A stretch of 64,000 nucleotides of DNA from Barnesiella viscericola DSM 18177 (GTDB lineage: Bacteria; Bacteroidota; Bacteroidia; Bacteroidales; Barnesiellaceae), in contig NZ_CP007034.1 in assembly GCF_000512915.1 (NCBI RefSeq), positions 2,916,001 to 2,980,000 on the forward strand, given 5' to 3'. The notes beneath the pieces were generated by a model, which searched no databases, was not told where the DNA came from, and saw only the letters and a program-made list of their open reading frames with translations. Position 1 is the first letter of the stretch. Each line of letters opens with the position of its first letter. Shown in pieces: positions 1 through 64,000 of this stretch. Made by a program: the position numbers and the translations under genes.

Positions 1-1
1 A

Positions 2-694
2 GATTTGCTTAATCAATACTTTAGAGAGGCACGAGGTAATAATTATTTTTATGGTGAAATACATGCGGTACACCCAAACCTAAGACCGAATAGTTCGCGT
101 GACGGCTTAACTCACACCCCTGAAGCTATTAAATTGTACGAATATATCCAAGAGTATTTTTCGGATCTGCAAAAGCTTTACCATTTAGCAAACGATGTTA
201 AAAATCTCTCCAGAGATATACATTTGTCAGGGATTTCCACTCCTCAATCCGATAAAGATAGAAAAGAAATTCAAAAGAAAATTTCGTTCTCAGTTGAGCA
301 ATTCGACAAAATAAAAACAAAATATAAGAATGACGATAATATAGGAGAAGCATCAGACAAAGTTTTAGCTATTTATGGTGAAACCATAAAGAAAACTCTT
401 GAGAACTTACCAACCGATATTTTACCGTCTAATGTTACTTCTTTAACAGATAGTGGCGATACGGTTAAGGGTGAAGCTACACCCATTGTTATGCCAACCA
501 CTGCTTTTATCCCGGAAGAAGCGACTCCTTCTGCTGTTACAGATATATTTGCACCTCTAAATAAAAAGTGTACTCCAGAAGAAGTTAAGCTTATTAGAAA
601 AGTTTTTGCAATTCTTTCTCAAAATTGTCCTATTAGTCAGCGTACGATGTTTGAAACAATGAAAGAAAAAGCAATCAAACAACTCTGTAAATAA
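2..694 (+). CDS. C-terminal part of an Hsp90-like (GHKL) ATP-binding protein
   Basis: The frame is open to the left edge (GAT at 2-4), so this is the last 230 residues of a longer protein; the TTG at 5 is probably not the true start. The segment YFYGEIHAVHPNLRPNSSRD near its beginning resembles the block that closes the ATPase/middle region of sacsin/Hsp90-like GHKL proteins (GEIH..L.PN..RD). After it come a lysine-rich, probably coiled-coil stretch (about residues 45-130), a low-complexity Thr/Pro linker, and a helical tail. The stop codon overlaps the start of the radical-SAM gene by one base (TAATG), so the two are probably translationally coupled. The family call rests on one motif; the ATP-binding residues would lie outside the window. 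Confidence 0.55.
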   Translation, partial: DLLNQYFREARGNNYFYGEIHAVHPNLRPNSSRDGLTHTPEAIKLYEYIQEYFSDLQKLYHLANDVKNLSRDIHLSGISTPQSDKDRKEIQKKISFSVEQFDKIKTKYKNDDNIGEASDKVLAIYGETIKKTLENLPTDILPSNVTSLTDSGDTVKGEATPIVMPTTAFIPEEATPSAVTDIFAPLNKKCTPEEVKLIRKVFAILSQNCPISQRTMFETMKEKAIKQLCK

Positions 695-2679
695 TGGCAC
701 GTCCGAAAAAAATAAGAAAAGTATTACTATTAGAACCCAATTATGCAAATAAGTTTCCTCCTATTGGACTTATGAAAATAGCTACATATTATCGCAATTT
801 AGGAAATTGGGATATTGTGTTCTATAAGGGTGACCTCAAAAGATTTATAGTTGAACAAATTAGCGAACATTGTATTGAAGAGCTAACTGAATTTTTAGTT
901 GATATAGATTGGTATCTCAAAAAAGATGTCATTGTTGAATTTATCCGAACTCGAAAAAAAGAATATCTTGATACGTTAGTAGCCGGTAACGCTGAACTAA
1001 AAGATACAATTCTTCCTATATTGTCTTTTTATAAGGATTATTATTGGAAGGGCACGTGGAAAGATAACCCTGAATGGGATAGGGTTTATGTCACGACATT
1101 GTTCACTTTCTATTGGGATATTACTATTGAAACCATTAATTTTGCTAAACTTCTTGTAAAGAAGAAATCTGATTTAATGGTTGGTGGTGTTCTTGCGTCC
1201 ATTCAGCCAAATGAAATATATCAAGCCACGGGAATTAAACCATATGTAGGCGTCCTTCAGACACCTGGACAACTCGACAAAGGTGATACTCAAATAATAG
1301 ACCAGTTACCTCTTGACTATTCCATTCTTGACGAGATTGATTATAAATATTCAATGTCAAATGCTTTTTATGGCTATACAACTCGTGGTTGTATCAGACA
1401 TTGTTCTTTTTGTGCAGTTCCTATTTTAGAGCCGAGCTATCAATCATATATTCCATTAAAAGAAAGAATTAACCTTATTCGTGAGCATTTTGGAGACCAA
1501 AAAGACCTTTTGCTTATGGATAACAATGTTTTAGCTTCTAAAGAATTTCCACAAATAATTCAAGATATAATTGATTGTGGATTTGGTAAAGGAGCGATGT
1601 TTACTCCACCGAATCAACTTGAAATTGCTATTAGAAATCTTAAAGTAGGCATAAACGACCGTGCATATATACGCAAAAGCCAATCTTTGATAATGGAGTT
1701 TTACGGAACGCTTAAGGACGAAGAATCTTTTGAAGTTTATAGGATAATTTCCAAATATCATATTGGGAAACTATTAACCTCAAAGAAAGAAAACATCTTA
1801 TTAGCGTACCAACAAATAAAACCATATTACGACAAACATTTCAAATCGAGTTCTCAGTTAAGGTTTGTTGACTTCAATCAAGGAGTAGATGCCCGCCTTT
1901 TCAATGAGGATAATGTCAAATTATTATCTAAAATAGCTATTCGTCCCCTACGTATAGCTTTTGATAACATCAAGACTTTGCCATTTTACGAAAAGGCTAT
2001 AAGGCTAAGTGTTAACGCAGGACTTAAAGATTTTTCAAATTATCTTCTTTACAACTTTGACGATAAGCCTATAGACCTATATCGCCGCTTAAAAATTAAT
2101 GTAGAGTTTTGTGAAGAATTGAATGTAAGTATATATTCTTTCCCGATGAAATACCATCCCATTAGACCTGACAAAAATGGCGATGTGGATTATTCTCATA
2201 ACAGAGACTTTATTGGGAAGTATTGGAATAGAAAATACATTCGTGCAGTACAAGCCATATTGAATAGTACGAAAGGGAAAATAGGGAAAGGTAAGGCATT
2301 CTTTTACAAAGCTTTTGGAAATGATGAAGATCAATTTTTAGAGCTCTTGGAAATGCCTGAAACATTCATTTTATATCGATTCTTCTTTGAATGGTTGGAT
2401 AATAAACCGGGGGGATTTGGTACTGCTCATTGGCGAAAATGCTGGAACAGATGTATGTCTGAATCATCTGATACAGAAAAGTCGATGTTATTGGATATTA
2501 TTCATCAAAACAAATTTAATTCAGTTTCAGAGCTTAGTGGTTTGTCGCAGCAAGGTCAAGAATTACTATTATATTACACGAACTTCCGCAAAGATATTAT
2601 CACACCAGGAACTGAATTATATCGTTTGAAAAAAGAATATGATAGTAATCCTACGATAAAGTTAAAACGAAAGCTTTAA
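694..2679 (+). CDS. Radical SAM protein, B12-binding-type N-terminus
   Basis: The 661-aa protein carries the radical-SAM cluster motif C233-x3-C237-x2-C240 (TRGCIRHCSFCAVP), which binds a 4Fe-4S cluster and cleaves S-adenosylmethionine. Residues 9-40 (KVLLLEPNYANKFPPIGLMK) match the opening of cobalamin-binding-type domains that often precede radical-SAM domains, and the GGVLAS.QP segment near 164-172 fits the end of such a domain. The SAM barrel seems to contain a long insertion (about 290-380). The C-terminal 200 residues are unassigned. It is the middle gene of a three-gene operon (1-nt overlap upstream, 2-nt gap downstream). The substrate is unknown; a role in modifying nucleic acid or protein is inference from the neighbours. 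Confidence 0.75.
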   Translation: MARPKKIRKVLLLEPNYANKFPPIGLMKIATYYRNLGNWDIVFYKGDLKRFIVEQISEHCIEELTEFLVDIDWYLKKDVIVEFIRTRKKEYLDTLVAGNAELKDTILPILSFYKDYYWKGTWKDNPEWDRVYVTTLFTFYWDITIETINFAKLLVKKKSDLMVGGVLASIQPNEIYQATGIKPYVGVLQTPGQLDKGDTQIIDQLPLDYSILDEIDYKYSMSNAFYGYTTRGCIRHCSFCAVPILEPSYQSYIPLKERINLIREHFGDQKDLLLMDNNVLASKEFPQIIQDIIDCGFGKGAMFTPPNQLEIAIRNLKVGINDRAYIRKSQSLIMEFYGTLKDEESFEVYRIISKYHIGKLLTSKKENILLAYQQIKPYYDKHFKSSSQLRFVDFNQGVDARLFNEDNVKLLSKIAIRPLRIAFDNIKTLPFYEKAIRLSVNAGLKDFSNYLLYNFDDKPIDLYRRLKINVEFCEELNVSIYSFPMKYHPIRPDKNGDVDYSHNRDFIGKYWNRKYIRAVQAILNSTKGKIGKGKAFFYKAFGNDEDQFLELLEMPETFILYRFFFEWLDNKPGGFGTAHWRKCWNRCMSESSDTEKSMLLDIIHQNKFNSVSELSGLSQQGQELLLYYTNFRKDIITPGTELYRLKKEYDSNPTIKLKRKL

Positions 2680-2681
2680 AC

Positions 2682-5102
2682 ATGGATACAACAAAATCAT
2701 CTCAGACGTTCATAGACCCTATCAAAGAGGGTATGTTATCTGTACGTGCGCTTAATTGTTGCAAAAGTATTGGAGTAGAAAATCTCTTCCAATTGTTAGA
2801 ATATGCAAAATCGAATGATTTGTATCATATTCGTAATTGTGGGCCTAAAACAATTTTAGAGTTACAAGACGCTATAAATAGATATAGCTCTGATACTCTG
2901 ATAGATTCAGATAACCAAGATGACGCATTATCGAACTGTTTATCTTCACCAGTAGAAAGAATATTTGATGACTGTGTATTAAATTGCAAGGAAGATGTGC
3001 AGGAGCATTTTCTTAATGTATTTCCAAATGCAAAAACATTATATACGCAGTGTCTTTTAGATTATTCATCTATTTTTTTCCCTTTGCCGAATACCGTTTC
3101 AATAGAAACAGTATTCGAGTGCTGGCAATTGGGGTATGACATCTTTAACAAAACATCGCAAATTATACCACCAAACTTTATCAGCAAAGTTAATTCATTT
3201 GGATCCAAATTATCTAATTGTCTTGGCTTAATAAATGAACATTTTATTGGAGCTAAGGTCGAGTTTATATTATCTCGTTTGTCCGTGTCACTTATTGAAG
3301 TCCTTAATAATGAGTTTGAACGTATAAAAGGACAACTTTCAACGAGAGCAAGAAATATATTAGAAAAAGAACGAATAACCGCTAAAACGATAATACAGTT
3401 TTGTAATGGGCTTGTGGATTATCGTAATATTCGTTGCTGCGGTAAACAAACTGCGTCTGATATCATCGTTGCATACAGCTCTTTCTATGAATTCCTTATT
3501 CAATTAGCAAACTCTTCACCTGAAAAATGTAACGAAATAATCATACGAACTAAATACCAATTTCTTAATGATGAGGAGGCTAAAGAAATAATTCATTTTT
3601 ATGAGGAATATGGTCATCTGCCATTTTTCAAATTAGTCTACTTGTATTTTACAAGATCGAATGATAGACAAGATGTTATTTATGATAGAGCAAAAGGTAT
3701 TACTAAATCCCTACAATCATTAACTGATATTGCGAGTGAATTTTGTTTATCGAGAGAACGGATTCGTCAGATTGTGAGCCATTATTCGCCATCTTCAATA
3801 CTAAATGATATTATGACTTTACTTGATGGTCAATTTTATCCGTTCTTAAAAAAGGATTGTATTAATCCATCAGAAGTATATCCTATTATTTCAAATACAG
3901 AATTTGCACAACTTAATGAATTTTCCGAAGATGCCTTTGTGGGTATATTGTCTCTTTCTAAAGAATTTAAGTCTTTAATTTTTGGGGAGAAAACGCTTAT
4001 TATAAGTACAACGGCATTTGATTCATTCGATTTCGGAGCATCTATCAAGGATATTTCTAACACGCTTTCATCAAAAACGACAGAAGACGTAACATTACCG
4101 ATAAGCATTTTTATTAATAATTACATCATTAACAATTCTTTTTGTTATCAAAAGATAGAAAATATTGTAGCTTATATAGTAAAATATATGTTTGAAATTG
4201 ATGTTGAACAAAATAATAATATCCTGCTAAAACGAAATGCTATTGATGTCGAAGACGAATTCTGCAAAATCTTAGAAAATATTGGCAAGCCTTTATCTTT
4301 TGACGAATTGTGTTTGAGGTTATTAGACTCGCATCCTACAATATCCTATGCCCCAGGGACATTAAGAAGTTTCCTGTTTAATTCTGATAGAATCACAGCT
4401 ATTGGTAAGACATCTATCTATACATTAAAAAAATGGAATGTTAGCAATTTAACTATACGAGGGCTAATTCATCAAATTCTTGAAGAAAGTGATACACCTC
4501 TTTCTCTTGACGATATTGTTGATTTCTTGGCTATCAAAGGACGGAACACAAATAGGAATAGTGTTAATAGTAATATTTTGCTCGATGACAAATATAATTT
4601 TGTGAAATTTGAAGGTGGGTTAGTAGGTCTTGAATCTAAGAAGTATGCTACATCATATATTCAAATCGATCGTTCATCTGTATCTCGTAAATCATTTGAT
4701 GAAAGGATTGTTGATTATCTTGACTATATAGATACAAATCATCATATTCCTTTTGCTTCATCTGACGATGCTGAAGCATCACTAAATCGGTGGTATAATA
4801 ATGTGCTCAAGGGAGTTCTTGATGTTACAGAAGAGCAAAAGAACCGTTTAGAAACAGAGCTTTCTAAGCGAGAAGAATATATAATGACTTCAAGTGAGTT
4901 CTCTTTTATTGAGAAATGTAAAGACTTAAAATATTTTGTAAGTTCCAAATATGAGCTACCAACTAATAAAACAGATGCTTTACTTTATAATTGGTTCTCG
5001 AAAATAAGAAAAAAATCATTTAAGCTTACTCCCAAAAAGGAGAAAGCATATAAAGATTTAATACAATTTCTATCTAATTACGGGTTTTACATAGAAAACT
5101 GA
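2682..5102 (+). CDS. 806-aa protein with RNAP-alpha-CTD-like, sigma-4-like and winged-helix modules
   Basis: I do not recognise the whole protein. Residues about 17-70 (SVRALNCCKSIGVENLFQLL, then RNCGPKTILELQDAI) look like the helix-hairpin-helix of the RNA polymerase alpha C-terminal domain. A second such module is at about 219-270 (LSTRARNILEKERI, then IRCCGKQTASDII). Residues about 347-366 (LTDIASEFCLSRERIRQIV) closely resemble sigma-70 region 4.2. Two winged-helix/HARE-HTH-like segments follow (about 520-585 and 590-655). The tail (about 670-806) has two Trp-centred helical repeats reminiscent of helicase-associated domains. It starts 2 nt after the radical-SAM gene. Several DNA-binding modules and no visible enzyme motif suggest DNA or promoter recognition for the operon; that is inference. 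Confidence 0.7.
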   Translation: MDTTKSSQTFIDPIKEGMLSVRALNCCKSIGVENLFQLLEYAKSNDLYHIRNCGPKTILELQDAINRYSSDTLIDSDNQDDALSNCLSSPVERIFDDCVLNCKEDVQEHFLNVFPNAKTLYTQCLLDYSSIFFPLPNTVSIETVFECWQLGYDIFNKTSQIIPPNFISKVNSFGSKLSNCLGLINEHFIGAKVEFILSRLSVSLIEVLNNEFERIKGQLSTRARNILEKERITAKTIIQFCNGLVDYRNIRCCGKQTASDIIVAYSSFYEFLIQLANSSPEKCNEIIIRTKYQFLNDEEAKEIIHFYEEYGHLPFFKLVYLYFTRSNDRQDVIYDRAKGITKSLQSLTDIASEFCLSRERIRQIVSHYSPSSILNDIMTLLDGQFYPFLKKDCINPSEVYPIISNTEFAQLNEFSEDAFVGILSLSKEFKSLIFGEKTLIISTTAFDSFDFGASIKDISNTLSSKTTEDVTLPISIFINNYIINNSFCYQKIENIVAYIVKYMFEIDVEQNNNILLKRNAIDVEDEFCKILENIGKPLSFDELCLRLLDSHPTISYAPGTLRSFLFNSDRITAIGKTSIYTLKKWNVSNLTIRGLIHQILEESDTPLSLDDIVDFLAIKGRNTNRNSVNSNILLDDKYNFVKFEGGLVGLESKKYATSYIQIDRSSVSRKSFDERIVDYLDYIDTNHHIPFASSDDAEASLNRWYNNVLKGVLDVTEEQKNRLETELSKREEYIMTSSEFSFIEKCKDLKYFVSSKYELPTNKTDALLYNWFSKIRKKSFKLTPKKEKAYKDLIQFLSNYGFYIEN

Positions 5103-5240
5103 CATCAACTCTTAGGTTTTGGATTCCATTTTTTTAGTGCTTGGGGTGTAACCAAGAATTGGTTTCGGGATACTACTGTTTCCGTTCCACGACTATCCCT
5201 TTCCTACGGGCTTGTTTGTCCCAGAATTTTGTAACTCAGA
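5103..5240. other. Non-coding stretch after the three-gene operon
   Basis: I see no convincing gene, strong hairpin or promoter here; it leads into the DUF3987 remnant. Confidence 0.5.
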
Positions 5241-5776
5241 CTAGTTGAAGCGGTAGACAGCAGATGATATTTTTTTCTTTCGCTTCGGTATCATACTAAT
5301 GCAAGGACCTTGTTCAATATATTCTCTCAACGGACTATAGTCGGGGATTTCCTTTTCACCATCGTCGTCCCGGTTCCTCCAGGATGATAGTTTGGGGAAT
5401 TGGGGTATTCTCGAACAGGATGCGGTTAAGCAGCCCATTTTTTTCGAACCTTTTTTCCAGAAGCTCGTGCACATGCTTGATCTGTGTGGCCCCGATGATG
5501 TTTATACATGGATGCTCAATGGAATAGGGTGCTTATCCTGGGAATGTCCAAAGCATCGTCTCTCCATGCAGTCAGAAGCTGTTCTATGAGCTGCTCGTTC
5601 GTATAAAGGTTGGCGGAATTGAACATCCCCATGAATTCGTTTACTAGAATGGCCATGCTTCTCGGGTTGTTGTGGTGGATCAGCAAAATCGATTCGGGAG
5701 AGACTTCCTGTTTCACGTTTGCTCCCTGCTTGACCAAATCTCTATGGTAATCATAAATCAGATATTGCAGATCCAC
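5241..5776 (-). pseudogene. Frameshifted DUF3987 remnant
   Basis: On the minus strand, 5776-5516 encodes a fragment with ILLIHHNNPRSMAILVNEF and QLIEQLLTAWRDDALDIPRI. A different frame then continues across about 5506-5380 with EHPCINIIGATQIKHVHELL and EKNGLLNRILFENTP. Joined, these follow the conserved central part of DUF3987 proteins (primase/helicase-like proteins common on Bacteroidales mobile elements). The frame change near 5516, the missing N- and C-terminal parts and the degenerate tail to 5241 show that the gene is dead. It is probably a relic of the outer element's own replication or mobilisation genes. Confidence 0.65.
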
Positions 5777-5816
5777 CTTTTTGCTTTTGAATATCTATGG
5801 TAAAATTTTAGATTTT

Positions 5817-5834
5817 ATTGCAAAACGTTGCAAT
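5817..5834. repeat. Inverted repeat ATTGCAA-4-TTGCAAT
   Basis: Two perfect 7-bp arms are separated by AACG. Two further TTGC/GCAA motifs follow within 40 bp. It lies between the DUF3987 remnant and the small HTH gene and may be a binding site for a regulator or excisionase; there is no direct evidence. The rest of 5777-6049 shows no gene. Confidence 0.35.
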
Positions 5835-6049
5835 AAACTATTGCGGCTGCAAGTTTTTTTGCAACACTCACGATCGTTTGTTTAGTCTTATTTTGATTTT
5901 TATTTTTCTGAGATACAGATAAATGTATATATATGTCTGTCTGTATGTATCGCTGTATTGGCCTGCGTTTTGGTCTTTTACATAATGAAACCTGTTGCGC
6001 AACACGGTGTAATTAACGGAATTATTACACTAAAAAAACAGAACTCATT

Positions 6050-6373
6050 ATGATACAGATAGACAGGGAGACATTCCAGATGATGCTCCAAAAGATAATG
6101 GAACGGTTCGACAGAATCGAAGCCAGATTGAACCGTATGAATCGGCAGACAGCAGCCCTTGAAGGGGACAAGTTGCTCGACAACCAGGATATGTGCGAAT
6201 TGCTTGGCGTTACAAAACGCACTCTTGCCCGTTATCGACAGAAGAAACTGGTGACTTACTATATGATTGATGGGCGTACCTATTACAAGGCTTCGGAAGT
6301 GGAGGAGTTCCTTAACCGGAAAGGAAAAGTTTTGCCCGCGAAAATAAAAAAGGAACTTGGGATTCAAACTTGA
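6050..6373 (+). CDS. Excisionase-type helix-turn-helix protein
   Basis: The 107-aa protein has a short N-terminal coiled coil (about 1-35) and then an HTH_17/MerR-like module at about 41-90 (LLDNQDMCELLGVTKRTLAR, then the wing VTYYMIDGRTYYKASEVEEF). Proteins of this size and layout are standard small DNA-binding factors on Bacteroidales integrative elements, acting as excisionases or regulators. It lies in the outer element and points toward the integrase C-terminal fragment. A role in excision is inferred from family and position. Confidence 0.7.
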   Translation: MIQIDRETFQMMLQKIMERFDRIEARLNRMNRQTAALEGDKLLDNQDMCELLGVTKRTLARYRQKKLVTYYMIDGRTYYKASEVEEFLNRKGKVLPAKIKKELGIQT

Positions 6374-6538
6374 TTCGGTGGCGTTTGTGCGGATATATGG
6401 ATTCTGGACGAAATAACTGTCCGATTTATGAGATAGAAAAAATATAGTCCGTCTGTGGTCTGGTAAAAGATGTATGGATGAAGAAGTAGAAAGGCTATCT
6501 GGCGGTATTTGAATTTATGTATGATGAACGTATATTTT

Positions 6539-6571
6539 AAAGAAACGACCTTATTATAAGGCCGTTTCTTT
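6539..6571. terminator. Bidirectional hairpin downstream of the integrase 3' fragment
   Basis: AAAGAAACGACCTTA and TAAGGCCGTTTCTTT form a long stem around a short loop, with A-tract and T-tract flanks. It lies 23 nt beyond the stop codon of the minus-strand integrase fragment, so it is probably the original terminator of the intact integrase gene. The rest of 6374-6593 has no gene. Confidence 0.65.
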
Positions 6572-6593
6572 GTTTAGATAAATATAAATTCCA

Positions 6594-6761
6594 CTAATTC
6601 AACGAAATCTTATTCGCCGTCTCTCGCTTCTTGGAGTTAACTAAATCAGCATAGATTTGTGTCGTGGTAACATTCTTATGCGTCAGCATCTTTGATACTG
6701 TGTAAATGTCTGTGCCTAAAGAGATTTGGATGACTGCATACGAGTGCCTAAAGCAGTGGAA
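6594..6761 (-). pseudogene. C-terminal fragment of the split tyrosine integrase
   Basis: Read on the minus strand, the frame begins at the FHCFRH box and runs through SYAVIQISLGTDIYTVSKML to THKNVTTTQIYADLV and KKRETANKISLN, then stops. This is the complete last catalytic part of a Bacteroidales tyrosine integrase: box II Arg, the downstream His motif and the Tyr nucleophile. Nothing integrase-like precedes FHC; the frame upstream (to 6827) is unrelated sequence of the inner element. The matching N-terminal part lies on the same strand at 28140-29096, so one gene was split by the inner element. Confidence 0.8.
6752..6761 (+). repeat. Left attachment-site core of the inner element
   Basis: AGCAGTGGAA is identical to the copy at 28148-28157. 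The integrase C-terminal fragment lies to its left and element sequence to its right. The next eight bases to the left match the right copy at five positions. Confidence 0.7.
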
Positions 6762-7020
6762 CAGAATACAGGAAGCAAGTAGATGAAGGGATGAGAAAGG
6801 GAAACGTAATCGGTTGAATATGAGCAAAAGTTCTGTTTTTTGCTGAGATAATGGAAAGCAAAAATGGACAGGATATTGCAGGTATTCAGTTACCAGAATG
6901 TTAGCTCCCCAGTTACCTGAGCCGAATAGGTAACAGACTGAACAATACAGAATCTGTCACAGAGGCTATTATTCACTGTATGTCAGCATTTTGCATATCA
7001 AAGGACGCTTATAAAATAGG

Positions 7021-7028
7021 TAATTTTG
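7021..7028 (+). promoter_or_regulatory. Promoter -7 element for the integrase pair
   Basis: TAATTTTG fits the Bacteroidales -7 consensus TAnnTTTG and sits 18 nt before the first integrase start. No TTG-type -33 element is found at the usual 19-21 nt. The leader 6762-7020 has no gene and probably holds integrase arm sites. Confidence 0.45.
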
Positions 7029-7046
7029 CCATAAAAAAATAAGCGT

Positions 7047-8276
7047 ATGAAAGTAGAAAAATTTAAGGTGCTGCTCTATCTGAAAAAGAGCGGTCTTGAC
7101 AAATTCGGAAAGGCTCCGATAATGGGGCGAATAACGGTGAACAACACGATGGCACAATTCAGTTGTAAGCTGTCATGTACTCCGGAGTTATGGAATCCAA
7201 GAGAAAGCCGACTGAATGGAAAGAGTAAAGAAGCCGTTGATATTAATGCAAAAATTGACCGGCTCCTGCTTTCTGTCAATTCTGCATTTGATTCACTTGT
7301 AGAACGTAAGATTGATTTTGACGCGACTGCCGTAAAAGAGCTTTTCCAGGGAAGTGTGGAAACCCAGATGACTCTGTTGAAACGGCTTGATATGCATATA
7401 GAGGATATGCGTTCAAGAATCGGTATTGATGTGGCGAAAAGCTCCATGTCAACATACATTTACACCCGCAGGTATCTTGGAGAATTTATTCAAAAACGAT
7501 TCAAGACAAGTGATGTCGCTTTTGGACAGTTGAATGAACACATTCCTTGGGAGTTTCAGAATTATATTCTGAAGGACAAGGGACTTGCGGTAGATACGGC
7601 AAGACATTATCTGGCCATCCTGAAGAAAATCTGCCGGATGGCATTTAAGGAAGGATACGCGGAAAAGCGTTATTTTGTGAATTTCAAACTACCCCAAGAG
7701 CACCGTAAACCACCACGGGCTTTGAGCCGCGAAGATTTTGAGAAGATCCGTGATGTCGTAATACCACCGGAAAGAGTCACTCATAACATAGCCAGAGATT
7801 TATTCCTCTTCGCCTGTTATACAGGAGTCCCATATGCGGATGCGGTTTCAATTACCCGAGAGAATATATACAAGGATGATAAGGGCGATTTGTGGTTAAA
7901 GTATCTGAGAAAGAAAAATGATTATCAGGCACGCGTCAAATTGCTGCCGGAGGCTATCGCTCTAATAGAAAAATATCGTTCGGATGAAAGGGAAGAGCTT
8001 TTCCCGATGATACACCATCCCAATATGCGACGGCACATGAAAGGTTTGCGTGATTTGGCTGGCATAAGCTGTGATTTGGTCTATCACATGGGAAGACATA
8101 CCTTCGGAAGTTTGATAACCCTTGAGGCTGGTGTTCCCATTGAAACAATCAGCAAAATGCTGGGCCATACCAATCTGACTACTACCCAGCTTTATGCAAG
8201 GGTAACTCCTAAAAAACTTTTTGAGGATATGGATAAATTCATCGAAGCAACAAGTGATATGAAACTGGTATTATAA
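7047..8276 (+). CDS. Tyrosine integrase 1 of a tandem pair
   Basis: The 409-aa protein has the three-part layout of Bacteroidales integrases: arm-binding domain (about 1-100), SAM-like core-binding domain (about 110-215) and catalytic domain (about 225-400). Box II is H-M-G-R-H-T-F-G (about 342-349), followed by MLGHTNLTTTQLYARV with the nucleophilic Tyr. At box I, where most tyrosine recombinases have Arg (TGLR), this protein has TGVPYAD, a substitution also known from IntDOT. It is the first gene inside the left att site and is followed 19 nt later by a second integrase, so the pair is probably co-transcribed and together moves the element. Confidence 0.9.
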   Translation: MKVEKFKVLLYLKKSGLDKFGKAPIMGRITVNNTMAQFSCKLSCTPELWNPRESRLNGKSKEAVDINAKIDRLLLSVNSAFDSLVERKIDFDATAVKELFQGSVETQMTLLKRLDMHIEDMRSRIGIDVAKSSMSTYIYTRRYLGEFIQKRFKTSDVAFGQLNEHIPWEFQNYILKDKGLAVDTARHYLAILKKICRMAFKEGYAEKRYFVNFKLPQEHRKPPRALSREDFEKIRDVVIPPERVTHNIARDLFLFACYTGVPYADAVSITRENIYKDDKGDLWLKYLRKKNDYQARVKLLPEAIALIEKYRSDEREELFPMIHHPNMRRHMKGLRDLAGISCDLVYHMGRHTFGSLITLEAGVPIETISKMLGHTNLTTTQLYARVTPKKLFEDMDKFIEATSDMKLVL

Positions 8277-8295
8277 AATCAAAAAAGAAAGAATC

Positions 8296-9501
8296 ATGAG
8301 AAGTACATATAAGCAACTATATTATATAAACCGTGGTAAAGTCAAATCTGACGGGACCACATCAATCATGTGTCGTATTACAATAGACGGAAAGGCTGTT
8401 GCATTATCGACCGGGTTATATTGCGAGCCGGAAGAGTGGAACAGCAAGAAAGGAGAAGTCAAAAACAACAGACTGAACGGAATGCTTTGTGAATATAAAA
8501 AACGCGTAGATGAAACTTATGCTGAACTATTGAAAGTGAATGGAGTTATCAGTGCGGAACTTCTGAAAACAGCCATGACAGGAACTGCCGACATCCCGAA
8601 GTACATATTACAGGCAGGGGAGGTGGAACGGGAAAATCTGAAAATCCGTTCCATTCAAATAGATTCAACCTCCAGTTACAGGCAATCAAAAATGTATCAT
8701 TACTATCTGGGGGAATACATCCGTTCTCTGGGTAAGGAGGACATGCTTTTTACAGATATTACCGAAGAGTTTGGCGCCAATTTCATTTTGTATCTGAAAA
8801 CAAATTACCCTCATAAACCATCATACCGTAACCATTGTCTTTGCTGGCTGAAACGTCTGGTCTATCTTGCTGTTGACAACGGAATCTTGAGATATAATCC
8901 TTTGGATGATATAAAATATGAAAAGAAGGCACCTACAAAGCTCATGTATATAAGTAAGAACCAGCTTCAGGAGATAATGAGCCATCCAAAACCGGATCCA
9001 CTACAGGAACTTGCAAGAAGAACCTTTATATTTTCATGTTTTTGCGGTTTGGCTTACGTTGATGTACGCAATCTCTATCCGCATCATATAGGTACAACTG
9101 CGGAAGGACGGAAATATATCAGAACATACCGCAAGAAAACAAGCGTTGAGTCATTTATACCATTGCATCCGGTAGCTGAGCAGATTATGTCCTTGTATAA
9201 TACGACAGATGATAGTAAGCCTATCTTCCCGTTACCCATACGGAGTATGATTTGGTTTGAGATACATGAATTGGGATTTTCGCTTCAGTTCAAGCATAAC
9301 TTGTCATACCATCAAAGCCGTCATACTTTCGGTACCATGATGGTTTCTGCCGGAGTTTCCATGGAAAGCATCTCAAAGATGATGGGACATACAAATATCA
9401 AAACTACACAAGGATACGCAAAAGTTACAGATGATAAGATTTCAGAGGATATGGATAAACTGATAAAAAATAGAATTGATACAAAGATATTTACTCGGTA
9501 A
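8296..9501 (+). CDS. Tyrosine integrase 2 of a tandem pair
   Basis: The 401-aa protein is of the same family as the gene before it but clearly diverged. It has an N-terminal arm-binding domain, a core-binding domain (about 115-200) and a catalytic domain ending in YHQSRHTFGTMMVSAGV and MMGHTNIKTTQGYAKV (Tyr nucleophile). Box I reads CGLAYVDV, again without the usual Arg. Tandem non-identical integrases occur on several Bacteroidales elements; whether both are needed here or one directs excision is unknown. The 19-nt spacing and purine-rich leader indicate one transcript. Confidence 0.9.
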   Translation: MRSTYKQLYYINRGKVKSDGTTSIMCRITIDGKAVALSTGLYCEPEEWNSKKGEVKNNRLNGMLCEYKKRVDETYAELLKVNGVISAELLKTAMTGTADIPKYILQAGEVERENLKIRSIQIDSTSSYRQSKMYHYYLGEYIRSLGKEDMLFTDITEEFGANFILYLKTNYPHKPSYRNHCLCWLKRLVYLAVDNGILRYNPLDDIKYEKKAPTKLMYISKNQLQEIMSHPKPDPLQELARRTFIFSCFCGLAYVDVRNLYPHHIGTTAEGRKYIRTYRKKTSVESFIPLHPVAEQIMSLYNTTDDSKPIFPLPIRSMIWFEIHELGFSLQFKHNLSYHQSRHTFGTMMVSAGVSMESISKMMGHTNIKTTQGYAKVTDDKISEDMDKLIKNRIDTKIFTR

Positions 9502-9513
9502 TAATCAAATCTG

Positions 9514-9521
9514 TATATTTG
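9514..9521 (+). promoter_or_regulatory. Promoter -7 element before the HNH-like gene
   Basis: TATATTTG fits TAnnTTTG and lies 29 nt before the start at 9550, so the HNH-like gene probably has its own transcript. Confidence 0.45.
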
Positions 9522-9549
9522 TGATAATCCACATAAAAGCGTAATATTT

Positions 9550-10461
9550 ATGGATAGAAAGGTGTATTATATAAATATGCATAACAATATTAATAAATTA
9601 GTAGCATATAATATTAATATTGAAGGCGATTATTTATGTCCTTTGTGTTTGAATACCTACAAAGAACAGGATGTTAGGAATGTACTTACAGAAGAGGATG
9701 TTCCACAACATTCTTTAGGAGGGAAACGTATAGTTCTTACTTGTAAGAACTGTAATAGTACTTGTGGTTCAGAAATAGATATTCATTTATTAAATGCAAT
9801 AAAATTGAGAGAACAACATTTATTCCTTCCTGATGAAAAAAGGAAAATACATATTGAAAAGAATGGTAAAATATTAAATGCAGATCTTCAAGTTGATGAA
9901 GATAGAACAATCAAATTGTTGGTTAATACCAAAAAGAACAATCCGAAAGTATGGGCTGATTTTCATGATAACATATTACTGCCTAATGAATTAGTTAATA
10001 TTGAAGATTTGCCTTTAAAAAGAGATGAACGTAGAATTTCAGCTGCTCTAATTAAAAATGCCTATTTATTGCTTTTTGCAAGAACTGGTTATTCCCTTTT
10101 ATATGATACATATTATGATGATTTAAGAAAACAAATTTTAGATCCAGATGTATTTCATCTCCCTGATAGGTTATGGACTATACAGAATATTTCGATTCCA
10201 GATGGCATATATTTGACACAGGATAATAAATATCGTGGATTTTTTGTAATATATACGCTTGAGCTTAAATTTAAATATCGTGTATGTGTTTTAATACCTA
10301 CTCCTATGATACCGTATTTAGCAGCAACAAAAGAATTAGAAAAAATAGACGCACATACTCGAATAAAAATATTGAGTTTGCCAGATCTTGATTATTTAAA
10401 TAATGATGAGGCCATTAAAAGATTAAGAGAATGGTGCTATAGTTGGAAAATGAAATTATAA
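9550..10461 (+). CDS. HNH-like zinc-binding protein
   Basis: The 303-aa protein has C30-P-L-C33, then LTEEDVPQHSLGGKR (47-60) and C65-x2-C68-N-x2-C72-G. This is the pattern of treble-clef HNH nuclease domains in which EH/DVP..LGGK precedes a second zinc pair; the usual EHVPP reads EDVPQH here, with H54 the likely metal-binding residue. The remaining 220 residues are unassigned and show no membrane segment. Base composition is AT-rich, unlike the mob genes that follow. Position right after the integrases suggests cargo or an integration accessory. Nuclease activity is inferred, not shown. Confidence 0.6.
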   Translation: MDRKVYYINMHNNINKLVAYNINIEGDYLCPLCLNTYKEQDVRNVLTEEDVPQHSLGGKRIVLTCKNCNSTCGSEIDIHLLNAIKLREQHLFLPDEKRKIHIEKNGKILNADLQVDEDRTIKLLVNTKKNNPKVWADFHDNILLPNELVNIEDLPLKRDERRISAALIKNAYLLLFARTGYSLLYDTYYDDLRKQILDPDVFHLPDRLWTIQNISIPDGIYLTQDNKYRGFFVIYTLELKFKYRVCVLIPTPMIPYLAATKELEKIDAHTRIKILSLPDLDYLNNDEAIKRLREWCYSWKMKL

Positions 10462-10682
10462 AGATAATATAACTTGTCAGTCGCCCATTTCCTCGCCGTC
10501 CATAGAAGTTAGTACAGACTCTATTGAAAGCGAAAAGGTCGAGCGGCTGTGCCGTTTCGGGCAGAATCTTCCTCTTTCAGAGCGTATTCAGCCCGAAAAC
10601 CTTTTCCCTTTCACGTCTGTACAATGGACGCCGACGGCAGCGGAAACAAGCGACTGACGGAAAAGTCAGAAGAAAAAGACAA
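10462..10682. other. Non-coding stretch after the HNH-like gene
   Basis: No supported gene. Composition changes to higher G+C here, marking the border between HNH cargo and the mob module. Confidence 0.4.
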
Positions 10683-10735
10683 AACAGCATATAGATTGGT
10701 TCAAATAGGGTCCAATTCTATATGCTGTTATTTTA
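10683..10735. terminator. Hairpin between convergent HNH and HTH genes
   Basis: AACAGCATATAG.ATTGG pairs with CCAATTCTATATGCTGTT with one bulge, and T-rich or A-rich tracts lie on both sides. It lies between the plus-strand HNH-like gene and the minus-strand HTH genes and can serve both directions. Confidence 0.6.
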
Positions 10736-10847
10736 TCATTTTGGAAGGCTATTTTATAGAAACACAACTTAAATGGGCAGGCGGTCAACTGCGCTCCCTC
10801 CAGAAAAATCAAAATCCTTGCGTGTTCTTTGTGGGACGTTTGGGACA

Positions 10848-11156
10848 TTACCTCCTTTTGTATCTGTACGCCTCCTTGTACCCTTTCATCAGTGTCTTTT
10901 CTATGTCGGAAGCCCGGTAGAGAATCTTGCCGCCTACCTGTGTGTAAGGCAGAATGCCGTTGTTGCGGTAGTCCTGCAGAGTTCTTCGGCTTACTTTCAG
11001 CAGGAATGCCACTTCCTTGTCCGTCAGCAATTCATCGTCATAGGTAGACGGTTGCCGTTTTTCCAACACTTTTTCGAGCAGAGCCAGCAGCCTGTCGAAA
11101 TTCGAGTGGAACGCCTTTACCCACTCGTGGTCCTTTTCTCTGATTTCATTACTCAT
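10848..11156 (-). CDS. Excisionase-type HTH protein A
   Basis: The 102-aa protein has an amphipathic N-terminal helix (about 8-35) and an HTH_17 module (about 42-92: LLTDKEVAFLLKVSRRTLQD, then the wing LPYTQVGGKILYRASDIEK), with a basic tail. It lies 41 nt downstream of a related gene on the same strand; two such genes side by side are typical of Bacteroidales mobilizable elements, where they control excision and mobilisation. Its specific role here is not visible in sequence. Confidence 0.75.
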   Translation of the reverse strand: MSNEIREKDHEWVKAFHSNFDRLLALLEKVLEKRQPSTYDDELLTDKEVAFLLKVSRRTLQDYRNNGILPYTQVGGKILYRASDIEKTLMKGYKEAYRYKRR

Positions 11157-11197
11157 ATGCTCTTGATATTGGGTTATACATTATTCTTGAAATTCTC

Positions 11198-11509
11198 TCA
11201 AATGGTTTTGCCTTTCCAACGGGCTTCCTTCCGTTTGTCCTCCACATTACCGACTACTCGCTCCACATCATCAGGACGGTAGTAAGTCCGGTTCCCGATT
11301 TTAGTAAAGGCAAGCGTTCCGTTATCCCTCAAGGTCTGCAAGGTTCTCGGGCTGATACGCAATCTACGGCAGACCTCGTGGTTGTCCATCCATTCACTTG
11401 TTTCCTTTTCGCCATGTTCACGGCACAGACTTTCCACCCGCTGCACGAAACGATCCAGCTTGGCGGCAATCTCCTCGAAAGTCCTTTTTTCAAAGCTGAT
11501 GATTTCCAT
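11198..11509 (-). CDS. Excisionase-type HTH protein B
   Basis: The 103-aa protein has a helical N-terminus and an HTH_17 module (about 42-92: WMDNHEVCRRLRISPRTLQT, then the wing LAFTKIGNRTYYRPDDVER). It is a paralogue of the next gene and precedes it in what looks like a two-gene operon. It probably binds element DNA to promote excision or regulate the mob genes; this follows from family membership. Confidence 0.75.
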   Translation of the reverse strand: MEIISFEKRTFEEIAAKLDRFVQRVESLCREHGEKETSEWMDNHEVCRRLRISPRTLQTLRDNGTLAFTKIGNRTYYRPDDVERVVGNVEDKRKEARWKGKTI

Positions 11510-11973
11510 TGTCTTCTTTATTTTCTAGTTAAACATATATTCAAAATTCCGGAACAGGACAGGTCTTTTACAGCCGATATTCCATCATGTCTCATTGTCC
11601 TATTCTCGGCAGGAAATGTGACTGTTTTATCCTGTTCCCACTGCAAATAAAAGCAGTAGAAATCACACTGCAATGGATTTTCAGACCGGTGACGATGCGT
11701 TACCCGGAATGACATCATGTTACATATCAACCGCATACAATGAGCCTTCTTCATAAACGGAATCCGCTTGAACAATCCGGTATGGAAGAATCACTCCGGC
11801 AAATCACGGCAGGCAGCACCGACCGCCCAATCAGTATAGTGCACGAGATTACATAATTGCCACGATATCTCCATTCGCTTGATTCTGTTCACTATACACA
11901 TTTCCTTTGTTCACGACAACGAGTCAAGGTGCGCACCGAGACCAGTGAGTAAACCGATTAAAATCAAAAATGT
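11510..11973. other. Gene-free leader between HTH pair and mob operon
   Basis: These 460 nt separate the divergent HTH pair and the DUF3408 gene. I see no supported gene; short open frames here lack conserved motifs. It must contain promoters in both directions, but no clear TAnnTTTG element was found. Confidence 0.4.
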
Positions 11974-12438
11974 ATGGTAACAAAAAAGAAATTGACCAAA
12001 GAGGAATGGGAGGCTATGACAGGTACGGACATGTCATTCATACTCCCGTCAGATGGCGGCATTGAAACTGCCCTGGAATCATCCTTGAATGATTCCGGAA
12101 ATAGAGAACAGGCAAAGTCTGTAGAACAAGTCGAAGTTCCATTCGAGCCCCAGCAATCGCCAACAGGAAGAGAGGAAGGCATTCCTCTTTCTCAGCGTCG
12201 TATAAGCAGCAGGCAGAGGAAACTTTCTCTGGACGAATACCGGAAAGCCTTTCTTCAGGTCCCGAGAATCGAAGACCGCAAACCCGTGTTCGTAAGCGGT
12301 GAGGTACGTGACAGGCTGGACGAGTTTGTCCGCAGGTTGGGAGGACGCAAAATGAGTGTTTCCGGACTGCTTGAGAACATCGCCCGGCAGCATCTTGAAA
12401 TCTATTCGGAAGACTTCGAACAGTGGAGAAAGCTGTGA
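11974..12438 (+). CDS. DUF3408 mobilisation-associated protein
   Basis: The 154-aa protein has an acidic, low-complexity N-terminal half and a conserved C-terminal block (about 103-150: KPVFVSGEVRDRLDEFVRRL, then MSVSGLLENIARQHLE) typical of DUF3408 proteins encoded next to mob/tra genes on Bacteroidales elements. The C-terminal block looks like a ribbon-helix-helix-type DNA-binding fold, which would suit an accessory of the relaxosome. It lies directly upstream of the oriT-like region. Confidence 0.75.
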   Translation: MVTKKKLTKEEWEAMTGTDMSFILPSDGGIETALESSLNDSGNREQAKSVEQVEVPFEPQQSPTGREEGIPLSQRRISSRQRKLSLDEYRKAFLQVPRIEDRKPVFVSGEVRDRLDEFVRRLGGRKMSVSGLLENIARQHLEIYSEDFEQWRKL

Positions 12439-12667
12439 CATTTTCCGGAATGACTGACTTGCTTACTGACTCCAGTCATTACAGTATTCAGACAGTCAGT
12501 AGCCGACCTGAGGGAGTAACGGACAAAACTTCAGTTTTGGAAGTTAGCGAGGTTATCTTTCGGGCATCCCGAAAACCCTCGCTCCACTCCCGAAGAGTGG
12601 AGGCAATCCGCTCCCGGTGGTCGCAGATTGTGAGAAAAAGAATAATCAGAAATCAAACGAAGAAAAT
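12439..12667. other. oriT-like region with clustered hairpins
   Basis: This 229-nt gap between DUF3408 and mobC holds repeated GACTGACT/CAGTCAGT motifs (about 12450-12505), a nested hairpin at 12546-12583 (outer AGCGAGG with CCTCGCT; inner TTCGGG-CAT-CCCGAA) and a hairpin at 12584-12600 (CCACTC/GAGTGG). In mobilizable Bacteroidales elements the origin of transfer commonly lies just upstream of the mobC/relaxase genes, so this is the best oriT candidate. The nick site is not identified. Confidence 0.5.
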
Positions 12668-13042
12668 ATGAATGACAAAAAGAAAAACAGACCGAGGGGA
12701 CGCCCCAGAGTAAGCGGAGTATGCAAACTCAGCAAAGCTGTTACAGTGAAATTCTCCAAGATAGACTATGAACGGTTGTGCCGACGCAGCAGACAGGCCA
12801 ACCTCACGTTGGCGGAATTTCTCCGCATATCAGCTTTTGAGACGATGATAACGGCAAGGCACTCTGCCGAGGAGACTGCCGTCATACGCAGCCTCACGGG
12901 TATGGCGAACAACCTGAACCAGCTGACCCGTCTGTCCCATCAGGCCGGATTCCACCGTACCCAAAAGACGGTGACAGAACTCCTGCAGAAGCTCAAGGAG
13001 ATTATTGTCCGGTACAGGCACGGAGAAAGGAGGCCGTCATGA
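12668..13042 (+). CDS. mobC: MobC-like relaxosome accessory protein
   Basis: From the ATG at 12668 the protein is 124 aa. It opens with a basic tract (DKKKNRPRGRPRVSG), then a ribbon-helix-helix-like stretch (SKAVTVKFSKIDYERLCRRS) and the MobC-family segment (TGMANNLNQLTRLSHQAGF). MobC proteins bind oriT and help the relaxase open the strands. Its stop overlaps the relaxase start by 4 nt (ATGA), so the two are coupled. A longer upstream frame (12617) would run into the oriT-like region and is less likely. Confidence 0.85.
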   Translation: MNDKKKNRPRGRPRVSGVCKLSKAVTVKFSKIDYERLCRRSRQANLTLAEFLRISAFETMITARHSAEETAVIRSLTGMANNLNQLTRLSHQAGFHRTQKTVTELLQKLKEIIVRYRHGERRPS

Positions 13043-13968
13043 TTGGCAAGATCAAGAAAGGGAAATCCTTCGGCGGCTGTATCCGCTATGTGATGGGCAA
13101 GGACAACGCGGAAATCATTGACTCAGATGGCGTATTGCTAGGAAATATCCGGGAAATAACGGACAGTTTCAACTACCAGCGGGAGCTTAATCCAAAGATC
13201 AAACAGCCTGTCGGACACATTGCATTGAGCTTCAAGCCTGAGGATAAGACATTGCTGACAGATGAATTTATGGCTAAAATAGCCCAGGAATACATGGAAC
13301 TGATGGGGATACAAGACACTCAGTTTATTCTTGTAAGACACCATAACACGGACAATCCGCACTGCCATCTGGTCTATAACCGCATCGGATATGACGGCAA
13401 GGTAATCTCTTCACAAGGCGACTACAAGCGTAATGAAATCGCCACGAAACTGCTTAAGGACAAGTACGGGCTGACATACGCCGAGGATAAGGGCAAGACC
13501 AACGTGAAGAAACTCCATACTTCGGAGCGTGTGAAATACGAAATCTTCAATGCCGTCAAGGCAGCTTTGAAGCACTCCAAAACATGGAAAGAGTTCAACG
13601 ATTATCTGATTCGTCGAGACATCAGGCTGGAATTTGTAAAGCGTACCAGGGAGATAAAAAGGCCGGAGGACATACAGGGAATTCGGTTCACCAAGGACGG
13701 GCAGACCTTCAAGGCTTCACAAATCAGCCGGGAGTTCAGCTTTGCCAGACTAAATGCCCAATTGGGCTGGAAGCCTTTGGAATCCCAACAGGAATCAGAA
13801 CGGAAAGTGCAGCAAAGGATACCGGACAGAGGGCATCTTCTCGAAAGTACGGGACCTGGACTGTTCAGTTCTACAAACGGTACCGCTCCCGAAGAACCGT
13901 TGCCACAGGAAGAACTCTTGCGCAGACGCAGGAAGAAGCGACAAAAAAGGAAAGGTTTCGGATTGTAG
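13039..13968 (+). CDS. MOBP-type relaxase
   Basis: The 309-aa protein has the relaxase fold motifs: Tyr17 in GGCIRYVMGKD (motif I, likely nucleophile), GHIALSF with H60, and the metal-binding H102-x3-N-P-H108-x-H110 block. It nicks oriT and leads the strand into a recipient using conjugation machinery supplied by another element. The C-terminal 60 residues are low-complexity and end in a strongly basic tract (RRRRKKRQKRK). No coupling protein or type IV secretion gene is present in the window, so the element depends on a helper. Confidence 0.9.
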   Translation: MIGKIKKGKSFGGCIRYVMGKDNAEIIDSDGVLLGNIREITDSFNYQRELNPKIKQPVGHIALSFKPEDKTLLTDEFMAKIAQEYMELMGIQDTQFILVRHHNTDNPHCHLVYNRIGYDGKVISSQGDYKRNEIATKLLKDKYGLTYAEDKGKTNVKKLHTSERVKYEIFNAVKAALKHSKTWKEFNDYLIRRDIRLEFVKRTREIKRPEDIQGIRFTKDGQTFKASQISREFSFARLNAQLGWKPLESQQESERKVQQRIPDRGHLLESTGPGLFSSTNGTAPEEPLPQEELLRRRRKKRQKRKGFGL

Positions 13969-14017
13969 TCCGTCCTTTCCCATTCAAATTATTCATGAAC
14001 ATTAAAATTGCAGGAAT

Positions 14018-14785
14018 ATGAAATTGGAAGAATATATCGAGAGCATCTTCGGATGCCTGGAAAGAATCGAGAACAAAATCAACGGGTTGTCCGTCCCCTT
14101 GCCGGAAGGCAACAGCCCGACAGTTAATAATAAACAGGATGAGTCCGTGCTGAATGAAGTCCGGAATGGCCATGAGACATTCCGTAAATTGTTGGCTCGC
14201 GTGTACGAAGGTCTTGCCGCCATCAAGAACGATATGGTTTCCATGGACAGGAAAAACTCGTCACAGGAAAGGCTTGGACAGGTCTTGTCGGAAATGCGTA
14301 ATGAACAGCGGCAGAACCAGGAGAAAGTGGAAACCCTGTTTTATGAGACCAATGACACAATCAGGAAGAATGCCGTCAAGACAAGCAACATCAACCATCA
14401 TTTCAGCCTGAGCTTGGAATCCCCGTACATCCTTGGGAGTTTTTCCGTGATGTTCGCGGCAATCGTGGCCCTGTCCGTGGCTCTCTATTTTTCGGCGAGA
14501 ACAGATAACGAGCAGGCAGATAATGATCTGAAGTACCGTTATGTCAAGATGAAAGGAGAGGCTACCCCCGAGCAACTCGCGGAACTTGATAACCTCTTTG
14601 GACCGAACCGGGATAACGGACTGATCAAACAGATGCTTGAGGACGTGGAAGCCTACGAGGAAGCGGTACGGAAACAGGCCACCCTGACCGAGCAGGCACG
14701 GCTGAAAGAACAGGCCGCGAGAGAACTGGACAGCAAGGCGAAGTCCATCAAGGACAAGTTTATTATTAACGAGGCTAAAAAATAG
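14018..14785 (+). CDS. Single-pass membrane protein of the mob module
   Basis: The 255-aa protein has a helical, partly coiled-coil N-terminal part (1-130), one transmembrane helix (about 137-159, YILGSFSVMFAAIVALSVAL) and a charged coiled-coil C-terminal part rich in Glu, Ala and Lys (about 165-255). It follows the relaxase by 49 nt. Proteins of this layout often end mob operons on Bacteroidales elements; a role linking the relaxosome to the membrane is possible but unproven. Confidence 0.6.
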   Translation: MKLEEYIESIFGCLERIENKINGLSVPLPEGNSPTVNNKQDESVLNEVRNGHETFRKLLARVYEGLAAIKNDMVSMDRKNSSQERLGQVLSEMRNEQRQNQEKVETLFYETNDTIRKNAVKTSNINHHFSLSLESPYILGSFSVMFAAIVALSVALYFSARTDNEQADNDLKYRYVKMKGEATPEQLAELDNLFGPNRDNGLIKQMLEDVEAYEEAVRKQATLTEQARLKEQAARELDSKAKSIKDKFIINEAKK

Positions 14786-14806
14786 TGTCTCAATTAGTTG
14801 TAACAG

Positions 14807-14867
14807 TCAAGACTTATTTTGGTGTTCTTGTCCTTTCCCGACATGAAGCAACCAGAGTAAGTCTTGA
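14807..14867. repeat. 10-bp inverted repeat at the mob/defence boundary
   Basis: TCAAGACTTA at 14807-14816 and TAAGTCTTGA at 14858-14867 are perfect complements around a 41-nt loop. They lie where G+C drops from the mob module to the phosphorothioation operon, so this could be a terminator-like structure or the scar of an insertion. Confidence 0.4.
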
Positions 14868-15039
14868 ATAACAGAAAAAGTCAGCAGATGAACAGTCAGC
14901 TTCACAACTTTTACTTTATTAAAGATTATTTTTCCGTAAGGTTCTTTGTTTATTTCTATTTTGATTGAAGAATATGCTAAAATTTATCTGTAAACGATAT
15001 TTTTTATAACTAACACGACATATTCTCATCCAAAATATC

Positions 15040-15047
15040 TAACTTTG
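15040..15047 (+). promoter_or_regulatory. Promoter -7 element of the phosphorothioation operon
   Basis: TAACTTTG fits TAnnTTTG and lies 19 nt before the HTH regulator gene. No other good promoter is seen until after the operon, so the genes from 15067 to 27934 may form one long transcript. The rest of 14868-15039 has no gene. Confidence 0.5.
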
Positions 15048-15066
15048 CACAAAAATTATAAGATAA

Positions 15067-15291
15067 ATGGACTATCACTTGAATAAGATAAAGGTCGTTC
15101 TTGCCGAGAAGAACAAGTCGAATAAGTGGTTAAGTGACCAACTTGGAGTATCTCCGACAACGGTATCCAAGTGGGTGACAAATACTTGCCAACCACCTAT
15201 AGAAACATTTATGAGAATAGCTCAATTATTGAACGTTAATTTAGACGACCTAGTTCGTTATGAAGTGTTGTTCCCGCAAAAGCAAGAATAG
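15067..15291 (+). CDS. Small XRE-family HTH regulator
   Basis: The 74-aa protein is almost entirely a Cro/C1-type HTH (about 6-62: KIKVVLAEKNKSNKWLSDQL, then SPTTVSKWVTNTCQPP, then IAQLLNVNLDDLV). It is the first gene of the operon, 3 nt before the DUF4007 gene, and probably represses or tunes its own promoter, as is usual for defence operons that would be toxic if unbalanced. Confidence 0.8.
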   Translation: MDYHLNKIKVVLAEKNKSNKWLSDQLGVSPTTVSKWVTNTCQPPIETFMRIAQLLNVNLDDLVRYEVLFPQKQE

Positions 15292-15294
15292 TAT

Positions 15295-16134
15295 ATGAGA
15301 TATAGTTTTTCAGGTCATGAATCCTTTCATTGCAAACCATTATGGCTTAAGAAAGGATTTGATCATCTTAACGAGGGTCACACATTTCTTGACGACAATG
15401 CTGTAGTAGAATTGGGCGTAGGGAAAAATATGGTCGCATCGATAAGGTTTTGGATGAAAGCCTTTGCTTTAACTGATAGCGACAAGCTTACTATGTTGTC
15501 CCATTTAATTTTCTCCAATAATGGATTTGATCCATTCTGCGAGGATATTGGCACATTATGGCTTTTGCATTATCAACTTGTAACAACGCATGTTGCAAGT
15601 ATATATGACCTGACTTTTACAGAATTTCAGCGTGAACGTCGAGAGTTTGACAAAGAGCAGTTGTTGGGCTTTATACATCGCAAATGTAATGTACTTGAAC
15701 AGAAAAATGTCTACAATGAAAATACTGTAAAGAAGGATATCTCTGTAATGCTACAAACATACGTTCCACCAACGAACCTAAAGCAATTAGAGCATTTTGG
15801 AGCAATGTTTATCGGACTTAGCCTTATTATTCCTATTGACGATGGCAGGTATCGTTTTGCTGAAACTGATTCGACATCTCTTCCCAATGAGATAATGCTA
15901 TTTGCAATTATAGATATAAAAGGCAATGACAAAACTGTGTCATTTGATAAAATACAATATCTTAGTTTATTATTCTGCATGCCTGTTGGAATTATATTAG
16001 AAAAGCTTATGGCTATTGCTGCCAAGTATCCGGACTATATAGATTATAATGACAACAGTGGTATTCGAAATCTCTTTTTTAAACATGAATTGGACAAATA
16101 CGAAGTCCTTAATCAATACTATTCTAGATTATGA
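15295..16134 (+). CDS. sspB: DUF4007 protein, probable DNA nickase SspB
   Basis: The 279-aa protein opens with the DUF4007 signature (FSGHESFHCKPLWLKKGFD, then ELGVGKNMVASIRFWMKAF). DUF4007 proteins are tied to DNA phosphorothioation; SspB, the strand-nicking component of the single-strand SspABCD system, belongs to this family. Its neighbours (a large ATPase, then a PP-loop sulfurtransferase) are in the expected sspB-sspC-sspD order. The stop overlaps the ATPase start by 4 nt. The exact function here follows from family and order, not from visible catalytic residues. Confidence 0.7.
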   Translation: MRYSFSGHESFHCKPLWLKKGFDHLNEGHTFLDDNAVVELGVGKNMVASIRFWMKAFALTDSDKLTMLSHLIFSNNGFDPFCEDIGTLWLLHYQLVTTHVASIYDLTFTEFQRERREFDKEQLLGFIHRKCNVLEQKNVYNENTVKKDISVMLQTYVPPTNLKQLEHFGAMFIGLSLIIPIDDGRYRFAETDSTSLPNEIMLFAIIDIKGNDKTVSFDKIQYLSLLFCMPVGIILEKLMAIAAKYPDYIDYNDNSGIRNLFFKHELDKYEVLNQYYSRL

Positions 16135-19100
16135 AATACACTCCATCTGTAAATATTGAATATGGTATAGACAAGGACTTCAAATACATTGTCACGCCTA
16201 ATGCACAGCAGGTTATAGGAAATATCATTTCTTCATTTCGTGCTGGCATGCATACATTCTCTTTAATAGGGACATATGGAACTGGTAAGTCAAGTTTTTT
16301 GATGGCATTAGAACGCGACTTAAATGAAGGGACAACAGAACTTGTGTCCGATAAAAGTGTTTTTGGGAAGTTTGACGGTTTTGAATGTCTAAACATATTA
16401 GGTGATTACAATTCTTTATCAAATCTATTAGCGGATAAGTTAAACTGTGGGTATTCTCTTGATACTAAAAATATTTTTAATGCACTTTCCAACCGATACC
16501 AAAATTGCAAGAAACAAAATAAGCTATTACTGATAGTTATAGATGAATTTGGCAAAGTGCTTGAACACGCTAGCAAAAATAGTCCAGAAAAAGAATTATA
16601 CTTTTTACAGCGATTGGCAGAATTTGTCAATACTTCGACAAGACAAATCATTCTACTAACAACGCTACATCAGAATTTTGGGGCGTATGCCACTGGTTTG
16701 TCAGAAACACAAAGGAATGAATGGACAAAAGTTAAAGGACGTTTTAAAGAGATTGTTTTTTCTGAGCCTGTCGAACAGTTGCTCTATCTTGCATCTGAAC
16801 AATTATCAGGACGGTTTAGACTTTCTGACAACAAAAAGGCTGTTCAAAAAAGGATAATATCTGCAGCTATTGCAAGCAACTTTGTAAATAAGTCGCTAAC
16901 CGAAGATGTTATTGACAAACTTTCGCCGCTAGACACGCTCTCTGCCATGTGTATTACTAAAGCTATACAGAAATATGGCCAAAATGAACGTACTCTATTC
17001 TCATTTCTAACAGCAGAAGGTAGTAACTCTATAAACGATTTTATTGAAACAGACAATTGCACATACAATCTTTCTATAGCCTATGATTATTTGATATATA
17101 ATTTCTTCTCTGCTTTATCAGAAATAAATTCAGATACAGCAGCATGGACAAGTATGAGAGTGGCAATAGAACGAGTTGGAGGTGGAGAACTAAAAGATGA
17201 ATATATCGAAGATGCTATAAAAATTGTAAAGGCAATAGGTATGCTCAACTTATTTGGAACAGCATCAACGAGTTTGTCTAAGTCATTACTAATGGATTAT
17301 GCAAGGTTCGCTATGAATATTGAGAATCCAGAAGCAGTACTTAAACAACTTGAAATTCATAAAATAGTAAGATATGCTTCATACAAATCTTCATACATTT
17401 TATTTGATGGAACAGACATTGATCTTGAAGATGAACTATACAAGGCTGCAAGTATAGTTCCATATCCTCAAGCAACAGTTGATGATCTTGCTCCATACAT
17501 ACAACAGCGAGCTCTTGCCGTATCGGAAGCATACTATCAATATGGCACTCCTCGATACTTTGAATTTATTGCCAAAAATGAGCCTGAAATAATGTATCCG
17601 GCAAACGATATTGATGGTTATGTTCAAATGATATTTCCATTAGAAGATGGTTGTTTTGAACGAACACTAGCTATTTCACGAGAATGTAAAGTAGCCAATC
17701 TGTACGCTGTATTCCTTAATGTTGACGAGATAACACGTCATTTGTATGAGATACAAAAACTCACATTCATTCAAATAAATGTAATCATAGATGATAGGGT
17801 GGCACGAAGAGAAGTCCAAAATCATATTAAATACGAGCAAGGATTACTTAATGCTGCTATCAATGATATTATGACCACATCTAATGATAAAGTGGTATGG
17901 ATATATAATGGTGAAGTCATAAAAGTTAAGTCATATAGAGAACTCAATAAGACTTTGACTAAAATATGCCGTGAGGTGTATTCATCTACTCCTATTATAA
18001 AGAATGAATTATTTAATAAACAGAAATTGAGTTCTTCCATTTCATTAGCACGGATAAAGTTACTTGATGCGATGATTGAAAACCACGACAAAGAAGATTT
18101 TGGTTTTCCGGAAGATTCATTTCCACCAGAAAAAACAATATATTATACCCTTTTCCGCAAAACAGGTATCCATCGTATTAATGAAGAAGGACAATATGTT
18201 CTTGATACTCCAATCGGCGAAGAACTAATAGACCTTTGGAATGAGTGTGAGTCATTTGTAGCATCTACTATTGAGAAGCCAAGGAAGATTATAGAACTTA
18301 TTAAGATTCTAAAAACACAACCTTTCAAGCTAAAACAAGGCTTTTTAGAATTCTGGATTCCAGTATATTTGTTTATTCGTCAACAAAATTTTGCTATTTA
18401 TAATAGCAATGGAGCTTTTGTCATGAGTATCAACAAGGAATTCTTTGAGTTGTTGCAAAAGAAACCTGGTGATTTCTCAATTAAGGCTTTTAATGTCAAT
18501 GGAATAAAAACCGAATTCTTCAAGAAATACCAACAGTTTTTGAATAAGAATAGTGATACTAAATTATCGACATCATCGTTCATTGCTACATTCAAGCCGT
18601 TCCTTGTATTTTATAAGAACCTTAATGACTACGCCAAATCCACGAACAAGTTCGAACATAAGTCTACTGTTATGTTCCGTAATGTTCTTGCAACAGCAAA
18701 AGATCCTGAAAAGGCTTTTTTTGAAGATATTCCACAAGCATTTGGTTATCGAGATAGCGAACTTAATGGGAATAATGATGTACTTGATAATTATATTACA
18801 CTAATAAAAGGTGCTGTTAGGGAATTAAATACTTGCTATGATATGTTGATTGATCGAATTGAGCGACATATTATTGAACAAGTATCTTTACCTGAGACTT
18901 ACGAAGAATATAAGCCAGCTATAGAAGAACGCTATGCTGGGGTGAAGAAGCATTTGCTGACAACAAAATGTAGAACTTTTCTCGAACGTTTACTCGCTCC
19001 ATCTACCACCAAGAGAGAGTTTATTGAAAAAATTTCAAATGTGGTTATAGATAAACGACTTGTTCAAATTAAAGATAAAGAAGAAGAATACTTATTGGAC

Positions 19101-19355
19101 AACATTGTGTTCTTGTTTCACGAACTCGATCAGTTTGTATCTATTTCTGCTTTGGATAATGGCAAAGATGAAGTTTATAATATAGATCTGGCATCAAATC
19201 AGAATGTCGCGTCACATTTCAAAACATACATATTGCCGGACTCTAAAAAAAGTAAAGCGGATCAGATTATTGAAAAGATAACCAAAAATCTTTCGGGGGA
19301 TGCCGATTTGGATATTTGTGTGTTATTAAAATTATTAAATAAGCGATTAAGTTAA
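16131..19355 (+). CDS. sspC: Large P-loop ATPase, probable SspC
   Basis: The 1074-aa protein has a Walker A motif at 47-54 (GTYGTGKS) and Walker B at 132-140 (LLLIVIDEF), giving an AAA-type NTPase in the first 350 residues. The long remainder is helical and unassigned. It overlaps the DUF4007 gene upstream and the PP-loop gene downstream (TAATG), so the three are translationally linked. In the Ssp system SspC is the ATPase working with the nickase and the sulfur-inserting enzyme. BREX-type ATPases are an alternative by fold, but no pglZ, pglX or brxL accompanies it. Confidence 0.65.
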   Translation: MKYTPSVNIEYGIDKDFKYIVTPNAQQVIGNIISSFRAGMHTFSLIGTYGTGKSSFLMALERDLNEGTTELVSDKSVFGKFDGFECLNILGDYNSLSNLLADKLNCGYSLDTKNIFNALSNRYQNCKKQNKLLLIVIDEFGKVLEHASKNSPEKELYFLQRLAEFVNTSTRQIILLTTLHQNFGAYATGLSETQRNEWTKVKGRFKEIVFSEPVEQLLYLASEQLSGRFRLSDNKKAVQKRIISAAIASNFVNKSLTEDVIDKLSPLDTLSAMCITKAIQKYGQNERTLFSFLTAEGSNSINDFIETDNCTYNLSIAYDYLIYNFFSALSEINSDTAAWTSMRVAIERVGGGELKDEYIEDAIKIVKAIGMLNLFGTASTSLSKSLLMDYARFAMNIENPEAVLKQLEIHKIVRYASYKSSYILFDGTDIDLEDELYKAASIVPYPQATVDDLAPYIQQRALAVSEAYYQYGTPRYFEFIAKNEPEIMYPANDIDGYVQMIFPLEDGCFERTLAISRECKVANLYAVFLNVDEITRHLYEIQKLTFIQINVIIDDRVARREVQNHIKYEQGLLNAAINDIMTTSNDKVVWIYNGEVIKVKSYRELNKTLTKICREVYSSTPIIKNELFNKQKLSSSISLARIKLLDAMIENHDKEDFGFPEDSFPPEKTIYYTLFRKTGIHRINEEGQYVLDTPIGEELIDLWNECESFVASTIEKPRKIIELIKILKTQPFKLKQGFLEFWIPVYLFIRQQNFAIYNSNGAFVMSINKEFFELLQKKPGDFSIKAFNVNGIKTEFFKKYQQFLNKNSDTKLSTSSFIATFKPFLVFYKNLNDYAKSTNKFEHKSTVMFRNVLATAKDPEKAFFEDIPQAFGYRDSELNGNNDVLDNYITLIKGAVRELNTCYDMLIDRIERHIIEQVSLPETYEEYKPAIEERYAGVKKHLLTTKCRTFLERLLAPSTTKREFIEKISNVVIDKRLVQIKDKEEEYLLDNIVFLFHELDQFVSISALDNGKDEVYNIDLASNQNVASHFKTYILPDSKKSKADQIIEKITKNLSGDADLDICVLLKLLNKRLS

Positions 19356-20458
19356 TGAAAGTAAGGCATATATTAGGTATATCTGGAGGAAAAGATAGTG
19401 CGGCTCTAGCTATTTATATGAAAGATAAGTATCCAGATCTGAAGATTGAGTATTATAATTCCGACACTGGTTGTGAGCTTGAAGAGACCGAAATACTAAT
19501 CGATCGTCTTGAATCGTACCTTGGGGGAATTACTCGCCTTCGTGCGGCCGCTGGTAGTACAGAACCGACTCCATTTGAACATTTCTTGAAAGCATGTGGT
19601 AATTTCCTTCCTTCGCCACAAGCAAGGTGGTGTACGCAAAAGATGAAACTTCAGGAAATGGAAAAATTTGTTGGGGATGAGCCAGCCATTTCTTATGTAG
19701 GAATACGTGGAGACGAAGAACGAGATGGATACATTTCCACAAAACCAAATATTCAAGCAATATTTCCATTCAGACGTAATATCTGGAGTCTAGATGTAAT
19801 TAATCTATTCTTCAACAAAGAAAATATATCCAAAGTTGTTGAGATTTATAGAAATGTCTGCCCTGATATTCACGACCTTGACGAAGCCATCAGAATTTTA
19901 GAGACACCTCTAACTAAAAAATTCTATTATAGTAAGAAACTCAATGCATTGCTTGATTTGGATGTCAAAGTATTCAATAAGGCCGTCTTTGAATTTCTTA
20001 AAACAACATCTCTACCTGTAGGGCAATTAGACAAATTTCCACTAGTAGATAACGATGATATTATAATAAAAGACGATGTTTTCTCAATCCTAGAAAACAG
20101 TGGTGTTGGCGTGCCTGGATATTATAAACCTATTGAGTTCGAGGTGGATGGACAAATTGGCACTTATAACCGTAGTCGTTCTGGTTGTTACTTTTGTTTT
20201 TTCCAGCAAAAGATAGAATGGGTATGGCTCTATGAACAGCATAGAGATTTATATATGAAAGCCATGGAATTTGAAAAAGACGGTTATACCTGGAACCAAT
20301 CTGAGAGTCTAGCTGAATTATGTCGTCCAGAAAGAATACGCCAAATTAAACTGGAAGCTATAAGAAAACAGCAGGCACAAAAGAAGCAAGGAGATGGCAC
20401 TCTCCTTAGTCAAATAGATGATAATGACGAAATTCTTTGTATGAATTGTTTTATATAA
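19355..20458 (+). CDS. sspD: PP-loop/PAPS-reductase-like sulfurtransferase, probable SspD
   Basis: The 367-aa protein has the PP-loop motif S10-G-G-K-D-S15, used to activate the DNA backbone or substrate with ATP. Conserved cysteines typical of DndC/SspD-type proteins follow: ARWCTQKMK in the middle and SGCYFCFFQQ near 280, the latter fit to hold an Fe-S cluster. These enzymes put sulfur into the DNA phosphate backbone using sulfur from a cysteine desulfurase. No desulfurase (SspA/DndA) is in the operon, so a housekeeping IscS or SufS probably supplies it. Plain PAPS reductase is unlikely in this setting. Confidence 0.75.
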   Translation: MKVRHILGISGGKDSAALAIYMKDKYPDLKIEYYNSDTGCELEETEILIDRLESYLGGITRLRAAAGSTEPTPFEHFLKACGNFLPSPQARWCTQKMKLQEMEKFVGDEPAISYVGIRGDEERDGYISTKPNIQAIFPFRRNIWSLDVINLFFNKENISKVVEIYRNVCPDIHDLDEAIRILETPLTKKFYYSKKLNALLDLDVKVFNKAVFEFLKTTSLPVGQLDKFPLVDNDDIIIKDDVFSILENSGVGVPGYYKPIEFEVDGQIGTYNRSRSGCYFCFFQQKIEWVWLYEQHRDLYMKAMEFEKDGYTWNQSESLAELCRPERIRQIKLEAIRKQQAQKKQGDGTLLSQIDDNDEILCMNCFI

Positions 20459-20465
20459 AAGGAAT

Positions 20466-22739
20466 ATGCTAAAAAACGATGTAAAATGGCCGAATAGTAG
20501 GCGATACAAATCGCATGGAGAGTGGGAACCTATAGGTTTCTTCTCCAATTGTTTGTGCAATGCTACAAGGTTTGACTTAAAACTCGGCTTTTTCTCATCA
20601 TCTGCTATAAATATTCTATCCGACGGTTTTGCCACTTTTCTATACAATGGTGGACGAATGCGTTTAATAATTAACGATATTCTTTCTGAACAAGATAAAT
20701 ATGCTTTACTGCAAGCTAAAAATGAGCATTATATTATCCCGGCATTACCGTTAACAGATCTTGTATCTCTCAAAGAAATTTTATCAGAAAGAGGAAGACA
20801 TTTCTTTGATTGTATTGCGTGGTTGATTAAAAATGAGCGCATACAAATAAAAATCATATCACCCAAAGGGAGCAATGGAATATCTCACACAAAATGTGGA
20901 CTGTTTGCTGATGCAACAAATAAAGTTGCTTTTGATGGCAGCTGTAACTTTTCACGGACAGCGCTTATCGAGAATTGTGAAAGCATTACAGCCTTTTGTG
21001 ATTGGGATTCACCTTCTGATAAATTTAAGGTAGAGGATGTCGAAGATGACTTTCTACAAACATTTCTTGAAAAGGACGATACAGTTGAGTATCTTGATGC
21101 CACAGAAATACGAACTAATATTTTATCTGCATTTCCAGATAAAGAACTCAATGACTTGCTTAAAGACGAAGCGAAACTGCTTTCTGACCAATCAATTTCA
21201 AATCTCCCCTTGTCTGTACAAAGGGCTTTACAACGTGCTAAAAACAAAGTAAATAATGTTATTAAACACATTGAAGATGAACGTATAAAGGCTTATACGG
21301 AAAAGACAGAGCCTCATTTCCCATATTCTTCAGGTCCTCGTGACTATCAAGTGCAAGCTTTCGAAAATTGGAAAAACAATAAGCAAAAAGGTCTATTTGC
21401 GATGGCTACAGGAACTGGCAAAACACTAACATCACTAAATTGCTTGTTGCAGATTTATAACAAGTCAGGGTATTATAAGGCTATAATACTTGTGCCAACT
21501 ATAACACTTGTTGAACAATGGGAAGTGGAATGTCGTAAGTTCTATTTCAATAACATTGTAAAAGTATGTTCTAAATATCCATCATGGCAGTCTGAAATTG
21601 ACCGCATAAAACTTAAAGAAACTATTGATCCAGATAATGCATCATATGTAATTATATCTACATATGCATCATTCGTAAGAGATAAAGTATTCAAAGAATT
21701 CGCTACATTACCTAAAAAGCGATTATTATTAATTGCTGATGAAGCACACAATATGGGATCTGGACGAATACTAGATAAACTTGATGGGATTCCCTTCCTG
21801 CGCAGAATTGGACTGTCCGCAACGCCAGAACGGCAGTTCGACGATGCGGGAACGGCACGCTTATATGAATTCTTTGGAGCGAGTGACAAATTCACATTTG
21901 AATATACAATGCAAGAGGCTATAGATAATGGGTTCTTATGCCGATACTACTATTATCCCCATATTGTCCGTTTGACTGATGCGGAAATGGCTGAATATAT
22001 GAAGATTTCTTTGAAACTTGCAAAAATGTATAATAACAGCCGGAAAGACTTCAAAAAAAGTGATGATATTTTGAAGATATTATTGCTAAAACGGAAACAC
22101 ATAATCCATAAGGCAATAAATAAGGAAAAAGTATTTCGTTCAATTATACATGACCGTTTTGTAGAAAAAGGCGACTTGAAGTACACATTGGTTTATGTTC
22201 CCGAAGGGAATAGGCCAGACGATAATAATTCCGATATATATGATGACATAGATATAGTACAAGATGATGATTTTTCAAATCACATTATTGATAAATTTAC
22301 TCGTATTGTGCAAGAAGTAAGTCCAACTACAACTGTCAAGAAGTTTACATCGGACTCGACAAACAGAGATGAAATTTTAACTGCTTTCGCGAATGGAGAT
22401 TTAGAGGTTCTAACATCTATGAAGTGCTTGGATGAAGGTGTAGATATACCAAGGAGTGAACTTGCAATTTTCTGTGCAAGTACGGGAAATCCTCGTCAAT
22501 TTATTCAAAGGCGTGGCAGAATACTACGTACACATAAAGATAAAAAATTTGCTTATATTCATGATTTAGTGGTTGTTCCAGAAGTCAGTTCTGCCGCCGA
22601 ATCATTTAATATGGAACGCAACCTCTTAGCCGGAGAAATAAGACGAGTAAAAGACTTTGCACTCCTTAGTGAAAATGCATATAGTTCTGTACAAGAGTTG
22701 GACGATATCCTTGAATATTATAATCTTTCAATTTTTTAG
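20466..22739 (+). CDS. PLD-like plus DEAH-helicase restriction protein (SspF position)
   Basis: The 757-aa protein joins an N-terminal phospholipase-D-like segment (HTK at about 140, then VAFDGSCNFS) to a superfamily 2 helicase: Walker A ATGTGKT at 314-320, DEAH at 425-428, SATPE near 450 and QRRGR near 681. Such PLD-helicase fusions act as restriction effectors in defence systems, including those tied to phosphorothioation. It follows sspD by 7 nt. In the described sspBCD-sspFGH cassettes the restriction genes follow sspD directly, so it is probably SspF; I assign that from memory of the published order. Confidence 0.7.
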   Translation: MLKNDVKWPNSRRYKSHGEWEPIGFFSNCLCNATRFDLKLGFFSSSAINILSDGFATFLYNGGRMRLIINDILSEQDKYALLQAKNEHYIIPALPLTDLVSLKEILSERGRHFFDCIAWLIKNERIQIKIISPKGSNGISHTKCGLFADATNKVAFDGSCNFSRTALIENCESITAFCDWDSPSDKFKVEDVEDDFLQTFLEKDDTVEYLDATEIRTNILSAFPDKELNDLLKDEAKLLSDQSISNLPLSVQRALQRAKNKVNNVIKHIEDERIKAYTEKTEPHFPYSSGPRDYQVQAFENWKNNKQKGLFAMATGTGKTLTSLNCLLQIYNKSGYYKAIILVPTITLVEQWEVECRKFYFNNIVKVCSKYPSWQSEIDRIKLKETIDPDNASYVIISTYASFVRDKVFKEFATLPKKRLLLIADEAHNMGSGRILDKLDGIPFLRRIGLSATPERQFDDAGTARLYEFFGASDKFTFEYTMQEAIDNGFLCRYYYYPHIVRLTDAEMAEYMKISLKLAKMYNNSRKDFKKSDDILKILLLKRKHIIHKAINKEKVFRSIIHDRFVEKGDLKYTLVYVPEGNRPDDNNSDIYDDIDIVQDDDFSNHIIDKFTRIVQEVSPTTTVKKFTSDSTNRDEILTAFANGDLEVLTSMKCLDEGVDIPRSELAIFCASTGNPRQFIQRRGRILRTHKDKKFAYIHDLVVVPEVSSAAESFNMERNLLAGEIRRVKDFALLSENAYSSVQELDDILEYYNLSIF

Positions 22740-22741
22740 AT

Positions 22742-22975
22742 ATGGCATATATTACAAATCAAGACAAGATGATGGTCGCTGTTCTTATGGATGAGCAGCT
22801 GATGAAGTATGGAGGTTATACTCTATCTGAAATCCCTGAGAACATCTATACGGCCATGGATTCAGACAACTATGTGATAAATTCTGTCGCTACCATCATT
22901 CATCATTATAAAGAGGGGGCGACAAATAAAGAAATATACAATCAAATAAATCAGTATCTTCAGACTAAGGTATGA
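22742..22975 (+). CDS. 77-aa protein between the helicase and SMC-like genes
   Basis: I do not recognise it. It is acidic and helical, with no membrane segment or Cys cluster. It starts 2 nt after the helicase gene and overlaps the next gene by 4 nt (ATGA), so it is certainly part of the operon. Tight coupling to the SMC-like ATPase suggests a small subunit, similar in position to small kleisin-like or adaptor proteins. That is inference. Confidence 0.7.
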   Translation: MAYITNQDKMMVAVLMDEQLMKYGGYTLSEIPENIYTAMDSDNYVINSVATIIHHYKEGATNKEIYNQINQYLQTKV

Positions 22976-25134
22976 TAATCAAAGAATTAACTATAAAGAA
23001 CTTCCGCAGTTATTACGGCGAAAGTATATTTGAATTTTCCGATGGTCTTACTCTGATTATCGGAGATAATGGTGATGGAAAGAGTACGTTTTTTGAAGCT
23101 ATAAAATGGCTACTTGACACATCCAAAGAAAACGCTTCATTAGACAATGTTTCTGAGATGCGCAAATCTAAAATGGAGGTAGGAGACTCAGACACTCTTA
23201 GTGTATCAATGGTATTTGAGCATAATGGAGAAAAAAGCGTAGAAAAATCTTTTTTGTTCGAAAGAACTGAAAATGGTTTTCGAACTTCTAACTTCAGTTT
23301 CAGAGGATTTGAGACTAATGGAATTGAACGAGAGCAAGTAAGTGGTAAATTACTTATGGACAGATGCTTTGATGCATTCATACAAAGATTTAGTATGTTC
23401 AAAGGAGAATCCACGCTTAATGTGTTTGACAATCCTACAGCGCTAAAGGAACTTGTTGACAAATATTCAGATGTACGTAAATTTGATGAACTTGTTGACT
23501 TGTCAGAATATTTAGATGAACTATCTAGAAAACAATACGATAAAGAATCAAAGTCTGATAAGAAAATTGCAGAAGAATCAAAGAGACTTCAAGTAGAAAT
23601 TAGTAGACTTGCTGGTGAAATTTCAGAAAAGAAGAGAGATATTCGAGAGAAAGAAAGTGCCATATCCATTTACTCTACAAGGCTATCAGAACTGGAAGAA
23701 CATCAAGAAGCCTCTGAAAAGTACAAGACAATATCTGAACGTGAAAAAAATAAAGAAACAGAACTTAATAGGCACAGAGGTTTGCTTGCCAGCGTAAATT
23801 TGAATACAAGTCTGTTGGATAAAATGTGGATTCTATGTCTGTTCCCTAATATACTTAAGGAATTTAAAGAGAAAAGCTCTATGCTCTCCAAGGAAAAGAG
23901 AAAGCAAGAGAAAGATTTCATAGAAATACGAGCCAAAGAACTCGGGCGACTTGAAGTTCAAAAAGAAATATTGGGAACACTCACAAACGGAGCAACCGCA
24001 TTACCTTGGTATCTCCCGGATCAAGAAACTATGGAGGAGATGATACATGATGAAGTATGCAAGGTTTGTGGTCGTCCAGCACATAAGGGAAGTCCCGAAT
24101 ATGATTTTATGGTCAACAAACTTAATGAGTTCAAACGACATCTTGAACAAAAGGCAAAAGATGAAGAGGAGAAGAAAAAGATTGAACAAAAACAATTGTT
24201 TTGCAATTCTTATATAGAAGAAATTCACAATATGAGTATATCGTTAGGAGGAACTAACGAACAAAGGATTGTAGGTATTGCCAATGAAATTAAAGAACGG
24301 CTAGAACTCAATGAAACTATTTCTGCAAAAATCAAGAAACTGGAAGAGGATGTTCAAGAGGTTAAGGACGAAAAAGCCCGTTTGCTGATACAGGCAGGAA
24401 ATGTTTCAGAAGCTGTACTTGAAAAAGATTTTAAAGATATAAAGGGACTGTTTGAGCAAAAAGAACGCGCAGGTAATCGCCTTGTTCAGCTTAAACAGGA
24501 ACTTGAGGGCTTGGAAAAGCAGTATGAGGAAGTCAACAATAAATATGAAGAACTTGATCCTGGGAATAGTATGGTTCGTGTATGTCGTGACGTTAATCGC
24601 ACATTAAAGGCCATTGCCATAGCTTTTAGAAATGCCAAAGAACTTAACTTGAACCAATTCTTGCACGAATTGGAAGATAGAGCTAATGTCTATATGGAAA
24701 AACTTAGTGCAAAAGATTTCCATGGACTAGTTCGGCTTATAAAAATGGCCGACGGAAATACTGTCATAAAGCTATATAGTTCAAATAAGACTGAAATAAA
24801 GAATCCTTCAGGTTCACAGGAGACCATTAAATATATATCAGTTTTGTTTGCTATATCAGATTTCACACATCAAAAGCGCGATGAAGATTACCCTCTTATT
24901 TTCGATGCGGCAACTTCGTCTTTTGGGGAAGCTAAAGAACAGGACTTTTATAATGTTATTGACAATATAAAAAAACAATGTATAATAGTTACAAAGGATT
25001 TTATATCCGATGGCGAAATTCGCCAAGATGACATTAATAAGCTTTCTTGCTCTGTCTACCGTATCAAAAAAGCAGAAAATTTTAATGCAAGTGATTTGTC
25101 AACAATCAGAACAAAGGTAACAAAAATTAGATAG
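22972..25134 (+). CDS. SMC/Rad50-like ATPase with zinc hook (SspG position)
   Basis: The 720-aa protein has Walker A GDNGDGKST (31-39), long coiled coils on both sides of a CxxC zinc hook at C363-x2-C366 (EVCKVCGRP), and a C-terminal nucleotide-binding half with SQETIKYISVLFAISDF before a Walker-B-like LIFDAATSSFG. Asp645 is followed by Ala-Ala, so the usual catalytic Glu is absent. DndD and related phosphorothioation ATPases share this Rad50-like build. Position after the helicase fits SspG of the sspFGH module. It may sense DNA ends or modification status rather than hydrolyse ATP quickly. Confidence 0.7.
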   Translation: MIIKELTIKNFRSYYGESIFEFSDGLTLIIGDNGDGKSTFFEAIKWLLDTSKENASLDNVSEMRKSKMEVGDSDTLSVSMVFEHNGEKSVEKSFLFERTENGFRTSNFSFRGFETNGIEREQVSGKLLMDRCFDAFIQRFSMFKGESTLNVFDNPTALKELVDKYSDVRKFDELVDLSEYLDELSRKQYDKESKSDKKIAEESKRLQVEISRLAGEISEKKRDIREKESAISIYSTRLSELEEHQEASEKYKTISEREKNKETELNRHRGLLASVNLNTSLLDKMWILCLFPNILKEFKEKSSMLSKEKRKQEKDFIEIRAKELGRLEVQKEILGTLTNGATALPWYLPDQETMEEMIHDEVCKVCGRPAHKGSPEYDFMVNKLNEFKRHLEQKAKDEEEKKKIEQKQLFCNSYIEEIHNMSISLGGTNEQRIVGIANEIKERLELNETISAKIKKLEEDVQEVKDEKARLLIQAGNVSEAVLEKDFKDIKGLFEQKERAGNRLVQLKQELEGLEKQYEEVNNKYEELDPGNSMVRVCRDVNRTLKAIAIAFRNAKELNLNQFLHELEDRANVYMEKLSAKDFHGLVRLIKMADGNTVIKLYSSNKTEIKNPSGSQETIKYISVLFAISDFTHQKRDEDYPLIFDAATSSFGEAKEQDFYNVIDNIKKQCIIVTKDFISDGEIRQDDINKLSCSVYRIKKAENFNASDLSTIRTKVTKIR

Positions 25135-25137
25135 TTA

Positions 25138-25710
25138 ATGGAGTCTTTATACGAATTATGGGGTAAACGTGACCCCGAATGGGAAAAGAAATACGAAGAC
25201 GCAATTATCAGTGTCTTTAGTGATTATGGAAAAGGCATAACACAGTGGGGAGAGGCCAGAGGTAAAATTTTTGGTGCTGGTTATGAAGTGTTCATCATTG
25301 CTTTTTTTATCGGTTTATATTACAATCAAGAAAAACCGTTAGTAGAAGATAAAGCTAAACGCAAAAAATTTGGTTGGGCCATCTGCAACTGGGGAAATCA
25401 AGAGGCTAGGAATGGTCGAATTCCTTATCCTCGTCTGAGAGAATATATGTTTGCGGCACTCATCGCTCGTACAGACATTGATTTCATTGCCCTTGACAAA
25501 GGCGAAATGACAGCTAGAAAAGCTGTAGATCTTCTTATGGACAAAATGGAAGGATACGCAAATTGGGGATTCGATTTTATAAAAGAAAAAATGGAAGATA
25601 ATCCAGACTTTTTCTTTAAAGAATCATCATTTCTCAGAGTATTCTTGGATATGATGAATACTCAAACTTCTTCAGCGTCAAATGATGATGATTTACCAGA
25701 GGAGCTTTAA
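25138..25710 (+). CDS. 190-aa protein of the phosphorothioation operon (SspH position)
   Basis: I do not recognise a named domain. The protein is soluble and helical, with many aromatic residues (LYELWGKRDPEWEKKYEDAI, then WAICNWGNQEARNGRIPYPR). It starts 3 nt after the SMC-like gene, so the two are coupled. It is too long for a typical DndE and shows no DndE basic patch that I can see. Position matches SspH of the sspFGH module as I remember it; I see no nuclease motif. Confidence 0.55.
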   Translation: MESLYELWGKRDPEWEKKYEDAIISVFSDYGKGITQWGEARGKIFGAGYEVFIIAFFIGLYYNQEKPLVEDKAKRKKFGWAICNWGNQEARNGRIPYPRLREYMFAALIARTDIDFIALDKGEMTARKAVDLLMDKMEGYANWGFDFIKEKMEDNPDFFFKESSFLRVFLDMMNTQTSSASNDDDLPEEL

Positions 25711-25736
25711 TAGGCAAATACTTAAATAGGCAGAGC

Positions 25737-26918
25737 ATGATCCAAGAATATAATAATATTTCTGCTATGTATGCAGAAGCAGCGGAAACTATTAAGACTG
25801 CGATTCTCCAAGGACAATATGAAGCCTTGAAAGGAGAAAATCGCATACAATTGGCTGTTTATTTTAGTATTGGTAAATATGTTTCGCAAAACTCACGAAA
25901 AGGGAAATGGGGTACAGGAGCGCTTGATAGTATAAGTAAATATCTTAGAAAAACACTGCCAGGACTACGCGGTTTCTCAGCAGAAAGCCTTAAAAAAATG
26001 CGACAATTTTATGAGGCGTGGATTATGCTGGATAATGGTTCCTGTAACTCAGCAAATACTAATTCGGTAATTGCAATTACCGAATTAGAACATGAAGCAG
26101 ATTCGGTAATTCCGATTACCGGAACAGCTGCAATTGATATATATCATGCTATGGCCATTCCGAATACAGCAGATTTTCCGGCGACAGAATTTCTTGCTGT
26201 TCCTTTTACTCATCATTCGAGAATATTAAGCAAAACAAAGGATTTACAAGAACGCTACTATTATATAAAGCGTTGTGCGCAGGAACATCTTTCTGTAGAT
26301 TCACTTATGGGGTTAATGGAAAATGAGGCTTATCAAACCCAAAAATCTTTGCCAAACAACTTTACAAGAACTATTCTCAATGCAAGAGAAGCTAGAAAGG
26401 CGGTGATGATGTTCAAAGATGAATATGCGCTTGATTTTATCAATGTGGAAGAAATTGGAGAACGTGACAATGCCGATATAGATGAGCGTGTAGTAGAACA
26501 GCAGATTGTACAGAACATTAAGCGTTTTATTATGACTTTTGGCCATGATTTTGCATTTATTGGAAATCAATACCACTTAGAAGTGTATGGCATAGAGCAT
26601 TTTCCAGATTTACTTTTCTTTAATAGAGAGTTGAATGCAATGGTTTGTGTGGAATTGAAGACAGGTGCTTTTAAGCCTGGATACCTAGGCCAACTGATGG
26701 CTTACCTACGTATTCTTGACGACCACATAAAAAAGCCTCATGAAAATCCTACAATCGGAATTGTACTCTGCAAGGAGGCTGATAAAGAATATGTAGAATA
26801 TATCATTCAAGACTACAACAAACCTATGGGCGTAGCCACATACACTACTTCTGCAGACATGCCTGAAAAATTGCGTAAAGCTCTACCTGATATTGAAGAA
26901 TTAAAAAAGATTCTATAA
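25737..26918 (+). CDS. YhcG/DUF1016-family PDDEXK nuclease
   Basis: The 393-aa protein has the DUF1016 N-terminal domain (about 1-100: QLAVYFSIGKYVSQNSRKGK, then LPGLRGFSAESLKKMRQFYE) and a C-terminal PDDEXK nuclease with D291 (FPDLLFFNREL) and E306-L-K308 (CVELKTGAFKPGYLGQL). Between them lies an unusual linker (about 107-150) encoded partly by a 30-bp perfect palindrome. YhcG nucleases are frequent in defence islands, often beside restriction systems. It begins 26 nt after the 190-aa gene and ends overlapping the next start by 1 nt, so it belongs to the same transcript. It is not part of the described Ssp core. Confidence 0.8.
   Translation: MIQEYNNISAMYAEAAETIKTAILQGQYEALKGENRIQLAVYFSIGKYVSQNSRKGKWGTGALDSISKYLRKTLPGLRGFSAESLKKMRQFYEAWIMLDNGSCNSANTNSVIAITELEHEADSVIPITGTAAIDIYHAMAIPNTADFPATEFLAVPFTHHSRILSKTKDLQERYYYIKRCAQEHLSVDSLMGLMENEAYQTQKSLPNNFTRTILNAREARKAVMMFKDEYALDFINVEEIGERDNADIDERVVEQQIVQNIKRFIMTFGHDFAFIGNQYHLEVYGIEHFPDLLFFNRELNAMVCVELKTGAFKPGYLGQLMAYLRILDDHIKKPHENPTIGIVLCKEADKEYVEYIIQDYNKPMGVATYTTSADMPEKLRKALPDIEELKKIL
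26059..26088. repeat. 30-bp perfect palindrome inside the yhcG-like gene
   Basis: The 30 bases from CTAATTCGGTAATTG onward equal their own reverse complement. A related imperfect palindrome follows at about 26102-26125. Both stay in frame and encode the repeated peptides NSVIAITEL and DSVIPITG in the linker between the two domains. Confidence 0.8.
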
Positions 26919-27934
26919 TGATGTTGCTAGATGAAATAAAAAATCTACTTAGTTTAAGGAAAGATGGTAGTTTATATCATAGAGAAAGTCAAACTTTAGA
27001 ATTTAAAGAGTCATTTAACTTTGCAGGCTTGTCTGAGTATTTTCGTGATTTCGCGGCATTTGCAAATAATAAAGGAGGATGGCTTATCTTTGGCGTAAAG
27101 GATAGACCAAAACGAGAACTTATAGGATTAAATGATAAATCAAGTGAACAATTTGACAAAATTGATCCTGAAAAAATATCAGGTTTTTTATTGGATTTAT
27201 TTTCAGGGAATATCGTATGGAAACATGATGTTGTTGAAATACAAGGTATGAATTTTGGATTTTTCTTTATTGAAGAAGCCAAAATCAAGCCTATAATTTG
27301 TAAAAAAGATGAGGGAGAGATAAGAAACGGTGAAATATATTTTAGATATGGTGGACGGACTCAAAAAATTCAATATGCTGAATTAGAGGATATAATAAAT
27401 CATAGAATAGAAAGACAAAATTCACAATGGATGGATTTAATTTCAAAAATAGGAAAATCGGGGCCTCAAAATGCTGCTATATTAGATTTAGACAAGGGAG
27501 CTATTTCAAAGAATAATTCTCAAATTCTTGTCGTTGATGATAAATTAATTAAAGGCATAAATTGGATAAAAGAAGGGTCATTCAATGAAAAAGAAGGAGC
27601 ACCAACTTTAAAACTGGTTGGAGAAGTTCAACCGATTGATACTGTTGAGGTAATAAAGAAAGAACGAGTAAATAGATTAAAAGAATATCCACTATCTGCA
27701 AAAGAATTGGCAGATGCAATTAAAGCTAAAGCAAATATCAGTTCAAATAATGTATGGAGAATCATAAACGAAAATAATATCAAGAGTAATCCAGACTATT
27801 CTATATATAATTTTAGGAATAAGAAACAAGAAGAACAATATGGTAAGGATGGAATAGTCCCGAATGGTGTACCATCTATTTACAAAGAGTCAACGATTGA
27901 TTTCATTATAAAAATTTATCAGAATGAGCATTAA
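26918..27934 (+). CDS. AlbA_2/Schlafen-like ATP-binding domain protein
   Basis: The 338-aa protein opens with an AlbA_2 (Schlafen-fold) domain: ESQTLEFKESFNF (23-35), then DFAAFANNKGGWLIFGVKD. The middle holds a conserved FRYGGRTQKIQYAELEDII, and the C-terminal part (about 225-335) has a helical, possibly HTH region (ELADAIKAKANISSNNVWRI). Proteins of this family act as regulators or RNA/DNA-binding effectors in defence loci. It overlaps the nuclease gene by 1 nt and is the last gene of the operon. Whether it acts with the nuclease or separately is unknown. Confidence 0.75.
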   Translation: MMLLDEIKNLLSLRKDGSLYHRESQTLEFKESFNFAGLSEYFRDFAAFANNKGGWLIFGVKDRPKRELIGLNDKSSEQFDKIDPEKISGFLLDLFSGNIVWKHDVVEIQGMNFGFFFIEEAKIKPIICKKDEGEIRNGEIYFRYGGRTQKIQYAELEDIINHRIERQNSQWMDLISKIGKSGPQNAAILDLDKGAISKNNSQILVVDDKLIKGINWIKEGSFNEKEGAPTLKLVGEVQPIDTVEVIKKERVNRLKEYPLSAKELADAIKAKANISSNNVWRIINENNIKSNPDYSIYNFRNKKQEEQYGKDGIVPNGVPSIYKESTIDFIIKIYQNEH

Positions 27935-27999
27935 AAAATTTCATGGTTAATAACCTGTTTTTTTTGTCAGGTGACAAACTGAAGTCCAAAAATAAATCT

Positions 28000-28007
28000 T
28001 ATATTTG
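28000..28007 (+). promoter_or_regulatory. Outward-facing promoter -7 element at the right end of the inner element
   Basis: TATATTTG fits TAnnTTTG and points toward the right att site, 27 nt before an ATG at 28034. In the integrated state it reads antisense into the truncated integrase; in a circular form it would read across the joint toward the element's integrase genes. Confidence 0.45.
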
Positions 28008-28033
28008 CAATACAAAAAGCGTTCTTATCAATA

Positions 28034-28183
28034 ATGCAAAATGAGACAGAAAAGAGCAATACGCTCGTTTCTAAGTCGTTACCTATGAAGCCGACAATCT
28101 TTATAAGTTTCTTGTTCTCAATGAGTAAGGCGGGGCGATATGTCTTAAGCAGTGGAAGGTTATGTGCTTTCTGATTCCGGCTT
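28034..28183 (+). other. Short open frame crossing the right att site
   Basis: The frame starts MQNETEKSNTLVSKSLPM and reaches the att core after 41 codons, then picks up eight codons antisense to the integrase (RLCAF end) and stops. In a circular element the frame would instead continue TEYRKQVDEGMRKGNVIG and stop, giving 59 codons. It may be a gene that is intact only after excision, or chance. There is no known family. Confidence 0.3.
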
Positions 28184-29096
28184 CGGCGATCCATTGTTTC
28201 AGGGGATGATGGGTCATGGAGCGGGTTAAGCCTTTGAAGACTTTTCCGGTGCCCCATTCGCCACACAACTCCAGTGCTTCCTGACTGATAGGGAGGGTGG
28301 CCTCGGTTTCTGTCTTTTCGGTGCAGATACGGATGTAATAGCCTTGATCCGGACCGACTTCAAAATCACGCCAGTCCAGCTTCAGAATATCACTGATACG
28401 GAGACCGGTCATGCAGGCAAACAGGGAGGCCTGTTTCAAGACTGGAATCTTGCAGGGCGTAGCTGCCAGTTTCTTGACTTCATCAAGTGTCAGATATTCT
28501 TTCTTGACCTCTTTCCATTCAATCTTTTCCAGAAAGTCGTTCAAGTTCTCACGCAACATCTTCTCTTTATAGGCTATTTTCAATAAGGCACGGAACGTCG
28601 AATAATAACCAGCTGCCGAATTGCGTGAGATATAAGCATTGGGATGATTGATCTGTTTGCATTTGAGCAGGTAATCCCTGAATTTCTCGCACAGTTCTAC
28701 GGTGACATCACCAAAGGTGCATTTGCCGCCGACAAATTTCTCGAAGTGGTTGTAAACACAATCCCATTTCTCATACTTTTCCCGTGCCTTTGTCCGGAAG
28801 TAGGCGAGGAAATCTACCTTTTGCTTGTTCTTGTCCAGGAACCCGAATTCTTCATTGATAAGCGACTGGACACGGATACAGCGGATTGCCTCTGCCTTGT
28901 TCAGCATGTCCTGATTGAACATTCTTTGCTGCTCGTTCTTTGGCTTGGCATAGATGTAGATGCCGAGGAATTCCCGGCGGCTCATCTTCATCGTGTAAGG
29001 ATTGCGGATGGCCGGATAATAATCCAGATAAAGAGATATGCGGTCGTTCCGCAATGGTTTTTGTCTCAAAGTTACGTTGGTGCATGTAAGTGTCAT
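28140..29096 (-). pseudogene. N-terminal part of the split tyrosine integrase of the outer element
   Basis: The first 319 residues are a normal Bacteroidales integrase: arm-binding domain (about 1-95), core-binding domain (about 105-205), and catalytic domain with box I Arg (ACMTGLRISDILKLDW) up to FHCLRH. After that the frame changes to twelve unrelated codons encoded by the inner element (ending near 28101). The second His and the Tyr nucleophile are lost; they lie 21.4 kb away at 6594-6761. The enzyme must be inactive while the inner element is in place, which locks the outer element unless another integrase acts. Confidence 0.85.
28148..28157 (+). repeat. Right attachment-site core of the inner element
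   Basis: AGCAGTGGAA is identical to 6752-6761. Element sequence lies to its left and the N-terminal integrase part to its right. Confidence 0.7.
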
Positions 29097-29188
29097 AGCT
29101 ATATTGTTTTTTGATTAATACTTGTTTTTGTTGCGAATAAAATAGGTGTTCTAATGGTGGCATTTATCACCGGAAAATAACTTTCGGC

Positions 29189-30100
29189 TCATTCTATCTT
29201 TGGAGGCTCAAAGAACTTGTCCAATTCTGCCCGCAGGATCTTGGTATATTTACCGACCTTGATACGGGGAATATTATGGTATTTCACATAATGGTAGAGT
29301 TGGTCTCGTGTCAGATTGAATCGCTCCATCGCTTCGGCAATGGTGTAGTATTTGGGCTCTTCGGGAGCTATGAGACCTTTGGCAATGTCCACATGCTTCT
29401 TGGAGTAGTACACCATGATTCCGACTTTCTTTTTGGGAATGGCATTCTTTGATACAAAAGAATAGATGGCTGTCAGCGTCATGCCGAACTTCTCCTGCAT
29501 GTCTTGCGTGCTGTACCATTCCTTGATTTCAGGATCGGGAGCTTTCTTTGCAAAGTAATCATCAATATGCTTTTTGCTCCAATAGGTTTTTCCACGGTTA
29601 AATGTCCTGGGAATATTATGTTCTTTAGCGATATGAAATATCCAGGAATCTTTGACACCGAATTTCTCTTTAATCTCATTTGTGGTATAGAAGTCTGTGA
29701 TAGGAAGAGTGTCTTTAGGTTGTCGTTTCTTGTATGGGTTTCTTTTAAGCATCTCTTCTATATCGCTCTGCCGAACAAATGAAAGCCTACTGCTCAACTT
29801 ATAAGCAACAAGACGTCCAGTATAAATCATTTTATAAACAGCTTGCAGTGAAAGCCCCAACAAAGTAGCAGCCTGAGCGATTGACAAATATTCTTTGTCT
29901 TTAATATCCATCAAAGGCTTTTCACTCTTAACGATTTGAATCCTTTGCTCTTCCTGCTGAATCCGTTTTGCTCGTATGGCCTGTTTATAAGCCAAATTCG
30001 CACATCTGTGTGAGCAGTATTTCGTAGTTACTTTTTGGGCTACGAATTCTTGACCACACCACTCACAAATCTTTTTAATTCTAATGTTGCTCTTTGCCAT
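29189..30100 (-). CDS. Zinc-ribbon protein with four tandem excisionase-like HTH modules
   Basis: The 303-aa protein starts with a zinc-binding motif (C12-x2-C15 and C29-x3-C33) followed by a basic helix. Four HTH_17-type modules then repeat: about 70-118 (YLSIAQAATLLGLSLQAVYK), 135-183 (FYTTNEIKEKFGVKDSWIF), 193-240 (WYSTQDMQEKFGMTLTAIY) and 249-297 (YYTIAEAMERFNLTRDQLYH). It lies just upstream of the outer integrase on the same strand (92-nt gap). Such multi-HTH proteins next to integrases probably bind several att-arm or promoter sites in the outer element. The repeated build is clear; the target is inferred. Confidence 0.7.
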   Translation of the reverse strand: MAKSNIRIKKICEWCGQEFVAQKVTTKYCSHRCANLAYKQAIRAKRIQQEEQRIQIVKSEKPLMDIKDKEYLSIAQAATLLGLSLQAVYKMIYTGRLVAYKLSSRLSFVRQSDIEEMLKRNPYKKRQPKDTLPITDFYTTNEIKEKFGVKDSWIFHIAKEHNIPRTFNRGKTYWSKKHIDDYFAKKAPDPEIKEWYSTQDMQEKFGMTLTAIYSFVSKNAIPKKKVGIMVYYSKKHVDIAKGLIAPEEPKYYTIAEAMERFNLTRDQLYHYVKYHNIPRIKVGKYTKILRAELDKFFEPPKIE

Positions 30101-30298
30101 TTTACTTGAATTTTTAGGGATTATTTCTCCTTGATTTCTCCAGTTTTATTCCACCATCTTAAACTATATTCAACCATATTCAACTTTCTCCACGACCTTG
30201 CCAACGATAATCCTCGGATTTTCGTGGTGAGGTACACAGGAGGTACAAAAAATGGCGTAAAAAGGCTTAGCAACGATTATCAACGATACTTGAGCAAC
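30101..30298. other. Right-end region of the outer element
   Basis: No gene is supported. The stretch contains tandem AT-rich words (ATATTCAACC/CATATTCAAC around 30169-30185) and three copies related to CAACGAT(A/T)ATC (about 30204, 30272, 30281), which could be integrase or HTH binding sites near the attachment site. The exact att site cannot be placed because the left end is missing. Confidence 0.35.
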
Positions 30299-30324
30299 AA
30301 AAAAGGCGCCCGTAAAGAGCGCCA
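30299..30324 (-). terminator. Rho-independent terminator of mnmE
   Basis: Read on the minus strand, GGCGC and GCGCC pair around an 8-9 nt loop and are followed by TTTTTT. It lies 45 nt beyond the mnmE stop. Confidence 0.8.
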
Positions 30325-30368
30325 TATTAATCGATTGTAATCAATTTAACTATTTGATAATCAATTAT

Positions 30369-31811
30369 TTATTTACCGATGCAGAATTTGGAGAAGATGG
30401 TGCCGAGGATTTCGTCGGTCGAGATTTGGCCGGTGATTTCGCCCAGGTAGTGCATGCACTCGCGAATGTCTTGGGCGAGAAAGTCGCCCGAGAGGCCGGT
30501 TTGCAGGCCATCGAGGGTGCGCAGTATGGCGTCGTGGGCGTGTATGAGGGCTTCGTAGTGGCGGGCGTTGGTGACGATTACGTCATTCTCGCCGGCTTGG
30601 GGCAGGTTGACGGTGTCAACCAACATCGATTCGAGGGCGTCGACGTTCTGGTTGTGCGAGGCCGAGAGGAATGTCATTGCGGTGTCGGTCATCTCGCGGG
30701 TGAGGCGGTCGTACAGTTGGGTGAGTTGCTGCCGGGTGGCGTCGTCGATCTTGTCGACCTTGTTGAAGGCGATGATGAGGTGCTTGCCGTGACAGCGGGG
30801 GAGTATCTGCCGGGAGAGCTCCTCGACCTCTTGTGGGGCGTGAGTGGCGTCGATGAGCCAGATGACAATGCTGGCCTGGTCGAGCTTCTGGAAGGTGCGT
30901 TCGATACCCATGCTCTCGATGGTGTCGTGGGTTTCGCGTATGCCGGCGGTGTCGATGAAGCGGAAGGTGATGCCTTGCAGTACGACGGTGTCTTCGATGA
31001 CGTCGCGGGTGGTGCCGTGAATGTCGGAGACGAGGGCGCGGTCTTCCTTGACCAGGCGGTTGAGTAGGGTTGACTTGCCGGCGTTGGTCTCGCCGATGAT
31101 AGCGGTGGGAACGCCGTTTTTGATGGCGTTGCCGAGGCTGAACGAGTCGGAGAGGCGCTTGATGACGCGCTCGATTTCGCGGGCCAGTTCGGTGAGTTTC
31201 TGGCGGTCGGCAAATTCTACCTCTTCTTCGCTGAAATCGAGTTCGAGCTCGACAAGCGAGACGAAGGTGAGCAACTGTTCGCGCAGGCGGGCGAGTTCGC
31301 GGCTGAATCCGCCCCGCATCTGCTGGATAGCCAGTCGGTGCGATGCGGCCGAGGTGGAGGCGATGAGGTCGGCTACGGCTTCGGCTTGCGACAGGTCGAG
31401 TTTGCCGTTGGTGAAGGCCCGCCGGGTGAACTCGCCGGGGGTGGCCAGGCGGCAGCCTTGACGCAGCAGCAGGGCGATGATCTGTTGTTGTATGTAGGTA
31501 GAACCGTGGCACGAAATCTCTACGGTGTTTTCGCCGGTGAAGGAGTGGGGGGCAACGAAGAGGGTGGCGACGACGTCGTCGAGGGCGTGCCCCTTCTCGT
31601 CGGTGATGGAGCCGTAGTGTGCGGTATTGGCTTGGGCCTCGGCAAGCGGTTTGCCGTTGGGCGAGCGGAATATGCGGTCGGTGATGGTCACGGCTTCGGG
31701 GCCGCTGACGCGTATGACGGCGATGCCGCCGCGACCGGGTGCGGTGGAGACGGCGCAGATGGTATCTTGGGGCAGGGGGGTATTTAGTTGAGGTTCCATG
31801 TTTCGATCCAT
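30369..31811 (-). CDS. mnmE: tRNA modification GTPase MnmE
   Basis: With MnmG this GTPase makes the carboxymethylaminomethyl group at U34 of certain tRNAs. The protein (480 aa) has the N-terminal folate-binding domain (about 15-130, ICAVSTAPGRGGIAVIRVSG), the helical domain with the inserted G domain (P-loop GETNAGKS at 240-247, DTAGIRET, NKVDK) and the canonical C-terminal FCIGK with the functional Cys. The annotated ATG overlaps the upstream nuclease gene by 28 nt; an ATG four codons later (31799) is equally possible. It marks the first core gene beside the integrative element. Confidence 0.95.
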   Translation of the reverse strand: MDRNMEPQLNTPLPQDTICAVSTAPGRGGIAVIRVSGPEAVTITDRIFRSPNGKPLAEAQANTAHYGSITDEKGHALDDVVATLFVAPHSFTGENTVEISCHGSTYIQQQIIALLLRQGCRLATPGEFTRRAFTNGKLDLSQAEAVADLIASTSAASHRLAIQQMRGGFSRELARLREQLLTFVSLVELELDFSEEEVEFADRQKLTELAREIERVIKRLSDSFSLGNAIKNGVPTAIIGETNAGKSTLLNRLVKEDRALVSDIHGTTRDVIEDTVVLQGITFRFIDTAGIRETHDTIESMGIERTFQKLDQASIVIWLIDATHAPQEVEELSRQILPRCHGKHLIIAFNKVDKIDDATRQQLTQLYDRLTREMTDTAMTFLSASHNQNVDALESMLVDTVNLPQAGENDVIVTNARHYEALIHAHDAILRTLDGLQTGLSGDFLAQDIRECMHYLGEITGQISTDEILGTIFSKFCIGK

Positions 31812-32638
31812 AAGTTACTTTCCATTGGGGTTTCTATGCTGTCGGGCAGATTGTAGAAGAAATCTATCCCGGTCAATTTTTCCACGCTGTCGATGGGGAG
31901 AGCCAGTGCTCGCAGGGAGGGTTGCTCGTCGTTGTTGTCGAAGAGGAAGGCGATGCCTCGCGGACGACTTGCATAGGGGGCGGCAACGACCTTGAAATAG
32001 CGTGAGGGAACGGCAATGCGGTGCCGCCCGATGGTCTTGGGCGTTTGGCTCACGATGGGACCGCAGGCAATGAGCAGGGCGCTGTCGCGTTGGGCCCATT
32101 CGCGCACCAGCTCTTCCAGCTCCTTCCAGCGGCCGCGGTTCAGCCCGGGAGCCTGAGGACAGATGTTGGAGAGCAGAAACGACTCTTCCATGGCCTGTTT
32201 GCTCCATTTCATGTCGGCGGCAGGCGCCATGTGCCCCCGGTCATACCCGCTGCGGGTGTAGTCGCGGGGGTCGGCAGGGGTGCCCTCTACGTCGGGGTCG
32301 CTCACAAATCGGTTGCTGCGCGAGGCCGAGCCTTGCAGTTCGCTGCGCACCAGTTCGTAGCACACCCAGTTGGGCAGCTTCCACTGTCGGTTGTACGAGG
32401 CCGTATAGCCCGTGCGGAGCAGCAGTTGCTCGGGGGTGCCGGCCGGCGTACGGGCCATCTCGGCCTTCTCGATGTGGTCGAGGGTCGAGGTGTGGCTGTT
32501 GCCGAAAACCGATCGCGCGTCGGCGTGTTGTATGAGGTACCACACCCCGCAGACGATGAGTATCAACATGAGCAGCGTTACCAGATTGTTGTTGCGTCGA
32601 GCCGACGATTTTTTCTTCTTTTTTTTCTTTTTAGCCAT
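31784..32638 (-). CDS. DNA/RNA non-specific endonuclease (NUC1 family)
   Basis: The 284-aa protein has a lysine-rich start and one hydrophobic helix (about 18-36, [18 protein letters not shown]), so it is probably anchored with its catalytic domain in the periplasm. The beta-beta-alpha-metal nuclease motif is [12 protein letters not shown], with the catalytic His, and [10 protein letters not shown] follows with the metal-binding Asn. Such enzymes degrade single- and double-stranded DNA and RNA for nutrient use or defence. Its 3' end overlaps mnmE, and it is divergent from pepT. Confidence 0.85.
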
Positions 32639-32664
32639 ACAGCCACTTTTGAATGCGGTAGTGC

Positions 32665-32672
32665 AAATGTAA
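32665..32672 (-). promoter_or_regulatory. Promoter -7 element for the nuclease gene
   Basis: On the minus strand TACATTTG fits TAnnTTTG, 26 nt before the start at 32638. Confidence 0.5.
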
Positions 32673-32686
32673 GAAAAAAATTTTTT

Positions 32687-32694
32687 ACCTTTGT
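32687..32694 (+). promoter_or_regulatory. Promoter -7 element for pepT
   Basis: TACCTTTG fits TAnnTTTG and lies 64 nt before the pepT ATG, back to back with the nuclease promoter. Confidence 0.5.
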
Positions 32695-32758
32695 TCGTCT
32701 GTTGGACGAATCCGACGGACGGTTAACCCGAAAAGAAAAACCAATAAAACTATATACG

Positions 32759-33979
32759 ATGAATTTAGTAGATCGTTTTCTCCATTATGTAAGTTTCGAC
32801 ACCCAGTCGGACGAGCTTACCAATATGACTCCTAGTACACCGGGGCAGATGGTGTTTGCCCAGGCGCTGGCCGAAGAGTTGAAGCAGATAGGACTTACCG
32901 AGGTGACCCTAGACGACAACGGCTATCTGATGGCCACGTTGCCGGCCAATGTCGACAAGAAGGTGCCGGTCATCGGCTTTATCGCACACCTCGACACGAG
33001 TCCCGACATGTCGGGGCGTCACGTATCGCCGCGCATCGTGAAGAATTACGGTGGGGCCGATATTGTGCTGTGTGCCGAAGAAGATGTGGTGCTGCGACCG
33101 GCCGATTTTCCCGAGCTGCTCCACTACATTGGACAGGACCTGATTGTGACCGACGGTAAGACGCTGCTGGGGGCCGACGACAAAGCCGGTGTGGCCGAGA
33201 TTGTGACGGCCATGGAGTATCTGTTGGCTCACCCCGAGATCAAGCACGGCAAGATACGGGTTGCCTTCAATCCCGACGAGGAGATTGGCAAGGGGGCTCA
33301 CAAGTTCGACGTGAAGGCATTTGGTGCCGAGTGGGCCTACACGATGGACGGCGGCGAGATTGGCGAGTTGGAGTATGAAAACTTCAACGCCGCGGTAGCT
33401 CGGGTCACCTTCAAGGGTCGCAACGTACACCCGGGCTATGCCAAGCACAAGATGATTAACTCGATACGTATTGCCAACCAATACGCCATCATGTTGCCCC
33501 GCTGGGAGACCCCCGAACACACCGAGGGTTACGAAGGCTTCTATCATCTCATTTCGTTTGAAGGAAGCGTCGAGAAAACGGTACTCACCTATATCATTCG
33601 CGACCACGACCGCGACCGTTTCGAGCGTCGCAAGAAAGAGCTCGAACACCTCACCCGCAAGATCAACAACGAGTTCCCCGGGTGCGCCAGCATCGAGATT
33701 ACCGACCAGTATTACAACATGCGCGAGAAGGTAGAGCCGGTGATGCACATCGTCGACCTCGTCTCCGACGCCATGCGCGCCGTCGACGTGGTGCCCCAGG
33801 TGAAACCGGTGCGCGGCGGTACCGACGGAGCCCAGCTTTCGTTCAAGGGTCTGCCTTGCCCCAACATCTTTGCCGGCGGGCTCAACTTCCACGGGCGGTA
33901 TGAGTTCGTGCCTATCCAGTCGATGGAGAAAGCCACCGAGGTGATTGTGCAAATCGCCCGCATGGCTGCCGAGAAATAA
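32759..33979 (+). CDS. pepT: Peptidase T (tripeptide aminopeptidase)
   Basis: This M20-family zinc enzyme removes the N-terminal residue of tripeptides in the cytoplasm. The start at 32759 gives 406 aa, the usual length, and places [19 protein letters not shown] at the N-terminus; a far longer upstream frame (from 32021) is only antisense to the nuclease. Metal-binding motifs are H77-L-D79 (IAHLDTSPD), [17 protein letters not shown] and the C-terminal [10 protein letters not shown]. It is a single-gene unit followed by miaA. Confidence 0.93.
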
Positions 33980-34072
33980 TAACCGATTGTAATCCGACGA
34001 AGCAGACTGGGGCTCCCTTTGTGGCCACGCCTCTCTGTTTCGTCGGTTTTTTATCACCCTACGTCTTACATT

Positions 34073-35017
34073 ATGGCAGGAACCCTACTTGTATTGACCG
34101 GTCCCACGGGGGTGGGTAAGACCGACCTCAGCCTGCAACTGGCCGAGCACTACGGTTGTCCCATCGTGTCGGCCGACAGCCGGCAGTTCTACCGCGACAT
34201 ACCCATCGGCACGGCGGCCCCCACGGCCAGTGAGTTGGCCCGGGTCAAGCACTATTTTGTGGGGCAGTTGGCGTTGACCGACTATTACAGTGCCTCGTGC
34301 TACGAGGAGGAGGTATTGCGCCTGCTCGACACGCTGTTTCAGACGCACGAATACGTCCTGCTCACCGGCGGCTCCATGATGTATATCGACGCCGTGTGCA
34401 AGGGTATCGACGAGATACCGACCATCACCGACGAGGTGCGTCGCGAGGTCCTGGCCGATTATCACCGGGTAGGACTCGATGCCCTGTGCGAGGAGTTGCG
34501 TGAGCTCGATCCCGTCTATTATGGCGAGGTCGACTTGAAGAATCACAAGCGGGTGATTCATGCTATTGAGATTTGCCGCCAGACGGGCGGCCGATATAGC
34601 GACCTGCGCACCCGGCAGGTGAAGCAACGCCCCTTCCGCATCGTGAAGATCGGGCTGATACGTCCGCGAGAAGAGCTGTTTGAGCGTATTGCCCGCCGCA
34701 CCGATCAGATGATTGCCGACGGTTTGCTCGACGAAGCTCGTCGGGTCTATCCCCTTCGCCACCTCAATTCGCTCAACACCGTGGGGTATAAGGAGTTGTT
34801 TGCCTATTTCGACGGGACGATGACCCTCGACCAGGCCATCGAGAAGATTAAACGCAATACCCGGGTCTACTCCAAAAAGCAGGTCACCTGGTACAAGAAG
34901 GACCCCGACATGCACTGGTTCTCGCCCGACGACAAGGAGGCGATTATTGAGTATATCGACGGGGGAAGTAAATCGAATTTGTCTTTTTCTTTGGATTCCG
35001 CATCGGGTGCGGAATGA
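34073..35017 (+). CDS. miaA: tRNA dimethylallyltransferase
   Basis: MiaA adds a dimethylallyl group to A37 of tRNAs reading codons that begin with U. The P-loop is GPTGVGKT (10-17), followed by [15 protein letters not shown], the substrate-binding motif. I chose the ATG at 34073 because the family starts just before the P-loop; a longer frame from 34019 adds unconserved sequence. Length 314 aa is normal. The last codons run into a palindromic repeat (from about 34998). Confidence 0.93.
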
Positions 35018-35165
35018 CCGGAGTCTCCTCTTGGGGTACAGAATGACCGGGAGTCACCCCGCGCAGCGACACGGGGTCCAGATGAGAATCTCGTGGAGAT
35101 AAGTTTTTCAGATAGTTTCCTTGGTATTTCTGGGATTCCGCACCAAGGTGCTGCATGACCGAACC
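34994..35165. repeat. Palindromic GGATTCCGC/GCGGAATGACC repeat cluster
   Basis: Copies of GGATTCCGCATCGGGTGCGG.AATGACC, the companion GTCACCCCGC..GGGGTCCAG and a third degenerate GGATTCCGCACC..TGC.TGACC occur here. The same families recur at 44413-44836. The repeats begin inside the miaA 3' end and fill the gap before the capA-like stop. I see no gene in this gap. Confidence 0.75.
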
Positions 35166-35188
35166 CACGGCGTCGGTTGCGGTGTGGA

Positions 35189-36274
35189 TCAGTCGCTTAC
35201 CTTCTCTATAAAATATTCCTTCACCCCTTGATTGTAGCGCGAGAAAATTTCGCGGGCCTTTTGCAAGAATCCTTTCAGGTGAGGGCGTTGCGGGTGGTTC
35301 TGTACCTCCTGTTCGGCCGGTACGACTACGAAGGGATCGTGTGGCGTAACCGGGCGGCGGGTATAGACTAGCGTGTATTGGGCCGATTGCAGAGCAACCC
35401 GGTTCATGGCGTCGCGGGTAACGGTCACTTTGACCAGAGCGCCGCCCACGGTGTCGCGCGTCTTCATGTTGGAGATGAAATTCCCCAGCGAATAGACGAC
35501 CAGTGCTCGTGGATTCCCCTGACCGTCATGGCGCAGCTCCATGGGTTGAATCACATGCGGGTGAGCCCCGATGACCAGTTGTACCCCCTCGTCGACCAGC
35601 AGGTCGGCCAGCTCCTTTTGTCGGCTGTTGGGAAGCAGTTGGTATTCGTCGCCCCAGTGCAGGCAAGCCACAATCAGTTCGGCACGCAGTTCTTTGGCCC
35701 GACGTATGTCGCGTCTGATGCGTTGCCGCTCGATGTAGTTGACGATGAGGGGAGGGGTGGGGACGAAACCGTTGGTGCCGTAGGTGTAGTTGAGAAAGGC
35801 GATGCGTATGCCCTTGACGTTGGTGACAAAGGGGTGGAAGCGATTGAGCGAAGTCGTCGAGTTGTAGGTGCCCACGTGGTCAACGTCGATGGAGTCGAGC
35901 AGATGCAGGGTGCGCCGGGCGCCGCGCGACTGGCGGTCGAGGCAATGGTTGTTGGCGGTGAGAAAGAGGTCGAACCCGGCCTCTTGCAGGGCGACAGGAA
36001 ATTCGTCGGGGGCCGAGAAGCAGGGGTAGCCCGTGTAGGGCGCTCCACCCGCGGGAGCCTCCAAGTTGACCACCGCATAGTCGGCTGCCGTCACCTCGGG
36101 AGCAATCCACTCGAAACAAGCGGTATAGTCATAGTCGTCGCCGGTACGGGCCGAGGCTATCTGGGCCTGGTGCTGCATGGCATCGCCCGCAAAAAGCAGG
36201 GAAACTTCGGTAGTGGGTATTACCGGAGTTTGCCCTAACAAAAGCGGTGCTAAAAAGGTGACGAGCCCTGTCAT
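35189..36274 (-). CDS. CapA-family metallophosphatase-like protein
   Basis: The 361-aa protein follows the CapA/PGA_cap pattern: FAGDAMQH near residue 29, NLEAP, the NNHCLDR block, a LHWGDEY motif and GAHPHVIQPMEL. CapA-type proteins are calcineurin-like enzymes of extracellular poly-gamma-glutamate or capsule processing. A short hydrophobic N-terminus (TGLVTFLAPLLLG) may be a signal peptide. No other capsule gene is near, so the substrate is unknown. It ends 14 nt before the folD stop on the same strand. Confidence 0.85.
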   Translation of the reverse strand: MTGLVTFLAPLLLGQTPVIPTTEVSLLFAGDAMQHQAQIASARTGDDYDYTACFEWIAPEVTAADYAVVNLEAPAGGAPYTGYPCFSAPDEFPVALQEAGFDLFLTANNHCLDRQSRGARRTLHLLDSIDVDHVGTYNSTTSLNRFHPFVTNVKGIRIAFLNYTYGTNGFVPTPPLIVNYIERQRIRRDIRRAKELRAELIVACLHWGDEYQLLPNSRQKELADLLVDEGVQLVIGAHPHVIQPMELRHDGQGNPRALVVYSLGNFISNMKTRDTVGGALVKVTVTRDAMNRVALQSAQYTLVYTRRPVTPHDPFVVVPAEQEVQNHPQRPHLKGFLQKAREIFSRYNQGVKEYFIEKVSD

Positions 36275-36287
36275 GGCCGGTCGGCAT

Positions 36288-37169
36288 TTATTTATAGATG
36301 GCTTTCTTGCCGGCCAGCAGGGTGTTGCGCATGAGCGAGACGATGGTCATGGGACCTACGCCGCCGGGTACCGGGGTGATGTAGGAGCAGAGCGGCGCTA
36401 CCTCGCTGAACTTCACGTCGCCGGTGAGTTTGAAGCCCGATTTTTTCGAGGCGTCGGGCACACGGGTGGTACCTACGTCGATGATGACGGCCCCCTCCTT
36501 GACCATGTCGGCCGTGACAAATTCGGGTGAGCCGAGGGCAGCGATGATGATGTCGGCCGTGCGGCAAATCTCCTTGATGTTGGTCGTAGCGCTGTGGCAT
36601 ACGGTGACGGTGGCGTTGCCCGGATAGGCCTTTTGCATCATGAGCGTGGCCACGGGTTTACCCACGATGTTGCTGCGGCCCAGCACCACGCAGTGTTTCC
36701 CTTTGGTCTCGATGTTGTAGCGGGCCAGCAACTCCATGATACCGGCCGGCGTAGCCGATACGAAACAGGGCAGCCCTATCGACATGCGGCCTACGTTTAC
36801 GGGGTGGAAGCCGTCGACATCTTTGCGGTAGTCGATGGCCTCGATTACCTTCTGTTCCGAGATGTGTTTGGGCAGAGGCAGTTGCACGATGAATCCGTCG
36901 ATATCGGGGTCGTTGTTCAGTTCGTCGACCTTGCGCAGCAGCTCCTCTTCGGTCACGTCGCTTTCGTAGCGGACGAGTGTCGACTTGAATCCGCACTGTT
37001 CGCAGGCTTTCACTTTGTGAGCCACATAAGTTTCACTACCGCCGTCGTGTCCTACCAGAATGGCTGCCAGGTGAGGGCGTTTGCCTCCTGCATTGCAGAT
37101 CTCGGCTACCTCCTGGGCAATTTCTTGTTTGATGCGGTCGGCCACCGCTTTTCCATCGATTAGTTGCAT
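36288..37169 (-). CDS. folD: Methylenetetrahydrofolate dehydrogenase/cyclohydrolase
   Basis: FolD interconverts methylene-, methenyl- and formyl-tetrahydrofolate. The start at 37169 gives the typical [17 protein letters not shown] beginning and 293 aa; the longer frame from 37208 only adds leader sequence. Motifs include [19 protein letters not shown] with the catalytic Lys, VQLPLPKH, the NADP-site [11 protein letters not shown] and [11 protein letters not shown]. It is followed closely by the capA-like gene and lies downstream of the ffh terminator. Confidence 0.95.
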
Positions 37170-37192
37170 AAGCGTTATTGGGGTTATATGAA

Positions 37193-37264
37193 AAACTGCC
37201 GGGCACACTCTCTATTTGCCTCGGGGCAATCGGTGATTGGGGTGGAGAGTGTATCCGGCAGTTT
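37193..37264 (-). terminator. Long hairpin between ffh and folD
   Basis: Arms at 37193-37212 and 37245-37264 pair over about 20 bp with two mismatches (AAACTGCCGGGCACACTCTC against its complement). Read on the minus strand it lies 25 nt after ffh and ends in a T-run before TTCAT, so it is probably the ffh terminator. Confidence 0.7.
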
Positions 37265-37289
37265 CATGGTTGATAATAAGTGTCTCGTT

Positions 37290-38612
37290 TTATTTTCGTC
37301 TGAATCCCTTCATCATGGCGCCCTTGTTTTGGGTAACCATGCGCATCATCTTGCGCGTTTGGTCAAACTGCTTGACCAGTCGGTTGACCTCCTGTATCGA
37401 GGTGCCGCTACCGGCGGCGATGCGTTGGCGGCGGCTGCCGTTGAGCAACTCGGGATTGCTGCGCTCCTTGGGAGTCATCGAGTAGATGATGGCTTCGATG
37501 CTCTTGAAGGCGTTGTCGTCAATGTCAAGGTCCTTGATGGCTTTGCCCACACCCGGGATCATCGAGGCCAGGTCTTTGAGGTTACCCATCTTCTTGATTT
37601 GCTGAATCTGGCTGAGGAAGTCGTTGAAGTCGAACTGGTTCTTGGCAATCTTCTTTTGCAGCCGTTTGGCCTCCTCCTCGTCGTATTGCTCTTGGGCCCG
37701 CTCAACCAGCGAAACGATATCGCCCATACCCAGGATACGGTCGGCCATACGGGCGGGGTGGAAGTAGTCGATGGCTTCGAGCTTCTCGCCGGTACCGATA
37801 AACTTGATGGGCTTGTCGACCACCGTGCGGATAGAGAGGGCGGCACCACCACGGGTATCACCGTCGAGCTTGGTCAGAACCACACCGTTGAAATCGAGCC
37901 GGTCGTTGAACTCCTTGGCCGTGTTGACCGCGTCCTGACCGGTCATGGCGTCGACCACGAACAGGATTTCGGTGGGGTTGATTTTCTTCTTGATGGCCTC
38001 GATTTCGTTCATCATCTGCTCGTCGATGGCCAAGCGGCCGGCGGTATCGACAATGACCAGGTCGAGGTGGTTGTCCTTGGCATATTTCACGGCGTTGGCG
38101 GCGATGCTCACGGCGTCCTTGCTGTCGGGCTCGGTGTAAACGGGAACCTCGATTTGCTCGCCCAGCACCTTCAACTGCTCGATAGCGGCAGGACGGTACA
38201 CGTCGCAGGCCACGAGCAAGGGGCGTTTGGCCTTCTTCGATTTCAACATCTTGGCCAACTTGGCCGAGAAGGTTGTCTTACCCGAACCTTGCAGACCCGA
38301 CATGAGGATAATCGATGGGTTTTGCGACAGGTTGAGGTCGGCCGTTTCGCCACCCATCAGGGCAGCCAGTTCGTCGTGCACGATTTTGACCATCAACTGT
38401 CCCGGCTTCACGGCGGTGAGCACGTTTTGTCCCAGCGCCTTGGCCTTTACGGTATCGGTAAATTGCTTGGCTACTTTGTAGTTGACGTCGGCATCGAGCA
38501 GGGCACGGCGCACATCTTTGAGCGTCTCGGCCACGTTGATTTCGGTGATTTTGCCTTCACCCTTCAATATTTTAAAAGACCGTTCAAGTCTTTCACTAAG
38601 GTTTTCAAACAT
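37290..38612 (-). CDS. ffh: Signal recognition particle protein Ffh
   Basis: Ffh binds 4.5S RNA and signal sequences and brings ribosomes to FtsY, whose gene is at 61313. The 440-aa protein has the N domain, the G domain (P-loop GLQGSGKT 106-113, DVYRPAAIEQL, DTAGRLAID, TKLDGDTRGG) and the methionine-rich M domain ending MMRMVTQNKGAMMKGFRRK. A possible -7 element TAATTTTG (minus strand) lies 45 nt upstream (38664-38657). Confidence 0.96.
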   Translation of the reverse strand: MFENLSERLERSFKILKGEGKITEINVAETLKDVRRALLDADVNYKVAKQFTDTVKAKALGQNVLTAVKPGQLMVKIVHDELAALMGGETADLNLSQNPSIILMSGLQGSGKTTFSAKLAKMLKSKKAKRPLLVACDVYRPAAIEQLKVLGEQIEVPVYTEPDSKDAVSIAANAVKYAKDNHLDLVIVDTAGRLAIDEQMMNEIEAIKKKINPTEILFVVDAMTGQDAVNTAKEFNDRLDFNGVVLTKLDGDTRGGAALSIRTVVDKPIKFIGTGEKLEAIDYFHPARMADRILGMGDIVSLVERAQEQYDEEEAKRLQKKIAKNQFDFNDFLSQIQQIKKMGNLKDLASMIPGVGKAIKDLDIDDNAFKSIEAIIYSMTPKERSNPELLNGSRRQRIAAGSGTSIQEVNRLVKQFDQTRKMMRMVTQNKGAMMKGFRRK

Positions 38613-38656
38613 AATTTTTAGAACAAAATTTTTTTACTCTGATGGATAAATCGGCA

Positions 38657-38664
38657 CAAAATTA
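38657..38664 (-). promoter_or_regulatory. Promoter -7 element for ffh
   Basis: On the minus strand TAATTTTG fits TAnnTTTG; no good -33 element was found at the expected spacing. Confidence 0.4.
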
Positions 38665-38804
38665 CTCAAAATCGGCGGAATATGCGAATAAAAACCGAAG
38701 AATCACATCGAGATGTAAAATGATGACAGCAATTAGGTTGGGTTATGGGTTTTATTTTAGACCTGTTTCATTGCTGATAATCCATCATTACACCATAATG
38801 TAGG

Positions 38805-40127
38805 TTATATTTTCTTGGCTCGCCAGTTGGCCTTCTTGAAGAAGAGTATGGATAGCAGAAGTTTGAATCCCCAGTAGACATACTCGACGGTCCAGCAGAA
38901 GGATATGTTTACCCGGCTCACCACGATAATCCAGTAGATGGCCAGGGTATAGAAGACGATGGTAATCATCTCGATGAGGAAGGCCATGCGGGTGTCGCCC
39001 GTGCCCGACACGGCTTGGAACAGCAGATTGCCCGGTACCGACAGCAGGTAGAACGATGACATGACGTAGACCGAGCCCGTGCAGTCGGCTATGAGCGAAC
39101 TGTCGTTGGTATAGATGAGCAGAATCCATTGGGGAAAGAGGCAGAGCAGGGCGATGAGCGGCAACACGATGGCGTAGCACATCTTGATGATGCGCCGCAC
39201 GATAGGCATCACATCGTCGGCCCGATGAGCCCCCATGGCGTTGCTCACCAGGGTACAGGCGGTGGCTCCGAAGGCGTTGACCGGCATGAACAGCAGGGTA
39301 GAGGTGCTGCGTATGATATTCGAGATGGCCAAGGGCAGTTCTCCCAGATGTTCCACGGCAACGAAGAAGAGGAACCAGGTGCCGATGGTAAGGAAGTAGA
39401 GGATCATGCTCCATACCGATACGTTGAGAATTTCGCGAATAATCCGGAAGCTCTCGAAATGGAACCCGTTGAGCCGGTATTTCTCCCGGTCGACATAAAA
39501 GAGGGTGTAGAGCACAAAGTGCAATGCGGCCGAGGCTTCGGCCAGTATCGACCCCAGGGCGGCTCCGGCGATACCCATCTGAGGGGCTCCGAGGTTGCCG
39601 AAGACGAAGATGTAGTTGAACACCACGTTGGCTACTGTCATGATAACGGCGTTGACCATGAGCACCCGGGTGCGCGTGATTGCCACGAAGAAGGCTCGGA
39701 ACATCACGCCTATCGAGGTGAACAGCAGCCCGAAGATGCGGTACTCCATGTAGTCTTCACCTGCCCGGCATACGGCCGGTGACGAGATGAGCAGTTTGAG
39801 CAGCTGCGGGGTCCACACGAGCGAAGCTCCCACGAGCAGAGCCGAGAAGAGAACCAGAAACAGGGTGCCCTGTCCCATGATGGGTCCCAGGGCCTGGTAT
39901 TTACCCTCGCCGTTGCGTCGGGCCATGAGTATCTGAGCCCCGGTGCTGAATCCGAAGGTAACCATGTAGAAGGCCAGGTAAAGCACACCGGCCAAAGCCG
40001 AGGCTCCCAGCTCCACTTGTCCCACACGGCCCATGAAGGCGGTGTCGGTGATGTTGATGAGGTTCTGAACAAAAAGGCTGACCAAGATGGGGAGCGCAAT
40101 TCCCCATATATCTTTGCGGCTGTACAT
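38805..40127 (-). CDS. MATE-family multidrug/cation antiporter
   Basis: The 440-aa protein is hydrophobic throughout, with about twelve membrane helices in two homologous halves, as in MATE exporters. The N-terminus LPILVSLFVQNLINITDTAF and the GVLYLAFYMVTFGFSTGAQI segment match the family. It would export organic cations or drugs using a sodium or proton gradient. It stands alone, with 85 nt to panD upstream; the substrate cannot be told from sequence. Confidence 0.9.
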   Translation of the reverse strand: MYSRKDIWGIALPILVSLFVQNLINITDTAFMGRVGQVELGASALAGVLYLAFYMVTFGFSTGAQILMARRNGEGKYQALGPIMGQGTLFLVLFSALLVGASLVWTPQLLKLLISSPAVCRAGEDYMEYRIFGLLFTSIGVMFRAFFVAITRTRVLMVNAVIMTVANVVFNYIFVFGNLGAPQMGIAGAALGSILAEASAALHFVLYTLFYVDREKYRLNGFHFESFRIIREILNVSVWSMILYFLTIGTWFLFFVAVEHLGELPLAISNIIRSTSTLLFMPVNAFGATACTLVSNAMGAHRADDVMPIVRRIIKMCYAIVLPLIALLCLFPQWILLIYTNDSSLIADCTGSVYVMSSFYLLSVPGNLLFQAVSGTGDTRMAFLIEMITIVFYTLAIYWIIVVSRVNISFCWTVEYVYWGFKLLLSILFFKKANWRAKKI

Positions 40128-40211
40128 ACGTGGACAGAATAGAACTAAGGTTTATATGTCGAAAATGCCCGCCCGACGAATCGGGCAGGCATTCGTAAGT
40201 GGGTTGTTAGG

Positions 40212-40562
40212 TTATATCAATTTGTTGGTAGCCGTGTCGGGGAAGACGACAGCCGGGGTAAACTCACGAGCCTCCTCGGGCGTCATCAGGGCATAGGCCA
40301 TGATGATGACAATATCGCCCGGTTGCACCTTGCGGGCAGCCGCTCCGTTGAGGCATACGACTCCCGAACCTCGTTCGCCCTTGATGACATAGGTCTCGAA
40401 TCGCTCGCCGTTATTGTTGTTCACAATCGAGACCTTCTCATTGGCGATAATGTTTGCCGCGTCCATCAAATCCTCGTCGATGGTGATACTGCCGATGTAG
40501 TTCAAATCGGCCTGAGTAACAGTTACTCTGTGAATTTTTGATTTTACGACCTCTATAAGCAT
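40212..40562 (-). CDS. panD: Aspartate 1-decarboxylase
   Basis: PanD makes beta-alanine for pantothenate. The 116-aa proenzyme has the self-cleavage site Gly24-Ser25 in YIGSITID, which gives the pyruvoyl cofactor, and the conserved [13 protein letters not shown] and [10 protein letters not shown] segments. It lies 13 nt downstream of panC on the same strand, so the two form a panC-panD operon supplying both steps that meet at pantothenate. Confidence 0.96.
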
Positions 40563-40575
40563 GATACCTGTTGTG

Positions 40576-41430
40576 TTATTTTTCGGAACGTCGATAAGCG
40601 ATGTTGTCGATTAGCCGCACCTCACCGTCGTATACCGTGATGCAACCCACGATGTAGTCCGAGTCGTTCCAGTCGGTAACGGGTTGTAACGTGTTTCCGT
40701 CGACAATCTCGTAGTATTCTACGCGCATCTCGGGAATGGCGTTGAGGGTGTTGACCACTTCGTCGATAGTCTCCTTCACCGAATGACTGGCGGCAAAGGT
40801 ACGACTTTTAAACAAAGTCTCGGCTATTTTGGGTGCATTTCTTCGTTGCGACTCGGTCAGCCGGGTGTTGCGGCTGCTCAGTGCCAGACCGTCGGGTTCG
40901 CGCACGATGGGCACGGCCACGATGTTGAAGGTGTAGCCCAATTGGGCAGCCATGGCCCGGATTACGGCAATCTGCTGGAAATCCTTTTCGCCGAAATAGG
41001 CATTGTCGGGGCGGACGATGTCAAAGAGCTTGCTCACGATTTGAGCTACCCCGTTGAAGTGCCCCGGACGATACTTGCCCTCCATCACCTCGGCTACAAG
41101 CCCCAGATTGAACACCCGGGTGTCTTCGGTGGGGTACATCTCCTCGACCGAAGGGGCAAAGGCATAGGTGCAGTTGACTGTCTCGAGTAGAGCACAGTCC
41201 TTATCGAGCGTGCGGGGATAGAGCCGCAAATCGTTTTTATCGTTGAATTGGGTAGGGTTGACAAATATACTCACCACCGTCACGTCGTTGTTGGCGACGC
41301 TGGTCTTTACCAGTTGCAAATGCCCGTTGTGCAGGGCACCCATTGTCGGTACAAGTCCTATCGTTTTACCGGCATTCCTGTCCGAATCAAGCTGTTGGCG
41401 CAATTCGGCGATTGTTGTGAATACTTTCAT
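40576..41430 (-). CDS. panC: Pantothenate synthetase
   Basis: PanC joins pantoate and beta-alanine with ATP. The 284-aa protein has the nucleotidyl-transferase motif [16 protein letters not shown] (HxGH type), FVNPTQF, the GEKDFQQ segment and the KMSKS-like SSRNTRL. It is followed by panD and is divergent from the glycogen-synthase-like gene, an arrangement I know from other Bacteroidales. Confidence 0.96.
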
Positions 41431-41647
41431 AATTGAACTTTGGTTAAAAAATCGTGCAAAAGAAGCAAATAAAATCCAGTTGGCGAAATAATGCCCGTGT
41501 TTTTATGGATTGCAGCCTCAAATATTTCGTTTTGAACGGGAAATCTGGGAAGTCTGGCGATTTTTTGTTGTTAATACTTCTAATAATTCTCGGATAGCGC
41601 CGTTTTTTTTATTATCTTTGCAAAACTAATGAGTTTAAAAGAGCGGA
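41431..41647. promoter_or_regulatory. Divergent promoter region, with -7 element at 41613-41620
   Basis: TATCTTTG at 41613-41620 fits TAnnTTTG and lies 27 nt before the ATG at 41648. For panC, on the other strand, only a weak match (TTCTTTTG) is seen. Confidence 0.5.
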
Positions 41648-42463
41648 ATGAAAGAAGCTAAAGTCCTATTTATAGCCCAGGAAATTACCCCTTATCTGCC
41701 GGAGTCGGAAATCTCCCGCATTTGTCGCTATTTGCCGCAAGGCATTCAGGATAGAGGTCATGAGATACGGACCTTCATGCCGAAGTATGGTTCGATTAAC
41801 GAACGTCGCAATCAGTTACACGAAGTGATACGGCTTTCGGGTATGAATCTGATTATCGATGATACCGATCACCCGCTTATTATCAAAGTCGCGTCGATTC
41901 AGTCGGCCCGTATGCAGGTCTATTTCATCGACAACGACGACTATTTCCAGCGCAGTGCCGACGGGGTGGCCGAGGAGGCCATGCGCCCCGATAACGACGA
42001 GCGCAGCATCTTTTTTGTACGAGGGGTGATGGAGACGGTGAAGAAGTTGCGTTGGACTCCCGACATTATCCACTGTCATGGTTGGATCACGGCATTGGCT
42101 CCGTTGTACATCAAGAAAAGCTATTCCGAGGACCCTTCATTCCGCGATGCCAAGGTTATCTACTCCCTGTACAACAATGATTTCAAGGTGCCGTTTGATC
42201 CCCGCTTTGCCGAAAAATTGAAACTCGAAGGAATACAAGACAGTGATTTGCCTTTTGCCGAGGGCGACTCGGTCGATCCGGTTACCCTCAATAAACTGGC
42301 CGTGCAATATTGCGATGGGGTTATCCAGGGCAGCCAGAATATCAATACGGAAATCACGGATTATGTACAGCAGTTGAATATTCCCTTCTTGGGATATCAA
42401 GAACCTGAAAACTATATTGATGCCTATAACGACTTTTATAGCCAGATTATAGGAAACGAATAA
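41648..42463 (+). CDS. Glycogen/starch-synthase-like N-domain protein
   Basis: The 271-aa protein covers only the N-terminal Rossmann half of GT5 glycogen synthases (VLFIAQEITPYLPESEISRI, then IIHCHGWITALAPLYIK). The ADP-glucose-binding Lys-x-Gly-Gly loop is replaced by LPESEISR, and the C-terminal half with its catalytic Glu is missing. A synthase of normal activity is therefore unlikely. The same short protein sits beside panC and a DUF4270 gene in other Bacteroidales, so it is a conserved family and not a local truncation. It may bind sugar or act as a regulator; that is unknown. Confidence 0.8.
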   Translation: MKEAKVLFIAQEITPYLPESEISRICRYLPQGIQDRGHEIRTFMPKYGSINERRNQLHEVIRLSGMNLIIDDTDHPLIIKVASIQSARMQVYFIDNDDYFQRSADGVAEEAMRPDNDERSIFFVRGVMETVKKLRWTPDIIHCHGWITALAPLYIKKSYSEDPSFRDAKVIYSLYNNDFKVPFDPRFAEKLKLEGIQDSDLPFAEGDSVDPVTLNKLAVQYCDGVIQGSQNINTEITDYVQQLNIPFLGYQEPENYIDAYNDFYSQIIGNE

Positions 42464-42483
42464 TATACCGTTACTAAATAAAA

Positions 42484-43908
42484 ATGAACGTTTTTAGATA
42501 TTTGTCGGCCGCTCTTGTCGTAGCCTTAGGCCTCTCATCGTGTGGTGACGAGAATAGCATGATAGGCTCTTCGATAGTCGATACGAATATGGAGATTGTC
42601 GTAGACTCCTCTTTTCAGAAATTGATTACGGTCGAGTCGGTACCCAATGACAGTGTGGTGGGTCGAACGATTACCCAGTTGATAGGTCGTATTTCGATTC
42701 CCGGTTACGGTAAGTTGGAAACCGATTTCCTCACCCAGTTTATGCCGGCTGCTGCGTTTGATACCGTAGGGGTCGATCGCCTGGACTCATTGGTACTTTA
42801 TCTGAATTACAATGCCGATTCGTTCACGGGCGACTCGCTGGCTCCGATGCAGCTGAGTGTCTTCCCGCTCGAAAAACAGTTGAAATCGCCTATATACAGC
42901 AGCATTGATCCCGCTGATTATTATAATGCACAAGGCATGCCTGTGGCATTGAAGAGCTACAACGCCTCGTACTTGGGCTTGCCCGATTCGTTGATTAAGC
43001 TGGGGTATAAGGCTATCCGAGTGAAGTTGCCCGATGAGATGGCCGACCGGTTCTTCCAAAAGTATAAGGAGGATCCTTCTACCTTTTCGTCTCCCAGTCG
43101 GTTCGCCCAATTTTTCCCGGGGCTGTATGTCAAGACCTCATATGGTAGCGGGTGCGTGGTGAATGTGCAAAATTCGGTCATGAATCTGCATTATACCAAG
43201 ACGACGGTAATCAATGACAAGGATTCAACCTATGTCGCTGCGCAGACACTGATGGCCGTGACCCCCGAGATTTCTACCGGCAATCACATCAAGTTGGAGG
43301 TTGATCCCATGATACAGAGCGAAATCGCTGCGGGTAAAGTCTATTTGGTGGCTCCCGCCGGATTGAATGTACTCATGCATTTCCCTACCCGCCAAATCGT
43401 AGCCGACTTTGAGCAGGCGGTAGGCGATGGCGGTTCGACCATACAGGGATTGATCAATTCGCTCATTCTGCATGTTCCCTTGAAGGAAATTGCCAATAAC
43501 TCTTATGGACTTGAACCACCTCAATTCCTGCTGTTCGTGCGCAAGAGCGAGTTGCAGAAATTTTTCGAAGAAAAAGAGTTGACCGATAATATCCGGTCAT
43601 TTTACGCCAAGTATGATAGCAATACCCGGTCGTACAGCTTTACTGGCTTGCGCACCTTCTTGAACGATGTGATTGAAAAGAAACGTCAAGGTACCGAGAT
43701 AACCGATGCTGATGAGGAGATTGTGCTGGTGCCGGTATCGGTATATAGCGAAACGGTGTCGTCGGGTAGCAGCTATTACTACTATTCATATAGTGAGCAG
43801 GAGGTGGTGACCGACATTGTTCCTTATATTTCGGCCCCTTCGATAGCCTTAATCGATGCGGATAACATCAAGTTGCAATTAACATACAGCCGACAGACGA
43901 AAAAATAA
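42484..43908 (+). CDS. DUF4270 surface lipoprotein
   Basis: The 474-aa protein has a lipoprotein signal peptide with Cys20 (ALGLSSC) followed by GDEN, an acidic stretch like the Bacteroidota signal for export to the cell surface. The rest is beta-rich with repeated YLNYNAD/DSLVLYL-type strands, as in DUF4270. It starts 20 nt after the glycogen-synthase-like gene and is probably co-transcribed. Its function is not known; the family is confined mainly to Bacteroidota. Confidence 0.85.
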   Translation: MNVFRYLSAALVVALGLSSCGDENSMIGSSIVDTNMEIVVDSSFQKLITVESVPNDSVVGRTITQLIGRISIPGYGKLETDFLTQFMPAAAFDTVGVDRLDSLVLYLNYNADSFTGDSLAPMQLSVFPLEKQLKSPIYSSIDPADYYNAQGMPVALKSYNASYLGLPDSLIKLGYKAIRVKLPDEMADRFFQKYKEDPSTFSSPSRFAQFFPGLYVKTSYGSGCVVNVQNSVMNLHYTKTTVINDKDSTYVAAQTLMAVTPEISTGNHIKLEVDPMIQSEIAAGKVYLVAPAGLNVLMHFPTRQIVADFEQAVGDGGSTIQGLINSLILHVPLKEIANNSYGLEPPQFLLFVRKSELQKFFEEKELTDNIRSFYAKYDSNTRSYSFTGLRTFLNDVIEKKRQGTEITDADEEIVLVPVSVYSETVSSGSSYYYYSYSEQEVVTDIVPYISAPSIALIDADNIKLQLTYSRQTKK

Positions 43909-43934
43909 TCGTTGTGGGCGTGATTCATAGAGAG

Positions 43935-43965
43935 GTCGGGACAAGTTTCTTGTCCCGACTTTTTT
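43935..43965 (+). terminator. Rho-independent terminator after DUF4270
   Basis: An 11-bp perfect stem (GTCGGGACAAG with CTTGTCCCGAC) around a 3-nt loop is followed by TTTTTT. Confidence 0.9.
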
Positions 43966-44085
43966 CTTGAAAAGCAGGATTTGTATCGATTGTGAAAGCC
44001 TCGCTTTGATGGTTGAATTATGATATTGGAATTGAGCATCTTTGAAAAAAATGGAGGGGATAGCATAAAAAAATAGAGTAAAGAG

Positions 44086-44116
44086 TTGCTCGGTTTTACC
44101 AAAAGTATTACCTTTG
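44086..44116 (+). promoter_or_regulatory. Complete promoter of the tRNA-Thr gene
   Basis: TTG at 44086-44088, 20 nt spacing and TACCTTTG at 44109-44116 match the Bacteroidales -33/-7 pair and lie 11 nt before the tRNA. Confidence 0.75.
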
Positions 44117-44126
44117 CACCGCAATC

Positions 44127-44199
44127 GCCACAATAGCTCAGTTGGTAGAGCATTTCATTCGTAACGAAAAGGTCCCGGGTTCGAGTCCCGGTCGTGGCT
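44127..44199 (+). tRNA. tRNA-Thr (CGT anticodon)
   Basis: The 73-nt cloverleaf has D arm GCTC..GAGC, anticodon loop TTCGTAA (CGT, reads ACG), T arm CCGGG-TTCGAGT-CCCGG and acceptor GCCACAA/TCGTGGC. A:C mismatches occur at acceptor pair 6-67 and anticodon-stem pair 31-39. CCA is not encoded. Confidence 0.9.
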
Positions 44200-44204
44200 C
44201 AGGA

Positions 44205-44236
44205 AAGAGGTTCAACACGCTTGAACCTCTTTTTTT
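44205..44236 (+). terminator. Terminator of tRNA-Thr
   Basis: AAGAGGTTCAA and TTGAACCTCTT pair around a 6-nt loop and lead into a T-run. Confidence 0.85.
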
Positions 44237-44400
44237 ATGTGCTTTTGGAAAACTTGCTTGCTTTTCGGGAGAGCTCAAACGATGGTGTGCGCATGGGAGA
44301 GTCACTCTTTAATTTATATGTATTGAAGGGGGCTCCTTCCCTCTGTTTCGATTGGTTCCAATTTAGGTGTGATTGGGGATTACAATCCAAGTCTCTCCTC

Positions 44401-44836
44401 TGCTTTTTCGTGCTGGATTCCGCGTCGTGGCGCGGAATGACTTCGGCGTGTCACCCCGCACTCGATGCGGGGTCCAGAAATGGTGGTATATTTGTTCTCG
44501 TATGATGGATTCTCTTTCCTATATTTCCTTATTGGATTCCGCGTCGTGGTGAGGAATGACCTCGGTGTGTCACCCTGTGTTTGAAGAGGAGGGCAGAAAG
44601 GCGGTTTTCATCTCTATTTCTTTCTGAGGGACACTCCTATGCTTTTTTGTGCTGGATTCCGCGTCGTGGCGCGGAATGACTTCGGCGTGTCACCCCGCAC
44701 TCGATGCGGGGTCCAGAAATGGTGGTATATTTGTTCTCGTATGATGGATTCTCTTTCCTATATTTCCTTATTGGATTCCGCGTTGTGGCGCGGAATGACC
44801 TCGGTGTGTCACCCCGCACTCGATGCAGCGGACAGT
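44401..44836. repeat. 240-bp tandem duplication of palindromic intergenic repeats
   Basis: The block from 44401 repeats almost exactly from 44641 (240-bp period, second copy cut at about 44836). Each unit holds palindromes of the GGATTCCGC/GCGGAATGAC type and a CACCCCGC/GCGGGGTCCAG hairpin. The same palindromes occur at 34994-35165. I see no gene anywhere in 44237-44880. Confidence 0.85.
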
Positions 44837-44881
44837 AAAGGAGGACGATCAGAGGTTGTATCTTATCCTTGGACCGGAAAA

Positions 44882-44921
44882 ACAGAAGCGGCAAGAACTG
44901 TTACGTTCTTGCCGCTTCTGT
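44882..44921 (-). terminator. Terminator of the tRNA-Asp/tRNA-His unit
   Basis: A 17-bp perfect stem (ACAGAAGCGGCAAGAAC and its complement) around a 6-nt loop is followed on the minus strand by TTTTT. It begins at the encoded CCA end of tRNA-His. Confidence 0.9.
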
Positions 44922-44998
44922 GGGGTGCTAGATGGGACTCGAACCCACGACCCTCGGAACCACAATCCGATGCTCTAACCAACTGAGCTACAGGCACC
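44921..44998 (-). tRNA. tRNA-His (GTG anticodon)
   Basis: The cloverleaf includes the extra 5' G(-1) opposite C73, anticodon loop TTGTGGT (GTG) and an encoded 3' CCA (44923-44921). In the acceptor stem two neighbouring pairs do not match (C5:A68 and U6:U67). It lies downstream of tRNA-Asp on the same strand. Confidence 0.9.
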
Positions 44999-45036
44999 AT
45001 GTTTGACTTTCGGTAAAGGAGTTTCCTCGTCTTTAC

Positions 45037-45113
45037 TGGCGGTGCGGACGGGACTCGAACCCGCGACCCCATGCGTGACAGGCATGTATTCTAACCAGCT
45101 GAACTACCGCACC
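45037..45113 (-). tRNA. tRNA-Asp (GTC anticodon)
   Basis: Acceptor GGTGCGG/CCGCACC pairs perfectly, the anticodon loop is CTGTCAC (GTC), the T arm is GCGGG-TTCGAGT-CCCGT, discriminator G73 and an encoded CCA are present (45039-45037). Confidence 0.95.
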
Positions 45114-45131
45114 AGTTTGGTTTTGCGACGG

Positions 45132-45162
45132 CAAAGATAGGTCATTTTTTATTTCTGTACAA
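45132..45162 (-). promoter_or_regulatory. Complete promoter of the tRNA-Asp/tRNA-His unit
   Basis: On the minus strand TTG (45162-45160), 20 nt spacing and TATCTTTG (45139-45132) match the -33/-7 pair, 18 nt before tRNA-Asp. The rest of 45163-45429 is gene-free; it contains A/T tracts and a poly-C run near 45253. Confidence 0.75.
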
Positions 45163-45429
45163 CAAGATAGACAATAATTTTTTTAAAAAATCGTCTTTGA
45201 TTTTTTATTCTACACATAGCCAAATACTTACCGGCGATAAACTTTTTTTTCCCCCCCCTCCCTTGGGGTAGGGTTGTGTAGAAAGGTTGTGCCTGAGGCC
45301 TGTTGGTCGTGCTCTTTGGCGCAAAGGGGAATCAAACAGATTGCCCGGGTGTGCTGGTCATGCGCACCCGGGCAACTCCTGGATTGGTCAATGTTGAGGG
45401 AAATGTGTTAGTTTTGTTCGATTCGTGGT

Positions 45430-47712
45430 TTAGCGTACAATAACCTTGTGAGTTGTGCTGGCACCCGCAGAGGTCACTTGCAGCAGGTAGATACCGCGGG
45501 ACAGTTCGGGTGTCTCTATTGCGCCGTTTTCAGCGTTATATTGACCGACATGTATTCCTGAGGCCGAGTAGAGCAAGACTTGTTGCAACTGGTCGGCCGA
45601 GACGCGAATGCGTTGGCCCCACTGGGTAATCGATATGGTCTGCACGTCGGATTCGTCAATACCCGATTGCTCTTTGACGAGCACCGACAGGGGAATGTAT
45701 TTATCGGCGGCACCGCGGGAGGCGAGCTTTACATAGGCTTCGTGTACCCCCGTGTTGTCGCTGTTGAAGGTTACGGTAAACGAACCGCCTTCGGCCGGTA
45801 GCGATTGGGCCGAGAGTTTGAATTTGCTGGGATTGGCACCACCGAGCGACAGTTTGATCGGTTCGTTGAGGTTCTTGCCGGTAATCGTGATTTTGCCGCT
45901 CACCTGGTCTCTACCCTTTGTGGCGACCATCGATACCTGGGTCGAGTCGCTTGTGATTTCGGGCAGGTCGGTGCGACCCCAACCCAGGTCGTCGAGGTAA
46001 TAGGTTGCGGCGTTTTCATTGCCCCACAAGCCGGTATACTTGAAGGCCATGAAGAAGACGTCCTGGATATCCTGTCCTTCCAGATTCACGTGAATTTCGT
46101 TCCATTCGCCGTTTTGGTCGGGAGTGGTGGGGATACCCACCTCGATGGGTTGGAAGTAGACGGGTTCACCGGGTATGGTATCGATATAGTAGAGTTCCAG
46201 TTTCGTGGGGCAGTTCTCGAAGAAATTCTCGACTTTTACCCGGAAGGTAAAGGTCTTGCCCTCGGTGTTATAACTCAGCGGCGGGGTAACGAGCCACATC
46301 TCTACGGATTCCTGGCTCGAAACCTGACCCATGTAACCGGTAGCTTTGGCCATCTTTTCGCCATCGGCTTCATAGCCCCACCAGGGACGTTCTCCCCGAG
46401 GGGTTACGTTTTGCCACCCCTCGATTTGGAGAGTTTCGTTTTTAACCGCTCCGTCGAAGGTCTCAAACAGTTGGGTGCGCGGGTTGCTCATGTCCCAGTT
46501 GAACACACGGTTCAGCGGGTCCTCTACCGGGGTGTCGCCCTCGGTAGCCGTGCCGTTGAGGTCGACCACGAGTTCCTGACCTTCGAGGGTGGTAAAGTGA
46601 ATTTTCGAGTGGTATTCACCAGCCTCTTTGGGGGCGAAGGTAACGGTGATTATGTTGGGGGAATTCTTGATAAAGAAGGTGCTGGAAATATTGAAGGCTT
46701 CACCTTTGACATGTTCGATGGAGGCATATATGTAGTCGATGCAGTTTTGGCTCGAGAGAGTAACCTTTTGGGTACTGGTCTCACCCACCTTGGCGGTGAA
46801 GGCCGGAACGGTAGCCGGCGATAGGGTCATCGTGGGAGGATTGGCCGGGTCGGTACAATACCCTTTCAGGGAGAAGGTTTGCGTGAGTTCGTAGTGACCG
46901 GCACTCTCGATGGTGACCATGGCTGTGTGACGCCCGATAACGGTAGGGTTATAGGTGAATATCAACTCTTTCGTCGGTTCGGTTACCGATTCTACCGAGG
47001 AGCTGAAATATTTGGCATCTTTTCCCGTGATGGTGATGGTCACCGGCTGGTCGAGATTGGCTTGCGTGAGGGTGACGGTAGGGTAGGCGACCGGGGTATT
47101 GAGTTGGGTCGACAGCTCGGTGAAGGTGGTGGGCGATACCGTCAAAGTGGGTTCGGTGGGAACAACGGGGTCGGTACCCTCGACCTTCTGGAAACTGAAA
47201 TCGTCGAACAACACTACGACTTTTTTTGAAATCAGTACTCTGAATTGGAACCGGGTAGCCCCTTCGGGATAGGTGGTCTCGACAATCTTCTCACTCCAAG
47301 TGTCGGCCGTGAAGAAGTCGGTTTGCAATTTGTCTATATCGTGAGTGGGCTCTTGTTCACGGGGATCTTCCCAGAAGCAGTCGAGCTTCAAGTCGTTACC
47401 GCTTTGCGAGGTCAATACCTTGTATTTGATACGCAGGCGGTAGGTGGCACCCGATTCAAAGGGACCTTCGATTTCTTGATATAATATGTTTTCAGCAAGA
47501 GGCGCTTCACTTACTTTTAACGATTGCTCCCCTTCGACCTTATCGGTTGTCTCGGCTGCGAGGACAGAGCCTGTCGTGTACCAGCTTTCGAATTTTGTTC
47601 CCAGAAAGGTTGAGGAGGAGTCTTCAAATCCCGGGTTGTACAACATCTCATCGGCCGCCAAAGCACTGGTAGCCAGCAGCCAGAAAGGGAGGAGCAGTAA
47701 TAGTTTTTTCAT
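45430..47712 (-). CDS. Secreted multidomain protein with T9SS C-terminal sorting domain
   Basis: The 760-aa protein has a Sec signal peptide (KKLLLLLPFWLLATSALA), a carbohydrate-binding/jelly-roll-like region (about 25-170), repeated immunoglobulin-like segments of the kind LTVSPTTFTELS..ITGKDAKYF (about 185-385), a second jelly-roll/MAM-like region (about 400-575, MWLVTPPLSYNTEGKTFTFR), and a C-terminal sorting domain (about 680-760, RVSADQLQQVLLYSASGIHV, then GIYLLQVTSAGASTTHKVIV). It should be exported by type IX secretion. No catalytic motif is visible; adhesion or matrix binding is likely. Confidence 0.8.
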   Translation of the reverse strand: MKKLLLLLPFWLLATSALAADEMLYNPGFEDSSSTFLGTKFESWYTTGSVLAAETTDKVEGEQSLKVSEAPLAENILYQEIEGPFESGATYRLRIKYKVLTSQSGNDLKLDCFWEDPREQEPTHDIDKLQTDFFTADTWSEKIVETTYPEGATRFQFRVLISKKVVVLFDDFSFQKVEGTDPVVPTEPTLTVSPTTFTELSTQLNTPVAYPTVTLTQANLDQPVTITITGKDAKYFSSSVESVTEPTKELIFTYNPTVIGRHTAMVTIESAGHYELTQTFSLKGYCTDPANPPTMTLSPATVPAFTAKVGETSTQKVTLSSQNCIDYIYASIEHVKGEAFNISSTFFIKNSPNIITVTFAPKEAGEYHSKIHFTTLEGQELVVDLNGTATEGDTPVEDPLNRVFNWDMSNPRTQLFETFDGAVKNETLQIEGWQNVTPRGERPWWGYEADGEKMAKATGYMGQVSSQESVEMWLVTPPLSYNTEGKTFTFRVKVENFFENCPTKLELYYIDTIPGEPVYFQPIEVGIPTTPDQNGEWNEIHVNLEGQDIQDVFFMAFKYTGLWGNENAATYYLDDLGWGRTDLPEITSDSTQVSMVATKGRDQVSGKITITGKNLNEPIKLSLGGANPSKFKLSAQSLPAEGGSFTVTFNSDNTGVHEAYVKLASRGAADKYIPLSVLVKEQSGIDESDVQTISITQWGQRIRVSADQLQQVLLYSASGIHVGQYNAENGAIETPELSRGIYLLQVTSAGASTTHKVIVR

Positions 47713-48094
47713 AAAAAATGGGTGTTAAAGGTATAGAAGAGCCAGACTCTCGGGTTCCTCCATACGGTTAAAAAATGGAATATAGATAATTTTATTTGAC
47801 GATATGTGCGTGGTGTCGGATTTCGGTTTTCACGGAGCAGATTTCCCCTTGTATGGTGTAGATTTTTTGCATAAAAAGTGTGTTATACGATTAACTATTG
47901 GTTATACTTTTTCTCTTGGGAGGATAAATATAGAATACACATTTGCGAAAAACCGCAAAAACAATATTGTTTTTATTGTTTTTTAACAATCTAAAATCCT
48001 GAAAACATTGAATTTTCAGCACGCAGAAAGAACAGAAAACATAGTATTGATGGTGTATTGGGTGGGGTAACGGATTGTTCCCCTCTCTCGATGG
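47713..48094. other. Gene-free stretch between the T9SS protein and araC genes
   Basis: About 380 nt. The perfect palindrome AAAAACAATATTGTTTTT at 47957-47974 lies near its middle and may act as a terminator for the minus-strand araC gene or as an operator. No gene is supported. Confidence 0.4.
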
Positions 48095-49057
48095 CTATTT
48101 CGCAACGGCTCTGTTGCGGTACTGTTGCGGTGAGACGCCAGCGTTGCCCTTGAAGAATTTGCCGAAAGCCGACTGGTCCGAGAAGTTCAGTGTGTCGGCA
48201 ATCGTCTGTATGGGGAGGTCGGTATGGAGCAGCAGTCGGCAGGCTTCGGCGTGGAGCAGTCCGGTGATGAAGTAGGCGGCCGTCTTGCCGGTGGTCTTGC
48301 GAATGATGCGCGAGAGGTAGGAGGGCGAAATCGACAGATTGCGTGCATAAAACCCGATGTAGTGCTCCTGCTTGTAGTGGGCGATGAGGAGCCCGATGAA
48401 CTGCTGGAACAGCTGTTTGGGGTGGCTGAGGTGGGTATGGCTGTGGGCTCGGAGGGCAACCGGTTCGAGTACTTGCAGCAGCACTACGTGCAACAGGTGG
48501 TGCAGAATACCTTCTTGATAGGGACTCGGGTGCACGATGTGGCGGGCGATTTGTTGCAGGTCGGCAGCCAGCGTCTCGGCCATCGCGTGATGCAGGTGCA
48601 GTATGGGCGACTGGGTCTGGCAGAAGAAGAGCGGGTATTGTCGGTAGGCAGGGTCGGTGGCCAGCAGCCGTTCAAACAGAGTGCGTTCGCACAACAGATG
48701 CAGCGCCTTGAAGTTGGAGCTTTGCCGGGTGAGCGAGACCAGCAGGCTGGGCCAGAAGAGCAGCATGTCGTCGGCGGCCACCGTCTGTTCCCGGTAGTTC
48801 AGCGAGAAGGTGGCCGATCCCTGTTGCACCAGCACCACCGAGAAGATGTCGGCAAAAACTGGTGGTATGGTGTCGATATTTACCAGTTGGCTGTTCATCT
48901 CGAAACAGGCCACTCGGTTCTCATATACCTCTTTTATTTGATGATAATCGGCCAGTTCACTCAGCCGTATGATTTGCTCTTTCATTGTTTCCCGGGTATG
49001 GATTTCGGGAGGTAAAGATAGGTAATGTTCAGTATTTAACCAATAGTGGCCTCTCAT
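48095..49057 (-). CDS. AraC-family transcriptional regulator
   Basis: The 320-aa protein has an N-terminal cupin-like effector domain and a C-terminal pair of HTH motifs (about 220-315: FYARNLSISPSYLSRIIRKT, then IQTIADTLNFSDQSAFGKFF with GVSPQQYR). It is divergent from the CocE-type hydrolase gene with an 82-nt gap, so the hydrolase is its likely target. The inducer is not evident. Confidence 0.9.
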   Translation of the reverse strand: MRGHYWLNTEHYLSLPPEIHTRETMKEQIIRLSELADYHQIKEVYENRVACFEMNSQLVNIDTIPPVFADIFSVVLVQQGSATFSLNYREQTVAADDMLLFWPSLLVSLTRQSSNFKALHLLCERTLFERLLATDPAYRQYPLFFCQTQSPILHLHHAMAETLAADLQQIARHIVHPSPYQEGILHHLLHVVLLQVLEPVALRAHSHTHLSHPKQLFQQFIGLLIAHYKQEHYIGFYARNLSISPSYLSRIIRKTTGKTAAYFITGLLHAEACRLLLHTDLPIQTIADTLNFSDQSAFGKFFKGNAGVSPQQYRNRAVAK

Positions 49058-49139
49058 TTAACAAGCCTTTCCGGGAACGATTGCCGAACTTTGCAGGCAC
49101 AAGAAGAGATGGAAATTTAATTGACGAAAGGATAACCCT

Positions 49140-51050
49140 ATGAAAAAGAGTTGGATTTATACAAGTGCTTTGGCTTTGGTGGTATTCTGTTCCCAGTGCG
49201 GAGTGACTGCCCGGCAGGAGATTACCCTGCATGATGCCCAGGGACGTGAGATGAAGGTGCCGTTGCGCAAGGCGTTGCCGGTCGATGCACCGCGGGTGCG
49301 CTATCCGGGATTCAAACCCGAGAAGCTGGTTTTGAAGGCCGGCAGTGTGCGGCGCGAGGGTGCCATGCCGCTGCCGTGCGATATTTTGCTCGAACGCGAT
49401 GTCGCCATCAAGTTGCGCGACGGGGTCACGATTTATGCCGATGTCTTCCGTCCTGTGGGCGATGAGGCCTGTCCGGCCATCTTGGCGTGGAGCCCCTACG
49501 GCAAGGAGATTGGCGGGCAGATGCTCGACGATGTGCCCATGCGTTCGGGCGTGCCCTTGTCGGCCACCTCGGGGTTGGAGAAGTTCGAGGGTCCCGATCC
49601 TGCCTATTGGGTGGCCCACGGTTACGCCATTGTCAATCCCGATAAGCGCGGCGCCTATATGTCGGAGGGCAATCTGCTCTATTGGGGGCACGAAGATGCC
49701 CTCGACGGTTGCGACGTAATCGAGTGGATTGCCTCACGGCCGTGGAGCAACGGCAAGGTGGGCATGTCGGGCAATTCGTGGCTCACCGTGTCGCAATGGT
49801 TCATTGCCGCCGAGCGTCCCGAGCACCTGGCCGCCATCGCCCCGTGGGAGGGATTCTGCGACCACTACCGTGAGTCGGGTACCCGGGGCGGCATACCGGC
49901 TCCCGAGTTCCCCGAGATGATTGCCGAGACCTTTGCTTCGGCTCACGGCATGCTGGAAGACCAGCCCCGCATGATTGTCGAGCGCCCCTTCATGTGCGAC
50001 TACTGGGAGGACAAGGCCGCCCGGGTCGAGAATATCGAGATACCGGCCTACGTCGTGGCCAGCTATACCAATTCGGTGCATACTCACGGTTCCTTCGCCG
50101 GATTCCGCCGCATGGCCTCGAAGGAGAAATGGTTGCGGGTACACAATACCAGCGAGTGGTTCGACTACTACACGCCCGAGAATGTGGAGGATCTGCGTCG
50201 CTTCTTCGACCACTATCTGAAAGACATCGACAACGGTTGGGAGCAGACGCCGCGGGTACGCCTGTCGGTGCTGAATCCCGGAGGAACCGATATTGTGGGG
50301 CGTACCGAGGAGGAGTTCCCGTTGGCCCGCACCCAGTACCGCAAACTTTATCTGTCGGCTGCCGACAGTACCTTGTGCACCACCTTGCCCGACCAACAGG
50401 CTGTGAGTGAATACCAGTCGGACAGTGTCCGCCACGAGGTGACCTACCGCTATCGCATGGAGAAGCCTACCGAGCTGACCGGCTACATGAAACTGCACCT
50501 GTGGGTATCGGCACCCGACCACGACGATATGGATCTGGCCGTGCGGGTCGAAAAACTCTCGCGCGACGGTCAGCCACTTCCCGACCGCACGGGCAATATC
50601 ATCGCTGCTACCGGGTTGATGCGGGTATCGATGCGCCAGTTGGACGAGGCTCGCTCGACCGAGGCCGAACCCTATTATACCTTTACGACCGAACAGAAGC
50701 TGAAACCGGGTGAGATTGTTCCCGTCGAGATTGAGATATGGCCCATGGGACTCTATTTCAACGAGGGTGAAATGTTGCAACTTACCGTAGGGGCCTATCA
50801 ACCGGCCAATGCCGCCATACCTTTTGGTTCGGCTTCGATTTCGGTTCCGCGCGAGGGATATACCTTCATGCCGGGGCAGCCGGTCGATATGATTACCGTG
50901 GGAGGCAATGCCACCCAGTGTGCCGACCCGACCGATGTAGTCGTTTCGCCGGCCACTCACAATGCCGGACGCCATCGCATCTACACCGGCGGGCAGTATG
51001 ACAGCTATCTCTACGTGCCCGAAATTCCGAACGGTGCACAAGCCGAATAG
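49140..51050 (+). CDS. CocE/NonD (S15-type) secreted hydrolase
   Basis: The 636-aa protein has a signal peptide ending near Cys residues 17 and 20 (VVFCSQCG), possibly a lipoprotein, then an alpha/beta-hydrolase domain with GMSGNSW (nucleophile Ser at about 210) and a C-terminal jelly-roll domain (from about 400) as in X-Pro dipeptidyl-peptidase and cocaine esterase. It probably cleaves esters, amides or proline peptides in the periplasm or at the surface. It is transcribed away from the araC gene. Confidence 0.88.
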   Translation: MKKSWIYTSALALVVFCSQCGVTARQEITLHDAQGREMKVPLRKALPVDAPRVRYPGFKPEKLVLKAGSVRREGAMPLPCDILLERDVAIKLRDGVTIYADVFRPVGDEACPAILAWSPYGKEIGGQMLDDVPMRSGVPLSATSGLEKFEGPDPAYWVAHGYAIVNPDKRGAYMSEGNLLYWGHEDALDGCDVIEWIASRPWSNGKVGMSGNSWLTVSQWFIAAERPEHLAAIAPWEGFCDHYRESGTRGGIPAPEFPEMIAETFASAHGMLEDQPRMIVERPFMCDYWEDKAARVENIEIPAYVVASYTNSVHTHGSFAGFRRMASKEKWLRVHNTSEWFDYYTPENVEDLRRFFDHYLKDIDNGWEQTPRVRLSVLNPGGTDIVGRTEEEFPLARTQYRKLYLSAADSTLCTTLPDQQAVSEYQSDSVRHEVTYRYRMEKPTELTGYMKLHLWVSAPDHDDMDLAVRVEKLSRDGQPLPDRTGNIIAATGLMRVSMRQLDEARSTEAEPYYTFTTEQKLKPGEIVPVEIEIWPMGLYFNEGEMLQLTVGAYQPANAAIPFGSASISVPREGYTFMPGQPVDMITVGGNATQCADPTDVVVSPATHNAGRHRIYTGGQYDSYLYVPEIPNGAQAE

Positions 51051-51310
51051 AGGTCAATAATCATACACTCTCATATCATCGAAAGGGGAGGAGCGTTTCA
51101 CGGCGGTGAGGCGTTTCTCCCCTTTGTCTGTTCAGGAGATGCGTCTTCCCGGAGGAAGAGGTGGTGAGCTTCCGTCCCCCTCCCTTCGTTCTTATCCCTT
51201 TTCGGTAGGGTTGGGACAACGGTGACGGACAAAAGGGTCGAGAATATGGTTGCCGATGGTTATAATCCCAGTTAAATTTTTTACATTTGTCGACACTAAC
51301 CCCCGAGGAT
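51051..51310. promoter_or_regulatory. Region before nadE, with -7 element at 51282-51289
   Basis: TACATTTG at 51282-51289 fits TAnnTTTG and lies 21 nt before the ATG at 51311, which excludes an earlier in-frame ATG at 51287. A purine-rich GAGG precedes the ATG. Confidence 0.5.
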
Positions 51311-53239
51311 ATGGTACAAAATTTCGGATTCGTAAAAGTGGCGGCGGCTGTTCCCGGTGTGGAGGTAGCCGATTGCCGATATAATACCCAGGAGATAGCG
51401 CGACAGATTACCGAGGCCGAGCGTCTGGGCGTGCAAATCATCGTCTTTCCCGAATTGTCGATTACGGCTTATACCTGTGGCGACCTGTTCGGTCACACCC
51501 TGTTGCTCGAGCAGGCAGAGCAAGCCTTGTCGCAGTTGCTCGACGCGACCTCCTCTTGCCCGCTGCTGTGTGTGGCAGGTATGCCGGTGGCGTGGGGCAA
51601 CAGTCTGTACAACTGCGCCGTGGCGTTTCAACGGGGGCAGATTCTGGGCGTGGTGCCCAAGAGCTATCTGCCCAATTACAAGGAGTTTTACGAGGAGCGT
51701 TGGTTTGCCTCGGGTCTTGCGGTCACGGGCGAGACGGTCGACTTGTGCGGCCGGCGGGCGCCCTTCGGTACCGACCTGCTCTTCGAGAGTGGCGGTGCGG
51801 TAGTCGGCATTGAATTGTGCGAAGACCTGTGGGTGCCCATTCCCCCCAGTTCTTATCAGGCGCGTCAGGGGGCCGATATCCTTCTCAACCTCTCGGCTAC
51901 GAACGAGTTGATCGGGAAGCATCATTACCTGCTCTCGCTCCTGCAACAGCAGTCGGCCCGCTGCTTGGCCGGGTATATTTACGCCTCGGCCGGGTTTGGC
52001 GAGTCGTCGACCGACCTGGTTTTTGCCGGGAACGGTATCGTGGTGGAGAATGGCTCTGTCTTGGCACAGACCGAGCGATTCGTGCAGGCGCCCCGCCTGG
52101 CGGTGAGCGAAATCGATGTGGAGCGGTTGCGTAGCGAGCGGCGGGTGAAGAACTCGTTTGCGCAGGGCTTCGACCCCAAGGAGCGTCCGGTGCGTCGCAT
52201 TCCCTTCGAGTTGGCCGATGTGCCTTTGCAGCTGACCCGCCCGGTGGAGTCGCGTCCCTTCGTTCCGGCCGACTCCTCTACACTGCGCGACCGTTGCGAG
52301 GAGATTCTCTCCATGCAGGCGGCCGGACTGGCCAAGCGGCTGATTCATACCCGGGCGCAGAGTGCCGTGATCGGTATCTCGGGTGGCCTCGATTCGACCC
52401 TGGCCCTGCTGGTTGCGGTGAAGGCTTTCGATCGCTTGGGCGAGCCGCGTCAAAAAATCATCGGGGTGACCATGCCGGGATTCGGTACTACCGGGCGCAC
52501 CTATCGCAATGCGGTGGCGCTGATGCAGGCGTTGGGCATTACGCTGCGCGAGATTTCTATCCGCGAGGCGTGCGAACTCCATTTCAGGGATATCGGGCAC
52601 GATATGGCGGTGCAAGATGTTACCTATGAAAATTCGCAGGCCCGGGAGCGGACGCAGATATTGATGGATATTGCCAACCAGACGGGCGGCCTGGTAATCG
52701 GTACCGGCGACCTGTCGGAACTGGCATTGGGGTGGGCTACCTACAACGGCGACCACATGTCGATGTATGGTGTCTCGACCAGCATTCCCAAGACGCTGGT
52801 GAAATATCTGGTGCAGTGGGTGGCCGAGAACGAGTTGACGGGTGAGGCGCGCGACACGCTGCTCGACATCGTGAATACCCCGATTAGTCCCGAGCTGATT
52901 CCGGCCGATGACAAGGGCGAGATCAAGCAGAAGACCGAGGACCTGGTGGGTCCCTATGTGCTGCACGATTTCTTCCTCTACAACATGCTCCGCTTCGGAT
53001 TCTCACCGGCCAAGCTCTATTTCCTGGCGAGGTATGCCTTCAAGGGCGAGTTTGACTACGAGACCATCAAGAAGTGGTTGAAAGTCTTTTGTCGCCGTTT
53101 CTTCAACCAGCAGTTCAAGCGCTCCTGTCTGCCCGACGGTCCCAAGGTGGGCTCGGTGAGCCTGTCGCCCCGTGGCGACTGGCGCATGCCCAGCGACGCG
53201 TCGAGTGCCCTGTGGTTGCGCGAGTGCGACGAGTTGTAG
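51311..53239 (+). CDS. nadE: Glutamine-dependent NAD+ synthetase
   Basis: The 642-aa enzyme makes NAD from nicotinate adenine dinucleotide with glutamine as nitrogen donor. The N-terminal nitrilase-type glutaminase has the triad E48 (FPELSITAYTCGD), K117 (VPKSYLPNYKEF) and C170 (GIELCEDLW). The C-terminal synthetase has the PP-loop SGGLDS at 357-362. Both halves are complete, so no separate glutaminase is needed. Confidence 0.95.
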   Translation: MVQNFGFVKVAAAVPGVEVADCRYNTQEIARQITEAERLGVQIIVFPELSITAYTCGDLFGHTLLLEQAEQALSQLLDATSSCPLLCVAGMPVAWGNSLYNCAVAFQRGQILGVVPKSYLPNYKEFYEERWFASGLAVTGETVDLCGRRAPFGTDLLFESGGAVVGIELCEDLWVPIPPSSYQARQGADILLNLSATNELIGKHHYLLSLLQQQSARCLAGYIYASAGFGESSTDLVFAGNGIVVENGSVLAQTERFVQAPRLAVSEIDVERLRSERRVKNSFAQGFDPKERPVRRIPFELADVPLQLTRPVESRPFVPADSSTLRDRCEEILSMQAAGLAKRLIHTRAQSAVIGISGGLDSTLALLVAVKAFDRLGEPRQKIIGVTMPGFGTTGRTYRNAVALMQALGITLREISIREACELHFRDIGHDMAVQDVTYENSQARERTQILMDIANQTGGLVIGTGDLSELALGWATYNGDHMSMYGVSTSIPKTLVKYLVQWVAENELTGEARDTLLDIVNTPISPELIPADDKGEIKQKTEDLVGPYVLHDFFLYNMLRFGFSPAKLYFLARYAFKGEFDYETIKKWLKVFCRRFFNQQFKRSCLPDGPKVGSVSLSPRGDWRMPSDASSALWLRECDEL

Positions 53240-53293
53240 CGATGATTATATTATAAGAAAATAGATAGAACGACGAGGCGAGTCGGGAGGGCA

Positions 53294-56200
53294 TTATTGC
53301 TCTTTCGGCTCGTCTGGTTTTACGGCCGGTTGCCGTTGCACCGTCGAGACCGAATCGGCAGGTAGAGCAGGTACCGCAGGCATGGTGGTCGGCAGGCTGT
53401 TGCGCACGGAGTCGGTCGGAGCCTGCGCGGGTGTGGCGGGTTGTGCGGCCGGTTGGGCGCTGCGACCGGTATCGGCCGCAGCGGGTCGGGGAGCCCGCCG
53501 GAACAGGTCGACCCAGTTGTTGAAGTCGTGCCGCAACATGATACCCACACCCTGTGTTGTGAGGGCCGACTTGATGTAGTAGTTCTGGTCGTTGTAGTGG
53601 TTGTAGGCTTTGAGCCGTATGGTACCGCTCTTGTTGAGCAGATACTCCAAGTCGAAATCGCCGATGAAGGTATTGTTGTTCATCGTGTTGTCGCGGTACC
53701 CGAAATTGCCGTTGAAAATCAGCCGGTTGTTCAGCAGTTGGCTCGACAGGGCGAGGTCTACCTCCATGTCGGAGAAGTCGCCCTTTTCGCTGCGGAAATT
53801 CGGCGAGATATTCCAGTTGTCACTCAGCTGCCCCAGGATATTCCCCAGCTGCGACGAGAGGGTCGACGAAGCCACCGACACCAGCTCGTTGTTCCGGGTC
53901 TGCCCTATGTTCATGAAGTCGGGGGTGTAGAAGCGGTTCAATGCCAGCAGGTAGATGATTTGTCGGTTCATCATGTCGTTGGTGCTGATGATGCTGCGCA
54001 CCCGGCGGTCCACATCTTGGGTGAGGGTGGGGAAGGCGATGTCGAACGAGAGGTCGGGACGGCGCACGTCGCCCGCCACGTTCAGAATCGTCTGCACCGG
54101 CACGGTGGTGCGGGTCAGCTCCTTGTCGTTGGCAAAGTTCTCGTCGAGGTCGAGCAGGTTGGCCGTGAGCGAGTAGATGGCCGATATGTCGAGATTGGTC
54201 GCCATGGGGTCGCCGTGGAAAGAGACCCGGCTCCCCTCCTTGATGGAGAAGTCGCGGGTGATGATGTCCTGCAAGCTGAAATTGTAGTTCCCCTTTTCCA
54301 GCACGTATGAACCATAGAGTTTCATGTCGTCGTCCATCGAGTTGAATTCCAGTCGGATACTACCCCGTCCGGTTGCCTTGATCATGTCGCCGGTCGATTT
54401 GTCCATGACCAGATTCATGCGGGCCTGGTTGGTCGCCTCGATTTGGAGGTTGAGGGCCAGTATGCTGTTCTCCTGTACGGTCGACTCTTCGAGCATACGG
54501 GCATTGTTCCTGATGGCGATGCTGTCGATTTGGCTCTCCGGGGTCTCGGTAGCCTGTTTGCTCGAATTGGTGAAGGTGATAAAGTCATATTCGCCGGCAG
54601 CTTCCGACCCCGACAGGACGAAGGTAAATTTCGACTGGTCGCCGGTCGACATGTTCACGTCGATTTGGTTGTAGCCCGGTACCCCCTTGATTACGGCCGA
54701 TCCATTGCCATAGATGGTTCCGTAGTAGGTGGGGCTCTGTCGCTCGGTCATGTCGTAGGCCAGGAAGTCGCGGGCATCGGTGATGGAGATGTCGTAGGCG
54801 AGGTCCTTGAAGTTGTGATGCGTGAGCCAGCCCGAGCCTTTGGCCGTGTGGCGCAGCTTGTCGTAGACGGTCACATTGTCGAACCAGATGCGGGTGGGCG
54901 AGAGGTGTATGCTGTCGGAAAGGGTGTAGCGGGTGTTGAGGTACCCGATACCGAAATTGAAATTCTCGACATAGACATCGCCGGTCACATTAAGCGCCTT
55001 GAATCGTCCGTAGAAGTCGATATGCCCACTGCCTACCCCCGAGAGGTCGGTCATCACGGTCTTGACAAAGGGCCGCAGGAAGGCGATGTTCAGCCGGTCG
55101 GGGTCGAACGAGAGGGCCAGCGAGTCGCGTGTGGGGAAGATATAGCCGTCGATGAAGGTCTGTCGTTCCTCCTTGTTCTCGACAAATCCCTTCATGAGAA
55201 TACCCTGGTTGTCGTTGTCCCACATACTGAACAGGTGCAGGTCGCCGAATACCGCATCGTTGTAGGCAAAGTCGGTTACATCGAACTGCTCGGTGCTCAG
55301 TCGGGGGGCGCCGGTGAAGAGGTGGGTGGCCACCAGGTTACCGGTAGCCTGGCCGCCGAACGATACGTGCTTGATGTTGAGTGTGCCGAAGATGTAGTCC
55401 AGGTCCACGTCGTTGAGCTGTATGTTCAGTTCGTCGTCCTCCTGGTCCGAAGCCACTCCGTCGATGAGTATGTACTGTGGAGCGTGCGATATTTCAAAGT
55501 CGTGCACCTCGACGCGTTTGTTGCGTACGGTGAGTTCGGCCGGTTTCATCTGCCAGACGGTATCGTTGAAGATGAGTTTCGAGGGGTTGATTCGGGTATT
55601 TATCAGCAACTCGTTTTCGTCGGGTGTGCGCGAGAACCGGGTCGAGGTGTTCAGCTCGCCGTAGAAGGTCGATTGCGTGTCGTTGTTCCAGTTGAGCACC
55701 AGGTCAAGATTGTCGCGGTGAACTTTGCTGCGCAGGCTCCACGTGGTGCGCACCTGTTTCTTGTTGTAGGTGTTGCTCTCGACCGACAGGAATATGTCGG
55801 TGCTGTCTTGGCGGGCGGTGATGAAGGAGTCTTCGATGTGGCGCCGTTTGTACCAGAGGTGGGGTATCTGTCCCGTGACGAGAGCTGTGCTTTGGCGGCT
55901 GTTCATCTCGCCCTCGATGACGGCCCGGTCGGTGAAGGTGACCGGCAGGTCGAACACCTGGGCCATGTGCATGTTGGGCTCGATGGTAAATCGGAATTTG
56001 AAATCGTTGAGCGGAATCTGCTCCTCCCGGATCTGTTTCTTCTTACTCTTTTTCTGTCGGTTGTTGAGGGGTGCCTCTTCGGATTGGGGCATGAGCGAAG
56101 GCAGAGCCTGGGTAATGAGGCGTTGCAACGACTGTTTCAGAGTCGAGAAGTGGTAGTCGCCCTCAATCCAGCCGTTGAGGTAGTCTGAGGTGACAGCTAT

Positions 56201-58000
56201 ACTCTTGGGCGTTTGGCGATTGTGCGCCTCGATGCTCAGTCGGTCGAGTTTGAAGATGTCGTTGGGCTGGGTGAAGGTGAGGCTGTCGAGTGTCACCGCC
56301 CCCTCGGCGTTGTCGAGGCTGTTGCCGGTAAACTGAGCCGTGACGTTGAATCCCAGTTTGGAGCTTTCGTACCGGGGCATGAGCCGCAGTTCGGCCACGT
56401 TGATGTCGCGGGCCTGCACGGTGAGGTCAAACTCCGATTCCTGGCGGTTCAGCCAGGCAAATCCCTCGACCTGTACCCGGCCGTTCGGGTCGTCGATGCG
56501 GGCCATGCCGTTGTAGCGGTTGTCGCCGAACTCGCCGTTGAGGGTTATGTTTTCATACGGGTAGCCCTTGTATTCAAAATAGTTAACCGTTCCCGCCAGT
56601 TCGCCCGAGGGTGCCCGGTAGCGGTTTTTGCGGCTGTCGAGTTCTATCTTGAAGACGATTTCGCCGTATGGATTCCCCTCGGCAAAGAGCCCGTTCAAAT
56701 TGAATTTTTGCGTCTCGATAAGGCCCGAATAGTGTACCGACCCCGGGGTTTGACTCTGCTCGATGGCCACGTCGGAGTGAATGGTACCCAGGTCGGTGGT
56801 GAGGGTGCCGCAAGCCGTGAGGTCGCGGTGTCGGTTGGTGATGTCGCCGTTGAACCGCACGTTGCCCAACCGGGAGATGATTTGGCGCTGTTCGCCGGTG
56901 AGCGCGGGTATCTTGGGTAGAATAGCTTCTATCCCCTCGGCCGAAGCGTTGACCGTAATCGGGGCGCACACGATGCTGCGGTTGGCGGCATCGGTTATCC
57001 GTTTGACGGCGATTTGGCTGTGGGTGGTGATACTCCCTTGTCCGAAATCAAAATCGAAGGTGTGGACGTAGAAGTTGTTGGGGGTCCCCGACAGGTGTAC
57101 CGTGAGGTCGGCCGTGGTCTCTATCTCGTCGAGCAGCGGGACGAAGGGGGCAATGTCGGGGAGCGATACCCGGGCATGCGGTATTTGCAGCGAGAAGCGG
57201 GTTTCGTTGAGAATCCGTTCGGTCGAGAGTGAGTCGGGCAGATTGGCTGTCAAGGGTTTTATCTCGATATGGCTGCCCGGCAGTTGTATCTTGAAATCGC
57301 TGAGTTGAGCCTGTTGCCGGTTGGCCTCGACCTTGAATTGCAGACGATTGAGCGAGAAACCCGACCGCTCGTCGAAGGCCAGCCGCTTGATCGACACATT
57401 CACCGAGTCGCCGGTGAACGACTTGATGGAGAGTTTCGACAAGAGGTTTTTTACCTCGATGTGGTGTGGGTCGAATCGTCCCGGCTCGGCCGGCGCCGCC
57501 GACAGCAGGTCGTAGCGTATCTTGCCGCGGCGAACGATGGCGTTGTTTATCTTGAACTTGATTTTCTCTTTGGGCTTGTCCGAGTTGCTTTTGAAGGCGT
57601 CGATGACAAATTGCAGGTTGGTTGTCGTGTCGGGAGTGGCCCGGGTGATGCGGGCGTCGAGCCCGAAGAGCTGGATATTGGTGAAGACCAGCTCTTTGTC
57701 AAAGATGAGATTGGAGAGGGCGATGCCCGCCGCCACCTTGTTGGCATAGAGCAGCGTGTCGCCTTTCAGGTCGGGGAGGCAGACCCCGAAGAGTTCGAGC
57801 TTGTTGAAGGGCGAGAACTGTATGCGGTCGATAGATACGGGGCTACCCAGCAGGGTCGACAGCTCCTTCACCCCGGTCTGCCTCGCCCGGTCCTGTATGC
57901 CGGGGACAGAGAGCAGGATATAAGAAAGCGTGTATATCGCTATGACAGAAATGATAACGATATGCACGAATAACCGAAATGCCCTGTAGAATTTCCTCAT
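53294..58000 (-). CDS. TamB-like translocation/assembly protein
   Basis: The 1568-aa protein has an N-terminal membrane helix (about 11-33, LFVHIVIISVIAIYTLSYIL), a very long beta-strand-rich middle as in AsmA/TamB lipid-bridge proteins, and a DUF490 (TamB) C-terminal domain (about 1200-1480, with RGSIRLEFNSMDDDMKLYGS and TILNVAGDVRRPDLSFDIAF). The extreme C-terminus is a Pro/Ala-rich tail. Such proteins span the periplasm and help outer-membrane protein or lipid transport. It is divergent from tsaD. Confidence 0.85.
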   Translation of the reverse strand: MRKFYRAFRLFVHIVIISVIAIYTLSYILLSVPGIQDRARQTGVKELSTLLGSPVSIDRIQFSPFNKLELFGVCLPDLKGDTLLYANKVAAGIALSNLIFDKELVFTNIQLFGLDARITRATPDTTTNLQFVIDAFKSNSDKPKEKIKFKINNAIVRRGKIRYDLLSAAPAEPGRFDPHHIEVKNLLSKLSIKSFTGDSVNVSIKRLAFDERSGFSLNRLQFKVEANRQQAQLSDFKIQLPGSHIEIKPLTANLPDSLSTERILNETRFSLQIPHARVSLPDIAPFVPLLDEIETTADLTVHLSGTPNNFYVHTFDFDFGQGSITTHSQIAVKRITDAANRSIVCAPITVNASAEGIEAILPKIPALTGEQRQIISRLGNVRFNGDITNRHRDLTACGTLTTDLGTIHSDVAIEQSQTPGSVHYSGLIETQKFNLNGLFAEGNPYGEIVFKIELDSRKNRYRAPSGELAGTVNYFEYKGYPYENITLNGEFGDNRYNGMARIDDPNGRVQVEGFAWLNRQESEFDLTVQARDINVAELRLMPRYESSKLGFNVTAQFTGNSLDNAEGAVTLDSLTFTQPNDIFKLDRLSIEAHNRQTPKSIAVTSDYLNGWIEGDYHFSTLKQSLQRLITQALPSLMPQSEEAPLNNRQKKSKKKQIREEQIPLNDFKFRFTIEPNMHMAQVFDLPVTFTDRAVIEGEMNSRQSTALVTGQIPHLWYKRRHIEDSFITARQDSTDIFLSVESNTYNKKQVRTTWSLRSKVHRDNLDLVLNWNNDTQSTFYGELNTSTRFSRTPDENELLINTRINPSKLIFNDTVWQMKPAELTVRNKRVEVHDFEISHAPQYILIDGVASDQEDDELNIQLNDVDLDYIFGTLNIKHVSFGGQATGNLVATHLFTGAPRLSTEQFDVTDFAYNDAVFGDLHLFSMWDNDNQGILMKGFVENKEERQTFIDGYIFPTRDSLALSFDPDRLNIAFLRPFVKTVMTDLSGVGSGHIDFYGRFKALNVTGDVYVENFNFGIGYLNTRYTLSDSIHLSPTRIWFDNVTVYDKLRHTAKGSGWLTHHNFKDLAYDISITDARDFLAYDMTERQSPTYYGTIYGNGSAVIKGVPGYNQIDVNMSTGDQSKFTFVLSGSEAAGEYDFITFTNSSKQATETPESQIDSIAIRNNARMLEESTVQENSILALNLQIEATNQARMNLVMDKSTGDMIKATGRGSIRLEFNSMDDDMKLYGSYVLEKGNYNFSLQDIITRDFSIKEGSRVSFHGDPMATNLDISAIYSLTANLLDLDENFANDKELTRTTVPVQTILNVAGDVRRPDLSFDIAFPTLTQDVDRRVRSIISTNDMMNRQIIYLLALNRFYTPDFMNIGQTRNNELVSVASSTLSSQLGNILGQLSDNWNISPNFRSEKGDFSDMEVDLALSSQLLNNRLIFNGNFGYRDNTMNNNTFIGDFDLEYLLNKSGTIRLKAYNHYNDQNYYIKSALTTQGVGIMLRHDFNNWVDLFRRAPRPAAADTGRSAQPAAQPATPAQAPTDSVRNSLPTTMPAVPALPADSVSTVQRQPAVKPDEPKEQ

Positions 58001-58119
58001 ATTTAAAACGATACAAAAATAGTGTATCCTTTTGAAAGTTTCGACAGAATCGCCTCTTTTCTTTTGGGCGGCGGTATGAAAAAAAATGTAAAGGCAGCCG
58101 CTTTTTGGTTATAAATATG

Positions 58120-58127
58120 TACTTTTG
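58120..58127 (+). promoter_or_regulatory. Promoter -7 element for tsaD
   Basis: TACTTTTG fits TAnnTTTG, 42 nt before the tsaD ATG. A -33 TTG at the usual spacing was not found. Confidence 0.5.
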
Positions 58128-58169
58128 CACACCTATAAAGAACGACAAGAAAGATAAACGAATACGGAT

Positions 58170-59189
58170 ATGAGTGTAACGATTTTAGGCATAGAATCGT
58201 CGTGCGACGATACCTCGGCGGCGGTGATTCGCGACGAAGTGATGTTGTCGAACGTGATTGCCAGCCAGGCCGTGCACGAAGCCTACGGCGGGGTGGTCCC
58301 CGAGCTGGCTTCGCGGGCTCATCAGCAAAATATCATACCGGTGGTTTCCGAAGCCTTGAAGCGGGCAGGTGTCAAACCCGAAGAGCTGAATGCGGTGGCC
58401 TTCACCCGCGGTCCCGGTCTGATGGGGTCGCTGCTGGTAGGCACCTCGTTTGCCAAGGGATTCACCACGGCGCTCAACATTCCGCTGGTCGACGTGAACC
58501 ACTTGCAGGCTCATGTGATGGCGCATTTCATCAAGCGCTCGCCCGACGACAATACGCGGCCTCCCTTCCCCTTTCTGTGTCTGCTTGTATCGGGCGGTAA
58601 TTCGCAGATTATCAAGGTTGAGGCCTATAACAAGATGTCGGTTATCGGGCAGACCATCGACGATGCCGCCGGCGAGGCCTTCGACAAGTGTGCCAAGGTG
58701 ATGGGCCTTTCCTATCCGGGCGGGCCTATTGTCGACCGCCTGGCCAAGGAGGGCAACCCCAAGGCCTTCGCGCTGAACAAGCCGCATATCCCGGGACTCG
58801 ATTACAGTTTCAGCGGGTTGAAAACCTCGTTCCTCTATCTGTTGCGAGACCGGGTGAAGGAGGATCCCGATTTCATCGAAAAAAACAAGAACGACCTGTG
58901 CGCCTCGTTGCAGGCCACGATTGTGGATATACTCATGGACAAGCTCTACAAGGCCGTGAAACAGACCGGCATCAAACACGTGGCCGTGGCTGGTGGCGTG
59001 TCGGCCAACTCGGCCGTGCGGGGTGCCTTCGAGGAGTATGCCCGCCGCTATGGCTGGACGGTCTATCTGCCGCTCCTTTCGTTCACGACCGACAATGCGG
59101 CCATGGTGGCCATTACAGGTTATTACAAATATCTGGACAAAGAGTTTTGCAGCATCGAAAAGGCCCCCTTTGCCCGGGTGGAATTATAA
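58170..59189 (+). CDS. tsaD: tRNA threonylcarbamoyladenosine transferase TsaD
   Basis: TsaD transfers the threonylcarbamoyl group to A37 of tRNAs reading ANN codons. The 339-aa protein has the ASKHA-fold phosphate motif GIESSCDDTSAAV, the metal-binding H-x3-H in VNHLQAHVMAHF, and GVSANSAVR. It precedes cinA by 13 nt. Confidence 0.96.
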   Translation: MSVTILGIESSCDDTSAAVIRDEVMLSNVIASQAVHEAYGGVVPELASRAHQQNIIPVVSEALKRAGVKPEELNAVAFTRGPGLMGSLLVGTSFAKGFTTALNIPLVDVNHLQAHVMAHFIKRSPDDNTRPPFPFLCLLVSGGNSQIIKVEAYNKMSVIGQTIDDAAGEAFDKCAKVMGLSYPGGPIVDRLAKEGNPKAFALNKPHIPGLDYSFSGLKTSFLYLLRDRVKEDPDFIEKNKNDLCASLQATIVDILMDKLYKAVKQTGIKHVAVAGGVSANSAVRGAFEEYARRYGWTVYLPLLSFTTDNAAMVAITGYYKYLDKEFCSIEKAPFARVEL

Positions 59190-59202
59190 AGAGGCTTGAA
59201 AC

Positions 59203-60444
59203 ATGAATGTCGAGATTATTGTCATCGGTGACGAATTGCTGATAGGGCAGGTTACCGATACCAACTCGGGGTGGATTGCCCGCGAGTTGAATCATGTGGG
59301 GTGGGAGGTCACCGAGATTACCACCGTGAGAGACCGGGAGCGCGAGATTACCGACGCACTCGACAGCTCGTTTGCCCGGGTCGACGTGGTGTTGATGACC
59401 GGTGGTCTGGGCCCGACCAAAGACGATATTACCAAGCAGACCCTCTGCCGCTATTTCGGTGGGAAGCTGGTCTTCGACGAGTCGGTGTATGCCAATGTCG
59501 AGGCTATTTTTGCCCGTCGCCATTTGTCGATGAATGCGTCGACCCACGACCAGGCCTATGTGCCCGATGTCTGTACCGTCATACAGAACCCCGTGGGCAC
59601 GGCCCCCGTCATGTGGTTCGAGCGCGAGGGGAAGGTGCTGGTTTCGATGCCGGGAGTCCCCTCCGAGATGAAGACGGTGATGCAGGAGACCGTTATCAAT
59701 CGGCTGCGCCAACATTTCCGCGACCACTCAGCCATCTTGCACCGCACCTGTCTGGTCAAGGACTTTACCGAGTCGCGCCTCTCCGAGTCGCTGACCGATT
59801 TTGAGAAGCAACTGCCCGCCTGCATCAAGTTGGCCTACCTGCCCACGCCGGGTGTCATACGTCTGCGGTTGACGGCACGGGGCGATGACGAAGCACAGTT
59901 GCAGCCACTTGTCGATGGTGAGTTTGCCAAGTTGAAGGCGCTGCTGGGCGAACATCTCTTTTGCGATGTCGACGCTACGCTGGCCGGTGCGTTGGGGCGG
60001 ATTCTGGCCCGTCGGGGCGAGACCCTGGCTACGGCCGAGAGCTGCACGGGTGGAAATATCGCACACGAAATCACTCGGGTGGCTGGCAGTTCGGTCTATT
60101 TTAAAGGTAGCGTGGTGGCCTACTCCAACGAGGTGAAGGAGCATGTGCTGCACGTATCGTCCCAGACCCTTGAACAGTGCGGCGCCGTCAGTCGCGAAAC
60201 GGTGTTGCAGATGACCGCCGGCGTGCAGCGTCTGCTGTCGACCCATTGCGCGATAGCCACTTCGGGCATTGCCGGGCCGGGCGGAGGCAGTGCCGAGAAA
60301 CCTGTGGGGACGGTGTGGATTGCCGTGCGCTATGGCGAGCGAGACCGGGCCGAGTGCTTCCACTTCGGGGGCGATCGCGAACAGGTCATAGCCCGGGCCA
60401 CGCAATCGGCTCTGCTCATGCTGGTTCAACTCCTGACCGAGTAG
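59203..60444 (+). CDS. cinA: CinA-family protein (nicotinamide-nucleotide amidase type)
   Basis: The 413-aa protein has an N-terminal MoaB/MogA-like domain (GDELLIGQVTDTNSGWIARE, GGLGPTKDDITK) and a C-terminal CinA domain (ATAESCTGGNIAHEITRVAG, then TSGIAGPGGGSAEKPVGTVW). The C-terminal domain deamidates NMN in pyridine-nucleotide salvage; the N-terminal domain is linked to ADP-ribose pyrophosphatase activity. It is probably co-transcribed with tsaD. Confidence 0.93.
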   Translation: MNVEIIVIGDELLIGQVTDTNSGWIARELNHVGWEVTEITTVRDREREITDALDSSFARVDVVLMTGGLGPTKDDITKQTLCRYFGGKLVFDESVYANVEAIFARRHLSMNASTHDQAYVPDVCTVIQNPVGTAPVMWFEREGKVLVSMPGVPSEMKTVMQETVINRLRQHFRDHSAILHRTCLVKDFTESRLSESLTDFEKQLPACIKLAYLPTPGVIRLRLTARGDDEAQLQPLVDGEFAKLKALLGEHLFCDVDATLAGALGRILARRGETLATAESCTGGNIAHEITRVAGSSVYFKGSVVAYSNEVKEHVLHVSSQTLEQCGAVSRETVLQMTAGVQRLLSTHCAIATSGIAGPGGGSAEKPVGTVWIAVRYGERDRAECFHFGGDREQVIARATQSALLMLVQLLTE

Positions 60445-60566
60445 AGCATGATGAAAAAAGTTCCTATTTTAATCGCCTAAAAATTTGGAACCTATTCTTA
60501 AAATGCTTTACTTTGCACTCTGTTTGCGAAAGCAGTAAGAAAAAACAAATAAAATAATAGATAGCG

Positions 60567-60821
60567 ATGTCAAAGATTTGTCAAATTACAGGGAAAAAAG
60601 CAATGGTTGGCAACAACGTTTCGCACTCGAAAAGAAGAACGAAAAGAAAATTCAATGTCAACCTCTTTACGAAGAAATTTTATTGGGTAGAGCAGGATTG
60701 CTGGATTACGCTCACACTGTCGGCTGCCGGTCTTCGTACAATCAATAAAATGGGATTAGATGCAGCTATCAAGCAAGCTGCCGGAAATGGTTATTTAACG
60801 GAAGTAAAAATGTTGTATTAA
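60567..60821 (+). CDS. rpmB: Ribosomal protein bL28
   Basis: The 84-aa protein starts [20 protein letters not shown] and has the basic [18 protein letters not shown] segment of bL28. It leads a ribosomal operon with rpmG and the DUF4295 gene. The 120-nt leader has short inverted GTTCC/GGAAC words (about 60466-60491) and a near-consensus TTACTTTG (60509-60516). Confidence 0.96.
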
Positions 60822-60824
60822 GAT

Positions 60825-61013
60825 ATGGCAAAGAAAGCAAAAGGTAATCGCGTTCAAGTGATCCTCGAATGCACGGAACACAAGGCTAGTGGTATGCCGG
60901 GAACATCGCGTTATATTACCACCAAAAACAGAAAAAATACCACAGAGCGTTTGGAGTTGAAAAAATACAACCCCATTCTGAAAAGAGTTACTGTTCACAA
61001 AGAAATAAAATAA
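60825..61013 (+). CDS. rpmG: Ribosomal protein bL33
   Basis: The 62-aa protein is bL33 ([20 protein letters not shown], then [20 protein letters not shown]). It lacks the two CxxC zinc pairs of the zinc-binding form, leaving a single Cys, so it is the C-minus type. It starts 3 nt after rpmB. Confidence 0.95.
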
Positions 61014-61027
61014 GGAAGGATTGAACC

Positions 61028-61180
61028 ATGGCAAAGAAAACAGTTGCATCGTTGCAAAAAGGCGAAGGCCGTACTTATTCCAAAGTGATTAAAATGGTGA
61101 AATCGCCGAAAACGGGTGCCTACACCTTCCAAGAGGAAATGGTACCTAACGACTCGGTGAAAGACGTACTGAATAAGTAA
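61028..61180 (+). CDS. DUF4295 small basic protein
   Basis: The 50-aa protein (MAKKTVASLQKGEGRTYSKV, ending NDSVKDVLNK) starts 14 nt after rpmG, preceded by AAGGA. This short gene follows rpmG in many Bacteroidota. It is probably a ribosome-associated protein specific to the phylum; the exact role is not known to me from sequence. Confidence 0.9.
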   Translation: MAKKTVASLQKGEGRTYSKVIKMVKSPKTGAYTFQEEMVPNDSVKDVLNK

Positions 61181-61202
61181 GTCATAATTAGCGCAATATA
61201 AA

Positions 61203-61243
61203 GAAAACTTTCTTATACAAAATGTGTAAGGAAGTTTTTTTTT
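61203..61243 (+). terminator. Terminator of the rpmB operon
   Basis: AACTTTCTTATACA pairs with TGTGTAAGGAAGTT around AAA, allowing G:T pairs, followed by a T-run. Confidence 0.8.
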
Positions 61244-61258
61244 ACCATCATAATTTTA

Positions 61259-61266
61259 TAGCTTTG
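61259..61266 (+). promoter_or_regulatory. Promoter -7 element for ftsY
   Basis: TAGCTTTG fits TAnnTTTG, 46 nt before the ftsY ATG. Confidence 0.5.
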
Positions 61267-61312
61267 CATAACGTGCGGGTACTCTGTACGACGACCTATT
61301 AAAAATTCATAT

Positions 61313-62266
61313 ATGGGATTATTCGATTTCTTTTCAAAAGAAAAAAAAGAGACCCTCGACAAAGGTCTCTCCAAAACCAAAGAGGGTGTGTTTTCCAAAT
61401 TGGCCCGTATCGTTGCCGGTAAATCGCAGGTCGACGATGCTATTCTGGACGACTTGGAAGAGGTACTCATCACCTCGGACGTGGGCGTAGAGACTACGCT
61501 GCGCATCATCGAACGGATAGAGAAACGGGTGGCTCGCGACAAATACATCAATACCAACGAGTTGAACCGCATTCTGCGAGAGGAAATCACGGCGCTGTTG
61601 ACCGAAAACGGCGTGGAGGAGTCGGGCGAGTTTACCGTCCCGGCCGACAAGAAACCCTATGTGATTATGGTCGTGGGGGTGAACGGCGTGGGCAAGACCA
61701 CCACCATTGGCAAGTTGGCCTATCAGTACAAGAAGCGGGGTTACAGTGTCTACCTGGGTGCCGCCGACACGTTCAGAGCCGCAGCTGTCGAGCAGCTGAT
61801 GATCTGGGGCGAACGGGTAGGGGTGCCTGTGGTGAAGCAGAAGATGGGTGCCGACCCGGCATCGGTAGCCTTCGATACCCTCAGTTCGGCCAAGGTCAAC
61901 CAGGCCGACGTGGTGATTATCGACACCGCCGGCCGTCTGCACAACAAGTTGAACCTGATGAACGAGCTCACCAAAATCAAGAAGGTGATGGAGAAGATTG
62001 TACCCGGAGCTCCGCACGAGGTGCTGCTGGTACTCGACGGCTCTACGGGACAGAATGCCTTTGAGCAGGCCAAGCAGTTTACGGCTGCCACCGAGGTGAA
62101 CGAGCTGGCCATCACCAAGCTCGACGGCACGGCCAAGGGAGGTGTGGTCATCGGCATATCGGACCACTTCAAGATTCCCGTCAAGTATATCGGCCTGGGC
62201 GAAGGCCTGGAAGATTTGCAGGTATTCCGCCGGAAAGAGTTTGTCGACTCCCTGTTTGGTGATTGA
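61313..62266 (+). CDS. ftsY: Signal recognition particle receptor FtsY
   Basis: FtsY is the membrane-linked GTPase receptor for Ffh-bound ribosomes. The 317-aa protein has a short N-terminal FFSKEKKETLDKGLSKTKEG helix, the N domain and the G domain (P-loop GVNGVGKTTT near 122, ADTFRAAA, DTAGRLHN, TKLDGTAKGG). It lacks the long acidic A domain seen in enterobacteria, normal for this phylum. Confidence 0.95.
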   Translation: MGLFDFFSKEKKETLDKGLSKTKEGVFSKLARIVAGKSQVDDAILDDLEEVLITSDVGVETTLRIIERIEKRVARDKYINTNELNRILREEITALLTENGVEESGEFTVPADKKPYVIMVVGVNGVGKTTTIGKLAYQYKKRGYSVYLGAADTFRAAAVEQLMIWGERVGVPVVKQKMGADPASVAFDTLSSAKVNQADVVIIDTAGRLHNKLNLMNELTKIKKVMEKIVPGAPHEVLLVLDGSTGQNAFEQAKQFTAATEVNELAITKLDGTAKGGVVIGISDHFKIPVKYIGLGEGLEDLQVFRRKEFVDSLFGD

Positions 62267-62285
62267 TTTTTCAACAATGTATTTG

Positions 62286-62328
62286 CGGCTGGGGAGTCGG
62301 GTGCCGACTCTCGTAGCCGTTTTTTTTC
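62286..62328 (+). terminator. Terminator of ftsY
   Basis: Nested stems CGGCT/AGCCG and GAGTCGG/CCGACTC are followed by eight T's, immediately before rimO. Confidence 0.85.
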
Positions 62329-62341
62329 ATGTAATGTCAAG

Positions 62342-63652
62342 ATGATAAAGAATAGCGTCGATATTATTACGTTGGGCTGTTCCAAGAATCTGGTCGATTC
62401 GGAACGGCTGATGCATCGCTTTGCCGAAGCCGGTTATAAAGTGCGTCACGACCCCGAGAAGGTGTCGAGCGAATATGTGGTGGTCAATACCTGCGGTTTC
62501 ATCGGCGACGCCAAAGAGGAGTCCATCGAGATGATTCTGCAAATGGTCGAGGCCAAGAAGGCCCGCAAGATACGCCACCTCTATGTAATGGGCTGTCTGT
62601 CGCAACGCTACCGCGAGGAGCTCGAAACCGAAATACCCGAGGTCGACAAGTTTTACGGGAAGTTCGACTGGACCAACCTCATTACCGACCTGGGGACCCG
62701 CGACAACGACGACGCCAAGGATTTCGGCCGTATCCTCACCACCCCTCCGCACTATGCCTATGTGAAGATAGCCGAGGGGTGCAACCGCTTCTGCTCCTAT
62801 TGTGCCATACCGCTCATCACGGGCCGTTTCGTCTCCTATCCCATGGAAGAGCTGCTCGACGAGGTGCGGTCGCTGGTAGCCCGCGGGGTGAAGGAGTTCC
62901 AGATTATCGCCCAGGACCTCTCGTCCTACGGTCTTGACCTGTATGGCGAGTTGAAGTTGCCCGAGCTCATCGACCGCATGGCTCAGATACCGGGGGTGAA
63001 ATGGATACGGCTGCACTATGCCTATCCCTCGCAGTTCCCCTACGACATTCTGCCGGTGATGCGTCGTCACGCCAACGTGTGCAACTACCTCGACATCGCC
63101 TTGCAGCACATCAGCGACCACATCTTGAAAGACATGCGCCGCCATGTGACCAAGCAGGAGACCTATGATTTGTTGAAACGCATACGGGCCGAGGTGCCCG
63201 GTATCCATATCCGCACCACCCTCATGGTGGGCTATCCCGGCGAGACCGACGAGGATTTCGAGGAGCTGAAACAGTTTGTACGCGATGCCCGCTTCGAGCG
63301 CATGGGGGCGTTTGCCTACTCCGAGGAGGAGGGCACCTACGCCGCCAACCATTTCCCCGACTCGGTTCCCGAGGAGGTGAAGCAGGCCCGGCTCGACGAG
63401 CTGATGGCTTTGCAGGAGGAGATTGCCCTCGAAAACAACCGCTCGAAGGTGGGGCAGGAGTTCGATGTGATGGTCGACCGTGAAGAGGAGGATTACTATG
63501 TGGGTCGTACCGAGTACGACTCGCCCGAGGTCGACCCCGAGGTGCTCATCGCCAAGAGCCGCACGTTGCCCATTGGGGAGTTCTGTCGGGTGAAGATTGT
63601 CGAGGCCATGCCCTTTGAACTGATGGCCGAGCCTGTCACGTCGGACCGATAA
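62342..63652 (+). CDS. rimO: Ribosomal protein uS12 methylthiotransferase RimO
   Basis: RimO adds a methylthio group to an Asp of ribosomal protein uS12. The 436-aa protein has the N-terminal MTTase domain with its own Cys residues (TLGCSKNLVDSERLM, VNTCGFIGDAKEES, MGCLSQRYREEL), the radical-SAM motif C-x3-C-x2-C in GCNRFCSYCAIP, and a C-terminal TRAM domain (from about 370). All six cluster Cys are present. Confidence 0.95.
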   Translation: MIKNSVDIITLGCSKNLVDSERLMHRFAEAGYKVRHDPEKVSSEYVVVNTCGFIGDAKEESIEMILQMVEAKKARKIRHLYVMGCLSQRYREELETEIPEVDKFYGKFDWTNLITDLGTRDNDDAKDFGRILTTPPHYAYVKIAEGCNRFCSYCAIPLITGRFVSYPMEELLDEVRSLVARGVKEFQIIAQDLSSYGLDLYGELKLPELIDRMAQIPGVKWIRLHYAYPSQFPYDILPVMRRHANVCNYLDIALQHISDHILKDMRRHVTKQETYDLLKRIRAEVPGIHIRTTLMVGYPGETDEDFEELKQFVRDARFERMGAFAYSEEEGTYAANHFPDSVPEEVKQARLDELMALQEEIALENNRSKVGQEFDVMVDREEEDYYVGRTEYDSPEVDPEVLIAKSRTLPIGEFCRVKIVEAMPFELMAEPVTSDR

Positions 63653-63667
63653 TCCTCAGCGGTGGTC

Positions 63668-64000
63668 ATGAGTGGCGCATCTTCCGCAATATCGCTTTTG
63701 CGGCAAGCCTTCGAGCAGAGTCTTGCCGCCCGTTTTCCCGCCTTTGCCTTTCGTTTGCCGGGCGGGCACACCTTTTATTGGGGCGCTTGTGCGGCCGACA
63801 GGCTGGTCACGCTCGACGCCGACCGGCTCCCGGACGAAGGGGAGGGATTCCTCTTTGCCCCGTTTGACCGGGAGGCTCTCCCTACACTCTTTTTCCCGGT
63901 AAGGCCTGTGCCGGTCGAAGAGCTCGACCCGGCCACCTTGAAATCCTGGGTCACCTCGGTGACAACGGCCGAGGAGGTCATGCCGTTGACCGATACGGAT
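63668..64000 (+). CDS. 5' part of an isochorismate-synthase-like gene
   Basis: The ATG at 63668 opens a frame that stays open to the window edge (111 codons). It reads MSGASSAISLLRQAFEQSLA, FRLPGGHTFYWGA and GFLFAPFDREALPTLFFPVR, the usual beginning of MenF/EntC-type chorismate-binding enzymes in Bacteroidales, which start menaquinone synthesis. The catalytic region lies beyond the window, so the assignment is tentative. Confidence 0.6.
   Translation, partial: MSGASSAISLLRQAFEQSLAARFPAFAFRLPGGHTFYWGACAADRLVTLDADRLPDEGEGFLFAPFDREALPTLFFPVRPVPVEELDPATLKSWVTSVTTAEEVMPLTDTD

Follow-up and report, generated by a model that had tools for sequence, protein, structure and literature searches.

A mobile NurA-HerA-GHKL-radical SAM gene unit with a predicted role in defence, extended in one clade by a protein with RNA polymerase-like modules

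Operon structure and the conserved core

The 64,000-nucleotide stretch of the Barnesiella viscericola DSM 18177 genome analysed here (contig NZ_CP007034.1, positions 2,916,001 to 2,980,000; hereafter the window) opens with three closely spaced forward-strand genes, coding respectively for an Hsp90/GHKL-type ATPase, a radical-SAM enzyme and a protein that combines modules reminiscent of two RNA polymerase subunits. This raises the question of whether these three genes constitute a system of their own, as the initial annotation had proposed, and of what such a system might do. In the list of open reading frames, the 3' part of the GHKL gene, open at its 5' end and encoding the C-terminal 230 residues, occupies 2-694, the gene for the 661-aa radical-SAM enzyme 694-2679, and that for the 806-aa protein, characterized further by Pfam, 2682-5102. 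These boundaries and the tight coupling noted earlier were confirmed: the TAA of the first gene (692-694) has one base in common with the ATG of the second (694-696), and the TAA of the latter (2677-2679) is followed, after a 2-nt gap, by the ATG of the third at 2682. Leftward extension, one of the checks recommended in the initial annotation, revealed the complete 542-aa GHKL gene (contig NZ_CP007034.1 2915066-2916694; L003:9066-10694 in locus coordinates), whose first base lies 935 bases to the left of window base 1 and which is preceded by genes for a NurA-like nuclease and a HerA translocase. The ATPase domain of the GHKL protein itself is encoded upstream of window base 1. The operon hence comprises five genes, of which those in the window are the 3' end, and its upstream gene content rules out an ordinary restriction or chaperone operon. 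In B. viscericola the HerA gene is interrupted by a 1594-bp insertion sequence (IS), and this copy of the operon is probably inactive.

Relatives were collected by a scan of genome contigs of which the best 80 of 526 were kept, so that the locus counts below apply to the closer family members. Among these nearer relatives, genes for NurA, HerA, GHKL and radical SAM follow each other on one strand and in a fixed order in 71 of the 72 loci for which 5.2 kb or more of upstream sequence is available, with median gaps of 1, 2 and -4 nt along the unit. The GHKL gene directly adjoins the radical-SAM gene in 66 of the 71 and the HerA gene adjoins the GHKL gene in 68; where genes are inserted within the unit, they code for AAA15, ~280-aa, ~330-aa or GHKL proteins. 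The alpha-CTD/sigma-4 gene, in contrast, was found in at least 23 of 88 loci of the same nearer relatives, a lower bound because some loci end soon after the radical-SAM gene. Thus, of the envisaged co-inheritance of the three families, the pairing of GHKL with radical SAM stands and that of the third gene does not. A three-gene system is accordingly ruled out in favor of a conserved unit of the four upstream genes that travel together, to which the alpha-CTD/sigma-4 gene is joined as a fifth in one clade. An intact operon that includes this fifth gene is present in the commensal Phocaeicola barnesiae (L030).

Two surveys of genomes agree with this linkage. Strong HerA and full-length radical-SAM matches coincide in the same 5 of 395 genomes in one survey and in the same 4 of 345 in the other, which was run in the opposite direction; together these represent 8 distinct genomes, because the window's own genome is in both. 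The phyletic spread is rare and patchy; within a single order, the count was 1 of 98 genomes. Mean identities over the same 20 loci are 0.79 for HerA, 0.70 for radical SAM, 0.69 for NurA, 0.47 for GHKL and 0.29 for the alpha-CTD protein, making the last two the fastest-diverging genes of the operon. Shortened core genes away from locus ends number 1 of 79 for HerA, 1 of 80 for GHKL, 0 of 75 for NurA and 0 of 88 for radical SAM, a census biased towards intact radical SAM because the loci were found through that protein. The radical-SAM gene occurs without NurA, HerA and GHKL at one locus (L100), and in a further genome (G260) a fragment of it lies on an 11-kb contig that carries none of the other operon genes.

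The HerA-NurA pair

The HerA family profile recovers Deinococcus HerA (7f6d) with an E-value of 3.3e-50, and the C-terminal part of HerA gives weak PADLOC matches to mad8 (E 7e-7) and HerA (E 4.4e-4). The NurA-like protein is more diverged. It aligns with a viral protein annotated as a Rad50/Mre11-associated exonuclease (NurA-like; hhalign, 99.6%), and 19 sequences share the invariant residues D79, E205, D227 and H365, which we take to match the catalytic residues of NurA. Its profile meets the nearest solved NurA (7f6d) only weakly (E 0.33), and the NurA Pfam model PF09376 had no match at the operon locus in any of 5 genomes. The DNA translocase and the NurA-like nuclease would form a DNA-destroying arm, and it is likely that they are the effector of the system.

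In archaea and Deinococcus, HerA-NurA functions in DNA-end processing, and an analogous operon could serve the transfer or replication of a mobile element through end processing or repair, outside any defence role. The location of the operon among recombinases is consistent with this, as is a Marinitoga virus that encodes HerA, NurA and a radical-SAM homologue. We nevertheless consider it quite unlikely, given that the contiguity of HerA, GHKL and radical SAM leaves no space for Mre11/Rad50 inside the unit in most of the 71 loci, that a different HerA is found beside SbcC/SbcD-like genes in a genome of the same phylum (L192, judged by eye), and that defence better accounts for interchangeable accessory modules and for loss through an IS.

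The GHKL ATPase and the radical-SAM enzyme

The Pfam model HATPase_c_3 matches the full 542-aa GHKL protein with an E-value of 8.4e-9, and the family profile matches HtpG with an E-value of 7.4e-14, the best matches covering only profile residues 11-135. The ATP-binding motifs common to this protein and Hsp90 (HtpG), namely E34, N38, D41, D75, G79 and G107, are invariant in 18 sequences, whereas the middle and C-terminal domains of HtpG were not found in the operon's protein. The GHKL protein would act as an ATP-driven conformational switch that licenses HerA-NurA.

In the radical-SAM enzyme, the CX3CX2C [4Fe-4S] motif proposed earlier, C233-C237-C240 (1390-1413, + strand), is borne out by its invariance in 62 of 62 aligned homologues, in which these are the sole invariant cysteines. 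An AlphaFold2 model (pLDDT 91.5) displays a Rossmann N-domain of the B12-binding type, a radical-SAM barrel and a helical C-terminus. Its best Foldseek matches are TsrM (6wte, E 2.8e-8) and AprD4 (6fd2, E 5.5e-6), with TM-scores of 0.3-0.4 by query length, and the neighbours include MtaB and RimO. The Rossmann N-domain and barrel are thus shared with TsrM, AprD4 and the MiaB/RimO/MtaB group, whereas the three invariant cysteines and its own motifs, DNN and DFNQGxDAR, set the enzyme apart from both the B12-type enzymes and MiaB/RimO/MtaB. AprD4 possesses the B12-type fold but is not known to contain cobalamin. Known radical-SAM family models score far below their cut-offs (e.g. TIGR00089 with 14.7 bits against a cut-off of 251). 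A MiaB/RimO methylthiotransferase is ruled out by this low score together with the lack of N-terminal cysteines for a second [4Fe-4S] site, and viperin, which Foldseek retrieves only at E 0.27, was likewise rejected.

A second layout, in which radical SAM and GHKL occur without HerA-NurA, is seen on plasmids and viral contigs, and the partners of the pair elsewhere include a DEAD helicase and ParB-like, DndB-like DGQHR and PIN proteins. A profile scan of viral contigs yielded 40 loci with radical-SAM relatives, the longer matches being L106-L121, where a scan of such contigs with the single protein had returned no relative. Short phage homologues are found next to DNA methyltransferases, or no more than ~3 kb away from them, in 3 of the 5 annotated regions inspected.

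The enzyme would catalyse a one-electron modification whose most likely substrates are DNA or nucleotides and which would serve either as a mark of self or as a tag on the target. A nucleic-acid substrate is a tentative assignment, to which we give somewhat less than an even chance, and the earlier suggestion that the enzyme makes or removes a DNA modification is possible. Alternatively, it might modify a protein, be it one of its operon partners GHKL, HerA and NurA or one from a phage, or make a small antiviral molecule, still in the service of defence. Its fold neighbours act on tryptophan (TsrM), a sugar (AprD4), tRNA (MtaB) and ribosomal protein S12 (RimO); moreover, a radical SAM and GHKL pair common to both layouts, with GHKL highly variable, would suit a couple of enzyme and partner. 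The placement of the short phage homologues among DNA-processing genes, near methyltransferases, argues in the other direction, and the fold does not suggest a viperin-like role for a small-molecule product. We regard modification of a protein or synthesis of a small molecule as somewhat unlikely.

The fifth protein

The initial annotation's claim that the 806-aa protein combines alpha-CTD modules with a sigma-4-like HTH was upheld by Pfam matches across the family and by identities to RpoA and sigma-A. The alpha-CTD module (residues 19-65; 2736-2876, + strand) is identical to the RpoA alpha-CTD of the same genome at 23 of 46 positions and matches RNA_pol_A_CTD above the cut-off (E 1.5e-8); identity to this RpoA domain rises to as many as 37 of 60 residues. 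The module keeps the residues aligned with R265, N268, G296, K298 and E302 of E. coli, with S299 replaced by T. The sigma region-4.2-like HTH (residues 339-364; 3696-3773, + strand), with the motif SRERIRQI, is identical to region 4 of the genome's sigma-A at 12 of 26 positions; Sigma70_r4 matches this protein alone weakly (E 0.073). Further downstream are a HARE-HTH-like winged helix (residues 591-651; 4452-4634, + strand; Pfam E 0.0084, below the cut-off) and, at residues 672-799 (4695-5078, + strand), two helical repeats similar to helicase-associated (HA) domains, recognized from the family alignment and helices in the model. At E <= 0.1, Pfam detects alpha-CTD in 20, Sigma70_r4 in 18, HARE-HTH in 5 and HA in 4 of 21 family members, the best HA match having an E-value of 9.1e-4 and the 806-aa protein itself being unmatched by HA. 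These domain calls rest on sequence because the fold search, which bears on the recommended comparison with RNA polymerase folds, gave no match at E <= 0.001; sigma chains of RNA polymerase appear in its list at E 0.05 and weaker, and are only suggestive. The resemblance to RNA polymerase consists in alpha-CTD identity with DNA-contact positions mostly kept, whereas the 21 members lack the alpha N-terminal domain and sigma regions 2 or 3 in Pfam scans, and winged helices and HA-like repeats are part of the same polypeptide.

In the B. viscericola clade this protein would provide recognition, probably of promoter-like DNA, and we hold it about equally probable as not that it is a DNA reader. 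It could instead be a mere autoregulator of the operon outside the mechanism, as its DNA-binding, RNA polymerase-like modules and the failure to find its gene in 65 of 88 loci might imply. Yet two changes suffice to explain its presence on the radical-SAM tree, the family's 704-1105 aa are large for a regulator, and one relative adjoins DndD and a DndE-HerA fusion; an autoregulator is rather unlikely. Early in infection, phage T4 seizes two surfaces of the host RNA polymerase: Alt and ModA modify Arg265 of the alpha-CTD, and AsiA binds sigma-70 region 4 (PMC2988021). A more speculative scenario, which we rate a long shot, has the fifth protein act as a decoy that displays both surfaces: a takeover factor would be baited by it, the GHKL protein would flip and HerA-NurA would be released, with self DNA being marked by the radical-SAM enzyme. 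If true, bacteria would here possess a sensor of transcription hijacking, made of RNA polymerase parts and wired to a radical-SAM restriction machine.

Mobile context and predicted function

It is plausible, as suggested earlier, that an integrative element carries these genes as cargo. Two tyrosine recombinases lie nearby (window 7047-8276 and 8296-9501) along with an integrase-like ORF judged by eye (L003:2905-4218), and the operon without its IS has a GC content of 0.339, against 0.505 for the window at 20-64 kb. Neighbours were scanned with PADLOC and Pfam, with at most 2 proteins of >=170 aa listed per side and locus; the scans covered 122 of the 123 listed on the upstream side and 128 of the 133 on the downstream side. 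As weak support, the 25 commonest families at relatives' loci include RhuM, Fic, Schlafen-AlbA, HipA, relaxase and resolvase; housekeeping genes such as PCRF and dihydroorotate dehydrogenase also flank loci.

The observations counted for an anti-invader system are the fixed four-gene order, the survey co-occurrence, the family identities of the four core proteins, the patchy spread, the low GC, the RhuM, Fic, Schlafen-AlbA, HipA, relaxase and resolvase neighbours, the recurring radical SAM and GHKL pair, the phage homologues near methyltransferases, the fast divergence of GHKL and the alpha-CTD protein, the few shortened core genes and the IS in HerA. Counted against it are the diverged NurA, the housekeeping flanks, the lone radical SAM in G260 and L100, and a core without a methylase-like or specificity gene. 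A defence role appears quite likely. The complete model, namely a mobile anti-invader system with a HerA-NurA arm, a GHKL switch and a radical-SAM modifier, is one that we favor slightly. We propose that, if the radical-SAM enzyme places its mark on self or target, loss of the nuclease arm would therefore be tolerated and the modifier kept. Were the role in defence correct, radical-SAM chemistry and a GHKL switch would join HerA-based DNA destruction in a combination absent from the model libraries and papers that were searched, and the fifth protein would offer a testable case of RNA polymerase parts reused for recognition or bait. The four-gene unit, the add-on modules and the second layout provide clear points for dissection, and a new nucleic-acid modification could emerge.

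Relationship to known systems

The initial annotation knew of no named system with its gene set. Neither the radical-SAM enzyme nor the third protein is matched by a PADLOC model, and the NurA-HerA-GHKL-radical SAM set was found neither among PADLOC models nor in the literature covered, the scope of which mostly excluded subscription papers and preprints; the parts of PMC10853773, PMC4158269 and PMC7159879 that were covered do not describe it. The idea of a multi-gene, horizontally moving and apparently undescribed system is thereby supported. Section 22 of PMC10853773 treats the 'HerA-FtsK capture' systems with no GHKL and radical SAM, and describes the DndD plus DndE-HerA layout as a Dnd variant. 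That layout adjoins one relative of the third protein, whereas the four-gene core lacks DndD and DndE.

By domain content, the multi-domain proteins DndF, DndG and DndH of DndFGH restriction are not among the operon's five genes. The MADS operon includes a methyltransferase and a specificity subunit; the five genes have neither domain, and the sole link to MADS is the HerA-type mad8 match. The archaeal Mre11-Rad50-HerA-NurA set and the Deinococcus pair (7f6d) share with the operon a HerA family member and a NurA-like nuclease in a tight gene pair; the operon differs by its added GHKL and radical SAM, by a NurA too diverged for the Pfam model, and by a spacing of its four genes that, in most of the 71 loci, leaves no place for Mre11/Rad50 among them. 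The effectors of HerA-type defence systems are DUF4297, Sir2 or REase proteins. With HerA-DUF4297, HerA-Sir2, DndFGH, 'HerA-FtsK capture' and MADS, the operon shares its location on mobile DNA and the combination of a nuclease with a HerA translocase.

The operon in Barnesiella viscericola

The initial annotation described a three-gene operon coding for an Hsp90-like (GHKL) ATPase, a radical-SAM protein and an alpha-CTD/sigma-4-like protein, and this layout is borne out by the open reading frames at window positions 2-694, 694-2679 and 2682-5102, which are separated by an overlap of 1 base and a gap of 2 bases, respectively. The first of these ORFs is open at the left window edge; as the window (G000:C1:2916001-2980000) is part of a contig of 3.08 Mb, the sequence to the left could be read (region L003, in which position 10001 equals window position 1). 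The further partners that the annotation had proposed to look for in that direction were recovered on the same strand, together with the complete GHKL gene (L003:9066-10694, 542 aa), namely a NurA-like gene (L003:4485-5789) and a HerA gene in two parts, an N-terminal ORF (L003:5792-6229) and the remainder (L003:7712-9073). Comparison with the starts in relatives suggests that the true NurA-like start lies about 43 codons inside its ORF.

The HerA gene is interrupted by a 1594-bp insertion sequence with a DDE transposase (L003:6105-7698, corresponding to G000:C1:2912105-2913698 of this genome, left of the window), whose terminal inverted bases match at 14 of 15 positions and which is flanked by the target duplication TTATA. 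The genome contains three copies including this one, each 100% identical across all 1594 bases. Given this interruption the system is probably inactive in B. viscericola; the genes 3' of HerA remain open. Within the window, an HNH_5-type protein (9550-10461; E 9.8e-5, below the cut-off) directly follows two tyrosine recombinases.

Phyletic spread and conservation of the four-gene unit

Searches with the radical-SAM protein across 395 genomes of the phylum recovered 10 genomes at E <= 0.001, five of them with long matches (B. viscericola itself, G140, G185, G277 and G371); G260 has a fragment, and the matches in the other four are short and weak. A HerA profile recovered six of the same 395 genomes at E <= 1e-20, namely the five with long radical-SAM matches and G183, in which HerA adjoins genes judged by eye to be SbcC/SbcD-like (L192). 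Among 345 genomes of the class, a survey that shares the window's own genome and a few others with the former, the HerA and radical-SAM searches pick the identical four genomes at E <= 1e-60; all four core genes are present in the three new ones, with GHKL split in G682, apparently the genome from which L075 also comes. Of 98 genomes from the order to which G185 belongs, only G185 itself gave a HerA match.

Further relatives came from a scan of genome contigs, in which the best 80 out of 526 were retained. Together with the locus in the window, two from viral contigs and five others, these make 88 loci. Seventy-two of these, the window excluded, have at least 5.2 kb upstream of the radical-SAM gene, and 71 of them (all but L100) have NurA, HerA, GHKL and radical SAM arranged in that order on a single strand. 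Neighbors lie within 100 nt of each other in 71/71 (NurA/HerA), 68/71 (HerA/GHKL) and 66/71 (GHKL/radical SAM) loci, whereas in the remainder the spacing is wider or other genes intervene. Across 74 loci, the four proteins' pairwise identities correlate at 0.74-0.97.

Affinities of the core proteins

The HerA profile matches Deinococcus HerA (PDB: 7f6d) with E 3.3e-50. The NurA-like protein, in which D, E, D and H residues are conserved, matches a Marinitoga virus protein annotated as a Rad50/Mre11-associated exonuclease (hhalign 99.6%, E 9e-25); it reaches only E 0.33 with the 7f6d NurA, and the Pfam NurA model gave no match at the locus in five genomes. GHKL resembles the HtpG N-domain (E 7.4e-14), the match being confined to profile residues 11-135. 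The predicted radical-SAM structure (pLDDT 91.5) is nearest to TsrM, AprD4 and MtaB (E <= 6e-5), followed by RimO (E 1.1e-3); the TM-scores are modest.

Alternative modules, a second layout and viral homologs

In other clades the core is accompanied by one gene of a ~340-aa cluster, placed after radical SAM (10 loci, with a 206-aa member in two), by an AAA15 and ~280-aa pair (5 loci, 3 of them with a second GHKL), or by a GHKL and ~330-aa pair (3 loci). A second layout, on alphaproteobacterial plasmids and viral contigs (L018-L021, L024, L111-L121, L189), lacks HerA-NurA, and its radical SAM is shorter (about 545 aa in most cases). GHKL follows radical SAM in 15 of 19 such loci; nearby are a DEAD helicase with a ParB-like protein (10), a DGQHR/DndB-like protein (7) and a PIN-GHKL pair (4). 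Radical SAM and GHKL are thus the heart common to both layouts.

A viral radical-SAM family of roughly 260-370 aa (L025, L179-L181, L122-L145) has DNN and DFNQGxDAR-like motifs, corresponding to motifs taken from the 62-sequence radical-SAM alignment. DNN (residues 276-278 of the operon's protein) is present in all seven short viral homologs inspected, and DFNQGxDAR (residues 393-401 of the operon's protein) is exact in four and slightly altered in three. DNA methyltransferase genes lie beside the homolog or within about 3 kb in three of five annotated phage regions; none is visible in the other two. By locus, methyltransferase genes occur in L025, L179 and L180 and PAPS-reductase genes in L025 and L180; L181 shows neither. 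In Marinitoga camini virus 1 (L023:5860-9686), a radical-SAM homolog adjoins genes for HerA and a NurA-like protein that lie on the other strand.

The alpha-CTD/sigma-4 protein

The fifth gene of the operon is present in at least 23 of the 88 loci, a lower bound as some loci stop shortly after radical SAM. On a radical-SAM tree built by a quick method its distribution takes 2 changes, against a shuffled mean of 20.7 (no shuffle out of 500 needed so few); it is thus confined to one part of the tree, where gain and loss are indistinguishable. Its product ranges from 704 to 1105 aa and is the fastest diverging (mean identity over 20 loci 0.29, versus 0.47 for GHKL, 0.69 for NurA, 0.70 for radical SAM and 0.79 for HerA).

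The proposed kinship with alpha-CTD and sigma-4 holds at the level of sequence. Among 21 members, Pfam detected alpha-CTD in 20, Sigma70_r4 in 18, HARE-HTH in 5 and HA in 4 (E <= 0.1). Thirty-five alpha-CTD modules, spread over 22 of 23 proteins, score at least 45 when compared with the RpoA of the window genome (the best of 23 shuffled proteins scores 44), with up to 37/60 residues identical. At the positions corresponding to E. coli R265, N268, G296, K298 and E302, the same residue occurs in 31, 29, 35, 31 and 35 of the 35 modules. The model of the window protein is moderate (pLDDT 79.7, pTM 0.50) and Foldseek returned no match at E <= 0.001, so the comparison called for in the annotation rests on the sequence.

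Across the 395 genomes, long matches outside the window occur only in G084 and G160, the others being about 50 residues of RpoA. In G160, none of the neighbors matches the four-gene system. In G084 (L190:7750-13798) a 734-aa relative precedes DndD (TIGR03185, 272 bits, above its cut-off) and a gene fusing DndE with HerA (PF08870, 38 bits; DptH 7es4, E 2.5e-14). The same reader-like protein is there paired with a different HerA machine.

Putative function and relation to known systems

Several features favor a putative defence function: the system is rare and patchily distributed, lies in a mobile context, is low in GC and has interchangeable modules; its HerA is akin to defence HerAs, and the parts with a putative role in recognition diverge fast. 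We lean towards nucleic acid as the candidate radical-SAM substrate, given the neighbors of some phage homologs and the DndB-like and ParB-like partners in the second layout. A modification-restriction pair would tolerate loss of HerA while the radical-SAM gene stays intact, as in B. viscericola; the census of broken genes is biased in this respect, the loci having been found through radical SAM.

PADLOC models gave no match to the radical-SAM and alpha-CTD/sigma-4 proteins at E <= 1, and the HerA part matches HerA-type models only. No description of the four-gene set was found in the literature searched, and it is absent from the account of "HerA-FtsK capture" systems in PMC10853773 as far as section 22 presents them. 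Among the descriptions covered, these systems come closest: they include DndE-HerA beside a DndD-related ATPase (PMC10853773, section 22), and some DndH proteins carry a sigma-factor-related HTH (PMC10853773).
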